This document shows positions 1 to 64,000 of a stretch of 64,000 bases of DNA, in pieces; within the stretch, counting starts at the first letter, position 1; the number at the start of each line of letters is the position of its first letter. Made by a program: the position numbers and the translations under genes. The notes below the pieces were generated by a model. The model was not told the origin of the DNA and did no database searches. It saw nothing but the letters and a program-made list of their open reading frames with translations. Location of the stretch: positions 1 through 64,000 of the forward strand of contig JANWYG010000003.1 in NCBI GenBank assembly GCA_025057015.1. The letters are read 5' to 3'. This DNA is from Blastocatellia bacterium (lineage in GTDB: Bacteria; Acidobacteriota; Blastocatellia; Chloracidobacteriales; JADJPF01).

Positions 1-252
1 CGCCATAGGGTCGGAAGGAGGCGAGGATGGTTTGACTGAAGGCATACCTCCGACTACCGTCGCCATAGGGTCGGAAGGAGGCGAGGATGGTTTGACTGAA
101 GGCATACCTCCGACTACCGTCGCCATAGGGTCGGAAGGAGGCGAGGATGGTTTGACTGCAGGTATACCTCCGACTACCGTCGCCATAGGGTCGGAAGGAG
201 GCGAGGATGGTTTGACTGAAGGCATACCTCCGACTACCGTCGCCATAGGGTC
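1..252. repeat. 60-bp tandem repeat, four full copies plus a 12-nt start of a fifth
   Basis: Units start at 1, 61, 121 and 181, with a partial unit at 241-252. Units 1, 2 and 4 are identical; unit 3 differs at only a few positions (about 159-163). The period is a multiple of three and lies inside the minus-strand zinc-ribbon gene, where each unit encodes 20 residues. The array continues past the left edge, so the true copy number is unknown. Confidence 0.97.
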
Positions 253-561
253 AGGTTGAGGAGGAGGCAGCTTGTCTTTAAGTTGTTTGATATCTACTCC
301 GCCTACCTGCGTAGCAAATGGGTCAGCTTTACCTTTCGTAGCTTCTGGCTCGCGCTGTACATCAGCAGTTCTCATCTCTGCTACTTGAGTAGCAAAAAGA
401 TCATCAGAAGAAGTGGGCTCTACAAGGGCATGTCCGACACGGGTCTTGTAAGGGTCGTTAGCGGCAAATGTTTGCGGAGGAGGTGTAGGCAAAGATTTGC
501 CGCAAGCTCGGCAAAAGCGAGCTATATCAGTTATCTGGACGCCACAAGCCGGACAGAACAT
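1..561 (-). CDS. Zinc-ribbon protein with repeated D-P-x-A-T-x-V-G motifs (cut by left edge)
   Basis: The reading frame is open from an ATG at 559-561 to the left edge (187 codons, no stop). The N-terminus is a double-CxxC zinc ribbon (C3, C6, C17, C20). A low-complexity region follows in which one short motif recurs: NDPYKTRVG, DDLFATQVA, DPFATQVGG, then DPMATVVGG once in every 20-residue unit of the 60-bp array, separated by Pro/Ser-rich spacers. The C-terminus is missing, so any effector or membrane domain is unseen. Zinc-ribbon plus disordered-linker architecture is common in Acidobacteriota. I infer the regularly spaced threonines could be kinase targets or FHA ligands. The C-terminal domain, and hence the function, is unknown. 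Confidence 0.85.
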   Translation of the reverse strand, partial: MFCPACGVQITDIARFCRACGKSLPTPPPQTFAANDPYKTRVGHALVEPTSSDDLFATQVAEMRTADVQREPEATKGKADPFATQVGGVDIKQLKDKLPPPQPDPMATVVGGMPSVKPSSPPSDPMATVVGGIPAVKPSSPPSDPMATVVGGMPSVKPSSPPSDPMATVVGGMPSVKPSSPPSDPMA

Positions 562-655
562 AGTGTATGCCTACCATCTATTCTGAGCCTTTATATAAGG
601 ATATAACGAAAGTAGCTTATATATCAAGCATAGTCGTTCTATTAAGCGGCACAAA

Positions 656-886
656 TTAGGTTGGCGATTTTTTTAGAGGTTGGAGGTGTATTTTGATCGA
701 ACGAAGCTTGACATTTTTTGGAACATTTGTGTCATTCCGGACTTTATGTTGGGTCTCATGCGGATTTAGAGCAGTTGTAGCATAGCTTGCTGATACGAGC
801 TCATCGTAGCTACCCAAGCTTCTGCCGCAGAATCTGCAGTAGTTAAGTGTTTCGTTAAAGTGTACCCCGCAAGGTATGCACTTCAT
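656..886 (-). CDS. Small zinc-ribbon protein, truncated paralogue of the left-edge gene
   Basis: 76 residues. The first 24 form the same C-x2-C-x11-C-x2-C ribbon as the upstream gene, with closely similar spacing and sequence (starts MKCIPCG; second knuckle CRFCGRSL). The following segment SYATTALNP resembles a decayed form of the threonine motif in the neighbour. The tail is Lys-rich with no recognisable domain. A purine-rich stretch precedes the ATG. It lies head-to-tail with the left-edge gene, suggesting local duplication followed by truncation. It could be a functional small metal-binding protein or a gene remnant. Confidence 0.6.
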   Translation of the reverse strand: MKCIPCGVHFNETLNYCRFCGRSLGSYDELVSASYATTALNPHETQHKVRNDTNVPKNVKLRSIKIHLQPLKKSPT

Positions 887-998
887 CTAGTCTACCTCTA
901 ATAGTGAGAAAGGCAAACTTTGTTCCTCGAAGTGGAGCGAGATTTTGGGGGAAAAGCTTTGAGTAAGTTGTTTAGTACTGCCGATAGTGGCAGGCCAT

Positions 999-1979
999 TT
1001 ATGACAGTTCGTTTATCATCCGCTGTGCGAGATCAAGTCCACTTAAGAATGCTCCTTCGACGCGTCCTCCGAGGAAGTAGTCACCGCATAGTCCTATGCC
1101 GTAGTTTGGGCAGAAGATTGCAAGCTCTTTTAGCGGGCGCGTCGGGAGCGCGTACCTCCACCTATGTGCTGCTTTGTAGGCAGCATCTAACTGTTCTAGG
1201 CCGGTTATCTTGCAGAATTCTTCGCAGAGGACTGCTATGACAGCAGCGGGTTCGAGATCTATGTGCTCGTTTGACCAGTTTGACTCTGCGTGCAGTACCC
1301 AGGTTTCGCCGCTGCGGCCGTACTTACTGCTATCGCGAGCTACCCAGGCCAGCTTCGTGCTATTGATGAAAAGCCCGTCAAAGTGTAATTCCAGTCGTTT
1401 ATGGAATCCCAGCATGACTGCCCAGCAGGGTAGCATTTCTGCTTGGGCTATTTTGGCAGCTAGCTGTGGTAAATTAGCTAACAAGCTGCTTGCTTGTGGA
1501 GCAGGTATTGCTATGACGAGGAATGGGTGACTGTCGAGTAGTTGGCCTTGGCTGTCGAAGAGCAACCATTCGTCAGCCTCGCGCTCGATTCGCTCGACTT
1601 TTACGTCATAAGCGACGTTACAGTTATTGGCAAGATAGCGTGTTACGGCGCTCATCGAAGGTACGCCCACATAGCGGGTAACGGAGTCAGATAGTTCATT
1701 GAGTAGTCCGTCTTCGTAGCTACAGATTCGAGCTTCCCACTTGGCCACGATACCGAGGGTTAGCATTTGTTGTACGAAGTTAGCGAACCGCTCGTCTCGA
1801 CAAGTGAAGTATTGTGCGCCATGGTCAAATTGGAAGCCTTCTGCTCGACGTGTAGACATTCGTCCGCCTGAAGAGCGCGCTTTTTCATAGACCTTTACTA
1901 TGAAGTCTGCCTCGGCCAGGCGCGAGGCGCACACCAAGCCTGCCAGCCCCGCACCTATGACAGCAACCTTAGTACCCAC
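999..1979 (-). CDS. Renalase-like NAD(P)/FAD-dependent amine oxidoreductase
   Basis: 326 residues. The N-terminus has a Rossmann dinucleotide-binding motif (G-A-G-L-A-G-L at residues 10-16) followed by an acidic residue ending beta-2 (VYEKA). Next comes the family signature GGRMSTRR and an FDHGAQYF segment typical of bacterial renalase-like flavoproteins. Near the C-terminus GLCGDYFLGGRVEGAF matches the second FAD-binding element of the amine-oxidase superfamily. Length fits the family. It probably oxidises a reduced nicotinamide derivative or an amine; the substrate cannot be read from sequence. It is cytosolic, with no signal peptide. It lies 10 nt downstream of the S9 peptidase on the same strand and is probably co-transcribed. 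Confidence 0.85.
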   Translation of the reverse strand: MGTKVAVIGAGLAGLVCASRLAEADFIVKVYEKARSSGGRMSTRRAEGFQFDHGAQYFTCRDERFANFVQQMLTLGIVAKWEARICSYEDGLLNELSDSVTRYVGVPSMSAVTRYLANNCNVAYDVKVERIEREADEWLLFDSQGQLLDSHPFLVIAIPAPQASSLLANLPQLAAKIAQAEMLPCWAVMLGFHKRLELHFDGLFINSTKLAWVARDSSKYGRSGETWVLHAESNWSNEHIDLEPAAVIAVLCEEFCKITGLEQLDAAYKAAHRWRYALPTRPLKELAIFCPNYGIGLCGDYFLGGRVEGAFLSGLDLAQRMINELS

Positions 1980-1989
1980 GGCTTTCCCC

Positions 1990-4008
1990 TTACTTTAAAT
2001 ATTTACCAAACCATTCTAGTACAGTCTTGTACCATAATTCGCTGTTGTGTGGTTTAAGTATCCAGTGACCTTCGTCGGGAAAGTAAAGCATTCGGGACGG
2101 TACACCCATTCTCTGCAGCGCAGTAAATAGCTGGAATCCCTCGCCTATGGGCACTCTATAATCGAGTTCTCCGTGGGTTACTAATGTGGGGGTCTTGAAA
2201 TTTTTTACGTAATTATGGGGCGAGTGCTTAGCGTAGGACTCAGGATTTGTCCACGGTGTACCGCCAAACTCCCATTCTGGAAACCATAGCTCTTCGGTGA
2301 CACCGTACATGCTGACGGTGTTAAACACGCCGGCATGAGATACTAGCGCTTTGAACCGTCCTGTTTCGTTATGTCCGAGTATCCAATTTATCATATAGCC
2401 GCCAAAAGATGCTCCGGCAGCACCTATACGATTGCGGTCTACGTACTCTAGTTCGGCTGCTTTGTCTACGGCGTTGAAGATATCTGTTACACATTTGCCT
2501 GACCAGTCGCCGCTTATCTGGTCAGTGAATTTTTGGCCGTAGCCTGTGCTTCCTCTTGGGTTAGGCATCAGCACGACGTAGCCAGCAGCTGCATATATGT
2601 TAGGGTTCCAGCGGTAACTAAAGCTGCGCGTCCAAGCTCCTTGAGGGCCACCGTGAATCAGTACTATCATCGGGTACTTCTTCTTTGGATCAAAGCAGAC
2701 TGGCTTCATAAGAAGTGAATGCACAGGTGTGCCATCTTCACCTTTACTCCAGAAGTCTTCTGCAGCTTTCATATCCAATTGCGAAAGCAGATCGCTGTTT
2801 GTGAAAGTTATCTGTCGGACGTTGCTGCCGTCGGCGTTAGCTGCGAACACTTCCGTGGGCATTGTCTCTGACGATCGGCTGAAGACGAGCGTCTTGCCAT
2901 CGTGAGAGATTGAAACGTCAAAGTTGAATGATTTCTCTATTAACTTCCCTATCTTGCCGCTACTTATTTCTACAAAGAAGATTGGTTGATAGGTTTCATC
3001 TTCTGCAGTGAAGTAGATGCGATTGCTATCTGGTGCCCAGATGATGCTTTCTACAGAGCGATCCAAGCTGTCGGTGAGGCTTCTAGATTGACCGGTTGTC
3101 CTATCGTAAAGCATCAGTCGCCACTTGTCAGCTTCGAAACCGGCACGCTGCTGTGATCTGTAGGCTATATATTTGCCGTCTGGAGAGTATGCAGGTGAGT
3201 TGTCAGCACCGCGCCCTTCGGTTATCCTACGCAGTTTCTGATCTGCGCTCAATGGGAGTACGAAAAGATCGTGGTTAGTGCTTGTAGCTTCTATCTCGTC
3301 GGTGTTCGTCACGTAGCAAATTTCTTTACCGTCTGGTGAAAAGGCGTAGTTATCTGGGCCGCCTAGAGAGAAAGGAGGTACGTCATAGTCGCCGGGCGTC
3401 AGATCTTTGACTTGTCCGCCATCGATAGAGACTATAAATAAGTGGTTGCGTTTTCCGTCTTTCCAGCTCATCCAGTGCCGGTAGAGTAATCTGTCTAGCA
3501 TCTTGGCCTTGACAGGGCTGGATTCGACTACGGAGCGCTTTTTGCGGTTGCAGTCAATATCTATACATTCTGGATAGACTTCAGAGGTAAATAGCAAATG
3601 CTTACCGTCGGGTGACCAGACTGGGTCAGAAGCACCCATAGGCATGTCGGTGAGCTTACGTGCTTCACCGCCGGCTACATCCATCAGCCATATCTGTGGT
3701 GAGCCGTCACGGGTAGAGATAAATGCTAGTTGGCGGCTATCGGGAGACCAGCGAGGTCTTTCGTTTAAGCCGGCTGCAGTAGTGAACTGTCGCGGGTGGC
3801 CACCTTCAAGAGGTATGGTCCATATCTGGCTGGAACGGCCATTCTTGTCGTATGTCGATATTACATATGCTATGGTCTTTTTGTCTGGCGAGAGCTGTGG
3901 TTCGGAAATGCGCTTGAAGGCAAACAGATCCTCGACTGCTAGTCCCCGGGCTGACTGCTGCGCTAGTGCGCTAAGAGATAACACAAGCACTGTTAATACT
4001 GTTCTCAT
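1990..4008 (-). CDS. Secreted S9-family prolyl-oligopeptidase-type peptidase
   Basis: About 672 residues from the chosen start. The N-terminus is a signal peptide (MRTVLTVLVLSLSALAQQ). It is followed by a beta-propeller with PD40/WD40-like blades (repeated W-S-P-D and F-S-P-D-G-K motifs) over roughly residues 25-390. The C-terminal alpha/beta-hydrolase domain carries the nucleophile motif GASFGGY (Ser about 534), Asp about 616 (HGELDYRVP) and His about 648 (DEGHW). This is acylaminoacyl-peptidase/DPP-like architecture. A longer frame opens at 4092, but the ATG at 4006-4008 has a strong AAGGAGAAGGGA ribosome site and directly gives the signal peptide. Role: periplasmic or extracellular peptide degradation. 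It is divergent from pdxA. Confidence 0.93.
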   Translation of the reverse strand: MRTVLTVLVLSLSALAQQSARGLAVEDLFAFKRISEPQLSPDKKTIAYVISTYDKNGRSSQIWTIPLEGGHPRQFTTAAGLNERPRWSPDSRQLAFISTRDGSPQIWLMDVAGGEARKLTDMPMGASDPVWSPDGKHLLFTSEVYPECIDIDCNRKKRSVVESSPVKAKMLDRLLYRHWMSWKDGKRNHLFIVSIDGGQVKDLTPGDYDVPPFSLGGPDNYAFSPDGKEICYVTNTDEIEATSTNHDLFVLPLSADQKLRRITEGRGADNSPAYSPDGKYIAYRSQQRAGFEADKWRLMLYDRTTGQSRSLTDSLDRSVESIIWAPDSNRIYFTAEDETYQPIFFVEISSGKIGKLIEKSFNFDVSISHDGKTLVFSRSSETMPTEVFAANADGSNVRQITFTNSDLLSQLDMKAAEDFWSKGEDGTPVHSLLMKPVCFDPKKKYPMIVLIHGGPQGAWTRSFSYRWNPNIYAAAGYVVLMPNPRGSTGYGQKFTDQISGDWSGKCVTDIFNAVDKAAELEYVDRNRIGAAGASFGGYMINWILGHNETGRFKALVSHAGVFNTVSMYGVTEELWFPEWEFGGTPWTNPESYAKHSPHNYVKNFKTPTLVTHGELDYRVPIGEGFQLFTALQRMGVPSRMLYFPDEGHWILKPHNSELWYKTVLEWFGKYLK

Positions 4009-4077
4009 TTCCCTTCTCCTTAGACTCTGCTTAAAGACATCGATTTTACGATAGTAGCAAGAAAGGTACCTCTTGAG

Positions 4078-4083
4078 TATAAT
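4078..4083 (+). promoter_or_regulatory. Candidate -10 box close to the pdxA start
   Basis: A perfect TATAAT lies 15 nt upstream of the pdxA ATG (4098). No good -35 box is visible at the expected distance (about 4055-4060). If used, the transcript would begin around 4090, leaving only a few leader bases, so pdxA mRNA would be nearly leaderless; no Shine-Dalgarno sequence is seen before the ATG. Confidence 0.4.
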
Positions 4084-4097
4084 GTGGCTCACTAAAG

Positions 4098-5120
4098 ATG
4101 AAAAAGCGCCCTCGCATAGCTGTTACTATAGGCGATCCTGCAGGTATAGGACCGGAGGTGGTTCTGAAAGCAGTTGCTGAGGAGGAAGTACGTGTTTGTT
4201 GTTTGCCTATCATAGTGGGTGACGCAGCGCATCTAGATCGGCATGCGCGTAAGGTGGCACCTAATTTGCGACTTGATGCTGTTCAATTTGGAGACGAGTT
4301 ACCTGACGAGTTTGATCGTCCTATAATATACAACTGCCACAATTTGCCACGTCCTGTCGACATGGGTAAAGAATCTGCCGAATATGGCTGCGCTGCGGGT
4401 CAGTATGTAGAAGCTGCTGTAGAGCTTGCCTCTTTGGGTAAGGTAGATGCGATAGCCACTGGTCCTATAAACAAACGCTCGTTGCAGCTAGGTGGGTATA
4501 GCTATCCGGGACATAGTGAGCTACTGGCTTATTTGACTAAGACTAGCGACTATGCGATGGCGATAGTTAGCGCATCGCTCAAAGTAGTGTTGCTTACGAC
4601 TCACTTGCCACTTGCAAAAGCCCTCACTTATGTCAAAAAAGAGCGCATAGAGAGGACGCTTAGGCTTATTGATCGTGAAATGCGCCTTTGGGGTATAAAG
4701 CAACCTAGGATAGCTGTTGCTTCGGTTAATCCGCATGGGGCTGAAGGAGGCCTCTTCGGCATAGAAGAGGCTGCCGAGCTTATACCTGCTATAGAAGCTT
4801 GCAGGCGTAAGTCGAACATAGATGTGAGAGGTCCGTTTTCAGCAGATACGGTGTTTTTAAGGGCTGCACGAGGTGAATTTGACGTGGTTCTATCTTGTTA
4901 CCACGATCAAGGGGTAATTCCTGTCAAGTGTCTGTCTTTTGGTGAAGCCGTAAACGTCACTCTCGGATTGCCGTTCGTGCGTACTTCTGTGAACCATGGC
5001 ACGGCTTTTGATATTGCTGGCAAAGGAATCGCCGACTCTCGCAGCATGATAGAGGCGATCAAACTTGCGGCGTATTTGGTAGAAAAGCGACGTGAGGTAG
5101 AGCACGAGCTTGTGTTTTAG
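4098..5120 (+). CDS. pdxA: 4-hydroxythreonine-4-phosphate dehydrogenase
   Basis: 340 residues, the usual PdxA length. It opens with TIGDPAGIGPEV, the family's N-terminal signature. The metal-binding region near the C-terminus (SCYHDQGVIPVK, then NHGTAFDIAGKG) has the conserved His and Asp residues that hold the divalent metal. The enzyme oxidises 4-phosphohydroxy-L-threonine to the aminoacetone-phosphate precursor that PdxJ condenses to pyridoxine phosphate (DXP-dependent vitamin B6 pathway, cytosol). pdxJ is not in this window. It is divergent from the S9 peptidase, with 89 bp between the starts. The ATG at 4098 lacks a clear ribosome site. Confidence 0.96.
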   Translation: MKKRPRIAVTIGDPAGIGPEVVLKAVAEEEVRVCCLPIIVGDAAHLDRHARKVAPNLRLDAVQFGDELPDEFDRPIIYNCHNLPRPVDMGKESAEYGCAAGQYVEAAVELASLGKVDAIATGPINKRSLQLGGYSYPGHSELLAYLTKTSDYAMAIVSASLKVVLLTTHLPLAKALTYVKKERIERTLRLIDREMRLWGIKQPRIAVASVNPHGAEGGLFGIEEAAELIPAIEACRRKSNIDVRGPFSADTVFLRAARGEFDVVLSCYHDQGVIPVKCLSFGEAVNVTLGLPFVRTSVNHGTAFDIAGKGIADSRSMIEAIKLAAYLVEKRREVEHELVF

Positions 5121-5150
5121 TTTATAATTGCCGGACCGTTTGGAGGAGCT

Positions 5151-5495
5151 ATGGTGGATCTAGAGGATCTCGGTAGAATCAGGGAAAACGAGTGGTTTAG
5201 CGCCAACGAGAAAGAACTTATTAGGCAGGCCAAGGAGCGCAAGACTGCTCAACAGCAGCAGATGCTTGCCGCAGAGGAGGAAAAGCTACGCCAGCTACAT
5301 TGGATGAAATGTCCTAAGTGCGGACATGATCTTGAGGAAGTTGTGCATGAAGGGGTCAAGATAGACGAGTGCAAGAAGTGTAAAGGTATTTTTCTCGATG
5401 CTGGTGAGTTGGCAGAGATCCTGCTTCGGTCACAAGAGGCTAATAGAATGCTTTTCAGAAAACTCTCTCATTTGGTCTTTAAGGTGAGCTCATGA
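5151..5495 (+). CDS. TFIIB-type zinc-ribbon protein
   Basis: 114 residues. The N-terminal half is highly charged and helical ([13 protein letters not shown]). The second half is a zf-TFIIB ribbon with CPKCG and, about 20 residues later, [14 protein letters not shown], the family's typical G-x-F-L-D-x-G-E-L ending. Family members are small cytosolic proteins of unknown role. A GGAGG site sits just before the ATG. The last codons overlap the antiporter start by an ATGA junction, so the two are translationally coupled. Confidence is high for the fold and low for function. Confidence 0.85.
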
Positions 5496-6577
5496 GAAAG
5501 CAGCTTTTTGCTACAGAGAATTTGCTTTACTGGTTACTTGTTTTCGTTCCGATAGCTATATTTCTTGAAATACGGCATGCTTCCAAGACGTGGATATTTG
5601 TAACTTCTTGCTTGGCCATACTGCCGCTTGCAGGTCTGATGGGCAAGGCCACAGAACATTTAGCGTCTAAAGTTGGCGAAGGTTTAGGTGGGCTGCTCAA
5701 TGCCACTTTTGGCAATGCTGCGGAGCTCATCATAGCGACGATGATGCTGAAAGAAGGGCTACATGAGGTTGTGAAGGCTTCGATTACTGGCTCAATCATA
5801 GGGAACGTCTTTCTCGTGCTTGGATTAAGCGTTCTTGCCGGAGGGCTGAAGTTTAAGCAACAAACTTTTAACCGTACTGCTGCAAGCCTTGGAGCTACTC
5901 TGCTTGCCTTGAGCGGCATAGCACTTGTCGTACCAGCGCTTTTTCATTTCATCAACCAAGGTTCGTTAAATAGCAAGGTGATGGTGCAAAGTGAGCAGGA
6001 CCTAAGTCTAGAAATAGCTGTAGTTTTATTTGTGACTTACGTACTGAGCCTTGTCTTTGCACTAAGGACGCATAGGCATCTATACGAAGGAGCAGCAGAG
6101 GAAGAACATCACGAGCTTTGGTCTACGAAAAAGTCGATAGCTGTGCTGTTTGTTTCTACTGTTTTTGTTGGCCTGATGAGTGAGTTTCTCGTGGGTGCTA
6201 TAGAACAGACTGGTAAAGAGTTGAATCTTTCAGATGTCTTCATAGGAGTTATAGTAGTCGCTATAATAGGTAACGCCGCAGAGCATAGTACGGCTATATT
6301 GATGGCATTGAAGAATAAGATGGACCTTTCGCTGAACATAGCTGTGGGTTCATCGTTACAGATAGCGCTTTTTGTTGCTCCTGTGTTAGTGTTTGCTAGC
6401 TATGCTTTTGGTAAGCCTATGAATCTTATTTTTAGCCCATTTGAAGTGCTGGCTGTGGTGCTATGTGTCTTGGTACTTAACATGATAGCTTCTGATGGCG
6501 AGTCTAACTGGATGGAGGGAGTGCAGATGCTCGCCGTCTATACAATACTAGGCATAGCTTTTTACTTCCTACCGTGA
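5492..6577 (+). CDS. cax: Calcium/proton antiporter (CaCA superfamily)
   Basis: 361 residues with about 10-11 hydrophobic segments. The two inverted alpha-repeat signatures of the CAX family are clear: [13 protein letters not shown] in the first half and [19 protein letters not shown] in the second, each with the essential acidic residue in GNAAE. The inter-repeat loop around residues 195-210 is acidic and His-rich. Predicted inner-membrane exporter of Ca2+ in exchange for H+. It starts by ATGA overlap with the zinc-ribbon gene and ends by GTGA overlap with the histidine kinase, so the three form one operon. Confidence 0.93.
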
Positions 6578-8979
6578 GTGTCCGGGTTGCGCAAATTCAG
6601 AAAAGTTCTACACGTTCTAGTTTTACATCTATAGCTATAATTCTTATTATCTATGGTGCTGCGCTAGTTGGTGGGTGGGTATCGTTTTCTTACTTTGCTA
6701 GTAATTTTGAGCGGCAGACTTTAGAAGCCTACTCCGAGAGACAACTTGCTCATACTCGCTCGATGGCTACGATTTTGTCAATGGCGCTTACTTCGCTTGA
6801 GCAGGGATTAACAGCTACGTCTGTTTTATTAGATGGCGACGAAACTGACATAGAGCAGCTAAGGGCGTTTTATGAGACTTCTCCTCTCAAACTAGGTTGG
6901 ATAGCTCATCTTGATATCGCAGGGCGAGTAATAGCTAGCTGGCCGCCAACTGCTTTGCCTGAAGATCTACGAGTTACAGAGCACTTATCGGTTGTCTCTT
7001 CGGGGCTGGCATTAAGTGTCCCCGTATATCAGGGAGACTCTCGAAGCGGCACTTTGTCCAGTAGCGTAGGTGTTGAAGCTTTGATAGGGCAGCTAGCGTT
7101 GCTTGAGGGCAATACTACTCTGTGGTTGATCGATGAGCAGTTCGACGTACTGCCACTGAGAAATCCTCTTCAGCGAAAATTATCTGCGGCTGAACTGGCC
7201 GAGCTACAGCAGCTTCTGAAGTCATCTGAGAGTGCCGTGACGTCGTCTGAGGTTGTGTCCATCTTGCCTGTAGTTGTCGGTAGTAAGAAGTTTACTTTTC
7301 TTACGAGAACGCCTCGACAGTCGGTACTCAAGCCGTATCTGGACAACTTGAGTGTTTTGCGTTCTATAGCTCTTATTTTCTTTACCGTGATGGTTGGCTC
7401 TAGCTTACTTGTGCTGTATTTAGAGCAGGCAAAGCTGAAGCTAGCGCAGGATTTACAGAACAAACTTCAGCAATCTGAGAAGAAGTACCGTACTTTAATA
7501 GAAGACAGTAACGATGCTATTTTGCTTATATCTCCTGATGAGCTAGTAAAGCTTGCGAACAAGCGTGCTACAGAGTTTTTTGGCAGATCTGAAGAAGAAC
7601 TGCTTGGTACTTCGCTTGCGAAGCTGCTTGGAGAGGACGCTACAGCCAACTTACGAAGCTGTTTAACTGGAGCTGCTTCGGCTAAAGGTTCTGTCATAGA
7701 GCTGAGCTTTATGTCGTCGGGCGAGAGCGTTACTACGATCGTTTCTGTCTCGGCTGTCTATAACCGTAGGAACGAGCACATAGCTAACATGCTGGTGTTT
7801 ACCGATATCACGCAGAAGAAGCGTGCTGAGCATCAACTAGAGCAGATGCAAGAAGCATTACGACAGGCACAGAAGATGGAGTCGATAAGTACGCTTGCTG
7901 CTGGTATAGCCCACGATTTTAATAACATACTTGGAGTCGTACTTGGGTATATTTCACTTATTAAAAACCGCTTACAGTCGCAAGATCCAAACCGTCATTA
8001 TCTTGAAATAATAGAAACGTCTTCCCGTAGGGCAGCTGAGTTGACACAGCGTCTACTTGCTTTTGCTCGTGGTGGCAAGTATAGCGTTAGCACTATAGAG
8101 ATTAACTCTGTAGTCAAGAAGGCGCTTCAGCTAGTTGCTAGCACGCTTGGTAAGAAGATAGACGTTCAGCTAAGTTTTTATCCTGAGAAGCTTTGGGTCG
8201 AAGGTGATGCTGAACAGATAGTGCAAGCACTTGTAAACATCTTGATTAACGCTGGTGAGGCTATGCCTGATGGTGGGTGCTTGACGATAGCAACGGAGTT
8301 GGTCAGCGGTGGGGATTTGAACTTGCCTGTTTGCCAGCAGGAGTTTGTTTGTGTAAGTGTTGCTGACACTGGTATAGGGATTTCTCAGGAAGCTTTGCCG
8401 AGGCTATTTGAGCCGTTCTATACTACTAAACGGGAACATAAGCATAGTGGTCTTGGCCTTGCTATGGTATATGGCATAGTCAAGAACCATGGTGGGCAGG
8501 TGAGGGTAGAAAGTGAGCTTGGCAAAGGTAGTAAGTTCTATATCTACCTACCTCGTGGTGTTCAGCCTGAAGGGCCTTCTGAGGTAGTCGATGTTGTTGT
8601 TCCTGCTCCTGGTAGGTCGGAGCAAGAGACCATTCTGGTGGTGGATGACGAAGAGATGCTCAGAGAACTTATCGTGGAAGCTCTTTCTGATGCAGGATAT
8701 AACGTCGTAGCTGCGGAGAACGGAAAAGAGGCCGTGGATATTTATCGCAAGACTCGGGTCGATCTGGTCATTTTGGACATGATAATGCCGGAGATGAACG
8801 GAGCCGAAGCTTTTAGGGAGATACGCAGCATCAATCCTTCTGCGAAAGTTTTGCTATCGAGTGGCTACAGTCAGGAAGCTGAGGCTCAAAGTATCTTGTC
8901 TGAGGGAGCACTCGGATTCTTACAAAAGCCTTATGCTATCGGCGACTTGCTTGCTAAAATAAGGTCTGTACTCAACTAA
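6574..8979 (+). CDS. Membrane-bound hybrid sensor histidine kinase (PAS-HisKA-HATPase-REC)
   Basis: 801 residues from a GTG start that overlaps the antiporter stop. TM1 is about residues 17-40, followed by an extracytoplasmic sensor region to about 255 and TM2 at about 260-283. A PAS domain spans about 303-415. HisKA has phospho-acceptor His447 ([11 protein letters not shown]), followed by HATPase_c with [16 protein letters not shown] and [16 protein letters not shown]. The C-terminal receiver domain (about 685-800) has VVDDEE and acceptor Asp in [12 protein letters not shown]. This NtrB-like core with an attached receiver usually passes phosphate on via a separate Hpt or response regulator; none is adjacent. 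The next gene starts 4 nt downstream. Confidence 0.95.
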
Positions 8980-8983
8980 AATT

Positions 8984-10804
8984 ATGAAAATAAGCGGACT
9001 TTTTTTGCTGCTGTATCTCTTCTTAGGGGTACAACATAAGCCTGAGGTGTATAACGAGCTGAAGAGAAGCTCTGACGAGCTTGCTGGATTGTTGCGGCGC
9101 TTCCCTCAAGATGCAGCAGAAGTACAGCCAATCATTTCGTATATCAAGAGCGAGCTTAAGCTGCGCGGGCTACGTTGGAAATCTTTTGAGCAAGGCGAAG
9201 TCATTGCTAATGACTTGTTTGTCGTCTACCCAGTTCGAGTTGAACTACTTGCTACGTATGAACGTTTGACCGATGCTCTTTTAAATATTGCGGCCTCGAA
9301 CTACATCATTGTGGTAGATGAGGTAGAGGTAGAGGCGGCTGAAATAAAGGCACCATTGGTCTCATTAGCAGCTAAGCTCGTGATGCTTATATATACAATT
9401 CGTCCGCAAACAGTTGAGCAACTTCGAAGGCAAGTGCATAAGGATCCTGCAGCTCAGCTTATTTTTTTGCGTCGGTCGATAGAGACCGTCCTACCGCTTT
9501 ATGAATCAAGGGTAGGTTGTTGGACGGCAATGCGGACTTTGGGCAGGCTTTTTCCTCGCTCTCTTGAAGTAGTTATGACGGAGTTTCGCTATACTGATGC
9601 GCAGGTAGAGCTGAAAGCAGTCTCTCGGGTTGCTTCGGCCGGGCAGCAGTTAGAAGCCGCTATGCGATCGAGTGGAATATTTTCGCAGGTGGAGCTTTTT
9701 CGGGAAGGGCCGTTTTTCAGTATAACTGCCTCTGTGGATGTCTCGAAGGCCTATCAGCAGTGGCTCGAAGGAGTTGACACTTCTGATACGAAGGGCCTAG
9801 CGCGAGATCCTTTCCGGAGTCTATACACTTATGAGCAGCTTACTCAAGGTGCGGCTTATCCACCTCTTGAAGAACGTATAGAGGAATATTTGAAATCTCT
9901 GTCTGTCCAAGCTCAGTCGCGGATAGCACCTTTTCTGGTGGCTGAACTTTCCCTTGCTGGGGTTTTCTACAGCCAGAATGTGCGGGGTGCTATATTTAAG
10001 ACTCCGGATGAAAGAGAGGTCTATGCTGCTGTCGGTGCGTATTGCTACAACGGGCGCTTTGCTGATTTACAGCAAGGCAAGGCTGTTTTTGAAGAAGAGA
10101 CGGTTAGAGATGGTAAGGTTTATAGAACTCAGGTAGTAAAGGCTGTGGAGTCAAGTTGTCTTACTGCTGCAAGGTCGGTACAGCCAAACATAGATCCGAA
10201 TACGGAAGTTCTGCTCAGAGAGCGTCTGTCTCGGATTACATCTACTTTGAGTTACACAAACGTGGATCTTTACAACATACTGCCTGTGCTCAGCGAGCTA
10301 GCGCAATTTAACTATGTTCTTGCTAGCGACGTGTCACGTAATTGTGGGAGCTTCAGTCGTGAACGGGCACCTTTTGTAGAGCAAGTCTTGTCTATCTTGC
10401 GGCAGAATGGGCTAGGTGCTATCGATGTTGCAGGAGTCTTTGTAATATTTGCTGGCAAGCATCCACCTCAGGGACGTGTCGTAGGCTATAGTGTCGATGT
10501 GGATACGGCTCGGTTTGCTAATCTGGAGCAGCCAGTAGAGACTATAGATCTAGCGATAACGCAGCTTCCGCTCGGTAAAGTTCTTGATTCTGTAGGAGCG
10601 AAATATGGAGTTCGTTTCGCTATAGGTGAAAATGAGAGTCTGCAGCTTGTAACTGCTACCATGAAAGATGTAAGGTGGGATGTGGCAATCCTAGCTTGTT
10701 TAAGAGCTTGTGGACTAGCAGCTCTTGTCGAAGCAGACAGAGTAGTTGTCACGACTAGTGAAGAGCTAGCGAGATTACATACTCAAGGCAAAGTTAAGTT
10801 TTAA
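8984..10804 (+). CDS. Fused PilO/PilN/PilP/secretin-N-like protein (possible type IV pilus alignment mimic)
   Basis: 606 residues. The N-terminus is hydrophobic (ISGLFLLLYLFLGV, residues 3-16), a signal or anchor. By reading I recognise in order: a PilO-like domain (about 20-130; FVVYPVRVELLATYERL then YIIVVDEVEVE); a PilN/GspL C-terminal-like domain (about 175-252; ending FSQVELFREGPFFSITASV); a PilP-like segment (about 273-385; ARDPFRSL, then ELSLAGV, RGAIFKTPD, GKAVFEEE); and two STN/secretin-N-like domains (about 420-492 and 518-592). In ordinary pilus systems these are separate proteins encoded as pilMNOPQ. No other pilus gene lies nearby. The gene follows the hybrid kinase by 4 nt. Assignment is by pattern and not confirmed by profile search. 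Confidence 0.6.
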   Translation: MKISGLFLLLYLFLGVQHKPEVYNELKRSSDELAGLLRRFPQDAAEVQPIISYIKSELKLRGLRWKSFEQGEVIANDLFVVYPVRVELLATYERLTDALLNIAASNYIIVVDEVEVEAAEIKAPLVSLAAKLVMLIYTIRPQTVEQLRRQVHKDPAAQLIFLRRSIETVLPLYESRVGCWTAMRTLGRLFPRSLEVVMTEFRYTDAQVELKAVSRVASAGQQLEAAMRSSGIFSQVELFREGPFFSITASVDVSKAYQQWLEGVDTSDTKGLARDPFRSLYTYEQLTQGAAYPPLEERIEEYLKSLSVQAQSRIAPFLVAELSLAGVFYSQNVRGAIFKTPDEREVYAAVGAYCYNGRFADLQQGKAVFEEETVRDGKVYRTQVVKAVESSCLTAARSVQPNIDPNTEVLLRERLSRITSTLSYTNVDLYNILPVLSELAQFNYVLASDVSRNCGSFSRERAPFVEQVLSILRQNGLGAIDVAGVFVIFAGKHPPQGRVVGYSVDVDTARFANLEQPVETIDLAITQLPLGKVLDSVGAKYGVRFAIGENESLQLVTATMKDVRWDVAILACLRACGLAALVEADRVVVTTSEELARLHTQGKVKF

Positions 10805-10832
10805 GGATTATTTAAATGAAGGCCGGGGTGGT

Positions 10833-12062
10833 ATGCAAGAAAGAGTGCTTTCCATGATATCTGGTCGCACCGATGTGGGTGTGGTGCGTAGCAATAATGA
10901 GGACAATTTCTTGATAGCTGACTTGGCTCAAGGGATTAGCCTTCCTGAAAATAGTCAATTACTCAAGTCTTTGTCAGAGAATTTGTTGTTACTTGTTGTA
11001 TCTGATGGAATGGGAGGAGCATCGTATGGCGAAGTTGCAAGCGAACTCGCTGTGCTAACTATCAAGGATTCGCTTGTACGGATCGGCCATAATCACCTGC
11101 CCCAGGATCGGTTAGTAGCGGCAGTAGAAGAGGCAAATCAGTTAATCTGGAATGAATCGCAGCGTAATGCTCATATGCGAGGAATGGGTGCTACGGTGAC
11201 TGCTGCGATGATAGAAGGCAATCGAGCATTTGTTGCCGAAGTAGGTGATAGCCGTGCCTATCTTATCCGCGATGGTAGGATTAAACAGATCACTTCAGAT
11301 CAATCACTTGTGTCACATCTAGTTTCTAGGGGAGTAATTAGTGAAGAAGAAGCTGCGACCTACCCTCGGCGTAATGTTGTACTGCAGGCGTTAGGCGTAA
11401 ACGAAGTGATCAAAGTCGCAGTAGATGTCGTGGATTTATGTCAAAATGACCGGCTATTGCTTTGTAGCGATGGTCTTTATAGTCTGTTTTCTGCTGACGA
11501 GCTGCTTTATTATGGTACGATGCAGAATGTTGGCGAAGCTTGTGAGCTGATGATACGCTTGGCTAGAGAGCGCGGAGCGCCTGACAATGTAACTGTAATA
11601 CTGGCAGAGTTTAGAGGCGACGGATTGCAAGTAAGCCCTGGGCGCAGGATGTTGACTGAGTCGCTACACAGATTAGCAGCATACGATCCAGATCTACCTG
11701 TTGAAAAGAGCCATAAACGTACGCAACTACTTGGTGAAACTGGCATAACTTACAGGTACTACTCAGGACCAAACGTCAGGTTAAGAGTAACTGATAATTT
11801 GTCGGCTTTTCCGCAAAGCAGTGATGTAGTATCAGAGCTGAGGAAGCTAAAAGAGAAGCTGGTAGAATGTCGGGTTTGCCTGCAGAATAAGATAGAGACT
11901 GTAGAGCAGGCCACCACTTGGCTTGCATCTCAGGGTATACATTTTACAGATAGAATTACGGTGTTGGAGCTTATAGGTGAGGGTTTAAAACACTTCGAAG
12001 TGCTTTCCAGTGTTGTCGAGCAGCTAAGAGAAAGGTTTGAAAACGGGCTAGATGATTCCTAA
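10833..12062 (+). CDS. PP2C-family Ser/Thr protein phosphatase with C-terminal extension
   Basis: 409 residues. PP2C motifs run in order over about residues 8-262: TDVGVVRSNNEDN, VVSDGMGGASYGEVAS (metal-binding Asp and Gly-Gly), GMGATVTAAM, VGDSRAYLIRDG, LLLCSDGLYSLF and GAPDNVTVILAEF. The last 140 residues are unassigned and may bind a partner. It would reverse phosphorylation by Ser/Thr kinases such as the one at 17079-18032. The ATG at 10833 has a GGGGTGG site just upstream; Met8 is an alternative. Its end overlaps convergently with the 12048-14234 gene by 15 nt. Confidence 0.93.
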   Translation: MQERVLSMISGRTDVGVVRSNNEDNFLIADLAQGISLPENSQLLKSLSENLLLLVVSDGMGGASYGEVASELAVLTIKDSLVRIGHNHLPQDRLVAAVEEANQLIWNESQRNAHMRGMGATVTAAMIEGNRAFVAEVGDSRAYLIRDGRIKQITSDQSLVSHLVSRGVISEEEAATYPRRNVVLQALGVNEVIKVAVDVVDLCQNDRLLLCSDGLYSLFSADELLYYGTMQNVGEACELMIRLARERGAPDNVTVILAEFRGDGLQVSPGRRMLTESLHRLAAYDPDLPVEKSHKRTQLLGETGITYRYYSGPNVRLRVTDNLSAFPQSSDVVSELRKLKEKLVECRVCLQNKIETVEQATTWLASQGIHFTDRITVLELIGEGLKHFEVLSSVVEQLRERFENGLDDS

Positions 12063-14234
12063 CTGCCGATACTTCTGTAGAGTACGGTTTGCAGTGTCTT
12101 CGTCAAAAGGTTGCTCTTGTAGTACGGAACGATTCTTTATATTCTCATAAAGGCTTGCAAAGAGTGTTGCTAGTACGTGTATGCGCTCTCGCAGCTGTTC
12201 TAAGTGTTGTTGAGTGATAGGCCGTTTACGCTCGGCTATTAGCGTGGCACAGTGTAGCAAATCATTGAAGGTACGCTTCATTTCTACTCTGTCAGAATAG
12301 AACACTTTTGGGAGGAACTTTACGAGATAAGCTTGCAGAGGACGCATTAGGGAGTTCAAAAAGAGCCGTAGATCGAGCTCTTGTGCTGTTTGGAGCTTTT
12401 GCTCTAGTTCCTGTTCAGCGAGAGTACACAGTTTCCACACACACCAAGTATGCTCGCGAACTAACATCGAGTCTTGTAAGCGCCTTCGGTAATCTTGATC
12501 GAGGTCGGTACGTTTTAGGTTGGGAATATAGGTTTGAGCAATGTAGACATAGTTTTCTTGCAATACTCTGCCAAGTATGCCTATACTGTCTTCTACCCGC
12601 TTGATATATTCTTCCAAAGGACTTTGCTCGTCTAGATGGCTTAAATGTCCACGTTGGCCAAAAACGCGTTCGGCTTCCATTTCTAGTGTAAACGCTATGC
12701 TGTCAAAACGGCCGGACATCTTACCTTCTGACGGGTAGGTCTTCAGAAACGCTATTAGCTTGCGTATGTTGTCTTCTACTAAGCGGAACCAGTAGTAGGT
12801 CAACTGGTATGCTGTCAGATCATCTTTGTTGGGGCTGATCCGAGCAACGATTCTGATCAATCGGTTCAGTTCAAGCAGGGTTGGAATTACATATCGACGT
12901 TCTATCTTGCTCTCGAAAGAGACTTTTCGGAAGGCTTCCTGTAAGCGTGGATCGAGTACGGTACGCTCGATGTAGTAGCGATATTTGCGCTTTACTTGTG
13001 GATTGAAATAGCTAAGCTCACGTATTACCTTCACGGCGAAATAGATGAAGCTTTTTAAGTTGAGGAAAGGTAATTGTGGCCTTTCTTTATATTTTTCTTG
13101 GCGGATCACTTTTTTAAGGTGTTCGTTTCCAAGTTTTAGTACCTCTAGTCGTTTTGCATAAGATTCATCTAGTCGAGCAGTTGGGTGTGACTCGTAATAA
13201 GTGTCTATGGTTTGTGTAAGCAGTCGTAGGAATTCTATCGCTTCAAGCAAGAAAGATTCTTGTATGTTGCCGCTGCTACGCATGGTAGGTAGACTTTGTG
13301 AGCGATTAAGAAGCAGCATGCTCTGCTCTATCAGGCACGTCAATAACTGTGCTTTTTCCTCTATTACATGTCCTGCAGAGGTGCGCCTGAAATCGGCAAG
13401 TGCTCGATAGACTTCCTTTAGGCTTAGTGAAAGATCTTGTGCCAGTTCTGGCAGCTGGTTTTGGTTTGACTGCAGTTGTAGAAAGCTATCTGCAAGCGAT
13501 ATTATCGATTGCCGCAGCAAAGCTTCTGCTTGTATTCTGTTCGTATCAGCGGAGGAGACTTCGTTTACAAAGTCCAGCATTTCCGTTACCTGCTCGGATT
13601 CTCGTTTCCGCTGGGACTTAAAGTACTCCTTAAGTTGGGGTAGAATGCGATCGTCTATAGCGTCTAGCAAGTCTTCTGCTTGTTTGTTTTGTACGCTAGT
13701 TGCAAGCAACAACCTTAGCTGTTCGAAGTTTGTGAATGCTTTTACTAGGTCTAGCTCTGGTGATTTGACTTTGTTGTATTCATCGACGCTAACAGTGGAG
13801 CTACGGCGAATTCGGTAAGTCTCGCGTAAATAATGCACTTCTGGCTTGACTACAAGTATGCAGCTGATCACTCGGTTTACTATATCAAGCAGAAACAGAC
13901 TCTTTTTGGCAGAGTTTTCCATAGTGGGTTGCCCGAGAGGATCACGTTCATCTAGATAGTCTATGTTTTGCTGAAGTATCAGTATCAGCTCTAGGTCCGT
14001 ATAAAGCTGTGCCAGCGCAAGCTTCTGCTCATCTGTCTTTGTTAAACGGAGAAAGTGTATGAATTCAACTTGCTGCTCATCTAGTGGTAGCCGTTCATCG
14101 GAAAGTATATGCTTTGCGATGATTTGAGTATGATCCGTGAGCAGATCCATCTCGGTCTCTATATGAGCTTCTTCTGTTGGCCCTAAATCAGTCTCGGTGA
14201 GATTCAGCTCACCTTCAACAGGATTGTCTTGCAT
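12048..14234 (-). CDS. Unrecognised 728-residue helical protein
   Basis: No family recognised. The protein begins with an acidic Glu/Asp/Thr-rich tail (about residues 1-35) and is then almost wholly amphipathic, Leu/Gln/Arg-rich and probably alpha-helical, with no signal peptide, membrane segment or nucleotide-binding motif. Helical regions such as LRLLLATSVQNKQAEDLLDA suggest stacked helices or coiled coils, hence a cytosolic scaffold. It starts 8 nt after the stop of the 219-residue gene, so the two form an operon. It converges with the PP2C gene and overlaps it by 15 nt. A role in phospho-signalling is suggested only by that neighbour. Confidence 0.75.
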   Translation of the reverse strand: MQDNPVEGELNLTETDLGPTEEAHIETEMDLLTDHTQIIAKHILSDERLPLDEQQVEFIHFLRLTKTDEQKLALAQLYTDLELILILQQNIDYLDERDPLGQPTMENSAKKSLFLLDIVNRVISCILVVKPEVHYLRETYRIRRSSTVSVDEYNKVKSPELDLVKAFTNFEQLRLLLATSVQNKQAEDLLDAIDDRILPQLKEYFKSQRKRESEQVTEMLDFVNEVSSADTNRIQAEALLRQSIISLADSFLQLQSNQNQLPELAQDLSLSLKEVYRALADFRRTSAGHVIEEKAQLLTCLIEQSMLLLNRSQSLPTMRSSGNIQESFLLEAIEFLRLLTQTIDTYYESHPTARLDESYAKRLEVLKLGNEHLKKVIRQEKYKERPQLPFLNLKSFIYFAVKVIRELSYFNPQVKRKYRYYIERTVLDPRLQEAFRKVSFESKIERRYVIPTLLELNRLIRIVARISPNKDDLTAYQLTYYWFRLVEDNIRKLIAFLKTYPSEGKMSGRFDSIAFTLEMEAERVFGQRGHLSHLDEQSPLEEYIKRVEDSIGILGRVLQENYVYIAQTYIPNLKRTDLDQDYRRRLQDSMLVREHTWCVWKLCTLAEQELEQKLQTAQELDLRLFLNSLMRPLQAYLVKFLPKVFYSDRVEMKRTFNDLLHCATLIAERKRPITQQHLEQLRERIHVLATLFASLYENIKNRSVLQEQPFDEDTANRTLQKYRQLGII

Positions 14235-14242
14235 AAGCCTTT

Positions 14243-14902
14243 TTAGAGATGTTTTAAAGCGGCTTTTAAATAATTTACGCGGTGCTGTAGCAGCCGCAAC
14301 TCGAAGTTAATCTTGTTAGGCTTTTCCTCTAATGTAGAGGAAGATAGTTGATACTCCGCAAGTTTCAGTTCATAGTCTAACCAGGCCTTAAGACCAGCCG
14401 TACCTTGCTGCTCGAACACTGCCTGCCAGGTAAAAGGACGTTCTCCTGGGGGAGGAGTTGGGCCTGGGCCTAGCTCTCTTTCTAATCGTTTGATCAGGCC
14501 TTGAGTAGAGATATCTCCTGGTTTTTTGAGATTGAGGTTTTCTGCAGCGGTATCAAGTAGTAGAGCTTTGACTTGTAGAGTGGTCTGAATGGCCAGCTTT
14601 AGTATACCTAGCTCGACTTTGCGTTGCTGTTCGTCTGCAGTAGTTTGTTGGACTACTGCTTGTTGAAGTTGTATTGCTTGCATCACTTGTTCAGGGCCGT
14701 GTTGGGTGAACAACATTTCCCAATCGCCGTTGAAGCGTTTGCCTACTTCGAGATATGGATCTCCAAAGATGTCTTTGAGCAGCTCGTACGTCAATTGCCT
14801 GCCGCGATTTATGTGCAGTCGCTCTGCGCCCAGAGGAGGGAGTTTGTGATACTCCATGATCTTTTCCGCACGCTTAATCATCTCGGCTTGAGATAAAGGC
14901 AT
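14243..14902 (-). CDS. Unrecognised 219-residue helical protein
   Basis: No family recognised. The sequence is helical and Gln-rich in the middle (about residues 78-98), has a Pro-rich turn (about 145-155) and ends in a long Leu/Glu/Lys helix. There is no signal peptide, membrane segment or metal-binding cluster. The ATG at 14900-14902 has a strong GGAGG site 5 nt upstream. It is first of a two-gene operon with the 728-residue gene. Its 110-nt leader holds a hairpin plus T-run (14927-14962), so transcription may be attenuated before the start codon. Confidence 0.75.
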   Translation of the reverse strand: MPLSQAEMIKRAEKIMEYHKLPPLGAERLHINRGRQLTYELLKDIFGDPYLEVGKRFNGDWEMLFTQHGPEQVMQAIQLQQAVVQQTTADEQQRKVELGILKLAIQTTLQVKALLLDTAAENLNLKKPGDISTQGLIKRLERELGPGPTPPPGERPFTWQAVFEQQGTAGLKAWLDYELKLAEYQLSSSTLEEKPNKINFELRLLQHRVNYLKAALKHL

Positions 14903-14926
14903 ACTTCCTCCGAGAAGACAGGTGGT

Positions 14927-14962
14927 AAAAAAGCGGGCCGAAATACCTTATTCGGACCCGCT
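14927..14962 (-). terminator. Rho-independent terminator-like hairpin in the leader of the 14902 gene
   Basis: On the minus strand, AGCGGGTCCGA pairs with TCGGCCCGCT (one bulge) around an A/T-rich loop, followed immediately by six Ts. It lies only 25 nt upstream of the ATG at 14902. The gene on the other side (S41 protease) is on plus, so nothing upstream obviously needs terminating. An attenuator in the operon's own leader is the simplest reading. Confidence 0.6.
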
Positions 14963-15018
14963 CTAGCGGAGTTATTCCAGGAACTAAGTGTTCCGTCAAC
15001 ATATTATTCATCTGGATG

Positions 15019-15047
15019 AAAATATACAAGCTGGTTGAGTTGGTCAA
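15019..15047 (-). promoter_or_regulatory. Candidate sigma70-type promoter for the two-gene unknown operon
   Basis: On minus, TTGACC (15047-15042) and TATTTT (15024-15019) are separated by 17 nt. The predicted transcript starts near 15012 and runs through a small GGAAC/GTTCC hairpin (14980-14994) and then the terminator-like hairpin before the 14902 start codon. The site overlaps the upstream region of the divergent S41 protease gene. Confidence 0.45.
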
Positions 15048-15091
15048 AATATATTTGATGACCTATACTAATTTATATTAAGGAGATGGCT

Positions 15092-16636
15092 ATGGTCAGT
15101 TCGAATCGCAGGCTCGTGATACTGCTGCTGCTTGCCGCTGCGGTGCTCACTGCAGCAGTCCCGATAAATGATAGGGCTATCGTTACAGATTCTTTTCTGG
15201 AAGCTTTTGCCCTTGCTGAAGCTCATTACGCTGGAAAAATCGATTACGACCGTGTGACTTCAGCTTCTATACTGGGCATGCTCAGGGCGCTAGATCCGCA
15301 TTCAGATTATGACACTCGTGAAGAGTATATGGAACTTCGCTCGCAGCAGCAGAGCGAATACTTTGGAATAGGAGCTACCGTGGCCCAGCGTCAAAATAAA
15401 GTTTACATCATTTCCCCTTTCGCTAACACGCCGGCAATGCGTGCTGGGCTCAAGTATGGCGATCAAATAGTGGAAGTAGACGGTCAGTCGACTGAAGGGT
15501 GGAATTCGGCAAAGGTGTCTTCTCATCTCAAAGGTCCGCGAGGTACTCAAGTGCGCGTTAAAGTGCTGCGACCAGGCAGTTCCCAACCCATAGAGGTTAG
15601 CATATCTCGCGCTGCTGTCTCGTTACCGTCGATAACTAATGCGTATATGATCAAGCCAGGCATAGGGTACATTTGGCTTCAGCGATCCTTTGCTCGTACC
15701 TCGGCTGAAGAAATGACTGCTGCTGTAGCTAAACTCAAACAGCAAAATATGAAGAAGTTGATACTTGACCTACGGGATAATGGCGGTGGCTTAGTCCAAG
15801 CCGCCCTAGATATACTAGAGATGTTTATTCCGCAGGGACAGGTTTTGCTGTCGGTCAAGGGCAGGCAGGAGGTAAATAACAGAACTTTGGAGTCTAGAAA
15901 TCCTGCACCTGAGACATTTCCTTTGGCGGTTGTCATCAACAATGCTAGTGCAAGTGCTTCGGAGATAGTCGCTGGCGCTTTGCAAGATCACGATCGTGCC
16001 ATCATCATAGGCGAAACAAGCTTCGGTAAGGGACTTGTACAAACTATCTTTCCCCTGTCGGAAGGTGCTGCACTTCGGCTGACTACAGCTAAATATTACA
16101 CTCCGAGCGGTCGTCTGATACAGCGCAGCTATGACGGCAATTCCTTGTATAGCTACTACGTAAATCGCGGCAAAAACGACAACTCCGATAGGCCACAGTT
16201 TAAAACTGATTCAGGTCGCCCTGTCTACGGCAGTGGAGGAATCACACCCGACATAGTCGTTAAGAGCCGTCGACTGACAACTAATCAGATTAAGCTGCAG
16301 GAACCTATCTTCCTGTTTACTCGGGAACTTGTAAACGGTCAAGTCAAGGGTCTTGAGAGCTTCAAAGTGGATAACGTCAACTTTAATCATGTGCTCAGAC
16401 CTGATGAGTTTCGCATCTCAGACCAAGTGCTCGAGGCTTTCAAGTTGTTTTTGCAAAATGCTGGCTTTGAGGTCAGATATTCTCCTTCGATAGTGGATGA
16501 TAATCGGGAGGTCGTGCGAATGCTGATCCGAGCTGAAGTGGTAACCGCAGCTTGTGGCTCTGAGACGGCACGACAGGTGTTTATAGAATCTGATCCTCAA
16601 GTACTACGCGCTATAGAAGAGCTGGAGAAAAAATGA
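15092..16636 (+). CDS. C-terminal processing peptidase, S41 family
   Basis: About 514 residues. An N-terminal hydrophobic segment (RLVILLLLAAAVLTAAVP) is a signal or anchor. The helical N-domain ends in LRALDPHSDY. A PDZ domain follows (about 90-175; ISPFANTPAMRAGLKYGDQIVEVDG), then the S41 core with NNASASASEIVAGAL (catalytic Ser) and GETSFGKGLVQT (catalytic Lys). It cleaves C-terminal tails of exported proteins in the periplasm. I chose the ATG at 15092 over 15086 because the AGGAG at 15081-15085 abuts the earlier ATG but is correctly spaced for the later one. It ends by ATGA overlap with trmL. Confidence 0.95.
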   Translation: MVSSNRRLVILLLLAAAVLTAAVPINDRAIVTDSFLEAFALAEAHYAGKIDYDRVTSASILGMLRALDPHSDYDTREEYMELRSQQQSEYFGIGATVAQRQNKVYIISPFANTPAMRAGLKYGDQIVEVDGQSTEGWNSAKVSSHLKGPRGTQVRVKVLRPGSSQPIEVSISRAAVSLPSITNAYMIKPGIGYIWLQRSFARTSAEEMTAAVAKLKQQNMKKLILDLRDNGGGLVQAALDILEMFIPQGQVLLSVKGRQEVNNRTLESRNPAPETFPLAVVINNASASASEIVAGALQDHDRAIIIGETSFGKGLVQTIFPLSEGAALRLTTAKYYTPSGRLIQRSYDGNSLYSYYVNRGKNDNSDRPQFKTDSGRPVYGSGGITPDIVVKSRRLTTNQIKLQEPIFLFTRELVNGQVKGLESFKVDNVNFNHVLRPDEFRISDQVLEAFKLFLQNAGFEVRYSPSIVDDNREVVRMLIRAEVVTAACGSETARQVFIESDPQVLRAIEELEKK

Positions 16637-17112
16637 TTAATATAGTCCTCGTAGAACCTGAGATACATCCTAACACGGGTAATATAGCGAGGCTCTGTGC
16701 CGCTACAGGTGCAGCTCTTCACCTGGTAGAGCCTCTGGGATTTCGCATAGATGCAGCGTCTATAAAACGCGCCGGTCTGGATTACTGGCCATATGTCAAG
16801 CTGCATAGATACCCAAGCTTGCGGGACTTTATGCAGTGCCACGGCGAACGTCGCCTCTGGTACTTCACTACTAAAGCCTCTATCTCCTACACGACTGTAG
16901 AATACCAAATCGGCGACTATCTACTGTTTGGCAGCGAGACTTCCGGTTTGCCAAAAGAGCTTCTCGAAGCTTCTCCACAGCGATGTTTGCGTATCCCGAT
17001 GAGCAATCGATATGTGCGTAGTCTCAATCTCGCAAATTGTGCAGCTATTGCTTTGTATGAAGCACTCAGGCAACTAGGCTACTCGGACGATTCTTGTTCC
17101 TCTTCTTCATAG
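16633..17112 (+). CDS. trmL: tRNA (cytidine/uridine-34 2'-O)-methyltransferase
   Basis: 159 residues, the full length for the TrmL/YibK group of SPOUT methyltransferases. Motifs: PEIHPNTGNIARLCAATG at the N-terminus, LLFGSETSGLP in the middle, and IPMSNRYVRSLNLANCAAI forming the C-terminal knotted SAM-binding site. It methylates the wobble ribose of tRNA-Leu species. The start overlaps the S41 protease stop (ATGA). The last 34 nt overlap convergently with the 3' end of the Ser/Thr kinase gene; the TrmL tail there (DDSCSSSS) is not conserved in the family and probably reflects the shared DNA. Confidence 0.94.
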   Translation: MINIVLVEPEIHPNTGNIARLCAATGAALHLVEPLGFRIDAASIKRAGLDYWPYVKLHRYPSLRDFMQCHGERRLWYFTTKASISYTTVEYQIGDYLLFGSETSGLPKELLEASPQRCLRIPMSNRYVRSLNLANCAAIALYEALRQLGYSDDSCSSSS

Positions 17113-18032
17113 TTGAGCGTCTTAGTAGCTGGATTGGAAAGATAGCTGCAGCTCCTACGATAGATCTCAACGAGCACTTCTTCGTATTCAGTTAGAAAAT
17201 CTATGACGGTTGGCTGCCGATCATACTTGTCTTTAGCGATGCTGCGTAAAATAACATTGTCAAGCAACATAGGCAGTTCGTTATTGTAGCTCGAAGGAGG
17301 AGGTGCATTTTCGCTGAGATGCCTCATCATTGCTATCTCTATGTGTTCACTACGAAACGGATGATGTCCTGTCAGTAGCTCGTATACTATCAGACCAAGT
17401 GCATAAAGATCGGTGCGCTGATCAAGTTCTTCTTCCTTCCATTGTTCAGGCGCAAGATAGTCTACCGTGCCGACGATGTTACCTACTTGTGTGATTGGTT
17501 GAAAGGGTGAGCCTGGTGGTGGTTCAAGTAGTTTTGCAATTCCAAAATCCAAAATCTTAACTTCTTCTTTACCGTCCTTTTCAAGAAGCATTATGTTTTC
17601 TGGCTTCAGATCTCGGTGTATTGCTCCGTGCTTGTGTATGCAATCGAGTGCCGAACATAAGGGCTGTAGGATCTTAAATACCCGTCCAACTGGCATAGGC
17701 AGTCGCTCGGTGCGCATTTGCTCGGCTAGCGTCTTTCCTTCGATGTATTCCATCACAAAGTATGGCAAGCCTATCTTGGTAAAGCCTGTATTAAGCAGAC
17801 GTACTATGCCTGGATGGCGGATCTTTTCAAGTAGCGCTATCTCTCTCTCGAAATACCTCTTGCGTAAAGCCTTCAGCCTGGTTATTTCACCGGCTTCCTG
17901 TACGAGAAACTTGATCGCTACGTCTGTATTCGTAATCAAGTCTCTGGCTTTGTACACTACACCTACCCCGCCCTCACCAAGCAGTTCGTAAACATCGTAT
18001 CTGTCGTCAAGCAGATTAGCGTTTTCAGACAC
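17079..18032 (-). CDS. Cytosolic Ser/Thr protein kinase (Hanks type)
   Basis: 317 residues. Complete kinase domain at about 12-280: Gly-rich loop LLGEGGVGVVY, catalytic-lysine segment VAIKFL, HRDLKPENIMLL catalytic loop, DFGIAKLL metal-binding motif, and APEQWKEEELDQRTDLYALG activation/APE region. Unlike PknB types it has no transmembrane or PASTA region; it ends in a short acidic tail (NYEEEEQESSE) after ATKTLN. Probably acts on cytosolic partners, and phospho-targets could be read by FHA domains such as the one at 60121-61806. Its 3' end overlaps trmL by 34 nt. Confidence 0.95.
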   Translation of the reverse strand: MSENANLLDDRYDVYELLGEGGVGVVYKARDLITNTDVAIKFLVQEAGEITRLKALRKRYFEREIALLEKIRHPGIVRLLNTGFTKIGLPYFVMEYIEGKTLAEQMRTERLPMPVGRVFKILQPLCSALDCIHKHGAIHRDLKPENIMLLEKDGKEEVKILDFGIAKLLEPPPGSPFQPITQVGNIVGTVDYLAPEQWKEEELDQRTDLYALGLIVYELLTGHHPFRSEHIEIAMMRHLSENAPPPSSYNNELPMLLDNVILRSIAKDKYDRQPTVIDFLTEYEEVLVEIYRRSCSYLSNPATKTLNYEEEEQESSE

Positions 18033-18070
18033 TCTTCTTTTTGGAATAAGAAGAACTAAAATATTCTAAC

Positions 18071-18084
18071 CAGGCGAAAGCCTG
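18071..18084 (+). other. GNRA-tetraloop hairpin upstream of the DUF962 gene
   Basis: CAGGC-GAAA-GCCTG is a perfect 5-bp stem capped by a GAAA tetraloop, located between the divergent kinase and DUF962 genes. No T-run follows on either strand, so it is not a classical terminator. It may be a leader element of the plus-strand gene; no known riboswitch consensus is recognised. Confidence 0.4.
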
Positions 18085-18133
18085 AAGCAACTGCCCTTAG
18101 CGTTTTCAATGGTTCGAAAAGGAGGTCAAAGCA

Positions 18134-18487
18134 TTGTCTAACAAAGAAAATAAGTATAGCTCTTTTGCCGAGTTTTGGCCATTCTATGTAGGTGAGCATA
18201 GCCGTTCAGCTACCCGTACCCTTCATTTCATAGGTACTACGCTGGGCATACTGCTGCTTGCTACGGCTGTTGCTACTAAGCTGTGGTACCTGTTGGTGCT
18301 GGTTCCGGTTGTCTCCTATGGGTTTGCTTGGTATTCGCATTTCTTTGTAGAGAGGAACCGTCCAGCTACGTTCAAATATCCCCTTTACTCACTCCTAGCA
18401 GACTTCAAGATGTACTACCTGATATTGAAGGGTGATATGAACTCCGAAGTCGAGAGGATACTGCAAAAGCAAAAAATTTCTGACTAG
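18134..18487 (+). CDS. DUF962/Mpo1-like small membrane protein
   Basis: 117 residues from a TTG start with a good GGAGG site 8 nt upstream. The DUF962 pattern is clear: FAEFWPFYVGEHS at the N-terminus, then HFIGTTLGILLLA, two hydrophobic helices (about 36-70), and FAWYSHFFVERNRPATFKYPLYSLLADFKMY. The conserved His residues match those of yeast Mpo1, a dioxygenase acting in alpha-oxidation of 2-hydroxy fatty acids. A lipid-oxidation role here is inferred from the family. It converges with the MFS transporter gene, leaving 1 nt between them. Confidence 0.88.
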   Translation: MSNKENKYSSFAEFWPFYVGEHSRSATRTLHFIGTTLGILLLATAVATKLWYLLVLVPVVSYGFAWYSHFFVERNRPATFKYPLYSLLADFKMYYLILKGDMNSEVERILQKQKISD

Positions 18488-18488
18488 C

Positions 18489-19703
18489 TCACGGCCGCTC
18501 TCCATCAGGATGGTTGCGGATAGCTATAAATAGCAGCACGGCAGCAAGGGCTGATGTAGCCGCTCCAAAGTAAAATACGCTGTTGCTGTTGAGTCCTTGC
18601 CATAATAGTCCGGCTAAGACGCTCGCAAGAAGTTTCGTTATTCCGGTCACAGCAAGGAATGTTCCCAGTGCGGTGGCAGTAGCCTCTTTGCCTATGTCAG
18701 CAGCCATTGCCTTACTGACGCCGTCCGTTAGGGCGGCATAGGAGCCGTAGAATGCGAACAGCACAAAGTAGTGCCACATGGTCGATGCTAGCGCAAAACC
18801 TAGGTAAGACATTGCGTATATGAGGAAACCAACTATAAGTACGTCTCGTCTGCCGAGCTTGTCCGAAATAGCTCCAGCAGGATACGAAGCGCCGGAATAG
18901 ACGACATTGTAGACAGTATAGCCGGCTATGATAGTCGCTTCTGAAAGCTTGACGTCTATCCCTTTGAGCAAGATGAAGATGTTTGAGGAGTTGCCTAAAC
19001 TGAATAGAGCATATATTGCTATAAAGATCCAGAACCTGCTGGACATTTGTCCAAACGTCAGACGTAGGGATGGTTTGACGGTGTTCGGTTCAGCTAACCT
19101 AGTGGCAAGTATCAAAGCTATTGCCGAGGGTATGACTGTTAGGAGTAGTATTGTTCCTAACTCAAGGTGTAATTGATGAAACAGCCAGAGTGCTATTAGA
19201 GGTCCAGCAACCGCACCAAGGCTGTCCATCATCCGCTCGAATCCAAATACTCGTCCGCGATCGGCTTTCGTCGAAACGTCCGACAGTACGGCGTCTTTAG
19301 GCGCCGATCGAATACCTTTGCCAAACCTGTCCAAAAAGCGGCCAAACATCACTGCCGGCCAGCCCGTCGCCAGAGCTACTATCGGCTTCGCTAAAGTAGT
19401 CATGCCATAACCAAGGAGTACCAACGGCTTACGCTTGCCTACGCGATCGGAAATGATTCCTGAAATGCCGCTAGTTATGCTTGCCGTCGCTTCAGCTATG
19501 CCTTCGATCAGTCCCATTACGGCAGGCTTGGTGCCTAGACTGCTGAAAAATAACGGTAGTATCGGATAGGCCATTTCGGTGCTCAGGTCGGCAAAAAAGC
19601 TGACAATGCCCAGGATGATCGCTGAACTTGGCAGGTGTCGAGTAGTTACGCTGTTTCCAACTAGTTTTCTCATACCAGGCACGTATTCTATATTTAGTTT
19701 CAT
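18489..19703 (-). CDS. MFS transporter
   Basis: About 404 residues with 11-12 hydrophobic segments. The loop-2/3 signature G-x-x-S-D-R-x-G-K-R-K appears as SGIISDRVGKRKPLV, and a related GAISDKLGRRDVLI occurs after the sixth helix, as expected for the duplicated MFS fold. The N-terminal part (FFADLSTEMAYPILPLFF) resembles a group of uncharacterised bacterial drug/metabolite exporters. Substrate unknown. The ATG at 19703 has no clear ribosome site; Met11 (19673) is an equally plausible start. Divergent from the M15-like gene with only 13 nt between start codons if 19703 is used. Confidence 0.88.
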   Translation of the reverse strand: MKLNIEYVPGMRKLVGNSVTTRHLPSSAIILGIVSFFADLSTEMAYPILPLFFSSLGTKPAVMGLIEGIAEATASITSGISGIISDRVGKRKPLVLLGYGMTTLAKPIVALATGWPAVMFGRFLDRFGKGIRSAPKDAVLSDVSTKADRGRVFGFERMMDSLGAVAGPLIALWLFHQLHLELGTILLLTVIPSAIALILATRLAEPNTVKPSLRLTFGQMSSRFWIFIAIYALFSLGNSSNIFILLKGIDVKLSEATIIAGYTVYNVVYSGASYPAGAISDKLGRRDVLIVGFLIYAMSYLGFALASTMWHYFVLFAFYGSYAALTDGVSKAMAADIGKEATATALGTFLAVTGITKLLASVLAGLLWQGLNSNSVFYFGAATSALAAVLLFIAIRNHPDGERP

Positions 19704-19716
19704 TAGGATAAAAAGT

Positions 19717-20382
19717 ATGAAAGCGTTCTACTTGTTGACTTTGTGCCTGGTGGTCTTGGCCCAGGAACCTGCTGCGGACCTCCTTGCTGCGGCAGTAGAG
19801 TATAGAGACAGTCTTATAAAACTGAAGAGTTTTTATGTGGCCGATGTGAAACGAGCCGAGGAGGCTCTGGAGAAACGTCGGGTGCTATTTGAGCAAGGCA
19901 TCGTCTCTAGGCGGGAACTACAGCTTGCCGAACGGAACCTCGAGCTTGCACTAGCAAAGATGAAACAAATAGATTCACAGATTCTAGAAGCAGAGCAAAT
20001 AGTGGCCGAAGCGGAAATGACAAAGGAGAAAGTGGATGTTTCCGAACAAATTATCCGTTATGTTGGCTATGTCGATTGGTCGATTGCAGATATCGAAGCA
20101 ATAAGACGGTTTTTCTATGGCAGATTCAAATATGAGCTGCCTGTTACTGCTTATGGTCAGTCTTCTACTCATGAGAAGCTGGGGTTGGACCATACTGACT
20201 CTGTAGACGTAGGTCTACATCCGGATAGCGAACAAGGGCAAGCACTTATGGAGTTTCTAAGGTCAAACGGAATACCTTTTTTGGCATTTCGCTCGGCGCT
20301 AGCAGGAGTCTCCACTGGAGCACATATTCATATTGGTCGGCCGTCGCAACGAAAGCAAGTATTCTCTGGCTCAAGGCGCTAA
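19717..20382 (+). CDS. Exported coiled-coil protein with M15/Hedgehog-like metallopeptidase motif
   Basis: 221 residues from the ATG at 19717 (AGGA 8 nt upstream), which gives a signal peptide (MKAFYLLTLCLVVLAQ). Residues about 20-105 form a heptad-rich helical hairpin resembling those of membrane-fusion or TolC-type proteins (FEQGIVSRRELQLAERNLELA). The C-terminal region has GLDHTDSVDVGLHPDS and, about 35 residues later, GAHIHIG: a His/Asp/His-x-His arrangement like the zinc site of LAS (M15-type) peptidases. I infer a periplasmic cell-wall or peptide hydrolase presented on a coiled coil. A longer frame opening at 19579 lies inside the divergent MFS gene and is not used. Converges with the DUF3810 gene (4-nt overlap). 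Confidence 0.7.
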   Translation: MKAFYLLTLCLVVLAQEPAADLLAAAVEYRDSLIKLKSFYVADVKRAEEALEKRRVLFEQGIVSRRELQLAERNLELALAKMKQIDSQILEAEQIVAEAEMTKEKVDVSEQIIRYVGYVDWSIADIEAIRRFFYGRFKYELPVTAYGQSSTHEKLGLDHTDSVDVGLHPDSEQGQALMEFLRSNGIPFLAFRSALAGVSTGAHIHIGRPSQRKQVFSGSRR

Positions 20383-21509
20383 CGTTTAGTCTCATGAGCA
20401 ACTATCAGCAGCACTACCTCGTCATAGTTTGCTGCTCCAGATTTGACCATATTTGCCCGCAAGTAGGTATCGTAGATGTGGGAAGAAATCTCGCTGCTGA
20501 TGCCGTGGTGCTTTTTCCAGAAAAAGTATATATCTTCTAGATCGCTTCTAGGCCCTTCTGTTAACTGGGCAAAAGTGCTGGCATAAGCTTCGGGGACTGT
20601 GCGCGCAAGTGCTGACAGCAAGTATGACGTTGCAAGTAAGTATCCAGAGTAGCGAGTATGTGCATCATCTGACTGAGTGCAAGCAAGATAGGCTAAGAAG
20701 TTTGCCTCATCCTCTAAAGCGAATCCGAACTGATGGGCCTTCTCGTGTGCAATAGTGAAAGGTTGTTCAGCGATGGGCTGCGCGATGTTGAAGAGAGGTT
20801 CGGCAGTAAAAGGGATGTAAACACCAGAAATACCTAGGTGGCTCAATAACTTTGAAGAAAAAGCAGCTTTTGGTGGAGCAAGTTTTTGTGCTGCTGCTGG
20901 CACTGGAAGGCGGGCGTATGCTTGCTCTATCGAGTTGATGCAACGCTTCAGGTCATAGCCCTTCTGTATTGCCAAAGTGTGACTGTCATTTACAGCATTT
21001 ATCATCCGAAGCGTAACTTGCTGCAGAACGTCTTTGTCGACTATGTCTGATTTCTGCAGTCCTAAGCTGAAGGTGACCGGTAGTCGTGCGTAGTTTATAC
21101 CCCATAGAAGTAAGAAAGACCAGCAGATTAGGCCTGAGGCAGTGAGTGCATCCAGCATAAGTTGCCGAATCGCTTTGAGGCGTCCCTCAGCCAAGCTTTT
21201 TTGCCTTAGCCAAGCTAAGTAGAAGATGCAGGCTATGATTAGAAGAGGTACACAAGTTTCGGCAACCGAGAAGTCAGCTGCAGCAGTTACCGTTGACAAT
21301 GCTTTGACTAGTGTCGGATAGAATGTGCGACTGTAATAGTTTTCTACTTGTTCGGGAAAGTAAAAACTCGCTCGTTGGAAGACTAGCCCTAGAGCTAGCA
21401 GCAGGCTACTAATTAGTAGCCTGCTGCTAGCTCTAGGGCTAGTCTTTGTAGTACGACACTGTTGGTTGCTACTTACACTTTGAATATCCACAGTCTCGAC
21501 AAACGTCAC
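20379..21509 (-). CDS. DUF3810 putative membrane metalloprotease
   Basis: About 376 residues. Two or three N-terminal hydrophobic segments (about 33-46, 83-95 and 118-130), then a soluble domain with [24 protein letters not shown]: an H-E-x-x-H motif with a downstream Glu, as in gluzincin-type zinc peptidases. This matches the DUF3810 family, whose members are unassayed predicted metalloproteases. The ATG at 21509 lies inside nrdJ (overlap 41 nt), and codons 22-44 are encoded by a 68-bp perfect palindrome, so the true start is uncertain. No better downstream start is visible before the first hydrophobic segment ends. Probably co-transcribed with nrdJ. Confidence 0.75.
21379..21446. repeat. 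68-bp perfect palindrome (34-bp arms, no loop)
   Basis: The sequence is its own reverse complement about a centre between 21412 and 21413 (AATT). Every position from 21379 to 21446 pairs; 21378/21447 is the first mismatch. It begins 22 nt past the nrdJ stop and lies within the 5' coding part of the DUF3810 gene. Neither strand has a following T-run, so it is not a standard terminator. In RNA it would fold into an extremely stable hairpin; in DNA it could extrude as a cruciform. Confidence 0.95.
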
Positions 21510-23790
21510 AGTTAGAGACGTATTCCAATTGGCCTTTGCATTCAGGACAAGTGCCGACTAGGCTGCGAGAAACTCCCCGTTCGGAATCGGCTTTGCCACA
21601 GAGCCTTCGCTTCGTAATCAAGATGCACTCGGCTATGGCTTGTTCTGGTGAGGTGCATAGCCGCTCATTAAACCATACTGAATGCGTGCCTATGACTTTG
21701 TTGAGACTACGGGCAACTTCTTCAGCTTCGAAACCACCGCGGAGCATTTTCGACGCAAGTAGTCCTACCGAGGGGCTGATAGGACCTGAAGCAAAGACCT
21801 CTAGAACACGGTTGTAGTCGTGGTTTACTGTAACGTATAGATTTGCGCCATCAAACGGTATTTGCCAGGTAGATCCGACAAGTTCTCGCGGACGGCTACT
21901 TCTTGGAGCAACCAGCTTGCCGGTTTGTCCACTGGCATCGCTACTTTTCTTCTCTTCACTACTACTTTTCTTCTCTTCCTTTTTGAAGGTCGTAAGAACC
22001 TGACCTTCACGGGATCCATCCCGATAGTATGACACACACTTTACTTTAAGGCTTCTAGCCAGCCTATAGAGCTTATCTACGTCTGAAACGGTATCGCTTG
22101 CAGCGCCGTTACAGGTCTTAGAAATCGAATTGTCGACATGCTTTTGGAATGCTCCGAGCACCCGAACGTGACTTTCAGCGCCTATTTCGTGAGCCTGCAC
22201 AAAGTAGTTCGGTAGCTCACTTTGCCGGGCTGCAAGTTCGCTAGCGGCACGCTCTAGCGACGCCTCATCTGTGGGATCATAATCTATCCCTAGTACTTCA
22301 GCAGCGATCGGATGCACGTATATCCGCTTACCGAGCGTGTCTTGACGGACGTATGCCCAAGAGAAGTTCGGCTCTATGCCAGAAGAGGTTTCTGCGACAA
22401 GGCTTATCGTCCCAGTGGGGGCTATAGTAGTAACCTCGTAGTTTCTTGGTGTTAAGGGTCGGCCTGCTTCCAAGCCCAGCTCGTTATAGAAGAAGTGCTC
22501 ATAGAGATCACGATTCGGCTCAAACTCAGCAAACACGCCTTTTTCTAGACCTAACGCGAAGCTGGCTTCCCAGGCCTCGCGGCGGATAAAGGACATCAGT
22601 TCTTCAGCCATACGCAGACTCTTTTCTGAACCGTATCTGATACCGCATTTCAGCAGCAAGTCTGCAAATCCCATGATCCCTAATCCCACCGGACGAGTTC
22701 TATGCACGGTTTCGTGTATCTCGGGTAGTGGCCAGGCACACACATCTATTACATTGTCCAGGAAACGTACGCTCACATGGACTGCTTCGCGCAGGGCCTG
22801 CCAGTCGATATTACCAGCAGAGAAGAACTTAGCAACATCGATAGAGCCTAGGTTACAGGCGTTGTATGAATGCAAGAATTGCTCGCTACAAGGATTCGAG
22901 GCCAAGATCTCGCCCATCGAGTTCTTGAGGTAGTTGTGGCGGTTTACCTCGTCTATGAAAATTATGCCAGGTTCAGCGTACTTCCACGCTGATTCGACGA
23001 TACGCCGCCAGATATCCTTGGCAAAAACCATTCCCGGTCTTGGTGGTTTTTGGCCTTCATACTCGTAGTCTTTGCCGGTTAGTGGATCAAACACAGGTCT
23101 TTCCCAGGGCTTACCGTTAAATTCCGTCTGGAACCACTCGTTCTTATCTACAGCCTCTAGGAATTTGTCTGTGACGGTCACTGAAATATTGAAATTGAGT
23201 AGGCTCGATTGATCATTCTTTGCGTGAATAAACCGGAGTATATCTGGATGGCTTACACGCAAGATTCCCATGTTGGCACCACGGCGAACACCACCTTGTT
23301 TAACCGTTTCGGTCATAGAGTTAAATATATTCATAAATGACACGGGCCCGGATGCCACGCCGTTGGTAGAGGCAACGACCGCACCAGCTGGGCGCAGTTT
23401 CTCAAAAGTAAAACCAGTACCACCACCGGTCTTGTGGATGAGTCCTGCGTTCTTAGCGGTTTCTAGAATGCCGGCAAGAGAGTCTGGTACCTCTATGACA
23501 AAACACGCCGCTAGCTGGCCATCAGGCTTACCAGCATTCACTAGGCACGGTGTGTTAGGAATGAACTTTCGCTCGACTAGCAACTGATAGGCTGCGTTGA
23601 AGAAACGCTCTCGCTCAGACTCATCTACTTCGGCTTTTGCAACTGCGCTTACAACGCGCCGCGAAATAGCTTCCCAATTTTCCAGTGCATTTCCTTCCCT
23701 ATCTTTGAGCGAGTATCGCTTGGCTACTACTTTCTGTGTGTTGATACTTAGAGCGGGGGTTTTGACTATCTTCTTCAAGCTTGTGCTCAT
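21469..23790 (-). CDS. nrdJ: Adenosylcobalamin-dependent (class II) ribonucleotide reductase
   Basis: 773 residues. Catalytic-barrel motifs: [37 protein letters not shown] with the active-site Cys/Glu region, and [18 protein letters not shown] for phosphate binding. The C-terminus has a zinc ribbon ending in a Cys pair (CPECKG, then CRDCGYSKC), the tail that re-reduces the active site. It makes deoxynucleotides without oxygen, using B12. The ATG at 23788-23790 has a strong AAGGAGG site. A TTGACA promoter, two NrdR-like boxes and a short leader ORF precede it (see those entries). The 20-residue region just before the tail is Ser/Lys-rich. Confidence 0.96.
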
Positions 23791-23819
23791 TAGGCCTCCT
23801 TATTTTCGGGCCTTTTCAT
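23790..23819 (-). CDS. Nine-codon leader ORF coupled to nrdJ (tentative)
   Basis: ATG at 23819-23817 encodes MKRPENKEA and stops at TAA, whose last A is the first base of the nrdJ ATG (TAATG). The nrdJ ribosome site lies inside this ORF. A 6-bp hairpin (CGGGCC 23807-23812 with GGCCCG 23823-23828) overlaps its start. It lacks a clear ribosome site of its own, so translation is uncertain. Confidence 0.3.
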
Positions 23820-23838
23820 GGCGGCCCGTCGAACGTCG

Positions 23839-23867
23839 AGAATATATACTAGCTTGGATTTTGTCAA
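23839..23867 (-). promoter_or_regulatory. nrdJ promoter
   Basis: On minus, a perfect TTGACA (23867-23862) is followed after 17 nt by TATTCT (23844-23839). The predicted start near 23832 gives a leader of about 40 nt containing a CGGGCC/GGCCCG hairpin and the AAGGAGG ribosome site. Confidence 0.65.
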
Positions 23868-23877
23868 CAGAAAAAAA

Positions 23878-23917
23878 CAATATATTGTGGTTTATTTGTG
23901 AGTACCACAATAAGTTG
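23878..23917. promoter_or_regulatory. Two NrdR-like boxes upstream of nrdJ
   Basis: CAATATATTG (23878-23887) is an exact match to the core of the NrdR consensus (CwATATATwG). CAATAAGTTG (23908-23917) is a weaker second copy. The centres are 30 bp apart, about three helical turns, as is usual for NrdR box pairs. They lie immediately upstream of the nrdJ -35 box, so NrdR repression according to dATP/ATP level is expected. nrdR itself is not in the window. Confidence 0.65.
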
Positions 23918-24006
23918 AGGAATGAAGACGAAGTTGAGCATACACAGACGTCTGGCATTGTAGCATCCATTCTATTTTTCCCTGGTAAGCAAGCTTTTGA
24001 ATTTGC

Positions 24007-24381
24007 TCAAATGTGAAGGCCGCGAGGAAGTGTCGTCTTGCGTATAATCCTAGGCTTTAGGATTGAACAAAGAACAGCGATCGTTTGCTCTATTTCGTTA
24101 TGTCCGAAGACGAAGAAGTCCACGGCTACGAAGTGGTTGTCTGGTTCAGCGTGTATCGAGATATGACCACGTGGTATTTCGAAAAAAGCCATGATGCTTG
24201 TACCGCCCTGGTACTTTCTTATGGTTGGCTCGGCAACAACGCAGCCTGCTTGTTGTAGGGTTTGAAGGACAAGTTCAAGGAGTTTGGTTGCGTCATGGAC
24301 GATTTCTGGATGAGTTATAGATATCAGGTCAGCCATGATGTGCTGGCATTCTAGGTGAAGTAGATCCTGTGGATTTTCCAT
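24007..24381 (-). CDS. SpeD-fold protein lacking the self-processing serine and catalytic cysteine
   Basis: 124 residues from the ATG at 24379-24381 (AAGGATAGG upstream). It aligns along its length with bacterial S-adenosylmethionine decarboxylase proenzyme: QHIMADL near the N-terminus, GGTSIMAFFE, then GHISIHAEPDNHFVAVDFFVFG, and a C-terminal LPRG. In true SpeD the cleavage site is E-S-H, where Ser becomes the pyruvoyl group; here it is R71-G72-H73. The catalytic Cys of F-T-C-G is Phe (FVFG). Autocleavage and classical decarboxylation should therefore be impossible. I infer a repurposed paralogue, perhaps a ligand-binding or regulatory protein. It starts 4 nt after the 139-residue gene and so is its operon partner. 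Confidence 0.75.
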   Translation of the reverse strand: MENPQDLLHLECQHIMADLISITHPEIVHDATKLLELVLQTLQQAGCVVAEPTIRKYQGGTSIMAFFEIPRGHISIHAEPDNHFVAVDFFVFGHNEIEQTIAVLCSILKPRIIRKTTLPRGLHI

Positions 24382-24385
24382 AGTC

Positions 24386-24805
24386 CTATCCTTGTCCTTG
24401 CTGGCTGTAATCTTTCTCAACGGGTTCTGGATTAGAGGAGTCTAATCTTCTGACGATGTCTTGAAAGTCCTCTACCATACGGGAAACACTAGGGAGGCAG
24501 TAGTACAACTTTCTTAGCGCTTCGGTGACTTTTGCGCCGTTTGCGTTGTTTAGCTCATACTCGCGATAGCAACCGGTTTCCTGTACCTGTATTAGCAGCT
24601 CCATGGAGTTATCTCGCATACGTGCAAACGTGGCAAATATTCCTTCGTCAGAGATCATCGTATAAAGCTGCTCTACGGTTCCCTCTTTCCATTTGACTTG
24701 TTCTGGATCGGTACGAATCCAGTTAAGGCGTCCTTCGTCTGTTGCTTTTGCTAGCGCTTCGATTAGAGCTATTTGAGTCTGTTCAATAATCTGAGGTTCG
24801 TACAT
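24386..24805 (-). CDS. Unrecognised 139-residue protein paired with the SpeD-like gene
   Basis: No family recognised. It is acidic, helical at the N-terminus (QTQIALIEALAKATDEGRL), with a central segment KWKEGTVEQLYTMISDEG that looks like an alternating strand/helix fold, and a disordered Ser/Gln-rich tail. It has no signal peptide or membrane segment. It lies 4 nt upstream of the SpeD-like gene on the same strand, so the two products probably work together. The start at 24805 is an ATG with a purine-rich AGGC upstream. Confidence 0.7.
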   Translation of the reverse strand: MYEPQIIEQTQIALIEALAKATDEGRLNWIRTDPEQVKWKEGTVEQLYTMISDEGIFATFARMRDNSMELLIQVQETGCYREYELNNANGAKVTEALRKLYYCLPSVSRMVEDFQDIVRRLDSSNPEPVEKDYSQQGQG

Positions 24806-24907
24806 TTTGCCTCCAGAGCCTAATTTATTTTCGAAAAACCAAGCAATTTTTCAACCATTTTCTGATGTTATCAAGTATAAGTAGAGCAAAACTTGCACGG
24901 CTAAACT

Positions 24908-25771
24908 CTAGCTTGCAAGGGCGAGCTTAGTCAGTAGAGAAAGCTTCTCTTTGAAACCTAACTTAGGACGGTTTATGAATATGTTGTAACGATTTCGTCG
25001 TAGCAGTTCAAGGATAGTTACGCCGCCATGCCAGACAAGCTTTAGCTCCCACTTTAGCCTACCTTGTACGAGGCTATATAGTGGCCGGCCTTGCTTAAAC
25101 AGTTGGTAAGTACGCTCGGCTAGTGAATCCATCAAGGCTATGTAGTTTTTGCAGTAGATGTGTTGACGTAGCTGAGCTTCGCTGTAGCCGTAATGCTGCA
25201 TCTCTGCAAGCGGAATGTAGAGTCTATCTTTGCCTTCTAGATCGATTAGCACATCCTGCCAAAAGTTTGTAAGTTGTAACGCAGTGCAGATAGCGTCCGA
25301 TTGTAGATGCAGACGTTCATCTTTGTAACCAAACAAAAGCAATATCAGTCTACCTACAGGATTGGCTGAGCGGCGACTGTAGTCAAGTAAGTCATCGAAT
25401 GTTTCGTGTCTCGACTTGCGAACATCGAGCAAGAAGGCGTCTATGAGATCATGAAAAAGTTGTTCGGGTAACTGGTGTAGCCTGATAGTTTCGGAAAGAG
25501 CTATGAAGACTGGATGTGTAGCGTTACCATCTACAGCTTGCTGCAGTTTAGCCCTCCAACTTTCCAAAAGCTCGATACGCTGTTCGGCTGACATCTCACC
25601 TTCGTCAGCGAAGTCATCAGCTCCTCGAGCAAAGGCGTAGATGCTATAGAAATGCTTTCGCAGGTGTTTGGGAATGATGGCTGAGCCTACGGGAAAGTTT
25701 TCATAGTGCGTTTGTGCTATCTTTGCGCAGTAGCTGTAGGCTTCGCCTATTGACCAAGTTTTCGCTGCCAT
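24908..25771 (-). CDS. hpnC: Squalene/phytoene synthase family, HpnC-like
   Basis: About 287 residues. Two aspartate-rich prenyl-diphosphate sites are present: the region with FARGADDFADEGEMS at about 48-62, and LTNFWQDVLIDLEGKDRLYIP at about 166-186. FPVGSAIIPKHLRKHFYSIYAFAR is typical of HpnC, which with HpnD and HpnE converts farnesyl diphosphate to squalene for hopanoids. HpnD and HpnE are not in the window. The ATG at 25771 is 1 nt past the ispH stop; a GTG at 25780 would overlap ispH. Following ispH makes sense because IspH supplies the C5 precursors. Confidence 0.9.
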   Translation of the reverse strand: MAAKTWSIGEAYSYCAKIAQTHYENFPVGSAIIPKHLRKHFYSIYAFARGADDFADEGEMSAEQRIELLESWRAKLQQAVDGNATHPVFIALSETIRLHQLPEQLFHDLIDAFLLDVRKSRHETFDDLLDYSRRSANPVGRLILLLFGYKDERLHLQSDAICTALQLTNFWQDVLIDLEGKDRLYIPLAEMQHYGYSEAQLRQHIYCKNYIALMDSLAERTYQLFKQGRPLYSLVQGRLKWELKLVWHGGVTILELLRRNRYNIFINRPKLGFKEKLSLLTKLALAS

Positions 25772-25772
25772 T

Positions 25773-26636
25773 TTATACACTTACCGGTTGAGGAAGTAGC
25801 TCTTGAAGTCGAGCCTGGACGCGCTTGATCATCCAATCAGGAGTCGATGCGCCTGCTGTTAGACCTATCACTTCATGTCCTTGGAGCATTTCTGCGGTGA
25901 GTTCTTCTTCGGTTTCTATATGGTAAGTTGTAACGCCTGCTTTGCGTGAAAGCTCTGCCATACGCTGCGTGTTACCGCTATTTTTGCCACCTACGACGAT
26001 CATCAAGTCGACTTGCTTAGTCATTTCTAGTACTTCATTTTGTCGATCAGATGTGACATCGCACAAGGTGTCGAACACTATTGCTTGCGGATAGAGTGAG
26101 CGTATACGCTCTGTTACTTCGTACAATCTGGAACGACTTTGTGTGCTTTGTGCCACTATGCATATCTTTTCCCCGTCAAGCGGTGGTAAGTTATCTAAAT
26201 CCTCGTCTTTGTCGATGAGGAAACCTCGCCCTTGCGTAAATCCCATTAGTCCTATTACTTCAGGATGGCCTGTTTCGCCTATGATGATTATGGTGTAGCC
26301 TTTTGTGGCATGTTGTTTAACTATGGCTTGTATTCCGCCTACATGGGGGCAAGTAGCGTCGACTATTTTTAATCCTTTGGACTTCAGTAACTGTCTACGC
26401 TGTGGTGTGATGCCGTGAGCGCGTATGGCAATAGTTCCATGATCTATGCTTTCTATGTTGCTCGATACATGTATATCGCTTGACTCTAACAAGCTTAGTA
26501 CTTGTGGGTTGTGTATCAGTGCCCCGTCGGTGTAGATAGGCGTGTTCCCTGCTTCTGCTGCTTTCATCACGAGGTCTATAGCCCGGCTTACTCCCCAGCA
26601 AAAGCCCGCGGTTTTGGCTATTATGATTCTTGGCAT
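25773..26636 (-). CDS. ispH: 4-hydroxy-3-methylbut-2-enyl diphosphate reductase
   Basis: 287 residues. The three Cys that bind the [4Fe-4S] cluster are visible: C13 in AGFCWGV, C95-region in VDATCPHVG, and Cys in FDTLCDVTSDRQ. The HG motif (IRAHGITP), E-T-G-H-P-E and the late GGKNSGNT and LTAGASTPDW segments complete the active site. It reduces HMBPP to IPP and DMAPP, the last step of the MEP isoprenoid pathway. It is cytosolic and depends on Fe-S assembly (isc genes at 49-54 kb). The hpnC gene follows at once, forming an isoprenoid-to-squalene pair. Confidence 0.96.
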   Translation of the reverse strand: MPRIIIAKTAGFCWGVSRAIDLVMKAAEAGNTPIYTDGALIHNPQVLSLLESSDIHVSSNIESIDHGTIAIRAHGITPQRRQLLKSKGLKIVDATCPHVGGIQAIVKQHATKGYTIIIIGETGHPEVIGLMGFTQGRGFLIDKDEDLDNLPPLDGEKICIVAQSTQSRSRLYEVTERIRSLYPQAIVFDTLCDVTSDRQNEVLEMTKQVDLMIVVGGKNSGNTQRMAELSRKAGVTTYHIETEEELTAEMLQGHEVIGLTAGASTPDWMIKRVQARLQELLPQPVSV

Positions 26637-26649
26637 AAGCTCTCCTCTT

Positions 26650-29106
26650 TCACTTTATAAGTGCAAAATCTAGGCGATAAAAGCGCCTATAATTCGCAAA
26701 AAAAGTTCCAAAGAATGGATCTGCTATGTTCATTCTGACATTGCGAGGATTAAAATGTCCTGTCACGTTAAAAATACTCACCGTGAACTGACCTGTGTAT
26801 TTTTTAAACTTTACCTCTTTGGTAATTGCCATATCTAGGGAGACGAAACGCGGATAGCGCGTGCTGTCTGCATTACGTGTAATAAAGTCCTGATTTTCAT
26901 CTCGAACTGAATAAGGAAATCCCGTATGCATGTCAAAAATGGGGCTTATAGAAATTCCTAGCGGAAGTTTATTGAAGTTTCCTCTTACGAGCAACCTATG
27001 TGGAGCGTCGCTTGGCAGGTTGGAGTATAGGTTAGGCCTGATTACAGGATCTTGAAAGTCTCCAAAATAAGTGTTGAAGTCGTTCTGTTCACCGCGAGTT
27101 CTGCTGTAAATATAAGACAGACTCAAGTCACGTAGGTCTGACATCTTAACTCTTGCTGTAAACTCTAGCGATCGGTAGTTTAATCTGCCATCATTGTATA
27201 ACAATATCTTCGCATTGTTGTTGTCTACGAGCGGCGATACGTATAGGTCGTTTCTAGTTCTACTGTCTAGATATGCGACTTTTAGCAATAACTGCTCTGA
27301 AAACTGTCTGTTTAGTTCTAAACTGAAAGTTTGGTTACGAGCTGCATCAAAGCTGCTGCCGTCGTTTGCTCTGCCATTTGAGCGGTTGGCGAAATCGTAG
27401 ATAAACTCGCGAGGCCCAAATACTGGCTTTTGGCCAACAAACCTAGTAACTATCTGTCGAGGTAGTTTTCTAAAGAAAAGGGCGTTTAGCGGCACTCGGT
27501 CATAGAATATTCCGTATGAGGCCCGCAGCACAGTATTTCGTAGAGGTGAGAAAGAGACGGAGAACCTTGGCATTAGGTTGATTCCTTCTATTGCACGTTG
27601 TGTCTCTACACGTATCCCATAATCCAAACTTAAGTTAGGCCGCAGTAGCCACTGATCTTGCGCAAAACCTGATGCTTCGACATTGACTGCACGTAACACG
27701 CCGGGATTAGCAAATTCTATAAGTTCGGCTAGCGTCCCGTCGCTACGCAGTATCTCCACAGGTCGATTGAAGGAACGGCCTCTGTTTTGCAGGAAGTTAA
27801 AGTCTACTCCGCATTTTATACTGTGTGTGCCACCAACTTGGATCGCAGAAAGTGTACCGGTCATCTTCAATTGCAACCGGTCTGTGAGCCTTTTTTCGCT
27901 GCGATAGTAATTCCCGTCGCGTCCGCTGGGAAGTATCTTCATAGGGGCATTGCCATCGCCGAAAATTCGCGAGCCGAGGCGCTTGTACTGAAAAGTGGTT
28001 TCTATAAGGCCTCCACCTTCCGTAGTATAGCGATGAATAATAGCAGCAACTATGTCGCTTGTACGCTGGTTAGGAGCTGCTTGTTGTGGGTTGAAAAAGT
28101 CTAGCCCGTAGTTGTTTGTTCTACGTAGCGCTAGATTCAGCGTAGCAGTAAGTGTTTGCCGCAGGCCGACTATGTAGTCGAGCTGTGTAAAGGAGCGGCC
28201 AAACTCTTTTCTGATCTCGTTGTTTGGAGCAGCTAGGCCGCGTACTGGCTTTTTGTCTATGCCGTATTCAAGCCCTTGTGAAAGATAGACCTTCTCGCGT
28301 AAGAGCGGGCCTTCTATATGCAACCGAGGTGAGACGTTAGCAAATCCGAAAAGGCGACCATTTCGAATTCTCGGTTCGGGAAAGAAGTCGTTCAGCTCAA
28401 ACTTCCAGCGTTCGCCTCCTCGTTTGGTCTCTACTTTCGTCACTCCTCCTATGAACTTGCCGTACTCTGGCAGATACGGGTTGGTGTATACGCTTACGCT
28501 GTCGATAGATTCAAGCGGGATGGAAAGTGCAGGGCTGCCTGTAGCAGGATCGGTAGAGTCCGTGCCATTAACGAGCAAAGCGCTTTGGTTTTCACGTGAG
28601 CCCTTGATGCTTAGTTTTCCGTCAGGACCACGAACAACGTTTGGAACCATAGGAAGTGCCTGATCAAACTCGCGGCTTTGAGCAGGTATAGTTTTTAAAA
28701 CCTGCGTAGTGAATTGCGCTGTAGGTGCTGATGCTTGCTCTAATAATCCTTCTGCTTCAGCCTTTACCGTGATCGTCTCTGTCAATTGTCGCAGTAGCTG
28801 TATCGATGCTAGGGTTACTTCTCCTGGCCGTACATCAAGACTTTCTAAAGTGAATGATTCGAATCCTTCTGCTTTTATTTCTAGGCGATAACTGCCCGCA
28901 GCAACGCCCGCAAATATGACTGTTCCCTTTTGATCTGTAGCGGCAGAGAGAATTTTCTGATTATCTTTGAGAATAGAAACATCGGCTTTTGCTAGAGGCT
29001 TAGATTCGTTGTCAATTACCTCTATGCGGAGGCTGCCTGAGAGGTATTGAGCATTGGCAGAAAAACAGATGAATAATGTACAGAAAAGCTTCAATAAAAT
29101 GCTCAT
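26650..29106 (-). CDS. TonB-dependent outer-membrane receptor with CarboxypepD-regulatory domain
   Basis: 818 residues. Signal peptide (SILLKLFCTLFICFSANA), then a carboxypeptidase-regulatory-like beta-sandwich (about 25-108), a plug domain (about 112-220; SREFDQALPMVPNVVRGPDG, then LLVNGTDSTDPATG) and a beta-barrel to the end (alternating aromatic strands such as LDYGIRVETQ). This Oar-like layout is expanded in Acidobacteriota. It ends RLDFALIK, not the usual terminal aromatic. The ligand is unknown; sugars or peptides are common for this group. It is 13 nt upstream of ispH on the same strand but functionally unrelated. Confidence 0.9.
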   Translation of the reverse strand: MSILLKLFCTLFICFSANAQYLSGSLRIEVIDNESKPLAKADVSILKDNQKILSAATDQKGTVIFAGVAAGSYRLEIKAEGFESFTLESLDVRPGEVTLASIQLLRQLTETITVKAEAEGLLEQASAPTAQFTTQVLKTIPAQSREFDQALPMVPNVVRGPDGKLSIKGSRENQSALLVNGTDSTDPATGSPALSIPLESIDSVSVYTNPYLPEYGKFIGGVTKVETKRGGERWKFELNDFFPEPRIRNGRLFGFANVSPRLHIEGPLLREKVYLSQGLEYGIDKKPVRGLAAPNNEIRKEFGRSFTQLDYIVGLRQTLTATLNLALRRTNNYGLDFFNPQQAAPNQRTSDIVAAIIHRYTTEGGGLIETTFQYKRLGSRIFGDGNAPMKILPSGRDGNYYRSEKRLTDRLQLKMTGTLSAIQVGGTHSIKCGVDFNFLQNRGRSFNRPVEILRSDGTLAELIEFANPGVLRAVNVEASGFAQDQWLLRPNLSLDYGIRVETQRAIEGINLMPRFSVSFSPLRNTVLRASYGIFYDRVPLNALFFRKLPRQIVTRFVGQKPVFGPREFIYDFANRSNGRANDGSSFDAARNQTFSLELNRQFSEQLLLKVAYLDSRTRNDLYVSPLVDNNNAKILLYNDGRLNYRSLEFTARVKMSDLRDLSLSYIYSRTRGEQNDFNTYFGDFQDPVIRPNLYSNLPSDAPHRLLVRGNFNKLPLGISISPIFDMHTGFPYSVRDENQDFITRNADSTRYPRFVSLDMAITKEVKFKKYTGQFTVSIFNVTGHFNPRNVRMNIADPFFGTFFANYRRFYRLDFALIK

Positions 29107-29191
29107 TAAAAAGTTGTCTACCCTACGGAAACTGTAAGGAGATCTTAATCTGTTTCTGTAAGGTCTACAAACTGTAGTAGCAGCTGGCGGT

Positions 29192-30640
29192 TTAGAGGAA
29201 CAATCTGATCAGTAAGAATAGGCAACCGGAAAGTAGCATCGACATAGGTAGTGTTAGTATCCAAGCCATAGCTATCTTCTTGACAGTGCTGCTTTGTATT
29301 CCCGATCCTTGAGCGACCATCGTACCGGCTACGCCTGAAGAGAGTACGTGTGTAGTGCTTACTGGTAGGCCGGCTAGTGCTGAGACACCTATCGTGCTCA
29401 TAGCTACAATTTCTGCCGCTGCACCCTGCGCGTAGGTTAGATGTGACTTGCCTATTTTCTCTCCTACGGTGATTACTATACGCTTCCAGCCTATCGTGGT
29501 GCCTACGCCGAGCGAGACAGCTACTATGACCAGCACCCAAAGCGGAGCATAGTCTGTTATTTTGCGTAATTCGCCACGCAAGCGCTTGACTTCAGCTAGC
29601 TCTTGGGTGGATAAGGTGAGAGAGCCGCTTTTTTCCATCTTCGACAGCGTAGTGTCGATAAGTATTATGTCTTTTCTGAGCGTCCATCTAGCATCTTTAG
29701 AAAGTTCTCTAAGCGAGGTTTTGCCTTCCAGCACGCTACGTACCTCTGCAAGTTCTTGCTCGACTACTGCAAGCTGCGATGTGCCGACCATTGGCACAGC
29801 AGAAGCGATAAGTGGTTTGGTCTCAGCTTCGGAGACTATAGCATTCTGTAGCAGTGTCTGTAGTCTGTCGCTTGCTTTGACGCATTTTTCTATCTGTGCA
29901 GTTTCCAGTGAGAGGTTTACGGCAAAGCTGCCGGGTATTATGCCTATCAGAATAAGCATTATTAGTCCAACGCCCTTCTGACCATCGTTAGAGCCGTGGG
30001 CGAAGCTGACACCAGAGCAAGTAGAGATTAATATGGCCCTAATCCAAAGCGGCGGACGTGATTCTCCCTTTGGTTCTTTATAGAGTTCTGGATTTGGCAC
30101 AAGCTTTTTGGCAAGCATTAGCAGTAGTCCGGCGACTGTAAAACCGAAAAGTGGTGATATAAGTAGCGAGAGACCCACTTCGGAAGCTTTGCTCCAGTTA
30201 ACTCCTTCGCCGAAAGTATGTCCTGGTAGTAGAGAATTAGCTATGCCTATGCCCAGAATAGCTCCGATGAGGGTGTGCGAGCTAGAAGCTGGCAAGCCGA
30301 GATACCAGGTGCCGAGGTTCCAAAGCATCGCTGCAAGCAGGAGAGCAAACACCATAGCTAGACCGCCACTTGCGCCCTTGGAGACAAGCAATTCTGCAGG
30401 TAGCAGGTTGATGATGCTGATTGCTACTGCTATTCCACCGATGAATACGCCAAAGAAGTTGCATATGCCAGATAGTATGACTGCAGGCCAAGCGTGCAGC
30501 GTGCGGGTATAAATGACGGTAGCTACGGCATTAGCTGTATCGTGAAAACCGTTGACGAACTCGAATCCGCAGGCAATAAGTAGAGATAGAATTAGCGCTG
30601 CAAGTTGGAAGCTGCTGATGCCCTCAAATAACCCTTCCAT
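29192..30640 (-). CDS. pit: PiT-family inorganic phosphate transporter
   Basis: 482 residues. Both PiT signatures are present: GFHDTANAVATVIYTRT near the N-terminus and SFAHGSNDGQKGVG in the middle, with GLPVSTTHVLSSGVAG near the C-terminus. About 10-11 membrane helices flank a long soluble loop (about 255-360) with helical Glu/Arg-rich sequence, longer than in E. coli Pit. It is a low-affinity metal-phosphate/H+ symporter of the inner membrane. The ribosome site AGAGG is the 3' arm of a small hairpin (30647-30661). It lies 78 nt after rocD on the same strand. Confidence 0.94.
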   Translation of the reverse strand: MEGLFEGISSFQLAALILSLLIACGFEFVNGFHDTANAVATVIYTRTLHAWPAVILSGICNFFGVFIGGIAVAISIINLLPAELLVSKGASGGLAMVFALLLAAMLWNLGTWYLGLPASSSHTLIGAILGIGIANSLLPGHTFGEGVNWSKASEVGLSLLISPLFGFTVAGLLLMLAKKLVPNPELYKEPKGESRPPLWIRAILISTCSGVSFAHGSNDGQKGVGLIMLILIGIIPGSFAVNLSLETAQIEKCVKASDRLQTLLQNAIVSEAETKPLIASAVPMVGTSQLAVVEQELAEVRSVLEGKTSLRELSKDARWTLRKDIILIDTTLSKMEKSGSLTLSTQELAEVKRLRGELRKITDYAPLWVLVIVAVSLGVGTTIGWKRIVITVGEKIGKSHLTYAQGAAAEIVAMSTIGVSALAGLPVSTTHVLSSGVAGTMVAQGSGIQSSTVKKIAMAWILTLPMSMLLSGCLFLLIRLFL

Positions 30641-30646
30641 GAACAG

Positions 30647-30661
30647 CCTCTGAAGTAGAGG
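30647..30661 (-). promoter_or_regulatory. Hairpin hiding the pit ribosome site
   Basis: On minus, CCTCT-ACTTC-AGAGG forms a perfect 5-bp hairpin whose 3' arm is the AGAGG Shine-Dalgarno sequence, 6 nt before the pit ATG at 30640. Such a stem could lower translation until melted. It is short and may be coincidental, since the anti-SD arm needs only five bases. Confidence 0.35.
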
Positions 30662-30718
30662 TAAGCGCTTTATGATATCAGCAGTGATTTACGGTACTGA
30701 GTAAAATTCTTGTAACGA

Positions 30719-31918
30719 CTAAAGCAGAGCTTTTCGTAATTTCTCAAGCGCCCAATCTATCTCAGATTTTGTAATGATTAGCGGTGGTGCGAGCCTTATA
30801 ACCTGTCCATGCGTTTCCTTACAGAGCAAGCCTAATTGCATCAATCGTTCGCAGAAGGGCCTTGCTGGTCCTGATTCGCTCTTAATTTCTATCCCTATCA
30901 TCAGCCCTTTGCCGCGTATTTCCTTTACGTGAGGACTTTCTATAGCGCGCAAGCGCTCGAGGAAATACTCTCCCAGGTCAGCTGCTCTTTCTGGTAATTG
31001 TTCTTCTATTACTACCCTGATGGCTGCTTGTGCTACGGCGCAGGCTAAAGGGTTACCGCCGAAGGTACTTCCGTGATCACCGGGTCGAAAGACGTCCATT
31101 ACGGCAGAGTCAGCTACTATGGCTGAGATTGGGTAAGCTCCTCCGCCTAGTGCCTTGCCGAGTATGTAGATGTCTGGACGCACGTCTTCGTGTTCGCAGG
31201 CGAACATTCGGCCTGTACGTCCTAGACCAGTTTGTATTTCATCAGCCATCAACAGGACGTTGTGCTGGGTACATATTTGGCGTGCTGCTTTTAGATACCC
31301 TGCCGGAGGGATGATTATTCCGGCTTCACCTTGTATCGGTTCTACGAGGAAAGCTACGGTCTTTTCTGTTATAGCAGCTTCCAGAGCTGCGGCATCGCCG
31401 TAGGGTACAGTTTTGAAACCTGGGGTAAAAGGCCCGAATCCTTGTTTGTACTGAGGTTCGGAAGAAAATCCTACTATTGTGGTAGTCCGTCCGTGGAAGT
31501 TGTTCTCGCAGACTATTATCTCAGCCTGTCCTTCAGGTACGCCTTTGACTTCGTAGCCCCATTTACGCGCAGCCTTTATGGCTGTCTCTACGGCTTCGGC
31601 GCCGGAGTTCATCACAAGGGTCTTTTCCATCTTGCAGACATTGCACAATAGTTCCATAAAAGGCCCCATCTGATCGTTGTGAAACGCTCTTGAAGACAAA
31701 GTAACGCGTTCAAGCTGTGCCCGCATCGCCTCGATTATCTTCGGATGGCGATGTCCTTGGTTCAAGGCTGAGTAGGCGCTTAGCATATCCATGTATTTTT
31801 TACCTTCCGGATCGGTTACCCAGACCCTATCAGCCTCAGCTACTACTATCGGCAAGGGATGATAATTTCTTGCTCCGTACTTTTCAGCTAAGGCAATGTA
31901 GTAACTGGCTGGTTGCAT
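30719..31918 (-). CDS. rocD: Ornithine aminotransferase
   Basis: 399 residues, full length for class III PLP transaminases of the RocD group. The N-terminus [15 protein letters not shown] and [20 protein letters not shown] match ornithine aminotransferase. [12 protein letters not shown] and EPIQGEAGI are conserved, [14 protein letters not shown] holds the cofactor-contacting Asp, and [15 protein letters not shown] carries the PLP lysine. It converts ornithine and 2-oxoglutarate to glutamate semialdehyde and glutamate (arginine breakdown and proline synthesis). It follows bshA by 13 nt in the same direction. Confidence 0.95.
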
Positions 31919-31931
31919 GTGTTCTCTCCTT

Positions 31932-33062
31932 CTAAAATCTGCCTAAGACTTCTTCGTAATAATCTAGATACATAGGAATTATTTTGTCTGTGCTGAATTT
32001 CTCGATAGCTATCTCGCGAGCAAAGTGTGACATCTTCTTATGCAGGTTATCACTTGTCAGTATCTTGACAGCATATTTTGCCATAGTCTCTACGTCGCCT
32101 ACTTCTGCCAAGTAACCGGTTTCACCATCGACTACTACTTCTGGTAGTCCGCCTACATTGCTGGCTATTACGGGCACTTCACACGCCATAGCTTCCAGTG
32201 CTGATAGCCCGAACGATTCTGTCTCACTGGGCAGTAGCAAAAGGTCTGCGATCGATAGATAGTCAACTATAGCAGGTTGCTTGCCGACAAACAGCACATC
32301 TTTGCTAATGCTAAGCTGCCGAGCTAACCATTCGGCCTGCGCTCGTTCAGGCCCGTCACCGACCATTACTAATCGTGCTTTGACGCGCGCTCGTAGCGCA
32401 GCAAAGATCCTGACGCAGTCAGTAACGCGCTTTACAGGACGGAAGTTCGACACGTGTACTATTAACTTCTCTCCGTTGGGAGCCAACTTTCCCTTGAGAG
32501 CTTGGTTTGTGCGTCGGTAGTAGTAGCTCGGATCGATAAAGTTTGGAATAACTAGGAGCTTTTCTGCATCCACATCAAATACCTGGCAGGTCTCACGCTT
32601 CAGGTAGTTAGAGACTGCTGTCACGCCATCTGAGCGTAGTATTCCAAAACGGGTAATAGGCAAGTAGGATCTGTCTGCGCCTACGAGTGTTATGTCGGTA
32701 CCATGTAAGGTAGTGACTATAGGCAGTCGGCGCAATTCTTGGGTCATTTCACGAGCTAGGAAAGCGCTGATAGAGTGCGGAATAGCATAGTGTACATGTA
32801 GCAGGTCGAGTTGTTTGTCTACCGCTACTTCGTACATCTTTACGGCCAGCGCAAGATCGTAGGGTGGGTATTCAAATAGCGGATAATTGATAAGTTCTAC
32901 CTCATGAAAGATTATGTTTTCGTTGAGCTCAGTTATTCTTGTGGGTAGAGCGGAACAGATGAAATGCACTTTATGACCGCGACGGGCTAGCTCTCGCCCG
33001 AGCTCTGAGCCTACTATGCCACTGCCACCGTAAGTTGAATAACAAGTTATCCCTATATTCAT
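31932..33062 (-). CDS. bshA: N-acetyl-alpha-D-glucosaminyl L-malate synthase (bacillithiol synthesis)
   Basis: About 376 residues. GT-B glycosyltransferase of family GT4. The N-terminus [22 protein letters not shown] and the [14 protein letters not shown] segment are the BshA hallmarks; the C-terminal half has [23 protein letters not shown], the nucleotide-sugar EX7E motif. It joins UDP-GlcNAc to L-malate, the first step of bacillithiol synthesis. bshB and bshC are not in the window. I chose the ATG at 33062 because family members begin at this Met; a GTG at 33077 would add five residues. It lies just after the 92-residue gene. Confidence 0.93.
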
Positions 33063-33079
33063 TTCTGCCGCAGGCACCT

Positions 33080-33358
33080 TTAGCTGTATTCGTCTAAATC
33101 TACGAAATAGTCTGCTTCAACTAGCTCGAAATATTCATCGAAGCAATCTGCTGTCCTTGGCAGCTCTACGCCGTATTCTTGGCAAGCGAAATCCATAAAA
33201 CGCTGCTTGACTTGTACTACTTCATCTACTACATCTTGTCCGAAACCACCTTGCGAAATAGAAACTATCAGCTTCTCGCAAGCGGCCTCTTCTTGGTCAC
33301 TTTTAACTAAGCTTAGGAACGCCGGTTTCCAGGTTATGAAGTAATAGCCTTTTTCCAT
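33080..33358 (-). CDS. Unrecognised 92-residue protein upstream of bshA
   Basis: No family recognised. It has an aromatic N-terminus (MEKGYYFITWKPAF), a central helix and an acidic, Tyr/Phe/Asp-rich C-terminus (FDEYFELVEADYFVDLDEYS). Two Cys (about 27 and 58) with no metal-site spacing. No signal peptide or membrane segment. It sits between glpD and bshA on minus, and its stop is followed closely by the bshA start, so it is translated from the same transcript. Confidence 0.65.
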   Translation of the reverse strand: MEKGYYFITWKPAFLSLVKSDQEEAACEKLIVSISQGGFGQDVVDEVVQVKQRFMDFACQEYGVELPRTADCFDEYFELVEADYFVDLDEYS

Positions 33359-33400
33359 TTCTTCAGCCTCTGAAAACTGAAACTTGGCTCGTGGTATTGA

Positions 33401-35029
33401 TTATACCGGACGATACTGTGTTACGTATGCTCGATACCGCTCCAGCTCGCTTTCAGCTTTTGCAGCATCCCAGTTAAGCTCTTCGGCAAAAAGATCTAAA
33501 AGTTTATTAGCGATAGCAACGCCTTGATCTGGACATACGAGTGCGGCACGGGTACGACGTACGAGAAAATCTTCTAAGTGGAGCACGGATTCGTGTTTGA
33601 TGGCGTAGGCTGCCTCGGCGAGGATAAACGGCAAGTTGCTGGCGCAGCGTTCTGCGAGCTCTTTGCGTTCTGCAACTATATCAAGCACTTTCATAGCAGC
33701 TGCACCATAGTTTTCTACCAAGTGTACTGCGACATCTTGTTCTAGGCCATAGTCGGAAGCTCTACGAGCGACTTCTTCAGTCAGCTTGTCTATACCTCCT
33801 GCGGCATCGATATCACTAAGATATATACTGTCAGTGCAACAGCTTCTGTAGGTCTTCTTCAACCGCTCGGCTACTTTATCTACTACCTCGGTCGCCATTC
33901 GTCGATAAGTTGTGTACTTTCCTCCAGCTATTGATATCAGCCCTGAGGGGCTTTCGAAAATCTTGTGATTGCGCGAGATGTCTTTCGTGGACCTGCCGCC
34001 GGTGTTTATAAGCGGTCTAAGACCTGCATAAGTGCTTATGATATCTTTTCTGGTGAGGTTTGCCGAGGGAAACACGCGCCTAGTGGCATCAAGTATATAG
34101 TCTACGTCAGATTCAGATGCCCTGGGGGCATCCAAATCGCCGTTATAGTCGGTGTCAGTCGTACCTATAATTGTGGCTTCGTACCAAGGGATGAAGAAAA
34201 GTGAACGGTTGTCGCCAGCACCAGATGCGAAGAGTAGTGCTACGTCGACAGTAGGTATTCGATTGCGAGCGATTACTATGTGTGCACCTTTTGCTGGCCT
34301 GATGTGGGTGCTTGCTGAGGGATCGTCGGCTTTGCAGAGCTTGTCCATCCACACACCACAAGCATTGACGATCACATCGGCGCTTATATCAAAAAGCTCG
34401 TTGGTGTCTGTATCACGTGCAATTATTCCGCATACTAGATTGTTGTGTTTTCGTAGCTCTTTCGCTTCTACATAGTTTACTATGGTAGCGCCATGACTGG
34501 CAGCCGATTTGAGAACTTCTATAAGCAGCCGTGCGTCGTTCATTGCGCAGTCGTGGTAGATGTAGCCGCCTAGCAAGCCCTCGCGTCTTATCATAGGCAC
34601 AAGGCGTACTATCTCGTTACTTGACACACGCCGATGTAGGGGATGCTCATACTTACGTGCGATGAAGTCGTATACCCATAGACCGAGGCCTATTTGCAGT
34701 CCATAGGTAAAGGTGTAGATGGGAACGAGGAAACTGCGCCGATGTACTAGGTGGGGAGCTAGCACAAGCAGCAGCTCGCGCTCGGCACAAGACTCGCGCG
34801 TTACTTTGAAGTCACCCTGCGCTAGATATCTTAGCCCGCCGTGTATCAGTTTAGAGGAGCGGCTCGAGGTTCCACAGGCGAAATCGCTGCGTTCGACAAG
34901 GGCTACACGCATGCCACGTGTTGCAGCATCTTGGGCTATACCGCTCCCTGTAATGCCCCCTCCTATGACTATCAAGTCGTAATGTTGAGTTTTAAGCAAG
35001 GACAATGCCGTGCTTCTTTGTAAGCTCAT
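33401..35029 (-). CDS. glpD: FAD-dependent glycerol-3-phosphate dehydrogenase
   Basis: 542 residues. N-terminal FAD-binding motif GGGITGSGIAQDAATRG with VALVERSDFACGTSSRSSKLIHGGLRYL, a near-invariant GlpD signature. Later TDTDYNG and the YAGLRPL and AGGKYTTYRRMA segments are also typical. It is a peripheral membrane enzyme that oxidises glycerol 3-phosphate to DHAP, passing electrons to quinone. It starts 1 nt after the stop of the alkyl-DHAP-synthase-like gene, so supply of DHAP (or of acyl-DHAP precursor) for ether-lipid synthesis is a plausible shared role. The C-terminal DAO_C domain is complete. Confidence 0.95.
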   Translation of the reverse strand: MSLQRSTALSLLKTQHYDLIVIGGGITGSGIAQDAATRGMRVALVERSDFACGTSSRSSKLIHGGLRYLAQGDFKVTRESCAERELLLVLAPHLVHRRSFLVPIYTFTYGLQIGLGLWVYDFIARKYEHPLHRRVSSNEIVRLVPMIRREGLLGGYIYHDCAMNDARLLIEVLKSAASHGATIVNYVEAKELRKHNNLVCGIIARDTDTNELFDISADVIVNACGVWMDKLCKADDPSASTHIRPAKGAHIVIARNRIPTVDVALLFASGAGDNRSLFFIPWYEATIIGTTDTDYNGDLDAPRASESDVDYILDATRRVFPSANLTRKDIISTYAGLRPLINTGGRSTKDISRNHKIFESPSGLISIAGGKYTTYRRMATEVVDKVAERLKKTYRSCCTDSIYLSDIDAAGGIDKLTEEVARRASDYGLEQDVAVHLVENYGAAAMKVLDIVAERKELAERCASNLPFILAEAAYAIKHESVLHLEDFLVRRTRAALVCPDQGVAIANKLLDLFAEELNWDAAKAESELERYRAYVTQYRPV

Positions 35030-35030
35030 C

Positions 35031-36692
35031 TCAAGTCAAGAATTTTCCAGGATTGAGTATTCCTTCGGGATCTAACACTTTCTTTACTGCGCTGAGTGCC
35101 TCTATCACTGGCTTACCGTGTTGCAAGTGGGCCCAATGCAGATGATCGCGACCTATGCCATGGTGATGGCTGATGGCGGCACCAGCGGCTAATATTGCAT
35201 CCATAGCAGCAACTTTAACGGCTTGCCACTGCTCAGCCTCGCGGGAGGGTGTTTGCTTTGCCATAAAGGTAAAGTAGAGTGAAGCGCCTTCTGGGTAACT
35301 ATGTGAGATGTGGCAGAGCACGAGCGGTGGAGTTGATTGCTCGAAGTTTGTAATAGCCTTCTCTATGGCGTTTTTGACGCTGCGGTAGACGTGTTCCAGA
35401 ATATTCCAAGTAGTAGAAGTTTCGAGGGTGTCTACCATAATGGCGTGATCTAGTAGCAGGTCGCGCAAGTAAGGTGGTTCGAAGCGGGTCCGAAACCAAG
35501 CTTCCCCGGCCGAACTGCCTATGTTGATGCCACCATAGTTGCTGGCTATTTCAAGCGCTGTTTTTAAGCCTTTCTGTGCTGCAGCTGTCGTGTCTTCGAA
35601 GCCCAGTATCATCAGTGCCGAGGATTCGTAGCCTTTGCTCCGCAAGTACCATCGACCGGCTTTCATTACTGCTGTTTCAAATAGCGATTCTGATTCAGCA
35701 TGCATTTTTATCGCCATCTCGGTTTCTGCTTCATCGGAGAGCCGCATGGTAGCTGGTCGTAGCCGTGCTTGAGCTATCTCGCGTACTGCTTGAATGCCTG
35801 AGGCAAAATCGCGAAACAGTATGCCTCTATATAGCTGCACCTGCGGTAAGCGATGTATGATCATGCGTGCACGTGCTATTACGCCAAACAGGCCTTCTGA
35901 GCCTATTATCAGATCCTTAGTCGAGGGCCCTATGGCAGGGTATGGCGCGTCTGGTGTGGAGATGATGCCGCAGGGAGTTACCATCGTCACGCTGCAGACC
36001 ATGTTCTCAATCTTGCCATAGCGGTCTGATTGCTGACCTGCAGATCGAGTTGCTAGCCATCCGCCCAGAGTTGAGTATTCGAAAGATTGTGGGAAGTGTC
36101 CCAGTGTATAGCCTCGCTTTTGCAAATGTCCTTCGAGTGATGGGCCGCGAATGCCTGCTTCGAAAGTCGCTAGCAGAGACTTTTCGTCGAGCTCTATCAT
36201 CTTGTTCATCCTCGACATGTCAAGGCTAATAGAGGCCGAATGGTTTTTAGCACGCATCGGCTCAACTCCGCCTACGACGCTAGTACCTCCTCCGAAAGGA
36301 GTTATAGATATTTTGTTTTCGGCCGCTATCTTTAGTACTTCGGCTATCTGTGTGATTGTTTCAGGATAGACTACTAGGTCTGGTGGGTTATCTATTATTC
36401 CTCGGCGAATGCGTATCAGGTCGAAGTAGCTTTTCCCTGTAGAATGGGTAATCCTTGCATAGTCATCGTCTCTAATGCTGTTGCTGCCGACTATGGCTTC
36501 GAGCTTGTCTGTGAGCTTGGAGGGTATTGCTAATGGTGGCAGCCGTAGAGACTCTAGGGCTACAGGTGGCGTCTTGAGTTTTGGATCTATACCTAATTTT
36601 TCTTTGAGATAGGGCCAGAAAGCGGGCCTTCGGGCCAAATCAAAGGTTTTGTCTTCACTTCCCCAGCCATACCATTTCTGTCGTTCGCTCAT
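35031..36692 (-). CDS. FAD-binding oxidase, alkyldihydroxyacetonephosphate-synthase-like
   Basis: 553 residues. The N-terminus KWYGWGSEDKTF matches the AGPS group. FAD-binding PCMH domain at about 95-280 has ITPFGGGTSVVGG and QSFEYSTLGGWLATRSAGQQSDRYG. The C-terminal domain ends ISHHHGIGRDHLHW and DPEGILNPGKF. AGPS swaps the acyl chain of acyl-DHAP for a fatty alcohol, making the ether bond of ether lipids; related bacterial genes may instead oxidise a hydroxy acid. Neighbouring glpD favours glycerolipid metabolism. It overlaps the preceding 152-residue gene by ATGA and is followed by glpD after 1 nt. Confidence 0.85.
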   Translation of the reverse strand: MSERQKWYGWGSEDKTFDLARRPAFWPYLKEKLGIDPKLKTPPVALESLRLPPLAIPSKLTDKLEAIVGSNSIRDDDYARITHSTGKSYFDLIRIRRGIIDNPPDLVVYPETITQIAEVLKIAAENKISITPFGGGTSVVGGVEPMRAKNHSASISLDMSRMNKMIELDEKSLLATFEAGIRGPSLEGHLQKRGYTLGHFPQSFEYSTLGGWLATRSAGQQSDRYGKIENMVCSVTMVTPCGIISTPDAPYPAIGPSTKDLIIGSEGLFGVIARARMIIHRLPQVQLYRGILFRDFASGIQAVREIAQARLRPATMRLSDEAETEMAIKMHAESESLFETAVMKAGRWYLRSKGYESSALMILGFEDTTAAAQKGLKTALEIASNYGGINIGSSAGEAWFRTRFEPPYLRDLLLDHAIMVDTLETSTTWNILEHVYRSVKNAIEKAITNFEQSTPPLVLCHISHSYPEGASLYFTFMAKQTPSREAEQWQAVKVAAMDAILAAGAAISHHHGIGRDHLHWAHLQHGKPVIEALSAVKKVLDPEGILNPGKFLT

Positions 36693-37147
36693 CTGATTTC
36701 CTCAAAACTATATCTACTAGGTGCTGTATGGAGTAGTTCTAAGGCACCTACCATAGCACGTAGGCTGCACAGGCGTGGATCATCAGCACAAAAAACTTTA
36801 AGAACCTTAACCTCGTGGTAGTAGAACTTTGCTTCCCAGGAAGCGTCAGAGCTACAGCGTAGGACATATAAGTCAAGCCAAGCCTGAGAATCGAACCATT
36901 CCTGCACATCTTCCGGGCGGGGAATGTGTATTAAGCGGTTATCAGAGGCCTCGACTTGGATTACTTTACCATGCCGGCGCAAGAATAGATGGGTCTTGTC
37001 GGCCAGCTTGGCTACCTTTTCGACTAGATACAGGCAAGGTAGCCTGCCACGCTCAAATACTAACTCGTCGCCACTTTGCCATCGCCGCCTATAACCAAGC
37101 GCGTGTGAGCGCCTGGAAAGCGTTACTAGTTCATCGAAGTTCCTCAT
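36689..37147 (-). CDS. Unrecognised 152-residue protein upstream of the AGPS-like gene
   Basis: No family recognised. A basic N-terminus (LSRRSHALGYRRRWQSGDELV) precedes a probable beta-rich core (LPCLYLVEKVAKLADKTHLFL), and a C-terminal region with two Cys. No signal peptide or membrane segment. First gene of the run that continues with the AGPS-like gene and glpD; the ATGA overlap with the AGPS-like gene indicates translational coupling. Divergent from galU, with 109 bp between starts. Confidence 0.7.
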   Translation of the reverse strand: MRNFDELVTLSRRSHALGYRRRWQSGDELVFERGRLPCLYLVEKVAKLADKTHLFLRRHGKVIQVEASDNRLIHIPRPEDVQEWFDSQAWLDLYVLRCSSDASWEAKFYYHEVKVLKVFCADDPRLCSLRAMVGALELLHTAPSRYSFEEIR

Positions 37148-37256
37148 ACTTAGAATTCATAATATAACATATGGCTTGTCGGGATAGGTGCTTGCAAGTT
37201 TGCAGCTATCGTGGTTTGTCAGTAAAATTGTCGCTAAAGCTCTTTGAGGTGAGAAG

Positions 37257-38123
37257 ATGAACAAGATACGTAAAGCAGTATTTCCTGCAGCAGGTCTTGG
37301 CACGCGCTTTTTACCTGCTACGAAAGCACAGCCTAAAGAAATGCTCCCTTTGGTTGATAAACCTCTTATACAGTATGTTGTGGAGGAGGCTCTATCGAGC
37401 GGCATAGAACATATAGTCGTAGTAACTGGGCGGGGTAAGCAGGCCATAGAAGATCATTTTGATATTAGTTTTGAGCTAGAGCAACTACTTGAAGAGCGTG
37501 GCAAGACCGAAATACTTGCTCAGTTGCGTCAGATTCACGAGCGCAGTAGCTTTTCCTATGTTAGGCAAAAGAAGGCACTGGGTCTAGGTCATGCTGTACT
37601 TGTGGCGAAGGATGTGGTTGGTAGCGAGCCGTTTGCTGTGATGCTTGGTGATGACATAGTAGACTCTGAAGTACCTTGCTTGAAGCAAATGATTGGAGTG
37701 TATGAGCGTTACGGCGGGCCTGTGATTGCAGTGGCAGAAATAAACGGCCCGGAAATATCTCGCTTTGGAGTAGTGGCTGTGCAGCAACTCGAGGAGCGCG
37801 TGTATAGAATTGCTGATATGGTGGAAAAGCCGCCGTATGAACAAGCTCCGTCGAACCTTGCTATAATAGGTCGCTACATTTTAACTGCAGATATCTTTCC
37901 GGTTCTCGAACGTACAGCGGCTGGTGCGGGCGGCGAGATCCAACTTACCGATGCTATGCGTAAATTGCTGGCTAAGCGAGATTTTTATGCATACAAATTT
38001 GTGGGCGAGAGGCACGATGCAGGAGATAAGCTTGGTTTCTTGATAGCTACCGTTGAGTTTGCACTCAAACGTCCCGATCTTGGCCCGGCTTTTCGGCAGT
38101 ATCTAAAGTCACTTAAGCTCTAG
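37257..38123 (+). CDS. galU: UTP-glucose-1-phosphate uridylyltransferase
   Basis: 288 residues. Nucleotidyltransferase signature FPAAGLGTRFLPATKAQPKEMLPLVDKP opens the protein. VVTGRGKQAIEDHFD, GLGHAVLVAKD, MLGDDIVD (metal Asp) and EKP and GRYILTADIF motifs complete the GalU pattern. It makes UDP-glucose for polysaccharide, glycolipid and trehalose synthesis. GAGGTGAG precedes the ATG at a good distance. Its stop codon overlaps convergently with the stop of the ArsR-type gene. AUA is the commonest isoleucine codon in this gene. Confidence 0.96.
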   Translation: MNKIRKAVFPAAGLGTRFLPATKAQPKEMLPLVDKPLIQYVVEEALSSGIEHIVVVTGRGKQAIEDHFDISFELEQLLEERGKTEILAQLRQIHERSSFSYVRQKKALGLGHAVLVAKDVVGSEPFAVMLGDDIVDSEVPCLKQMIGVYERYGGPVIAVAEINGPEISRFGVVAVQQLEERVYRIADMVEKPPYEQAPSNLAIIGRYILTADIFPVLERTAAGAGGEIQLTDAMRKLLAKRDFYAYKFVGERHDAGDKLGFLIATVEFALKRPDLGPAFRQYLKSLKL

Positions 38124-38443
38124 CCGACTAGCTTGCGCTTTGTTTCTAGATGTTCAGCTAAGCTTCCACAGACCACTTCGCAGAGCTTGAAAACAGACTC
38201 ATCTGCTATCGAGTAGTAGGCATTCAGTTTGTCTTTACGTCGCTTGACTAGCCCCGCCTCTAATAGTATCCCTAAGTGCTTGGACACATTAGCCTGACTT
38301 GCTCCAGTAGCTTCTATCAGTTCGGTTACACTGCGCTCGCCGCTGGATAACTCGTGCAGCAGCTTCAGTCGCATCGGTTCTGCTAAGACCTTGAAGCGGC
38401 TGGCTATTAGCTCCAGTGCCTCAAAACTCATCTCTTTCTTCAC
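38120..38443 (-). CDS. ArsR/SmtB-family repressor of the sulfur operon
   Basis: About 107 residues from a GTG at 38443 preceded by AGGGGGA; an ATG at 38431 and one at 38473 are alternatives. The winged helix contains the ArsR signature with recognition helix GASQANVSKHLGILLEAGLVKRRKDK. The alpha-5 region has a Cys pair three residues apart (KLCEVVCGS); the partner Cys in alpha-2 used by persulfide sensors such as SqrR/BigR is replaced. Divergent from a rhodanese/TauE/persulfide-dioxygenase operon, it probably senses sulfane sulfur or a metal and represses at the 38516-38532 inverted repeat. Confidence 0.88.
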   Translation of the reverse strand: MKKEMSFEALELIASRFKVLAEPMRLKLLHELSSGERSVTELIEATGASQANVSKHLGILLEAGLVKRRKDKLNAYYSIADESVFKLCEVVCGSLAEHLETKRKLVG

Positions 38444-38498
38444 GATACATCCCCCTGTACCAATTCTCCACATTTTCCGTCCCCTTGTAAATTTATGC

Positions 38499-38532
38499 TT
38501 GACGTTTTTATTGTATTATTATATAGTAATAA
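38499..38532 (+). promoter_or_regulatory. Sulfur-operon promoter with overlapping inverted-repeat operator
   Basis: TTGACG (38499-38504) and TATAGT (38522-38527) are 17 nt apart, close to the sigma70 consensus. An inverted repeat TTATTA-N5-TAATAA (38516-38532) covers the -10 box, as expected for an ArsR-type operator. The rhodanese gene starts 33 nt downstream of the -10 with a strong AAGGAGATGG site. Confidence 0.65.
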
Positions 38533-38559
38533 AGTCAAATATCAAAAGGAGATGGAAAT

Positions 38560-39102
38560 ATGAAGTGTTGTGAAGTTAGGGAATTAAGAGAGGTGGTAGC
38601 CAAAGGATGTGAGTTATTAGATGTGCGCGAGTATAAAGAATATTCAGCAGAGCGTGTAGCGGGTGCTCGCTGGGCGCCATTAGGTGAGATCGAGCGCTTG
38701 GCAGCTCAGTTAGATCCCCAGAGGCGATATTACGTGATCTGCCGTAGTGGACGTCGTTCAGCCGAAGCACAAAGGAAGCTGCTAGCTATGGGCTTCAAGG
38801 ATGTGATAAACGTACAAGGCGGAATGATGGCGTGGAAAGCGGCTGGTTACGAAGTTGAGTGTGATGCCGATGCTGGTTGGAGCCTGGAAAGGCAGGTGCG
38901 GCTCGTAGCTGGTCTTATGGTCTTGACTGGGGCCGTACTTGGCTGGTTTATCGATTTGCGGTTTATCTGGTTGTCGGCGTTTGTAGGCTTAGGGTTGATA
39001 CATGCCGCGGTGACAGATTCTTGTGCTATGGCGATGCTACTTGCACGTATGCCGTGGAATCGCTCTGCGCAGAGTGGTAATGCTAAGGTGGTGCAAAACT
39101 GA
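38560..39102 (+). CDS. Rhodanese domain protein with DUF2892-type membrane tail (YgaP-like)
   Basis: 180 residues. Rhodanese domain at about 1-105: LLDVREYKEYSAERVAGA, then the active-site loop YVICRSGRRSAEA with catalytic Cys, and NVQGGMMAWKAAG. Residues about 118-175 hold two hydrophobic helices (LVAGLMVLTGAVLGWFI; FIWLSAFVGLGLIHAAV) as in the inner-membrane sulfurtransferase YgaP. It moves sulfane sulfur at the cytoplasmic face. First gene of the operon with the exporter and the persulfide-dioxygenase fusion. Confidence 0.92.
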   Translation: MKCCEVRELREVVAKGCELLDVREYKEYSAERVAGARWAPLGEIERLAAQLDPQRRYYVICRSGRRSAEAQRKLLAMGFKDVINVQGGMMAWKAAGYEVECDADAGWSLERQVRLVAGLMVLTGAVLGWFIDLRFIWLSAFVGLGLIHAAVTDSCAMAMLLARMPWNRSAQSGNAKVVQN

Positions 39103-39121
39103 CAGGTTTTAAGGGGGAAAT

Positions 39122-39880
39122 GTGGATTGCCACTTGCTTGCTGGACTCATTCTCAGCAGCTTGATTGGGTTAATCTTGGGGCTTGTGGGTGGTGGGGGAG
39201 CGATAGTGACCGTACCGGTGCTCGTCTACGTCCTTGGCGTAGATGAGCATGATGCCGTAGCTATGTCGCTTGCTGTAGTCGGTGTAACGAGCATTATAGG
39301 CACTGCTATTCAATCAAAGAGCTCTAACGTTGACTATCGTACAGGTTTAATCTTTGCTGCTGTAGGAGCAGTGGGTGCTACGGCTGGAGCGCAGCTGACT
39401 TACTTATTATCGCCTCGAGCTTTGATGTTGCTGTTTGGGATAATTATGTTGCTTACAGGATCACTAATGCTAGGGCGGCAGATTAGACAGACATCCGAGC
39501 AGCAGCAACAGAAGCTGTCGAAGTTGCTTTTAGCGAGCCTTCTAGTGGGTGTACTCACTGGCTTTTTGGGTGTAGGTGGTGGTTTTCTGATAGTTCCTGC
39601 TTTGTTACTGTTTGGTGGTCTAGATGTCAAACGTGCCGTAGGGACGTCGCTACTGGTGATAGCTATCAACTGCATAGCTGGTTTCTTGGGTCACCTAAGT
39701 AGCAGCCATCTACCTGTAACGTTGACGGCTATGGTAACTGCAGTTGCTACTCTGGGAATGTTGATAGGCACAGCTTTAAGTAGGCAACTATCGGCAGATG
39801 TGCTGAAGAAAGCGTTTTCGGTATTTGTTATTGCTGTGGCCATATTCCTGATAATTAAGAACCACGGAGTCATATTTTAG
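39122..39880 (+). CDS. TauE/SafE (TSUP) family sulfite/sulfur exporter
   Basis: 252 residues from a GTG start with AAGGGGG upstream. About eight hydrophobic segments in two repeats; repeat signatures LGLVGGGGAIVTVPVLVYVLG and LTGFLGVGGGFLIVPALLLFGG are typical of TSUP proteins. It lies between the rhodanese and the persulfide dioxygenase, so export of sulfite (the dioxygenase product) or thiosulfate is the natural inference. Gaps to its neighbours are 19 and 9 nt. Confidence 0.93.
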   Translation: MDCHLLAGLILSSLIGLILGLVGGGGAIVTVPVLVYVLGVDEHDAVAMSLAVVGVTSIIGTAIQSKSSNVDYRTGLIFAAVGAVGATAGAQLTYLLSPRALMLLFGIIMLLTGSLMLGRQIRQTSEQQQQKLSKLLLASLLVGVLTGFLGVGGGFLIVPALLLFGGLDVKRAVGTSLLVIAINCIAGFLGHLSSSHLPVTLTAMVTAVATLGMLIGTALSRQLSADVLKKAFSVFVIAVAIFLIIKNHGVIF

Positions 39881-39889
39881 GGAGGACTT

Positions 39890-41269
39890 ATGTATTTTAA
39901 ACAGTTTTATTTGGGATGCCTTGCACATGCTTCTTATTTGATAGGTTCTGACGGTGAAGCTGCAGTTGTCGATCCGCAGCGTGACATCGAACAGTACATT
40001 CAAGAGGCTGAGGCGTTGGGGCTAAAGATACGTTATGTCATAGAGACACATCTACATGCCGACTTTGTGAGTGGGCATCGTGAGCTAGCTGAGCGTACAG
40101 GAGCTCAGATAGTTTTTGGTGCGCGGGCGGGTGCAGAATTTGAGCATTATGCTGCTAAAGACGGGGATGTTCTGAAACTTGGCAAAATCTCTCTGCGTAT
40201 CTTAGAGACTCCAGGACACACGCCTGAAGGTATCTGCATAGTTGTGGAGGAAGACGGTAAGCCTATGAAAGTGCTTACTGGAGATACTTTGTTCATAGGT
40301 GATGTAGGTAGGCCCGATCTTGTTGCGGCCCGAGGCTATACGCCGCAGCAAATGGCCGGTATGCTCTATGACAGTTTACATGAGAAGCTGCTCAAACTGC
40401 CTGATGAAGTAGAAGTTTATCCGGCGCATGGTGCGGGGTCGCTTTGTGGTCGCTCGTTATCAAAGGAAACCTCATCGACGATAGGCGAGCAAAAGAGGCT
40501 AAATTATGCTCTCAGAGTGGCCGATCGTGAAGAGTTCATCAGGATGATGACTACGGATTTACCGGAAGTGCCGGCATACTTCCCAAAGGACGCTGAAATC
40601 AATCGCACGGGTGCCGTACCGCTTGATCAAATCAAGCGGCCTGAAGCACTTACTCCAGCTCAGGTCAAGACTTGTGGGGCACTCATCTTGGATGTCCGGT
40701 CAGCAGCTGCTTTCGGTGCAGGGCATGTGCCGGGAGCTATGAACATAGGTCTAAGTGGGCAGTTTGCCTCCTGGGCTGGAACGCTGATCCCGATAGGTAA
40801 ACCGATAGTTATAGTAGCTGAAAATGAAGCTGGTGTAGATGAAGCTATGATTAGGCTAGCTCGTGTAGGTCATGAATCGGTAATAGGCTATCTTGATGGA
40901 GGTATGTATGCTTGGAATCAGGCTGGTTTTGCTGTAGCTACCATCGAGCAGATAACCGTAGCCGATTTGAAGGACAAGCTAACCGAGGGAATACAACTTA
41001 TAGATGTTCGTCGGCCGGCTGAGTATGCAAAAGGGCGTGTGCCGACTGCGATAAACATACCTCTTGCTGACCTGCAAAAGCGGATAGGGGAGATTGATAG
41101 AGGGCGACCTACTGCGGTCATATGTCAGAGTGGTTATAGATCGAGTGCTGCAACAAGCATACTGGCTGCTTCTAGTGACTTTGTACAGCTCTACAATGTG
41201 ACAGGTGGTACGTCGGCTTGGATGGCGGCTGGGTATGAAGTAACTGAATCCGCTGCCTGTGTAAGTTAA
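39890..41269 (+). CDS. Persulfide-dioxygenase (ETHE1-like MBL) fused to two rhodanese domains
   Basis: 459 residues. Metallo-beta-lactamase domain at about 1-225: THLHADFVSGH metal motif, TPGHTPEG, LTGDTLFIGDVGRPDL and YPAHGAGSLCG. Two rhodanese domains follow, at about 255-355 and 360-452. The first has Glu where the active Cys should be (IVIVAENEAG) and is probably structural; the second is intact (AVICQSGYRSS). The enzyme oxidises glutathione- or bacillithiol-type persulfide to sulfite, and the rhodanese part can make thiosulfate. With bshA in the window, bacillithiol persulfide is an attractive substrate (inference). Confidence 0.93.
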   Translation: MYFKQFYLGCLAHASYLIGSDGEAAVVDPQRDIEQYIQEAEALGLKIRYVIETHLHADFVSGHRELAERTGAQIVFGARAGAEFEHYAAKDGDVLKLGKISLRILETPGHTPEGICIVVEEDGKPMKVLTGDTLFIGDVGRPDLVAARGYTPQQMAGMLYDSLHEKLLKLPDEVEVYPAHGAGSLCGRSLSKETSSTIGEQKRLNYALRVADREEFIRMMTTDLPEVPAYFPKDAEINRTGAVPLDQIKRPEALTPAQVKTCGALILDVRSAAAFGAGHVPGAMNIGLSGQFASWAGTLIPIGKPIVIVAENEAGVDEAMIRLARVGHESVIGYLDGGMYAWNQAGFAVATIEQITVADLKDKLTEGIQLIDVRRPAEYAKGRVPTAINIPLADLQKRIGEIDRGRPTAVICQSGYRSSAATSILAASSDFVQLYNVTGGTSAWMAAGYEVTESAACVS

Positions 41270-41282
41270 CATTTGTCTCTTT

Positions 41283-41315
41283 TTCTGCTACTGTTCGTTA
41301 AGAGGAGTAGCAGAA
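41283..41315 (+). promoter_or_regulatory. Hairpin covering the hemE ribosome site
   Basis: TTCTGCTACT (41283-41292) and AGTAGCAGAA (41306-41315) form a perfect 10-bp stem with a 13-nt loop. The ribosome site AAGAGGAG lies across the loop and 3' arm, and the stem ends 1 nt before the hemE ATG. Folding would hide the start region and reduce translation. No U-run follows, so it is not a terminator. Confidence 0.55.
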
Positions 41316-41316
41316 G

Positions 41317-42348
41317 ATGGCTGAGTATTTGTTGGTGCGCGCCTTGAAGCGCAAGCAAGTAGAGCGTCCACCTGTCTGGTTGATGCGACAGGCTGGGCGC
41401 TATATGCAGGCATATCGTGAGATAAGAAGCAAAGTATCGTTTCTAGAGCTGTGTAAGACGCCTAAACTTGCAGCAGAAGTCACTTTACAGCCCTATCGTC
41501 GTTTTGGCACAGATGCGCTGATAATCTTTTCTGACATACTTATTCCTGTAGAAGCTATGGGAATGCACCTAGAACTATCTGAGCGCGGCCCACTACTTGA
41601 GCCTGCAGCGCGCACCGAAGCTGATATTGCAAGGTTACGGACAATTGAGCCTACCGAAGATACACCACACATACTTGAAGCGATACGGGAAGTTCGCAGG
41701 CAGATAGCAGATGAAGCACCTGTAATAGGTTTTGCCGGTGCTCCATGGACGTTGGCTAGCTACATGGTTGAAGGCGGTTCGTCGAGGCATTTCATAGAGC
41801 TAAAGCGTATGATGTATTCACAGCCGCAGCTACTGCATCAGTTATTAAACAAGCTAGCGCAAACGGTGAAGTTATATCTTATGGCACAGATAGATGCTGG
41901 TGTGTCGGCGGTACAGTTATTTGATACTTGGGCGGGAGAGCTTTCCGTAGATGACTATCGCTGCTTTGCTCTTCCCTACCTTCAACAAATCGTCTCGTAT
42001 TTGCACAGCCGCAGTGATTGTCCAGTGATACTTTATACAAACGGCTGTGCTGGATTGCTTGAACAGATGCTCGAGACGGGTGCTGACTGTATCAGTATAG
42101 ATTGGCGGATCAGTATGGCAGAAGCTGTTCGTCGTATTGGTGGACGGGCTTCGCTACAGGGAAACGTTGATCCATGTGCGTTGCTGGCACCACCAGATGT
42201 ATTGAGGGCGATAGTAAAGAAGACCATAGCTGACTATGGTAACAACCCGGGCTTGATAGTAAATCTTGGTCATGGTGTACTACCTCCTACGCCGGAGCAA
42301 GCAGTAGAAATCTTTGTCGAGACGGTAAAAACCTTCAGGTATGAGTAG
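41317..42348 (+). CDS. hemE: Uroporphyrinogen decarboxylase
   Basis: 343 residues. The N-terminal signature PPVWLMRQAGRYMQAYREIR and the second signature GFAGAPWTLASYMVEGG are both intact; IIFSDILIPVEAMGM contains the active-site Asp. It decarboxylates the four acetate side chains of uroporphyrinogen III to make coproporphyrinogen III. First gene of a tight hemE-hemH-hemY run; it overlaps hemH by 8 nt. Start region lies in a hairpin (41283-41315). The coproporphyrinogen oxidase step is not encoded here. Confidence 0.97.
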   Translation: MAEYLLVRALKRKQVERPPVWLMRQAGRYMQAYREIRSKVSFLELCKTPKLAAEVTLQPYRRFGTDALIIFSDILIPVEAMGMHLELSERGPLLEPAARTEADIARLRTIEPTEDTPHILEAIREVRRQIADEAPVIGFAGAPWTLASYMVEGGSSRHFIELKRMMYSQPQLLHQLLNKLAQTVKLYLMAQIDAGVSAVQLFDTWAGELSVDDYRCFALPYLQQIVSYLHSRSDCPVILYTNGCAGLLEQMLETGADCISIDWRISMAEAVRRIGGRASLQGNVDPCALLAPPDVLRAIVKKTIADYGNNPGLIVNLGHGVLPPTPEQAVEIFVETVKTFRYE

Positions 42349-43360
42349 AGATATCGGAGTCGTACTTTTCAACTTAGGGGGCCCGGAGCGGTTGGACGAT
42401 GTGCGTCCGTTCCTCTATAACTTTTTCTGTCAACCTGAAATACTGAGGGTTCGCTCGGAGCGGCTGCGTAAGTTACTAGCTTGGCTGATCTCTACGATGA
42501 GGTATAAGAAGTCTATGGGCTACTACGCTTTGATAGGTGGTGGCTCACCGCTACGGCGAATCACGGAAGCGCAGGCGCATGCGTTGGAAGTCGAGCTGGA
42601 AAGGCGTAAGATCAGGGCTAGAATCTATGTGGCGATGCGCTGTTGGCGGCCATTTACCGAAGAAGTGATTGAGGAAATCGAGCGTGACCAGATAAAGCAC
42701 TTGATTTGCTTGCCACTTTATCCCCAGTTCTCGTTTTCGACTACTTATTCCAGCATCAAGCATATGGTCAAGCTGATGGAAGAGCGAGGGGGGATGCGGC
42801 AGGTACGGCGTCATTATATCACGTCATGGCATTCGCACCCTGGTTACATAGATGCTTTGGTGAAGAGTATAGAGACAGCACTTGCTGATTTGCCAGATCG
42901 GGGTCCAAAAGCTACACATATAATCTTCAGCGCGCACTCTATTCCAGAAAGCTATGTTTCGGATGGGGATCCCTATTACGAGCACACTAAGGCCACTGTA
43001 GCGGAGACGGTCAAAAGGTTGCGTCCAGGTAGCCTTACGCATTTGTCTTTTCAGAGCAAAGTTGGTCCGGTAAAGTGGCTCGGACCGATGACTGAGCAGG
43101 TAATCTGGCAGCTCGGCAGGCGAGGAGTAAAGCAGCTAGTACTGGTGCCGGTAAGTTTCGTCTCCGATCATATAGAAACTCTTTATGAGTTAGACATACT
43201 CTATAGGCAAGTGGCAAAGGATGCTGGCATAGAGCATTTTCGTCGAGCAGCCGCTTTCAACTGTGACCCTGTATTCATATCAGCTTTGGCCGATCTAGTC
43301 GAGGACAAGCTGGTCCGCATAGGCTATTTTAAGCATGTCAAACCGCTAGCGAAGATATGA
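42341..43360 (+). CDS. hemH: Ferrochelatase
   Basis: 339 residues. Opens with GVVLFNLGGPERLDDVRPFLYNFF, the ferrochelatase N-terminus. Middle motifs MRCWRPFTEE and PLYPQFSFSTTYSS; the metal site has IIFSAHSIPESYV (His) and, near the C-terminus, VSFVSDHIETLYELDILY (Glu). It inserts Fe2+ into the porphyrin ring. It overlaps hemE at its start and hemY at its end (ATGA). No extra C-terminal Fe-S Cys cluster is visible. Whether the substrate is protoporphyrin or coproporphyrin depends on the hemY type. Confidence 0.96.
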   Translation: MSRDIGVVLFNLGGPERLDDVRPFLYNFFCQPEILRVRSERLRKLLAWLISTMRYKKSMGYYALIGGGSPLRRITEAQAHALEVELERRKIRARIYVAMRCWRPFTEEVIEEIERDQIKHLICLPLYPQFSFSTTYSSIKHMVKLMEERGGMRQVRRHYITSWHSHPGYIDALVKSIETALADLPDRGPKATHIIFSAHSIPESYVSDGDPYYEHTKATVAETVKRLRPGSLTHLSFQSKVGPVKWLGPMTEQVIWQLGRRGVKQLVLVPVSFVSDHIETLYELDILYRQVAKDAGIEHFRRAAAFNCDPVFISALADLVEDKLVRIGYFKHVKPLAKI

Positions 43361-44679
43361 TGCTAGATGTGGTGGTAGTAGGTGGTGGTATCAGTGGTCT
43401 AGCAGCTTGCTATGGTCTAACTTGCAAGGGATACAGCTGCGTATTGCTTGAAGCCGAAGCGAAAGTAGGTGGAAAGATCAAGAGTTTGCGTAAGGGAGAT
43501 TATCTGCTTGAGTATGGCCCTAACAGCTGTCTAGCTTCAGATAAGCTTGTCGAGATAGTAAATTCTGTTGGCTTGAAAGACGAGATGATAGCTGCCGGAC
43601 CTCGTGCAGCTCGCTATGTTTACTTCCAAGGTCGATTACACAAAGTGCCTACAAATCCGCTTGCGCTGGTTACTACATCCCTGCTTAGCTTTAGGGCAAA
43701 ACTGCGGTTACTTAGAGAACCTTTTGTAAAAAGACAAGTCGGAGTGGGCGATGAATCTTTAAGAGATTTCGTAGTACGTCGCTTTGGCTTAGAAGTATAC
43801 GAGAGGCTATTTGCTCCGTTCATCAGTGGTATATACGCAGGTGATGCAGCAAAGATGAGTGCCACTGCAGCATTTCCGAAGCTTGTTGCTCTCGAAAGGC
43901 AATACGGTTCGGTGTTATATGGAACGCTACGTTCTATGCGGGGCAGGGGTAGTGGCAGTTTAGTGTCTTTTGATTCTGGCCTAGAGCGGCTTCCGCAAGG
44001 ATTGGCAACTGGTCTAGGAGACGCAGTTCATACGAACGCTAGAGTCCAGACTGTCAAGTTTAGGGCAACGTCGCCACGTTATATAGTAATTGCAGGCGGC
44101 AAAGAGTTTGCTGCAGATCGGTTAGTAATTGGTCTACCTGCATATGATGCGGCTGCGATACTTACCGAAGCTTTACCAGAGTTAGCGGCATTGCTGAACG
44201 AGATCGAATATGCGCCTTTGGTAGTAGTTCACGTCAGTTATCGTCTTGAAGAGTTAGGCTTTAGTCCAGATGGATTTGGTTTTTTAGTTGTGCGTACTGA
44301 AGGACTACGGCTTCTCGGAGCGATACATAGTTCGACGCTTTTTCCTCGGCGGTCGCCACAGGAGAGCGTGTTGCTTACTTGCTTTCTAGGTGGTGCAACT
44401 GACCCAGATGTGATAGAGCTCGACGATGCAGAGTTAGGCGAGATAGTAGCTAGCGAGCTAGGGCGTATTCTTGGTACGTCTGTGCGGGCTGATGTACTCA
44501 GTGTCTGGAAGATTCCGCGCGCTATACCTCAGTACTCGTTAGGACATCTGGACAGGTTACGGAAAATAGATAAACTGTTGGAAGGTAAGCCTGGGCTTCG
44601 TCTCGTGGGTAACTACCTGCGCGGCGTATCGGTGCCAGACTGTATAGAGAAGGGGTTGGAGATGGCGACATCTCTGTGA
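43357..44679 (+). CDS. hemY: Oxygen-dependent protoporphyrinogen/coproporphyrinogen oxidase
   Basis: 440 residues (also named HemG in some annotations). FAD motif VVGGGISGLAACYGL, then VLLEAEAKVGGKIKS and LEYGPNSC, typical of HemY. A middle FISGIYAGDAAKMSATAAFP segment is characteristic, and the C-terminus LVGNYLRGVSVPDCIEKG binds FAD. It oxidises the porphyrinogen before iron insertion. It overlaps hemH by ATGA and precedes the glycosyltransferase by a few nt. The protoporphyrin-dependent versus coproporphyrin-dependent route cannot be decided from this gene alone. Confidence 0.95.
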   Translation: MMLDVVVVGGGISGLAACYGLTCKGYSCVLLEAEAKVGGKIKSLRKGDYLLEYGPNSCLASDKLVEIVNSVGLKDEMIAAGPRAARYVYFQGRLHKVPTNPLALVTTSLLSFRAKLRLLREPFVKRQVGVGDESLRDFVVRRFGLEVYERLFAPFISGIYAGDAAKMSATAAFPKLVALERQYGSVLYGTLRSMRGRGSGSLVSFDSGLERLPQGLATGLGDAVHTNARVQTVKFRATSPRYIVIAGGKEFAADRLVIGLPAYDAAAILTEALPELAALLNEIEYAPLVVVHVSYRLEELGFSPDGFGFLVVRTEGLRLLGAIHSSTLFPRRSPQESVLLTCFLGGATDPDVIELDDAELGEIVASELGRILGTSVRADVLSVWKIPRAIPQYSLGHLDRLRKIDKLLEGKPGLRLVGNYLRGVSVPDCIEKGLEMATSL

Positions 44680-44685
44680 TTGTTT

Positions 44686-45834
44686 ATGGACTATTTATCA
44701 GAGCCGCTTCATTGGGCGCTCTTTAGTTTGCTTCTTGTCTCTTCTGCCTATCATATACTCTGCATACGCGGTTTAGCTGTTTTGCCAAGACGAAAGAAAG
44801 AAAATACTGACTTTTCGCCGTCAGTTTCTGTACTCAAGCCAGTTCGAGGGATAGAACCTAGGTTGAGGGAGTGCTTGGCTAGTTTTTGTAGACAAAGCTA
44901 TAAAAACTACGAGTTGATCTTTGCCGTGCAAGATGCTGCCGATCCGGCTATTGCTCTTATTGAGCAGCTCATACGAGATTATCCCGATAGAGATATCCGC
45001 CTTGTTGTAAATCCAGCTCGCATTGGCCTTAGCGCTAAGCTCTGCAACCTGGAGAATGCTTTGAGAGCAGCTAAGCATCAACTGCTTGTAATTAGCGATA
45101 GCGACATACTAGTCGAGCCTGACTATTTGAAGAAGGTAGTAGCTCCTTTTGCTGATCAAAAGGTAGGATTGGTCACTTGTCTTTATCGAGCGGCGCATAC
45201 CGATAGACTGGCTAGTCTACTTGAAGCCATAGGGATCAGTGCCGAATTCTTGCCGGGAGTATTTGCGGCATTACGGCTAGAGGGACTGCGGTTTGCTTTG
45301 GGAGCTACTATTGCGATTCGGCGGGAAGTGCTGGAGCAGATAGGGGGCTTCGGGCGTATAGCTGATTATCTCGGCGATGATTACCTGCTCGGCAAACTGA
45401 CGTCGGAAGCAGGTTACGAGCTTGTCTTTTGTGATTCAGTAGTAGAAACAGTATTGCCGGATTATACGCTGGAGGAGTTTGTAGCTCACCAATTACGCTG
45501 GGCACGTAATTTGAAAGCTTCTCGTCCTGGGGGCTATTTAGGGCTACTTTTTACTCATACTACAGTCTTCGTCATTGCCGGATTACTGTTTTATCCTGAT
45601 TCAGGCTGGCTGCTGCTTGCATCGATGCTTGGGCTCTGCCTGCGATTCTATTCAGCATGGGTGATAGGGGTTAAGAATTTACAGGATCAGAATTTAGCAG
45701 AGTACTTTCATCTTGTTCCACTGCGAGATCTAGTATGGTTCGTCATCTGGTTGTTGGGCTTTTGGGGCAATAAGGTTACTTGGCGAGGGCAGAGTTTTCG
45801 TGTGAGCAAAGGCGGGCGGTTAATGCCGGTCTAG
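44686..45834 (+). CDS. Membrane glycosyltransferase, HpnI/ceramide-glucosyltransferase-like (GT21)
   Basis: About 382 residues. An N-terminal helix (HWALFSLLLVSSAYHILCI) is followed by a GT-A domain: VSVLKPVRGIEPRL, then ISDSDILVEPDYL (DxD-type metal site), and HQLRWARNLKASRPGGYLG, the Q-x-x-R-W element. Two or more C-terminal helices anchor it. Bacterial members include HpnI, which adds GlcNAc to hopanoid side chains, so it may serve the hopanoid pathway begun by HpnC. A TTG at 44680 is an alternative start. Its stop overlaps the convergent NHL gene stop. Confidence 0.88.
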   Translation: MDYLSEPLHWALFSLLLVSSAYHILCIRGLAVLPRRKKENTDFSPSVSVLKPVRGIEPRLRECLASFCRQSYKNYELIFAVQDAADPAIALIEQLIRDYPDRDIRLVVNPARIGLSAKLCNLENALRAAKHQLLVISDSDILVEPDYLKKVVAPFADQKVGLVTCLYRAAHTDRLASLLEAIGISAEFLPGVFAALRLEGLRFALGATIAIRREVLEQIGGFGRIADYLGDDYLLGKLTSEAGYELVFCDSVVETVLPDYTLEEFVAHQLRWARNLKASRPGGYLGLLFTHTTVFVIAGLLFYPDSGWLLLASMLGLCLRFYSAWVIGVKNLQDQNLAEYFHLVPLRDLVWFVIWLLGFWGNKVTWRGQSFRVSKGGRLMPV

Positions 45835-48800
45835 GGCAGAGAGAATAGGAATTCATTAGAAGCTACTCCGTCAACGGTAACGATAAGTCGGTTAGTCTTA
45901 GCTTTTTCAAGGTTTAGCTTCTTATAGTTTCCGCTGAGAGCTAACTGAGTGGCTGATTGTTCTTTTAGCCGTGCAGTTACATCAGCTCCGTTTATGCTTA
46001 CTTTTATGTTTCCTTGGAAGCCAGTTCCTGTAATACTTAGTTTCTTTTGGGAGTAGCTGACTGAGTTAATATGTGGACGTGGTTTAAATGAAGCGCTTAT
46101 TACTACTCTTATTCGATCGTTGCCGGTGTCTGCGATGTAGAGATTGCCGTTATTGGCTACGGCTAATCCTGCAGGTCGATCGAGTAGAGCGCTAGTTGCT
46201 GATTGCAGATCGCCCTCAAAACCTGCTCCAGAGCTACCAGCAACCTTTCTTAGCTGATTGTCAAAAGCTAGAACCTGACAGTTGCCTGTATCTGCTATGA
46301 AAATAGTACCGAAACGATCTACTACGATCGATTGTGGTGCAGCCAAGCCTCGTAACAGCGTAGATATGTTCTTGGTAGTGGCATCTATTTTGAGAATGCG
46401 AGTATTGTCGGCTACGAATATGTTTCCTGCTTCGTCTACGGCTACGGCTGTAGGAGAGACAAGCATTGCTTGAATTGCAGGCCCACCTTCTCCGCTTGTT
46501 CCTGCGGTACCTGTGCCGGCTATAGTGGTTACTCTGCCGGTTACAGCGTCTATGCGTCTGATACGGTGATTGCCGGTATCTGCTATGAGGATGTTGCCGT
46601 CTGGATCTACAGCTACGCCTTGCGGTCTATTAAACGAGGCACTGGTTGCAGGTACATCTTCGCCGGAGTAGCCGGCAGTGCCGTTTCCTGCAATTGTATC
46701 GATTGTTGCGGTAGAGCGTCTTACACGTCTGATGCGGTGGTTGCCGGAATCAGCTATGTAGTAATTCCCTGCTTTGTCTAGGGCTATGGCTGTTGGAAAC
46801 TCAAAAGCTGCTGTTTGGGCTGGGCCACCGTCACCAGAGTAACCTCGACCCATGCCTACTGCAGCCTTGATAGTACCTTCAGGGGTGATTTTGCGTATTC
46901 TATGATTACTGGTATCGACTACAAGTAGGCTGCCATCTAGATCTATAGCCAATCCGCGAGGAGAAGCAAGCCGCGTAGATATTGCTGGTATATCGTCACT
47001 GCTAGAGATTTCGGTAGCCTTACCGCTGCCTGCGACGGTTTGTATGTTGGCTGCGGAATCAACGTGCCGTACCCTGGAGTTCTGCACGTCGGCAAGGAGG
47101 AAACTTGTTTCGAGAGCGGCGTCTATCCAGATGGGGCTGGCAAGGGCTGCTTGAGTTGCGGGGCCTCCATCGCCACTGAAGCCTGAGGTAGTTGATCCCG
47201 CAACTGTAGAAATGATGCCTGTAGCTAGGTCTACTTTACGGATTCGATGGTTACCTGCATCGCAGAGGTAAAGGTTACCGGTAGCGTTTATGGCTATGTC
47301 GTATACAGAGTTAAAGGTAGCTTTAGAGGCTGGGCCCCCGTCACCGCTGAAGCCTACTTCACCGGTACCGGCTATAGTAGAGATGATTTTGCTTGATGCG
47401 TCGACTTTCCTTATACGGTTATTGAACCAATCGGAAATAAATAAGTTTCCAGAAGGATCAATGGCTATGCCTATGGGATTGAGAAATGCAGCCTTAGTAG
47501 CCGGTCCGCCATCACCACTGAAACCTGCTTCACCACTACCTGCTACGGTTGTGACATTGCCGGTAGCTCTATCTATTCGTCTTACGCGTTGATTCAGAGC
47601 ATCGCAGACAAATAGATTACCGTCGGCGTCGATTGCTAAGTTGCCGCCTCCGCGACCGAAGAAGAACGCTGCTTTGGTAGCAGGGCCTCCATCGCCACTG
47701 AAGCCTGTTTCTCCTGTACCTGCTATTGTAGTGATTATGCCGGTGCGTGCATCCACTCGTCTGATCTTGCTGCCGGCAAGCTGGGAAATATAGACATTGC
47801 CGCTTTGGTCAACGGCTATGTCTGAGGGCAGGTGTATACCTGCTTTAGTGGCCAAATTCCCGTCGCCAGTGGTTTCTGGCCGCCCGTTACCTGCAAAGGT
47901 GGTTATTTCTCCGGTTTGCACGTCGACCTTTCTGACGCGGTTGGCTGCGGTATCGGCGACGTATAGGTTACCGGCGGCATCTATAGCGATACCTGTGTTA
48001 CTTAGGGTTACTTCTTCAGAGAGTGCATTACTACCATCGCCACAGTAGAAGGCACTACCGGCTATCGTAGCTATAGTTCCTGCTGGTAAGGACTCTATTG
48101 GTACTGGAAGTACGTTGACTGTGGTTTGAGCTAAGCCTCCGGCAGTTTTTACGGAGATTATGGTTCGGCCTGGCGAACTGAAGGGTTTGCCGAGGCTCAC
48201 CTTAAGTAATTTCGTGTCGACAAAAGTAGTTTTGACTGGCTGACCATTGATAGAGACCTTGCAACCTTTGGTGAAGTTGTTACCTTCGATGGAGAAAGTA
48301 TCGCTGTCTTGGCGGAGTACATTTGAAGAGTTTGCAGTAATGATTTTTGAGATAGCTGGTGGAGGTTGAGCTATAGAGACGACAGTAGACTCCACACAGG
48401 CTTTGATGAAGCCTCTGTAATATTCTACGGCGGAGACTTTCCCTGTAAGGATTTCGGTGACTTCTAGTTCGCCGAACACGTCTCTTACGACGAACAGTTT
48501 TTGCTCTGTAGCGACAAGCAGGTTGTCTGCGACGTCTATGCAGACATCGGTAATTTGCTCGAAGCGATGAGGTAGGGTTTTAACACCATCTTTAGTTAGC
48601 AATCGCACAGCTGCGTTAGCGTTGTCAGCGACTGCTATGAAATCGCTTCCTATTGCTACGGCAGAAGGGTTATTGAAAAGAGCATCGCTACCATCTCTGA
48701 TTCCTGCTACGCCTGGGGTACCTGCAAGTAGCTCCACGGTTCGCTCTACCATGTTGGCGTAGTAGATAGCATTATTGCCGGTATCTGCTATGATGAGATC

Positions 48801-49211
48801 TCCGCCGGCAGTAATAGCGAGTCCTTTAGGAGAATTAAATCTAGCATTTTGGAATGAAGTTTTGGTGTTTGTTCTGCCGCTGGAGAGCTTATCGGCTATT
48901 AATGGTTCAGCTGAGCCGTTCCAGCTAACTTTAAGTACGCCGTGTCCGTCAATGATGTATAGACCTGCGTTAGCGCGATTTGAAACGGCGATAGCCGCAG
49001 GTGCTAGAAGAGGTGGCTCTACGGGTAGCCTTACAGGGGCTGCTGTGCCAGTCTTGCGATATAAATGGCCAGTAGAGCTATCGACTAGGTAAAGTCTACC
49101 TTCTTTATCGACGGCTGCTTTTGCCGAAGCAATTCCTTCTGTTACTTCGGAAGCTGTGTTTAGGAATGTTCCTAGGAATGTGCCTAAGCAGAGAATAAAT
49201 AAGATAGCCAT
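45831..49211 (-). CDS. Large secreted NHL-repeat protein with two TIG domains
   Basis: 1126 residues. Signal peptide (AILFILCLGTFLGTFLNTA). An NHL-like propeller occupies about 30-285, a TIG/IPT Ig-fold about 295-375, and a long NHL array about 385-1040 in which units of about 56 residues carry a GFSGDGGPATKAA-type motif and VxPxGxLxIADxxxxRxR blades. A second TIG domain is at the C-terminus (about 1045-1126). It is probably surface-exposed or secreted, binding ligands or serving as adhesin. The family is expanded in Acidobacteriota and Planctomycetes. It lies 152 nt after iscX but seems independent. Confidence 0.92.
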   Translation of the reverse strand: MAILFILCLGTFLGTFLNTASEVTEGIASAKAAVDKEGRLYLVDSSTGHLYRKTGTAAPVRLPVEPPLLAPAAIAVSNRANAGLYIIDGHGVLKVSWNGSAEPLIADKLSSGRTNTKTSFQNARFNSPKGLAITAGGDLIIADTGNNAIYYANMVERTVELLAGTPGVAGIRDGSDALFNNPSAVAIGSDFIAVADNANAAVRLLTKDGVKTLPHRFEQITDVCIDVADNLLVATEQKLFVVRDVFGELEVTEILTGKVSAVEYYRGFIKACVESTVVSIAQPPPAISKIITANSSNVLRQDSDTFSIEGNNFTKGCKVSINGQPVKTTFVDTKLLKVSLGKPFSSPGRTIISVKTAGGLAQTTVNVLPVPIESLPAGTIATIAGSAFYCGDGSNALSEEVTLSNTGIAIDAAGNLYVADTAANRVRKVDVQTGEITTFAGNGRPETTGDGNLATKAGIHLPSDIAVDQSGNVYISQLAGSKIRRVDARTGIITTIAGTGETGFSGDGGPATKAAFFFGRGGGNLAIDADGNLFVCDALNQRVRRIDRATGNVTTVAGSGEAGFSGDGGPATKAAFLNPIGIAIDPSGNLFISDWFNNRIRKVDASSKIISTIAGTGEVGFSGDGGPASKATFNSVYDIAINATGNLYLCDAGNHRIRKVDLATGIISTVAGSTTSGFSGDGGPATQAALASPIWIDAALETSFLLADVQNSRVRHVDSAANIQTVAGSGKATEISSSDDIPAISTRLASPRGLAIDLDGSLLVVDTSNHRIRKITPEGTIKAAVGMGRGYSGDGGPAQTAAFEFPTAIALDKAGNYYIADSGNHRIRRVRRSTATIDTIAGNGTAGYSGEDVPATSASFNRPQGVAVDPDGNILIADTGNHRIRRIDAVTGRVTTIAGTGTAGTSGEGGPAIQAMLVSPTAVAVDEAGNIFVADNTRILKIDATTKNISTLLRGLAAPQSIVVDRFGTIFIADTGNCQVLAFDNQLRKVAGSSGAGFEGDLQSATSALLDRPAGLAVANNGNLYIADTGNDRIRVVISASFKPRPHINSVSYSQKKLSITGTGFQGNIKVSINGADVTARLKEQSATQLALSGNYKKLNLEKAKTNRLIVTVDGVASNEFLFSLP
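46460..48060 (-). repeat. In-frame ~168-bp repeat array in the NHL gene
   Basis: About nine units, each encoding roughly 56 residues (one NHL blade set with a GDGGPA-type loop), are visible in minus-strand translation. The GDGGPATKAAF loop recurs with few changes in consecutive units, and the DNA in these loops is also similar (for example around 47150-47180, 47330-47360, 47500-47530 and 47680-47710). Boundaries are approximate. Confidence 0.8.
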
Positions 49212-49259
49212 AGCAGAAGTATATCAACGGTTGGTAAGTTAGGCGATTAGTGATTCCTA

Positions 49260-49312
49260 GTCTAGCTTGGCAGCTTGTGAATCACAACGATGTGATTCAA
49301 ACTGCGCTAGAC
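49260..49312. other. Imperfect inverted repeat between iscX and the NHL gene
   Basis: GTCTAGC (49260-49266) pairs with GCTAGAC (49306-49312), and inside it TGAATCAC (49278-49285) pairs with GTGATTCA (49292-49299), giving a bulged hairpin. No T-run follows on either strand. It occupies the 152-bp gap after the isc operon and may mark its 3' end or regulate the NHL gene. Confidence 0.5.
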
Positions 49313-49363
49313 AGCTTGTTCGACAAAGTCTTTGTGTTTCCTCTTTTATTCGGCTAAATGTGT

Positions 49364-49564
49364 TTATGAGTTGGTATACTCTTCGTACCAGGCCATCTGT
49401 ATAGCTTCGAGTTTTTTCTCGTTTGAGTTTTTTGGATCGTCGTCAAAGCCTTCAAGCTCGCACACCCAACGGTGCAAGTCGGTAAAGCGTACTGTGAGAG
49501 GATCTATATTCGGATATTTTTCAAAGAGTGCAAGTGCGATGTCTTCAGTATCTGTCCATTTCAT
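49364..49564 (-). CDS. iscX: Fe-S assembly protein IscX
   Basis: 66 residues. It opens KWTDTEDIALALFEKYPNIDPLTVRFTDLHRWV and ends FDDDPKNSNEKKLEAIQMAWYEE, the IscX/YfhJ pattern. IscX binds IscS and iron via its acidic surface and tunes cluster assembly. Last gene of the isc operon, 3 nt after fdx. Together with hscA, hscB and fdx this reproduces the gene order known from gammaproteobacteria. Confidence 0.94.
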   Translation of the reverse strand: MKWTDTEDIALALFEKYPNIDPLTVRFTDLHRWVCELEGFDDDPKNSNEKKLEAIQMAWYEEYTNS

Positions 49565-49567
49565 GGC

Positions 49568-49915
49568 TTATTCTCCTTCACGAGCGTAGTTGCGGTTCCA
49601 GGAAGGGATTTCGACGACTAGGTTGCCAGGCTGCTGTATTAACGCTTGGCAGCCTAGTCTAGACTGCAGGGTTAAGCCTGCGGCTTCATCGAGCTGATCG
49701 GCTTCGTCATCTTCCATTTCACTAAGCAGTTCCATGCCTTTTTTGATGATCACATGACAGGTGGAGCAGGCGCAGACCCCCCCACAGGCATGGTCTAGAG
49801 GTACATCATTATCCAGAGCGACGTCTAGTATAGACTGCCCAGTTTGTACTTCAAAGGTTTTTCCTAAAGGTAGAAAAGTAACTGTAGCTAGTTCGTTGGT
49901 ATGCTGTTCTTTCAT
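49568..49915 (-). CDS. fdx: ISC-type [2Fe-2S] ferredoxin
   Basis: 115 residues. The adrenodoxin-type cluster motif C-x5-C-x2-C is seen in HACGGVCACSTCHVII and the fourth ligand in SRLGCQAL. This vertebrate/ISC-type ferredoxin supplies electrons to IscU/IscS for cluster formation. Start overlaps the hscA stop by ATGA. The N-terminal extension (KEQHTNELATVTF) is short. Its place between hscA and iscX supports the role. Confidence 0.96.
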   Translation of the reverse strand: MKEQHTNELATVTFLPLGKTFEVQTGQSILDVALDNDVPLDHACGGVCACSTCHVIIKKGMELLSEMEDDEADQLDEAAGLTLQSRLGCQALIQQPGNLVVEIPSWNRNYAREGE

Positions 49916-51735
49916 TGTACTTCGGCAAGTTTTTTGTTCTTGAGAGCTGTGTTGACAGCTCGGTTCATCATAAGTTCCGCTAGGCGCATAGTAGCTTCGT
50001 TAAGTTTCTTGAGAGCAGCACGCACGGGGCGATGGTCGCTGCCTTGTAGAGCACGCTTCAGTTCTGAGACGATGCTATCTATGCGGCCTAGCTCTTCAGC
50101 TGTAAGCTCGGAAGCAAGAGGATCTGCTAGGGCTTTATCAAGCGAGCGGAGCACGCTTTCGGCTTCGTTACTGGCTTCTATAAACATCCTCTTTGCGAAG
50201 TCTTGCTCGGCATATTCTATCGAGTCCATTAGCATCTTCTCTACTTGTTCCTCGGTTAGGCCATACGAAGGTTTAACTTCGACTGAATGTTCTTTATCTG
50301 TACGAACATCCCTTGCTGTGACGTTCAGTATTCCATTAGCGTCGATGACGAACTTGACTTCTATTCTAGGTAGGCCAGCAGGCATAGGAGGAACTTTAAG
50401 CGTGAAACGTGCCAGGGATCTACAATCGGCTGCCATTTCCCTTTCGCCCTGTAACACGTGTATGTCCACGCCTGTTTGATTATCTACGTAGGTGGTGAAC
50501 ATTTCAGAAGCGCTGGCTGGTATTGTGGAGTTTCGCATTATCAGCTTTGTCATGACGCCACCTATTGTTTCGATGCCGAGTGACAAAGGAGTTACGTCTA
50601 GCAGCAACGTATTTCTTCTTCTGCCGGTCAGGATGTCAGCCTGTATAGCTGCACCCAGGGCTACTACTTCGTCGGGATTGATATCGATATGTGGAGGGCG
50701 TTGGAAGAGTTCTTCGACGCGGCGGCGCACTAGCGGCACGCGTGTCGAGCCGCCGACTAGCACTACTTCGTCTATATCTTCGGGTCTCACGCCTGCGTCT
50801 TTCATTGCTTGCCGGCAAGGACCGCAGGTTCGCTCTACGAGCGGGGCTATTAGTGCTTCAAACTCTGCTCGAGTGAAGATTCTTCTATAGACGTCTGTGC
50901 CTAGATCAATTTCTATCTGTGCGGAATCCTGTTCAGAGAGCCGGTGCTTGAGTTCTATAGCGAATCGTCGGCAAGTCTGTATAGCCTCGGGATTACCGGC
51001 AAACGACACTCCGTAGCGACTTTTTATTTCATTCATTAAGAGGTTTATTAGCAGGTGGTCGAAGTCGTCTCCGCCTAGGTGAGTATCCCCATTGGTGGCT
51101 AATACCTCGAAGATACCTGCACGGAGTTTAAGTATCGATATATCAAAGGTACCGCCGCCGAGATCATAGACGGCAATTACGGCGTCTTCGCGCTTATCTA
51201 AACCATAAGCAAGGCTTGCTGCGGTAGGTTCGTTGACTATGCGGAGCACTTCTAGGCCGGCAAGTCTACCTGCATCTTTAGTTGCTTGGCGTTGTGCGTC
51301 ATTAAAGTAGGCTGGTACTGTTATGACGGCCTTTTCTACTGGTTCACCGAAGAACATTTCGGCGTTGAGCTTTAGTTGTTTAAGTATTAAAGCTGAGATT
51401 TCTGGTGGAGTAAGAATTCGTTGTCCTAGATGGAATCGAACAACCTGTTGGCTATCCTCGGCTAGTCGAAAGTGCAGCAGTTCGAGGTCTTCTTTGACGT
51501 CGGCTGCTCCTTTACCCATGAATCGTTTAATCGAGTATATAGTGTTTTCTGGATCGGTAATCAGGTATGACCGGGCTTCTTCGCCAACTATTAGCCCTTC
51601 GGTAGGGCTGTAGTGGACAACTGAAGGGACGAGCTTACGTCCCTTGCTATCGGGAATTATTTGCGGATTACCTCCGTCGTCTACATATGCAACTAAGCTA
51701 TTAGTGGTACCAAGATCTATTCCTACGACTCTCAT
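49912..51735 (-). CDS. hscA: Hsp70-type chaperone HscA
   Basis: 607 residues, somewhat shorter than DnaK as HscA proteins are. N-terminal ATPase signatures GIDLGTTNSLVAYV, AVYDLGGGTFDISIL and VLVGGSTRVPLVR are intact; the substrate domain begins about residue 390 (VTPLSLGIETIGG). HscA with HscB releases clusters from IscU to carriers. The gene order (after hscB with a 4-nt overlap, before fdx) identifies it as HscA over DnaK. Confidence 0.95.
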   Translation of the reverse strand: MRVVGIDLGTTNSLVAYVDDGGNPQIIPDSKGRKLVPSVVHYSPTEGLIVGEEARSYLITDPENTIYSIKRFMGKGAADVKEDLELLHFRLAEDSQQVVRFHLGQRILTPPEISALILKQLKLNAEMFFGEPVEKAVITVPAYFNDAQRQATKDAGRLAGLEVLRIVNEPTAASLAYGLDKREDAVIAVYDLGGGTFDISILKLRAGIFEVLATNGDTHLGGDDFDHLLINLLMNEIKSRYGVSFAGNPEAIQTCRRFAIELKHRLSEQDSAQIEIDLGTDVYRRIFTRAEFEALIAPLVERTCGPCRQAMKDAGVRPEDIDEVVLVGGSTRVPLVRRRVEELFQRPPHIDINPDEVVALGAAIQADILTGRRRNTLLLDVTPLSLGIETIGGVMTKLIMRNSTIPASASEMFTTYVDNQTGVDIHVLQGEREMAADCRSLARFTLKVPPMPAGLPRIEVKFVIDANGILNVTARDVRTDKEHSVEVKPSYGLTEEQVEKMLMDSIEYAEQDFAKRMFIEASNEAESVLRSLDKALADPLASELTAEELGRIDSIVSELKRALQGSDHRPVRAALKKLNEATMRLAELMMNRAVNTALKNKKLAEVQ

Positions 51736-52352
51736 AGTTCTGCGTCTTCTATGGTATTTATTAAGTTATCTAGATATTTCATTTGAGCTAGTATTTCGGC
51801 AGCTTTGGCAAGTATGCTGAAGCGCTCGGTTTCGCTAGCAACTTCTGAACGTGCAAATGTTTCTGAGAGCTCGGACTCTAGTTTTTGTAGGCGTTCGAGC
51901 AGCTTTTGTTTAGTTTGTTTAATTTGACTTACTTCTTCTGGGTGAAGCTGTTTCTGTCGCAGTAGCTCTAGCTGTTCGTTTAGTTCAAAGACATCTTCGA
52001 GCAGATCTGGAGGAAGCTTTTCCGTTAGCTTTACTCCTTGAAGTTCCAAGAGGTAGCGAGCTCGTCGGCGGTTATCTTTGAGCGTTCTGTAAGCGTCGTT
52101 TAGCAAAGAGGCATTCTCTGTGCTGTAGACTAGCTCTTGGGCAGATGCATTTGCAAAAAAGTCAGGGTGCAACTGCCGGCTTAGTTCATAAAACTTCCGG
52201 TCGAGGGCCTCTCGGTCTATGGCGTAGGTACGTAAAAGACCTAAGAAGCTGAAATAATCGACGTTTCTATCTACTGGTTGAATGCGTCTACAGTTGCTGC
52301 AGAAGAGTTCACTAATTTCTGCTTGGCAGCTCCAACATTTTCGGTATGTCAC
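51732..52352 (-). CDS. hscB: Co-chaperone HscB with an N-terminal tetracysteine zinc domain
   Basis: 206 residues. The J-domain has its HPD motif at 62-64 (RQLHPDFF), and the C-terminal helical bundle contacts IscU. Before the J-domain lie C6-x2-C9 and C18-x2-C21 followed by a conserved DYFSFLG segment. E. coli HscB lacks this metal-binding domain; human HSCB has one of the same design. I see this as a genuine feature because the spacing and the aromatic joint match. It overlaps hscA at its 3' end by 4 nt and follows iscA by 9 nt. Confidence 0.93.
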   Translation of the reverse strand: MTYRKCWSCQAEISELFCSNCRRIQPVDRNVDYFSFLGLLRTYAIDREALDRKFYELSRQLHPDFFANASAQELVYSTENASLLNDAYRTLKDNRRRARYLLELQGVKLTEKLPPDLLEDVFELNEQLELLRQKQLHPEEVSQIKQTKQKLLERLQKLESELSETFARSEVASETERFSILAKAAEILAQMKYLDNLINTIEDAEL

Positions 52353-52361
52353 GGTTTCCTT

Positions 52362-52697
52362 CTATACGGAGAAAGATTCTCCGCAGCCGCATTCGCCTTG
52401 TGAGTTAGGGTTGGCGAAAGTGAACCCTCGCTCCATTAGGCCGCCGTCTTCTTTGTAGTCCAGAACAGTGCCGTTTAAGTAAAGGAAGCTCTTCGCGTCT
52501 ACGAAGAGCTTGGCACCGTTATGTTCGTATACTCTATCGCCGGGACGTTGCTGTGTCTCCAGGTTGAGTACATAAGTGAGGCCTGAGCATCCGCCAGCTT
52601 TTACGCCTATTCTGAGGCCGCCTTCCGTGAGACCTTCTTGTTGTATTATCTGTTTGATGCGCTTTGCAGCGCTGTCAGTAAGTGTGATCCCGTTCAT
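52362..52697 (-). CDS. iscA: A-type Fe-S carrier IscA
   Basis: 111 residues. The three metal-binding Cys are present: one in KAGGCSGLTYV and the C-terminal CGCGESFSV pair. The fold N-terminus (ITLTDSAAKRIKQII) matches the family. It passes clusters from IscU to target proteins. Located between iscU and hscB in the isc operon. A second A-type protein is encoded at 56084-56413. Confidence 0.96.
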   Translation of the reverse strand: MNGITLTDSAAKRIKQIIQQEGLTEGGLRIGVKAGGCSGLTYVLNLETQQRPGDRVYEHNGAKLFVDAKSFLYLNGTVLDYKEDGGLMERGFTFANPNSQGECGCGESFSV

Positions 52698-52722
52698 AGT
52701 TAAGTCTTTCGGCTAAGAACTT

Positions 52723-53130
52723 TCATCGGTTCAGCTGTTGTTGCTCAAGTGCAGCTTGCTTCTTTTTATAATCAGCTATAGCTGACTTAATAGCATCCTC
52801 GGCAAGAACAGAGCAGTGGATCTTGATAGGAGGTAAGTTCAATTCTTTGACTATATCAATATTCTTGATAGCAAGAGCTTCTTCTAGGGTTTTGCCTTTG
52901 ACCCACTCAGTAGCTAGTGAGGAACTGGCTATAGCAGATCCACAGCCGAAGGTTTTGAACTTAGCATCTTCAATGATGCCTTGCTTGTTGACTTTTATCT
53001 GTAGTTTCATCACGTCGCCGCATTCAGGAGCACCGACGAGGCCAGTTCCTACGTCTGGTGAGTTTTTGTCAAGCGAACCTACGTTCCTAGGGTTGTTATA
53101 GTGATCTATGACCTTTTCTGAGTAAGCCAT
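52723..53130 (-). CDS. iscU: Fe-S scaffold protein IscU
   Basis: 135 residues. Starts AYSEKVIDHYNNPRNVGSLDKN; the three cluster-ligand Cys are in GAPECGDVMKLQI (about C37), TFGCGSAIASSS (about C63) and IHCSVLAEDAI (about C106). The LPPIKIHC segment is the variant of the LPPVK motif recognised by HscA. It assembles new [2Fe-2S] and [4Fe-4S] clusters with sulfur from IscS. It follows iscS by 17 nt. Confidence 0.97.
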   Translation of the reverse strand: MAYSEKVIDHYNNPRNVGSLDKNSPDVGTGLVGAPECGDVMKLQIKVNKQGIIEDAKFKTFGCGSAIASSSLATEWVKGKTLEEALAIKNIDIVKELNLPPIKIHCSVLAEDAIKSAIADYKKKQAALEQQQLNR

Positions 53131-53147
53131 CTTTATCCTCCGTTAAT

Positions 53148-54365
53148 TCAGTGGTGTGTTTGCCACTGGACTTTCTTTAAGTCAATTCCCTCTTGCACCA
53201 TTTCCCAGAGAGGGGATAGTTCACGTAACTTGGTTACGGCACTGACTACTTGATCAATGGTGAAATCGATCTCTTCTTCTGTGTTGAAGCGTCCTATTCC
53301 GAAGCGTATTGAGCTATGGGCTAAGTCTTCGCCTAGACCTAGTGCTTTAAGCACGTAGGAAGGTTCAAGGCTGGCTGAGGTACAAGCCGAGCCGGAAGAT
53401 ACGGCTACGTCTTTTATTCCCATCAAAAGGGATTCGCCTTCGACATAGGCAAAGCTCATGTTCAAATTACCTGGAAGCCGTTTTGTAGGATGGCCGTTGA
53501 CATAGACTTCGGGGATCGCTTCGAGTATGCCATCGCGTAGCCGGTCACGCAAGCGTCTTAGCCGTTCAGCTTCTTGGGGCATTTCAGCCATAGCTATTTC
53601 TGCAGCTTTGCCGAAACCGACTATTGCGGGAACATTCAGCGTTCCGGATCTCATGCCGCGCTCGTGGCCGCCGCCGTCTATGAGCGGTACTAGTTGCACG
53701 CGCGGGTTCTTGCGGCGCACGTAGAGGGCGCCTATACCTTTTGGACCGTAAATCTTGTGGGCTGTGAGAGATACAAGATCTACGTTCATAGAGTTCACGT
53801 TAAAGGGTATCTTTCCTATTGCTTGCACTGCGTCGGTGTGCATTAGTACAGAGTGCTCGCGGGCAATACGACCGATTTCTTCTATAGGCTGAATGACTCC
53901 GATCTCGTTGTTTGCTGTCATTATGCTGATTAGGATAGTCTTATCAGTGATAGCTCGCTTCACATCATCTGGATCTATGAGGCCATATTTGTCTACAGGG
54001 AGATACGTTACGCGGTAGCCATATTTTTCGAGTCGTTTGCAAGAATCCAACACAGCCTTATGTTCAGTCACGGCGGTGATAATGTGGTTACCGCGCTCTT
54101 TATACATCTCTGCTACGCCTTTGATAGCTAGGTTGTTAGATTCAGTAGCTCCGCTTGTAAAAATGATTTCCTTTGCCGTAGCTCCTATCAGCTGTGCTAT
54201 CTGTTGTCTTGCAAGTTCCACAGCTTCTTCGGCCTGCCATCCGAAGACGTGATTGCGGCTAGCTGCGTTGCCGAAGTGCTCTAGAAAATATGGCTTCATT
54301 GCTTCAAACACGCGAGGATCGACTGGCGTAGTAGCGTGGTTGTCCATGTATATTGGGAGTTTCAT
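53148..54365 (-). CDS. iscS: Cysteine desulfurase IscS
   Basis: 405 residues, full length. PLP lysine at about K204 in [12 protein letters not shown], substrate-loop Cys about C329 in SGSACTSAS, and N-terminal [13 protein letters not shown]. It removes sulfur from cysteine and delivers persulfide to IscU and tRNA-thiolation enzymes. First gene of the operon. No iscR precedes it, so regulation by that repressor is not encoded here. Its promoter lies at 54465-54493. Confidence 0.97.
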
Positions 54366-54464
54366 GCTTGCCTGCCCCTCTCTTGCTGGCGCTTAGTATG
54401 GCTGCTTGCAGGAAGTGGTTGAGACTGTAGCATAGACGACCCTCTTGCAAACAACCCAGCTAAT

Positions 54465-54493
54465 AAGATACTGGTTAGACACGATTTTGTCAA
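54465..54493 (-). promoter_or_regulatory. isc operon promoter
   Basis: On minus, a perfect TTGACA (54493-54488) is followed after 17 nt by TATCTT (54470-54465). The predicted start near 54458 leaves a leader of about 90 nt before the iscS ATG. The remaining space to the mrp promoter is A/T-rich, with no gene seen in 54366-54706. Confidence 0.65.
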
Positions 54494-54632
54494 GCAAGTT
54501 ATTACTAAAATAAATTGTAGGATGTAGCAATATAAGATTTGTGAACTAAAGAAATTATTATGCATCAATAAGTTACAGCTATATAGGAAATTACATGTGG
54601 TAGCATCTCATTTAGATTAAACTAATTTGATA

Positions 54633-54662
54633 TTGACAAAATGGGGCTAGGCCTAATATTAT
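54633..54662 (+). promoter_or_regulatory. mrp promoter
   Basis: TTGACA (54633-54638), 18 nt, TATTAT (54657-54662), close to the sigma70 consensus. The mrp ATG is 45 nt downstream with a GGAAGATAA purine-rich site. Confidence 0.6.
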
Positions 54663-54706
54663 GAGGTTAAGTTTTTTGCTGGCTAGCGGCAGAAAAAGGA
54701 AGATAA

Positions 54707-55786
54707 ATGGATAAACAGGCTATATTAGAAGCATTAAGGGAAGTGAAATATCCGCAGTTAACTGGCAAGAAAAACATAGTCGAGGCCAAGTTAGTGCGCG
54801 AAGTAAAGGTTTGTGGAGGGATAGTCGCTGTGGAGATAGTGCTTCCTGCGCCAGCTGATGAAGGTAGGAAAAGACTGCAGGAAGCCGTCCAGGAGGCTGT
54901 GGCAAAGCTACCTGGAGTAGAGCAAGTCGAGGTGAAGATAGACTTGGAGGTTGTCCGAGGGCGTCCAGGAAGTGAGGCTGGGCTACTTGCTGAGGTCAAG
55001 AATATCATTGCTGTGAGTTCTGGCAAGGGTGGAGTAGGCAAATCCACAGTAGCCGTAAACATTGCTGTAGCACTTGCTGAAATGGGAGCTAGTGTTGGCT
55101 TGCTTGACACTGACATATACGGGCCCAACGTTCCGATAATGCTCGGACAGATAGAAGAACCTAGGATAAGGGGTAACAAGATAGCACCTAGAGAGGCCTA
55201 TAGGGTCAAGTTTATGTCTGTAGGGTTGCTCAACAGAGGTGACCAGGCTGTTGTTTGGCGTGGACCTATGCTACATAGGCTGATAGAGCAATTCCTAAGG
55301 GACGTAGATTGGGGCAAACTAGACTATCTCATAGTGGATATGCCGCCAGGTACAGGGGATGTGCAGCTAAGTTTGGCGCAACTTGTACCTGTTACTGCGG
55401 CTATACTTGTGACTACTCCCCAAGAAGTAGCCCTGGCGGACGTTCGTAAAGCCTACAACATGTTCCAGCAAGTTGGTATTCCTGTAATAGGAATAGTAGA
55501 AAACATGAGCTATTTTGTGTGTTCAAACTGTTCAGAGAGGCATGAGATATTCGGTGCTGGGGGCGGAGCCGATCTCGCGCAGCGCTACTCGATAGCCTTG
55601 CTTGCTAAAATCCCGCTTAGCGTCAGTATACGGGAAGGAGGGGATCTAGGTGTGCCAGTCGTTTCGGCAGCGCCTGATAGTCCCCAAGCTGCAGCTTTTA
55701 GGCAAGCGGCTGAGGTGCTGGCGGCAAAGTTAAGCGAGCAGGCTTTGAGGGCGGCTAGGTTGCCTATCCTAAACTTTGGAGGATGA
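54707..55786 (+). CDS. mrp: Mrp/ApbC/NBP35-type Fe-S carrier ATPase
   Basis: 359 residues. N-terminal FeS_assembly (MIP18-like) domain at about 1-88, then a P-loop ATPase with deviant Walker A SSGKGGVGKSTVAVNIA and DTDIYGPNVPIMLG, then DYLIVDMPPGTGDVQLS. The C-terminal Cys pair is in VCSNCSERHEIFG. It carries Fe-S clusters to apo-proteins. Opposite strand to the isc operon and separated from it by 341 bp; each has its own promoter. The 75-residue gene follows immediately. Confidence 0.95.
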   Translation: MDKQAILEALREVKYPQLTGKKNIVEAKLVREVKVCGGIVAVEIVLPAPADEGRKRLQEAVQEAVAKLPGVEQVEVKIDLEVVRGRPGSEAGLLAEVKNIIAVSSGKGGVGKSTVAVNIAVALAEMGASVGLLDTDIYGPNVPIMLGQIEEPRIRGNKIAPREAYRVKFMSVGLLNRGDQAVVWRGPMLHRLIEQFLRDVDWGKLDYLIVDMPPGTGDVQLSLAQLVPVTAAILVTTPQEVALADVRKAYNMFQQVGIPVIGIVENMSYFVCSNCSERHEIFGAGGGADLAQRYSIALLAKIPLSVSIREGGDLGVPVVSAAPDSPQAAAFRQAAEVLAAKLSEQALRAARLPILNFGG

Positions 55787-55787
55787 A

Positions 55788-56015
55788 ATGCACAGGATAA
55801 AAGTTACGGAAGCAAATCGTTTCTCAACTTTCGTCAAGAGCAAGAAATCGGAAGCTTACAAGGATTTGGAAGCTTGGCAGAAGTGGTTTACGAAACGCGG
55901 TATCCCGGCCGTGATAGCTTCAACGTCGAGTGGTTATGCCCTTTATAGAGAGGGGTTAATCGAAGTGGACATACACGATGATAGCTCCAGCGACGATAAA
56001 TCCAAGGCTGCGTAG
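55788..56015 (+). CDS. Unrecognised 75-residue protein following mrp
   Basis: No family recognised. ATG at 55788 with GGAGG 5 nt upstream, 1 nt after the mrp stop; a TTG at 55776 would overlap mrp. The N-terminal part is basic and helical (FSTFVKSKKSEAYKDLEAW); the C-terminus is a Ser/Asp-rich tail. It has no Cys. Probably co-translated with mrp and linked to the Fe-S cluster genes on either side. Confidence 0.7.
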   Translation: MHRIKVTEANRFSTFVKSKKSEAYKDLEAWQKWFTKRGIPAVIASTSSGYALYREGLIEVDIHDDSSSDDKSKAA

Positions 56016-56022
56016 TGTAGCC

Positions 56023-56049
56023 TTGACAGTGTCAAAAACCGGTTATAGT
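56023..56049 (+). promoter_or_regulatory. Promoter with a TTGACA-G-TGTCAA palindrome before the second A-type carrier
   Basis: TTGACA (56023-56028) sits inside the perfect palindrome TTGACAGTGTCAA (56023-56035), and TATAGT (56044-56049) follows after 15 nt, a short spacing. The palindrome overlapping the -35 looks like an operator. The next ATG is at 56084 with an AAGGAG site. Confidence 0.5.
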
Positions 56050-56083
56050 CTAGAAAAAAACTTTCTTTTAAGGAGTTGTAAAT

Positions 56084-56413
56084 ATGCTGACAGTAACCCC
56101 AACTGCTGTCGCCGAAGTTAAAAAATTCTTAGAATCTGAAGGCATAACTGATGAGCGTGCCGGTTTGCGAGTGCGGGTTCTTCCTGGCGGTTGTTCGGGT
56201 TATCAATATTCCCTAGATGTGGAAGAAGAGCCTGCGCAGAATGACAGAATCATAGAAACAAATGGCCTCAGGGTTTTTATAGATCCCTTTAGTCAACAAT
56301 TCCTCGAAGGCGTTGAGATAGACTACGTCAATACTACAATGGGTTCAGGGTTTACTTTTAAGAATCCAAATGCCACTGGCAGCTGTGGGTGTGGCAGTTC
56401 GTTCACTGTTTAG
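56084..56413 (+). CDS. Second A-type Fe-S carrier (HesB/ErpA-like)
   Basis: 109 residues. Cluster-binding Cys in LPGGCSGYQYSL and the C-terminal GSCGCGSSFTV match the HesB/IscA/ErpA family. It differs from the operon-encoded IscA across most of the protein, so it is not a recent duplicate. It probably delivers [4Fe-4S] clusters to specific targets such as IspH, as ErpA does in E. coli. It has its own promoter with a palindromic element, and comes after mrp and the small gene. Confidence 0.93.
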   Translation: MLTVTPTAVAEVKKFLESEGITDERAGLRVRVLPGGCSGYQYSLDVEEEPAQNDRIIETNGLRVFIDPFSQQFLEGVEIDYVNTTMGSGFTFKNPNATGSCGCGSSFTV

Positions 56414-56849
56414 TATCTAAAAAGCCCACATGTCGGCAGGCATTGCTGGCGTAGGGGTGTAGCTACGCGGAAAACCGCTGTAACGGAGCTAGTAGCAAGG
56501 CAAAGATTTAAGTAGGTTTTTAGGATAGGCGGAGGGAAACCTACGAGCTAGCTTCTTGCTGCTAGCTCCTTCTCATTAAGTTGCCTTGCTGGTTATCAGT
56601 GTTGAGCAAGAAGCGAGTTTCGCTCGGTTGTTAGGCTATGAGTAGTACAGGTACCGGCATGAAGTTGTGGCAGGTGCTGCCCAGACTTTCCTTAGCAGTT
56701 TAAGTTCCCTGTAGTTATTAATACAGGTGTATGCTGCAAGTCTAGTTCTCTTTTGCTATTGAACTGATTCTTTAAGCTTGGAGAGGCTGAAGAAACCGTT
56801 TTGGGCTCGAGAGGGGCGTTGATTTACTTTGTTGAAGCGTGAGGAAGAT
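56414..56849 (+). other. 436-bp hairpin-rich non-coding region (candidate structured RNA)
   Basis: No credible gene on either strand. Many perfect stems: GCGG-AAAA-CCGC (56467-56478); GTAGGTTT/AAACCTAC (56512-56519 with 56537-56544); GAGCTAGC/GCTAGCTC (56545-56552 with 56561-56568); GGCAG/CTGCC (56669-56681); CCTGTA/TACAGG (56708-56713 with 56722-56727). A long-range pair GGAGCTAGTAGCAAG (56485-56499) with CTTGCTGCTAGCTCC (56555-56569) has one T-G wobble, which suits RNA from the plus strand. GCAAGGCAA (56495-56503) can alternatively pair with TTGCCTTGC (56581-56589), so competing folds are possible. Not matched to RNase P, tmRNA or SRP RNA by eye. Confidence 0.45.
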
Positions 56850-58016
56850 ATGTCTTTTCGTTCTCTAGGCTTTGAGCAAATAGCTGTTACTATAGTGGAT
56901 GAGATAGCTAATCTGCTGGTTGGACCAGCGGAAAGCTTGGAGCGAGCTTGTCCAGAAAGAGGAATCGTTCTTCCTCGAGACACTTATGCTCATGAGAACG
57001 TGCAGACAGAATGGTGGTACTACAGTGGGCATCTATTTGCAGAAGATCGGCCTTTTGGCTTTGAATTAGTCTTTTTCAAACGACGTACTGACCAGGATCG
57101 TTTTGGGCGTATACTTCCTATGCGGTTACTGGGTCAAGTCAACTATTATGCCCATTTTGCAGTTACAGACGTAGCTGATGGCAAGTTTCGTTACTCACAT
57201 CGACGTTCGATAGGTGCTCATAACGCTGGGGCTTCAGTAGATAGGCACAAGGTATGGTTAGGGGACTGGTCCGCTCGCGAGCTGCATTCGCAGCATCTAC
57301 TTTTTGCTAAAATGAACAGTACTAGCATCAATCTAGCTCTTCGTCCGGTAAAGCCTTTGGTGTTGCAAGGAGCAGGTGGCATAAGTTACAAGGATGAAGG
57401 AGAGGCATCTTACTACTTGTCGTATAGTCGTATGCTTGCTGAAGGTGAGTTGACTGTAGCTGGCAACAGGTATGATGTGACGGGTTTGGGATGGATGGAC
57501 CATGAATTTGGCTCGTGGACTATGAGAGCCAAGATACAGGGGTGGGATTGGTTTGCCATACAGCTCGACGATGGGCAAGAAATAATGGCCTTTCATATAC
57601 GAGACAGCTCAGGCCAACCGACGCGTTTCTCTGCAGCTGCTCTTATAGATTCACAGGGGCAGATCAGGCAGTTTGGGCATGATGCTTTTAGAATTAGCAT
57701 TCTGGGTAGGTGGAAGAGCCCACAAACAGGCACTATCTATCCAAGTGGATGGAGTCTCTCTATACCTGCAGTTGGTGCTGAGCTTGAGATTATTCCGCTG
57801 CTGAGATGCCAAGAGCTTGATACGAGAGGCTCTACTATGATCATCTACTGGGAGGGTGCGTGTAGTGTTCGGGGTAAGCTAGCGACGGGAAGCGTGCGTG
57901 GTAGGAGCTATGTCGAACTGGTGGGCTATGATCGTTCGCACGAAGCACTCACGATCTTTGATTATTTGCTAGGAGAAATTCGTTTCCGTTCACTGGGTTT
58001 ACACCTTATGGGGTAA
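56850..58016 (+). CDS. AttH/CrtC-like lipocalin-fold protein
   Basis: 388 residues from the ATG at 56850 (GAGG 6 nt upstream; a TTG at 56829 would add seven codons). QTEWWYYSGHLFAEDRPFGFELVFF at the N-terminus and GLGWMDHEFG in the middle are signatures of the AttH/CrtC family (two lipocalin-like domains; includes carotenoid 1,2-hydratase and other lipid-modifying enzymes). No carotenoid genes are nearby, so the substrate is uncertain; a lipid or isoprenoid is likely. No obvious signal peptide, although related proteins are periplasmic. Confidence 0.87.
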   Translation: MSFRSLGFEQIAVTIVDEIANLLVGPAESLERACPERGIVLPRDTYAHENVQTEWWYYSGHLFAEDRPFGFELVFFKRRTDQDRFGRILPMRLLGQVNYYAHFAVTDVADGKFRYSHRRSIGAHNAGASVDRHKVWLGDWSARELHSQHLLFAKMNSTSINLALRPVKPLVLQGAGGISYKDEGEASYYLSYSRMLAEGELTVAGNRYDVTGLGWMDHEFGSWTMRAKIQGWDWFAIQLDDGQEIMAFHIRDSSGQPTRFSAAALIDSQGQIRQFGHDAFRISILGRWKSPQTGTIYPSGWSLSIPAVGAELEIIPLLRCQELDTRGSTMIIYWEGACSVRGKLATGSVRGRSYVELVGYDRSHEALTIFDYLLGEIRFRSLGLHLMG

Positions 58017-58135
58017 GGGTAGACTATTTGAGATAGAAAGTCTTCTGGGTGCCGCAAAGTTGAGGCGTTATCTGCTTTGAGGTAGCGGTATAGTAGTTGC
58101 TAACAAATTGGGTAAAAGACCAGGTGTTTGAGTTT

Positions 58136-58342
58136 ATGAGACTGTTAATATTGGCTACTTGCCTAGTTTTACAAGTAGGCTCGATTTGTATAGCGCAAAA
58201 AAATGAGCGAGCTTCTCCTTCTCGAGAAGAGAAACAAAAACCTAAAGAGGATATGCGGCCGCAGGAGGATGTGCGGCAGCGCGAAGAAAAAAAACCTTCT
58301 GTGATAATCAAAAAGGAGAAGGACAAACAACGACCTGACTAG
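58136..58342 (+). CDS. Small exported charged protein
   Basis: 68 residues from the ATG at 58136, which starts a signal peptide (RLLILATCLVLQVGSICIAQ). The rest is Lys/Glu/Arg-rich and probably disordered, with the repeated pattern KEDMRPQEDVRQREEKK. A longer frame opening at 58097 adds 13 residues without a better ribosome site. It ends 5 nt before the NHL gene, suggesting co-expression. No family recognised. It could be an exported anionic/cationic linker or a small secreted factor. Confidence 0.6.
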   Translation: MRLLILATCLVLQVGSICIAQKNERASPSREEKQKPKEDMRPQEDVRQREEKKPSVIIKKEKDKQRPD

Positions 58343-58347
58343 AGGTT

Positions 58348-59289
58348 ATGTATAAGATAGTCTTGATGGCTGGCGGGAGGGAAGGTTTTGTAGATGGGCT
58401 TGGTGACAAGGCTAGGTTTAGTAGGCCTAACGGGCTTGCTTTGAGCAAACAGGGGGTGCTTTTCGTAACAGATCTTGGCAATAATGCCGTACGCAGAGTA
58501 ACTCCTATAGGTGAAGTAAGTACTGTTGCTGGTGGCTCTAAGGGTGGCTCAACAGACGGGCCTGCAGCTGTCGCCGGTTTTATGTCGCCGCGGGACGTCG
58601 CTTTTGATGCCGAAGGTAATCTTTACGTAGCTGACTTTGGTAGTAACAAATTGCGCCGACTGTCGCTTGATCTGAAGGTCAGTACGCTAGCTGGCTCTGG
58701 AACTAAAGGTGCTAAGGATGGCCATGGTAGAGACGCTAGCTTTAGTGAGCTTCGTTCCATCACTTATTATGCTGGTTACATATATGCTGCTGATCGCTAT
58801 AGCGTACGCAGAATAAGTCTTTTTGGCCAAGTATCTACCTGGGCGGGAAGTACTGAATCTGGGCTGTTGGATGGCTTTGCGGCGCAGGCGCGTTTTGGTA
58901 CGCTAAGTGCCATAAGAGCTGATGTGCACGGAAACCTGTTTTTGATAGACGTAGACAATGTAGCTGTTAGATACATCACTCAATTACAGAAGGTTGGAAC
59001 GCTTGCAGGTGCAGATGTCTTGCCAGCTGATGGGAGTAATTCGATCTTGCAACAGCCAATAGGAATAGCTTTAGATGATCAAAATAACTGTTGGGTGACG
59101 GATGTAGGCGACAGAGCAATCAAGAAAATTTCTCCCCAGGGTGTTATTACCGAAATATATGGTTCTAAGACTAATCAAGACATTAGCTTAGAACATCCGG
59201 TGGGTATAGCCGTTGGAAAAGATGGGCGGGTCTATATAAGTGATATTGCGCATCATGCTATCTACTGCTTAATTCCTTCCTCTTGTTGA
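58348..59289 (+). CDS. NHL-repeat protein (six-bladed propeller)
   Basis: 313 residues. Five or six NHL blades are visible: LSKQGVLFVTDLGNNAVRRV, FDAEGNLYVADFGSNKLRRL, ITYYAGYIYAADRYSVRRI, ADVHGNLFLIDVDNVAVRYI, LDDQNNCWVTDVGDRAIKKI and VGKDGRVYISDIAHHAIYCL. No signal peptide, unlike the larger NHL protein at 45831-49211. Probably a protein- or ligand-binding propeller. AGAGG lies just before the ATG, and the small exported protein lies immediately upstream. A strong stem-loop follows its stop. Confidence 0.9.
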   Translation: MYKIVLMAGGREGFVDGLGDKARFSRPNGLALSKQGVLFVTDLGNNAVRRVTPIGEVSTVAGGSKGGSTDGPAAVAGFMSPRDVAFDAEGNLYVADFGSNKLRRLSLDLKVSTLAGSGTKGAKDGHGRDASFSELRSITYYAGYIYAADRYSVRRISLFGQVSTWAGSTESGLLDGFAAQARFGTLSAIRADVHGNLFLIDVDNVAVRYITQLQKVGTLAGADVLPADGSNSILQQPIGIALDDQNNCWVTDVGDRAIKKISPQGVITEIYGSKTNQDISLEHPVGIAVGKDGRVYISDIAHHAIYCLIPSSC

Positions 59290-59363
59290 GAAAGAGTTCA
59301 ATGGTTACTAGCCTAGTTGGGTGCCATACTCGGCAGTATCTTCGTATAGGCAAGAACTCTTTC
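59290..59363 (+). other. Long stem-loop directly after the NHL gene
   Basis: GAAAGAGTTC (59290-59299) pairs perfectly with GAACTCTTTC (59354-59363). Inside, TGCCATAC (59322-59329) pairs with GTAT-A-GGCA just before the 3' arm. It begins immediately after the stop codon. No T-run follows, so it would be a 3'-stabilising or factor-dependent end structure. Confidence 0.55.
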
Positions 59364-59666
59364 AGGACGGAGCCTTTCTCTGAAGAGTGCACTTAAGACA
59401 GGTTATGAAGCGATGTGTTTCCTGGACCGTTTTGGTAGCTGTGGAGTTAGGTTTTGCAAATGCTGCTTATATGACGAGTTCGTACTAGCTGATTACGGAC
59501 GACTGTTGCTTTGTTTTGCAAGCGATAGGTTTGGCAGGTGACGGTTGAGGTTAGATTATACCTAAATTTGAAACGCTGCTTTGGCGACGATATTGCTGAT
59601 CTGCTTACTGGCGGAGAAAGCATGGCACAACCTCGTTCTACAGTTTACTTCTGAAGTTGTAGCTAT
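59364..59666 (+). other. Gene-free stretch; right end resembles the NHL gene 3' end
   Basis: No convincing gene. Around 59661-59706 the plus strand resembles the last codons of the NHL gene plus its flank (59256-59301): both read AIYCLIP in frame and share GCTAT-TACTGC-TAAT and CCTCTTG, with mostly C/T changes. This may be the remnant of a duplicated copy; the minus-strand 142-residue gene reads through part of it. The remainder (59364-59640) shows nothing I recognise. Confidence 0.35.
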
Positions 59667-60095
59667 TTACTGCCTAATCCCTCTCCTCTTGCTTAGGAAG
59701 AATTCGACCACGCGGTTAGTGGAGTCTAGTGTAGCACGTGCCATACCGGGTAGCTTGTCTTTTTCGTGGCATACACAACAACCTGTAAGTGAGAGCTTCT
59801 TGTGCTCGACGTGTAGTTCTACTATAGCTACGAGCAGTAAGTCATCCAAAAACTCAGGCCTCAGCTTCAGTACCTTTTTGACCTGCGTGTTTATAGCTAC
59901 CGGTAGTGCTTTCTTCACTGCTTCGAGGGTTGCTCCAGAGATAGCCTCAAGCTCGGGCTCCTCGCCGTTGAGTGGAACACTTGCTGTACCGAGATAGACT
60001 CTCTGTTCGAGCTCTAGCTGTACGCTCGCAATTCGGTTACCAGCAGCAGAGGTTTCTAGGTTGGCAGATGTAAGCTTTAGCCTGGTACGGGTCAT
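59667..60095 (-). CDS. Unrecognised 142-residue protein
   Basis: No family recognised. The sequence looks like a conserved beta/alpha domain: RLKLTSANLETSAAGNRIASVQLELEQRVYLGTA, then EAISGATLEAVKKALP, and a second beta region VAIVELHVEHKKLSLTGCCVCHE with a C-C-x-C cluster. The C-terminal residues (VVEFFLSKRRGIRQ) lie over the possible NHL remnant. No signal peptide. It follows the FHA-protease gene by 25 nt on the same strand, so co-transcription is likely. Confidence 0.65.
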   Translation of the reverse strand: MTRTRLKLTSANLETSAAGNRIASVQLELEQRVYLGTASVPLNGEEPELEAISGATLEAVKKALPVAINTQVKKVLKLRPEFLDDLLLVAIVELHVEHKKLSLTGCCVCHEKDKLPGMARATLDSTNRVVEFFLSKRRGIRQ

Positions 60096-60120
60096 TTCTT
60101 AATCTCACCTTAACAGAAAA

Positions 60121-61806
60121 CTATGGCTTTCTCAATCTATAGCTTAGAGTGCATACTTCTGCATCGCCTATGATTACTGTATCACCGTCATTAAGCACTG
60201 TATGGGTAATGCGATTTTGTATTGAGTTAACAAAAGTTCCGTTAGTAGATCCGTTGTCTTTCACTACTACTTTGCCATTTTCTATTCCTATCCAGGCATG
60301 CTTACTTGACACTCGGCCATCAGGCAGTACGATCTGATTGCCTGGTATCCGGCCTATGGAGATACCTTGTATCATTATGGGAAAACTCTGGCCTTGCAAT
60401 ATTCCTCGCGTACAGACTAAATGACCGAAATTTGCGGCTGCAATTGGAATTGTGGCGTCGGCGGTAGGCTGTGGTGCTTGTGTTTTACCTGCGACTAAGG
60501 TCTTGACAGCATCTTGGAAAGCCTGTTGCTTCTCTGGAAAAGCAGGGGCTGGCATTTGAGCTGGGCTAGGTCGTGCTTGTTGTGGAGGGTTGTAACCTAT
60601 TTGGGGCTGCCGACCGGCATTTGCTGACGCTGCAGCAGGTTTCTTGCTGATGATTATAAGCAAAGCTATTCCTCCTCCGAGTATGATTAGCAGTACTACC
60701 GCTGCACCAACTATTAATAGTAGAAAGCCTGAGCTGAAAAAAGTTCGTTCCTTACCTTGACTTTTGAGATCTCGAGCTTGTTGTATTAGCTTTTGTGCTT
60801 CTGAATGAGCTGGAAATAGGCCCTGTACTTCCTGAAACTTCTCTATTGCGGCCGTGTAGCGCTCTTGCCAGAATAGCTCTAAGCCTTCTCGATAGAGCTT
60901 ATCTACAGGCCCGCTACTGTTCTGTGTACCTGCTTGTCGTACAAATTCCAATAGAGTTGAAGATGGTATTAGGAAGTTGAAGCCTTGTACTTCTTGTCCT
61001 TCACTAGAGATGCTGCCGAAGGTGCAAAGTCCCACTACTTCACCTTTCTCATTAATTGCTGGTCCGCCAGAATTTCCGTGTGTGATGGCAGCACTTACCT
61101 GTAGTACGGGTGCTCCGTCGGCAGTGTTTTTTCTTGCCGATACGCGTCCGTCCGTGATAGAGGCTTCTAGTATAGATTTTTTGTCCAAAACTCCGTAGTC
61201 GACGAGATTATCTACTGCTCCCGGGAAGCCTATTGCGAAAATTTGATCCTGTAGTTGGACATTGTCAGAATTTCCTATCGGGATTGAGGGCGTATTTTTA
61301 AGTTCTATTTTCAGTATTGCACAATCTTTCCCTTGGCCTACCGGAGCACCAAAGGCTTTTATCTCATAAGGCATAAGCTCGCCATTGGGTAGCTGCACAT
61401 AGTTGAGCTTTTTGATGTTGCGTAATTGTAGGTTGGCAGCTAACATTTTGATTTGCTCGGTAGTCATTTTTCTGTAATCGCCGAGATATTTGTTGCCTAT
61501 TTGCTTTATGGCTTGTACGAGGAGTTTTTCTCGTGCTTTTTCTTCACCGGCATGTATCTCGTCTACCACGTGTGCGTTTGTAGCGACATAGCCATCTGAG
61601 TTTATAAAAAAGCCAGAGCCAATTCCGCCTGTGAACACTGTAAAGCTAGCGTCTCTGAAATAGTACTCTGCTCCATAAGCTCCATAAACTCGCACTACGG
61701 CAGGCTTTGAGTAGAGCGCCAACTTTTGACCAGTGCTTGGTTCTTGAGAAAGGAGCGGCCTGGCTGTTGAAAGCAGGAATAGGATGGCAAGAGTTGGGGT
61801 TCGCAT
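60121..61806 (-). CDS. Membrane-anchored trypsin-like serine protease with C-terminal FHA domain
   Basis: 561 residues. A signal peptide (about 1-20) leads to a HtrA/trypsin-like domain with catalytic His79 (TNAHVV), Asp161 (KDCAILK) and Ser246 (HGNSGGPA). About 300-350 is helical (TPR-like). One membrane helix is at about 359-388, then a Pro/Ala/Gln-rich linker, and an FHA domain at 462-557 with GRIPGNQIVL, SSKHAWI and GSTNGTFVN, the phosphothreonine-binding loop. Topology predicts a periplasmic protease and a cytoplasmic FHA: phospho-signals from cytosolic kinases could control it. It has no PDZ domain. It lies 86 nt after serS. Confidence 0.93.
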   Translation of the reverse strand: MRTPTLAILFLLSTARPLLSQEPSTGQKLALYSKPAVVRVYGAYGAEYYFRDASFTVFTGGIGSGFFINSDGYVATNAHVVDEIHAGEEKAREKLLVQAIKQIGNKYLGDYRKMTTEQIKMLAANLQLRNIKKLNYVQLPNGELMPYEIKAFGAPVGQGKDCAILKIELKNTPSIPIGNSDNVQLQDQIFAIGFPGAVDNLVDYGVLDKKSILEASITDGRVSARKNTADGAPVLQVSAAITHGNSGGPAINEKGEVVGLCTFGSISSEGQEVQGFNFLIPSSTLLEFVRQAGTQNSSGPVDKLYREGLELFWQERYTAAIEKFQEVQGLFPAHSEAQKLIQQARDLKSQGKERTFFSSGFLLLIVGAAVVLLIILGGGIALLIIISKKPAAASANAGRQPQIGYNPPQQARPSPAQMPAPAFPEKQQAFQDAVKTLVAGKTQAPQPTADATIPIAAANFGHLVCTRGILQGQSFPIMIQGISIGRIPGNQIVLPDGRVSSKHAWIGIENGKVVVKDNGSTNGTFVNSIQNRITHTVLNDGDTVIIGDAEVCTLSYRLRKP

Positions 61807-61892
61807 AGTTTCTCTCCGAGTGAGATAATTTTAGATTCTATTAAAGACTCTACAAATTTTAAAGTTTTTTATTATTGATACTTAGGCAGAGT

Positions 61893-63182
<1,290 letters not shown>

Positions 63183-63557
63183 CTATTTGTTTTGTTCTAA
63201 CAAAGCTGCCATAGCACGCAGTGCGGCAAGTCGGGGCGTGGAGCCTTCAGCAAAGCCACCGACCGTCCAAGTTAGCCTCCACTTTCCTTTGGTGAAATAT
63301 TCAAGTACGGGGGCATAGTCGCGCTGGATCAGAAAAGCCAGTACATCTTCGACCGAAGGTATAAAGAAGCAAGATTCGTCCATGTATTCACCGTCGTATC
63401 TGAAAATCTCCGGCCGAAACTTGTCTGTGTAAGTGACAAGAGTGTCTCTGCAATATTCGTCGTAGCGTTGCCATTCGCGCCTTACTCCGAGTTGGTAAAG
63501 GCGCTTAGCTTCCTCGGTTAACTCTTTTTGCTCCAAATCTCTAAAAAATCCGCTCAT
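63183..63557 (-). CDS. Unrecognised 124-residue protein upstream of serS
   Basis: No family recognised. N-terminal charged helix (FRDLEQKELTEEAKRLYQLGVRREWQ), then FRPEIFRYDGEYMDESCFF, a mixed core with SVEDVLAFLIQRDY and a C-terminal helix (PRLAALRAMAALLEQ). No signal peptide or membrane segment. The ATG at 63557 follows an AGAGG site. Operon with serS suggests a housekeeping or translation-linked role, but this is inference. Confidence 0.7.
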   Translation of the reverse strand: MSGFFRDLEQKELTEEAKRLYQLGVRREWQRYDEYCRDTLVTYTDKFRPEIFRYDGEYMDESCFFIPSVEDVLAFLIQRDYAPVLEYFTKGKWRLTWTVGGFAEGSTPRLAALRAMAALLEQNK

Positions 63558-63648
63558 TCTTTTTTCCTCTTTTACAGGCTTTCGGTTTTGTTAAGTTAAT
63601 TCTCAGACTATGCTAGTATACAGTTTAAGGTCAAGGAGAGTACAAAAA

Positions 63649-64000
63649 ATGATGAAGTTCAAGCGTAATTGCGATGGTTGTAATGCCACGTTTTTCACTG
63701 CTGATCGTAAGAGCTGTTATTGTCCCAAGTGTAGAAGGAGAGCTTACAACAAGTCAATCGGGCTACCTACAAAGCCGCAAATCACTTGCTTTCCGAGGGC
63801 GCTGCAAGTAGCTAGGGTAGCTAGCCGATCTCATAGGCCTGCAAAGGCTACCGAAGTGACACCAGAACTACGTCAGAAAATCTTAGCAGCTTACGAAAGG
63901 TATAAAGGTAGTGACAAGAGGATGCGTGTTTTACATGCGCTGATCTCGCAGGAAGTTTGGGCAAAGCCTTGTGTTATTGTCAAAGTGCTTAAAGATGAGA
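63649..64000 (+). CDS. Zinc-finger protein cut by right edge
   Basis: Open frame from the ATG at 63649 (AGGAG 11 nt upstream; a second ATG follows at once) to the window end, 117 codons with no stop. The N-terminus has CDGCN and CYCPKCRRR, a four-Cys zinc finger. After about residue 60 comes a helical basic region (TPELRQKILAAYERYK, then MRVLHALISQEVW). It could bind nucleic acid. TGCTAGTAT at 63611-63619 is a weak extended -10. The C-terminus is unseen. Confidence 0.7.
   Translation, partial: MMKFKRNCDGCNATFFTADRKSCYCPKCRRRAYNKSIGLPTKPQITCFPRALQVARVASRSHRPAKATEVTPELRQKILAAYERYKGSDKRMRVLHALISQEVWAKPCVIVKVLKDE

Follow-up and report, generated by a model that had tools for sequence, protein, structure and literature searches.

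A single-chain fusion of PilO-, PilN-, PilP- and PilQ N0-like modules encoded beside a hybrid histidine kinase in uncultured acidobacteria

The alignment subcomplex of type IV pili consists, almost without exception, of several distinct membrane proteins. A 64,000-nucleotide stretch of a Blastocatellia genome (the window; contig JANWYG010000003.1) encodes a protein in which five modules of this machinery are joined in one chain, in the order O-N-P-N0-N0. The architecture supposed by the first-pass annotation is real and, within the reach of our searches and of the open-access literature, undescribed; no description of such a fusion was found in that literature. Within the genomes sampled, the fusion is restricted to one family of uncultured acidobacteria. 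We infer that it is a sensor or scaffold derived from pilus machinery. Our preferred reading, held tentatively and with a little less than even confidence, is that it may be an exapted, pilus-derived periplasmic partner of the hybrid histidine kinase encoded immediately upstream.

The fusion is encoded by a single ORF with an ATG start, separated from the stop of the kinase gene by 4 nt, and both its coordinates and its spacing are as first annotated (Table 1). The 5′ neighbor of the kinase is, by reading, a predicted calcium/proton exchanger, and the 3′ neighbor of the fusion is a PP2C-type phosphatase (Pfam). No second pilus gene was found adjoining the fusion. On its contig (C23), the fusion ORF alone matches PilO, and a search of the contig gave no secretin or PilM match, which confirms the earlier remark that no pilus gene is adjacent. 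Further along the window, two adjoining proteins of 728 and 219 aa (12048-14234 and 14243-14902, both on the minus strand) have no Pfam matches.

Table 1. Positions of the fusion gene, its modules and the adjacent kinase gene in the window. Percentages for hhalign are match probabilities.
Feature	Position (nt)	Residues	Strand	Evidence
Hybrid histidine kinase, 801 aa	6574..8979		+	Pfam: membrane sensor region, PAS, HisKA, HATPase, receiver
Five-domain pilus-derived fusion protein, 606 aa	8984..10804		+	Invariant Cys 179, 354, 392, 454; full-length orthologues P0002, P0003
Signal peptide-like N-terminus	8984..9034	about 1-17	+	Hydropathy
PilO domain	9053..9400	24-139	+	Pfam PF04350; hhalign 97.7%; Foldseek PilO 2rjz, 3jc8_Oa
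PilN / GspL-C-like domain	9428..9766	about 149-261	+	hhalign GspL, PilN; Pfam PilN 7e-4 in P0003; model
PilP domain (ARDPF ... GAIFKTPD ... CYNG)	9791..10126	about 270-381	+	hhalign PilP 98.5%; single-sequence matches to PilP genes
First PilQ N0/STN-like domain	10244..10450	421-489	+	hhalign PilQ 96.2%; weak NCBIfam PilQ match; Myxococcus PilQ 3jc8_Qa
Second PilQ N0/STN domain	10508..10777	509-598	+	hhalign PilQ 98.8%; Neisseria PilQ 4ar0; Pfam STN in P0003

The first-pass annotation had read PilO-like, PilN/GspL-C-like, PilP-like and two secretin-N (STN)-like segments in the chain. The three-sequence alignment was split into five segments, and each was compared by hhalign with profiles built from genes of neighboring genomes (PilN, PilO, PilP, lone PilP, PilQ, GspL and GspM); PilM, roadblock and CinA proteins, together with reversed alignments, served as controls. 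Each segment matched its expected family and the controls did not: both the reversed alignments and the unrelated families scored far lower, near background. Segment 1 matched PilO (E 1.5e-12), with GspM lower at 91%, and segment 3 matched PilP (E 2.5e-15) as well as lone PilP (probability 98.0%). The N0/STN domain of PilQ was matched by segment 4 (E 2.8e-9) and again by segment 5 (E 1.3e-16). The two STN domains thus stand, as copies of N0/STN, and a reading as N0 followed by N1 does not. Segment 2 matched GspL (E 4.9e-4) and PilN (E 1.4e-3) and no other family. When alignment columns were shuffled, 0 of 200 shuffles per pair reached the real score for any of the five modules, with z-scores ranging from 5.9 (PilN) to 37.6 (second N0) and a value of 8.2 for GspL.

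Searches against curated families and known structures point the same way for several modules. All three orthologues score over the curated cut-off of Pfam PilO (PF04350), with E-values of 8.9e-7, 5e-8 and 2.7e-8. Matches below the cut-off to Pfam PilN (PF05137, E 7e-4) and STN (PF07660, E 4.8e-6) were obtained with orthologue P0003, such matches being confined to one or two orthologues. In the orthologues, the LRANRLG and W motifs of PilQ N0 are retained in the second STN domain. A profile of the three orthologues searched against the PDB identified Neisseria PilQ N0 (4ar0, E 2.9e-4) and, weakly, Myxococcus PilQ (3jc8_Qa, E 0.021) and Myxococcus PilO; the PilO match from a single-sequence phmmer search of the PDB (E 0.55) is too weak by itself.

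Structure prediction had been proposed as a check of all five segments. An AlphaFold run with the three sequences gave a model that is usable for residues about 25-265 and informative for the first two domains only, the C-terminal half with the PilP and N0 modules being of low confidence. The three best PDB matches of a Foldseek search with the N-terminal half of the model are PilO structures (including 2rjz and 3jc8_Oa), which supports the PilO assignment. The PilN segment is modeled as a long helix followed by a strand-strand-helix-strand-strand arrangement, with pLDDT mostly 55-90. This segment is clearly the weakest and least certain of the five, its matches being weak but specific, since it has the lowest profile scores and the model is good only within the residue range given above.

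The chain has a single N-terminal hydrophobic stretch, as first noted; it looks like a cleavable signal peptide rather than a membrane anchor, judging from hydropathy. The corresponding N-termini of the orthologues read ...LAFVATA/QTP and ...NLLLA/QKP. Over the whole chain, no second segment is as hydrophobic as the transmembrane segments of canonical PilN and PilO (maximum hydropathy outside the N-terminal stretch, 1.69, vs 1.95-3.76 for those segments). With such a signal peptide-like N-terminus, the product is likely to be a soluble protein of the periplasm, and the four cysteines invariant across the orthologues are compatible with a periplasmic protein. Alignment did not reveal the PilM-binding NLL (INLL-type) motif at the N-terminus of the fusion; the motif is present in canonical PilN from this genome. 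AMIN and N1 domains were not found in the fusion either, and there is no Pfam match to the secretin pore (PF00263), the chain stopping after the second N0.

Full-length intact orthologues are present in two further genera of the same GTDB family as the source genome, G001 (41% identity in the search, 40% aligned) and G002 (38%). Their public records are JAEUQL010000470.1 (a Blastocatellia MAG) and JACQZQ010000108.1 (an Acidobacteria groundwater MAG). The search for homologues with the same domain order thus succeeded in three genera of one family, and an assembly artefact was ruled out by three intact ORFs with the same architecture in separately assembled genomes. A sample of 162 genomes from the class and 396 from across the phylum yielded no full-length fusion outside this family, and the other matches listed are to single modules only; those examined lie within ordinary PilO, PilP or PilQ genes, plus a few non-secretin STN-bearing proteins. 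The fusion is absent from the sister-family genomes G004 and G005, and it was not found in G003, of the same genus as G002, where the contig ends inside the orthologous kinase. No relative was found on plasmids, and a first scan of genome contigs with the single protein sequence gave no match.

In two of the relatives, a Ser/Thr protein kinase carries a C-terminal STN domain (L139:2051-5256, G002 contig C130, checked with Pfam; L136:1207-4191, G003 contig C643). It adjoins a gene for an ECF-type sigma factor and one for a small, divergent protein; the G003 copy of the latter has two STN domains. In these genomes, kinases are thus paired with STN domains outside any secretin.

The fusion is linked to an orthologous kinase in both relatives that could be assessed; whether homologues always adjoin a hybrid kinase had been posed as a question with the first annotation. 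With the window kinase as the query, the best of 92 kinase matches in G001 is the kinase adjoining the fusion (57% identity; next 39%), and the best of 152 in G002 is the kinase near the fusion (54%; next 38%). The two genes are 2 nt apart in G001 and are separated by a TPR gene and about 580 nt in G002. In the third relative, G003, the orthologous kinase (54%) is truncated by the contig end ahead of its C-terminus, at the flank on which a fusion gene would be expected. The best kinases in G004 and G005 reach only about 40% identity. Gene linkage and orthology indicate that the kinase is a probable functional partner of the fusion, and a link to a two-component system is credible but unproven. 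The linkage could reflect shared regulation instead of contact.

The source genome also encodes a complete pilMNOPQ operon with normal, separate proteins on contig C14, and only two secretins, both away from the fusion. Given this operon, the fusion is an addition and is not needed as an ordinary alignment complex. We rejected a simple read-through fusion of the pilNOPQ operon, since the operon runs M-N-O-P-Q and the modules run O-N-P-N0-N0. In phylogenetic trees, the PilO segment is placed on the side of canonical PilO, not with GspM, and the PilP segment is nearest to lone PilP genes; support for the latter is modest (88/89) and branches are long, so we claim no firm donor. A lone PilP-like gene, located off the pilus operon, occurs in all four family genomes and in one sister-family genome (L034:8319-8801 on contig C3 of the source genome, G000; L035, L036, L037, L039). 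It lies downstream of thiE- and thiD-like genes in G000 and G001.

Other envelope machines are encoded in the source genome. A GspL-GspM-GspE-GspF cluster with several pseudopilins (C10, L075:2789-10791, minus strand) lacks, over the stretch read, any secretin or GspC-like gene; clusters of this type are also present in other genomes of the family, with several in G003. An operon on C8 (85500-104500; L143) encodes FlhB, FliR, FliQ, FliP, a FliI-type ATPase, a FliG-like protein and a FliA-type sigma factor, as well as a 520-aa fusion of FHA, FliM and FliN and a 272-aa YscJ protein, apparently a lipoprotein (especially L143 2856-4418 and 9019-9837, both minus strand). YscJ relatives of similar size are found in G002 (C85) and G003 (C576). 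Neither FliF proper nor a third secretin was found in the source genome. A Campylobacter-like flagellar cage was not adopted as an explanation, since the genome has only the YscJ-like protein and no FliF proper.

The reading of the fusion as a periplasmic partner of the kinase draws on the module assignments, on predicted secretion without a transmembrane anchor, on conservation across three genera, on the orthology and linkage of the kinase, on the complete separate pilMNOPQ operon, on the precedents of PilP-N0 binding, PilO signaling and STN-bearing kinases, and on the fact that the kinase orthologue and the fusion are both missing from the sister-family genomes tested. It is weakened by the TPR gene and about 580 nt of G002, which make co-transcription there not obvious, and by the low confidence of the model in its C-terminal half. 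Under this reading, a secreted, soluble chain would be built from the periplasmic modules of PilO, PilN and PilP and two copies of PilQ N0. The O and N modules would pair together, or with membrane PilN/PilO. The P and N0 modules would bind one another in a closed state, or swap partners with PilQ and PilP of an assembling pilus or secretin; in Neisseria, the C-terminal domain of PilP binds PilQ N0 (PMC3441751). The change of state would then be relayed to the periplasmic sensor region of the kinase and on to its receiver domain. Secretion and partnership with the kinase are steps that we infer from sequence features and gene order, while the sensing or imitation of docking between a secretin and the alignment complex is put forward as a hypothesis. 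It is conceivable, although rather doubtful, that the fusion imitates the pilus/secretin docking complex in a single chain, reading the assembly state of a pilus or secretin through exchange of PilP-N0 contacts and reporting to a dedicated hybrid kinase. Should that hold, it would constitute a previously undescribed class of periplasmic sensor, which we regard with the same reserve.

Two alternatives retain the pilus ancestry of the modules and leave the kinase a regulatory role. The fusion might be an exapted structural scaffold of another envelope machine, at the GspL-M-E-F/pseudopilin cluster or the flagellum/injectisome-like locus described above, with the kinase merely regulating that machine. 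The presence of GspL/GspM-like genes without a secretin or GspC in the stretch read, of YscJ, FliG and FliM/N-like parts in a genome with only two secretins, and the precedent of Campylobacterota, where PilMNOPQF parts have been re-used as flagellar scaffolds (PMC11870540), make this credible. It is nevertheless unlikely: the fusion is physically unlinked to either cluster in the source genome, the sister-family genome G005 has GspM-type clusters yet no fusion, and the PilO segment groups with canonical PilO, not GspM. We consider it more unlikely still that the protein serves the ordinary type IV pilus as a subunit with an accessory, regulatory or competing role and would bind PilQ N0 and PilNO directly. 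Although its modules are all of pilus type, the PilP-N0 interaction is established in Neisseria (PMC3441751) and the genome has the complete pilMNOPQ operon, the fusion is on a different contig from that operon, lacks a membrane anchor and the PilM-binding motif of the PilN N-terminus, and is missing from many relatives that have pilus genes.

It was also considered that only the STN domains are real, as in a secreted FecR/TonB-type STN transducer with chance resemblance elsewhere, or that the ORF is misassembled. Non-secretin STN domains do occur in relatives, in the Ser/Thr kinase and the two-STN protein mentioned above. However, the strong and independent PilO and PilP matches, the PilQ N0 motifs of the second STN domain and the shared architecture of the three intact, separately assembled orthologues make this explanation very improbable, and the hhalign and shuffle results contradict the notion that the STN domains alone are genuine.

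A soluble, natural single chain would offer a ready-made structural model for how PilO, PilN, PilP and PilQ N0 fit together. If the link to the kinase is functional, it would reveal a novel means by which a bacterium keeps watch on its envelope machines. The fusion is also a further example of exapted pilus parts, from a lineage distant from Campylobacterota.

Compared with the type IV pilus PilMNOPQ system, the fusion shares N0 of PilQ and the periplasmic parts of PilO, PilN and PilP, all of them recognizable by profiles. However, these are combined in an apparently soluble chain instead of four or five proteins, in the order O-N-P-N0-N0, without transmembrane segments, the PilM partner motif, B/AMIN and N1 domains or the secretin pore, and the gene is outside the pilus operon, a complete normal copy of which is located elsewhere in the genome. 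The GspC-GspD-GspL-GspM components of type II secretion have homologous folds, and the PilN-like segment matches the C-terminal parts of GspL slightly better; in contrast, GspM-type proteins are more distant from the PilO segment than pilus PilO is, and both the PilP segment and the N0 segments are strongly of the pilus PilP/PilQ type. In Pseudomonas aeruginosa, PilO is described as belonging to an outside-in signaling system with the diguanylate cyclase SadC (reviewed in PMC9210963). There, as may be the case for the fusion, a pilus alignment protein passes the state of the envelope to a signaling enzyme, although that system uses an ordinary membrane PilO and a diguanylate cyclase and involves neither a fusion protein nor a histidine kinase. 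The flagellar motor of Campylobacter jejuni (FcpMNO, PflD) likewise re-uses pilus alignment parts outside the pilus, and in PflD a PilP-like loop is joined to a PilQ-N1 domain (PMC11870540). The PilMNO-like parts of that motor are separate proteins of the flagellar cage, whereas the acidobacterial modules form a single, predicted secreted chain encoded beside a histidine kinase.
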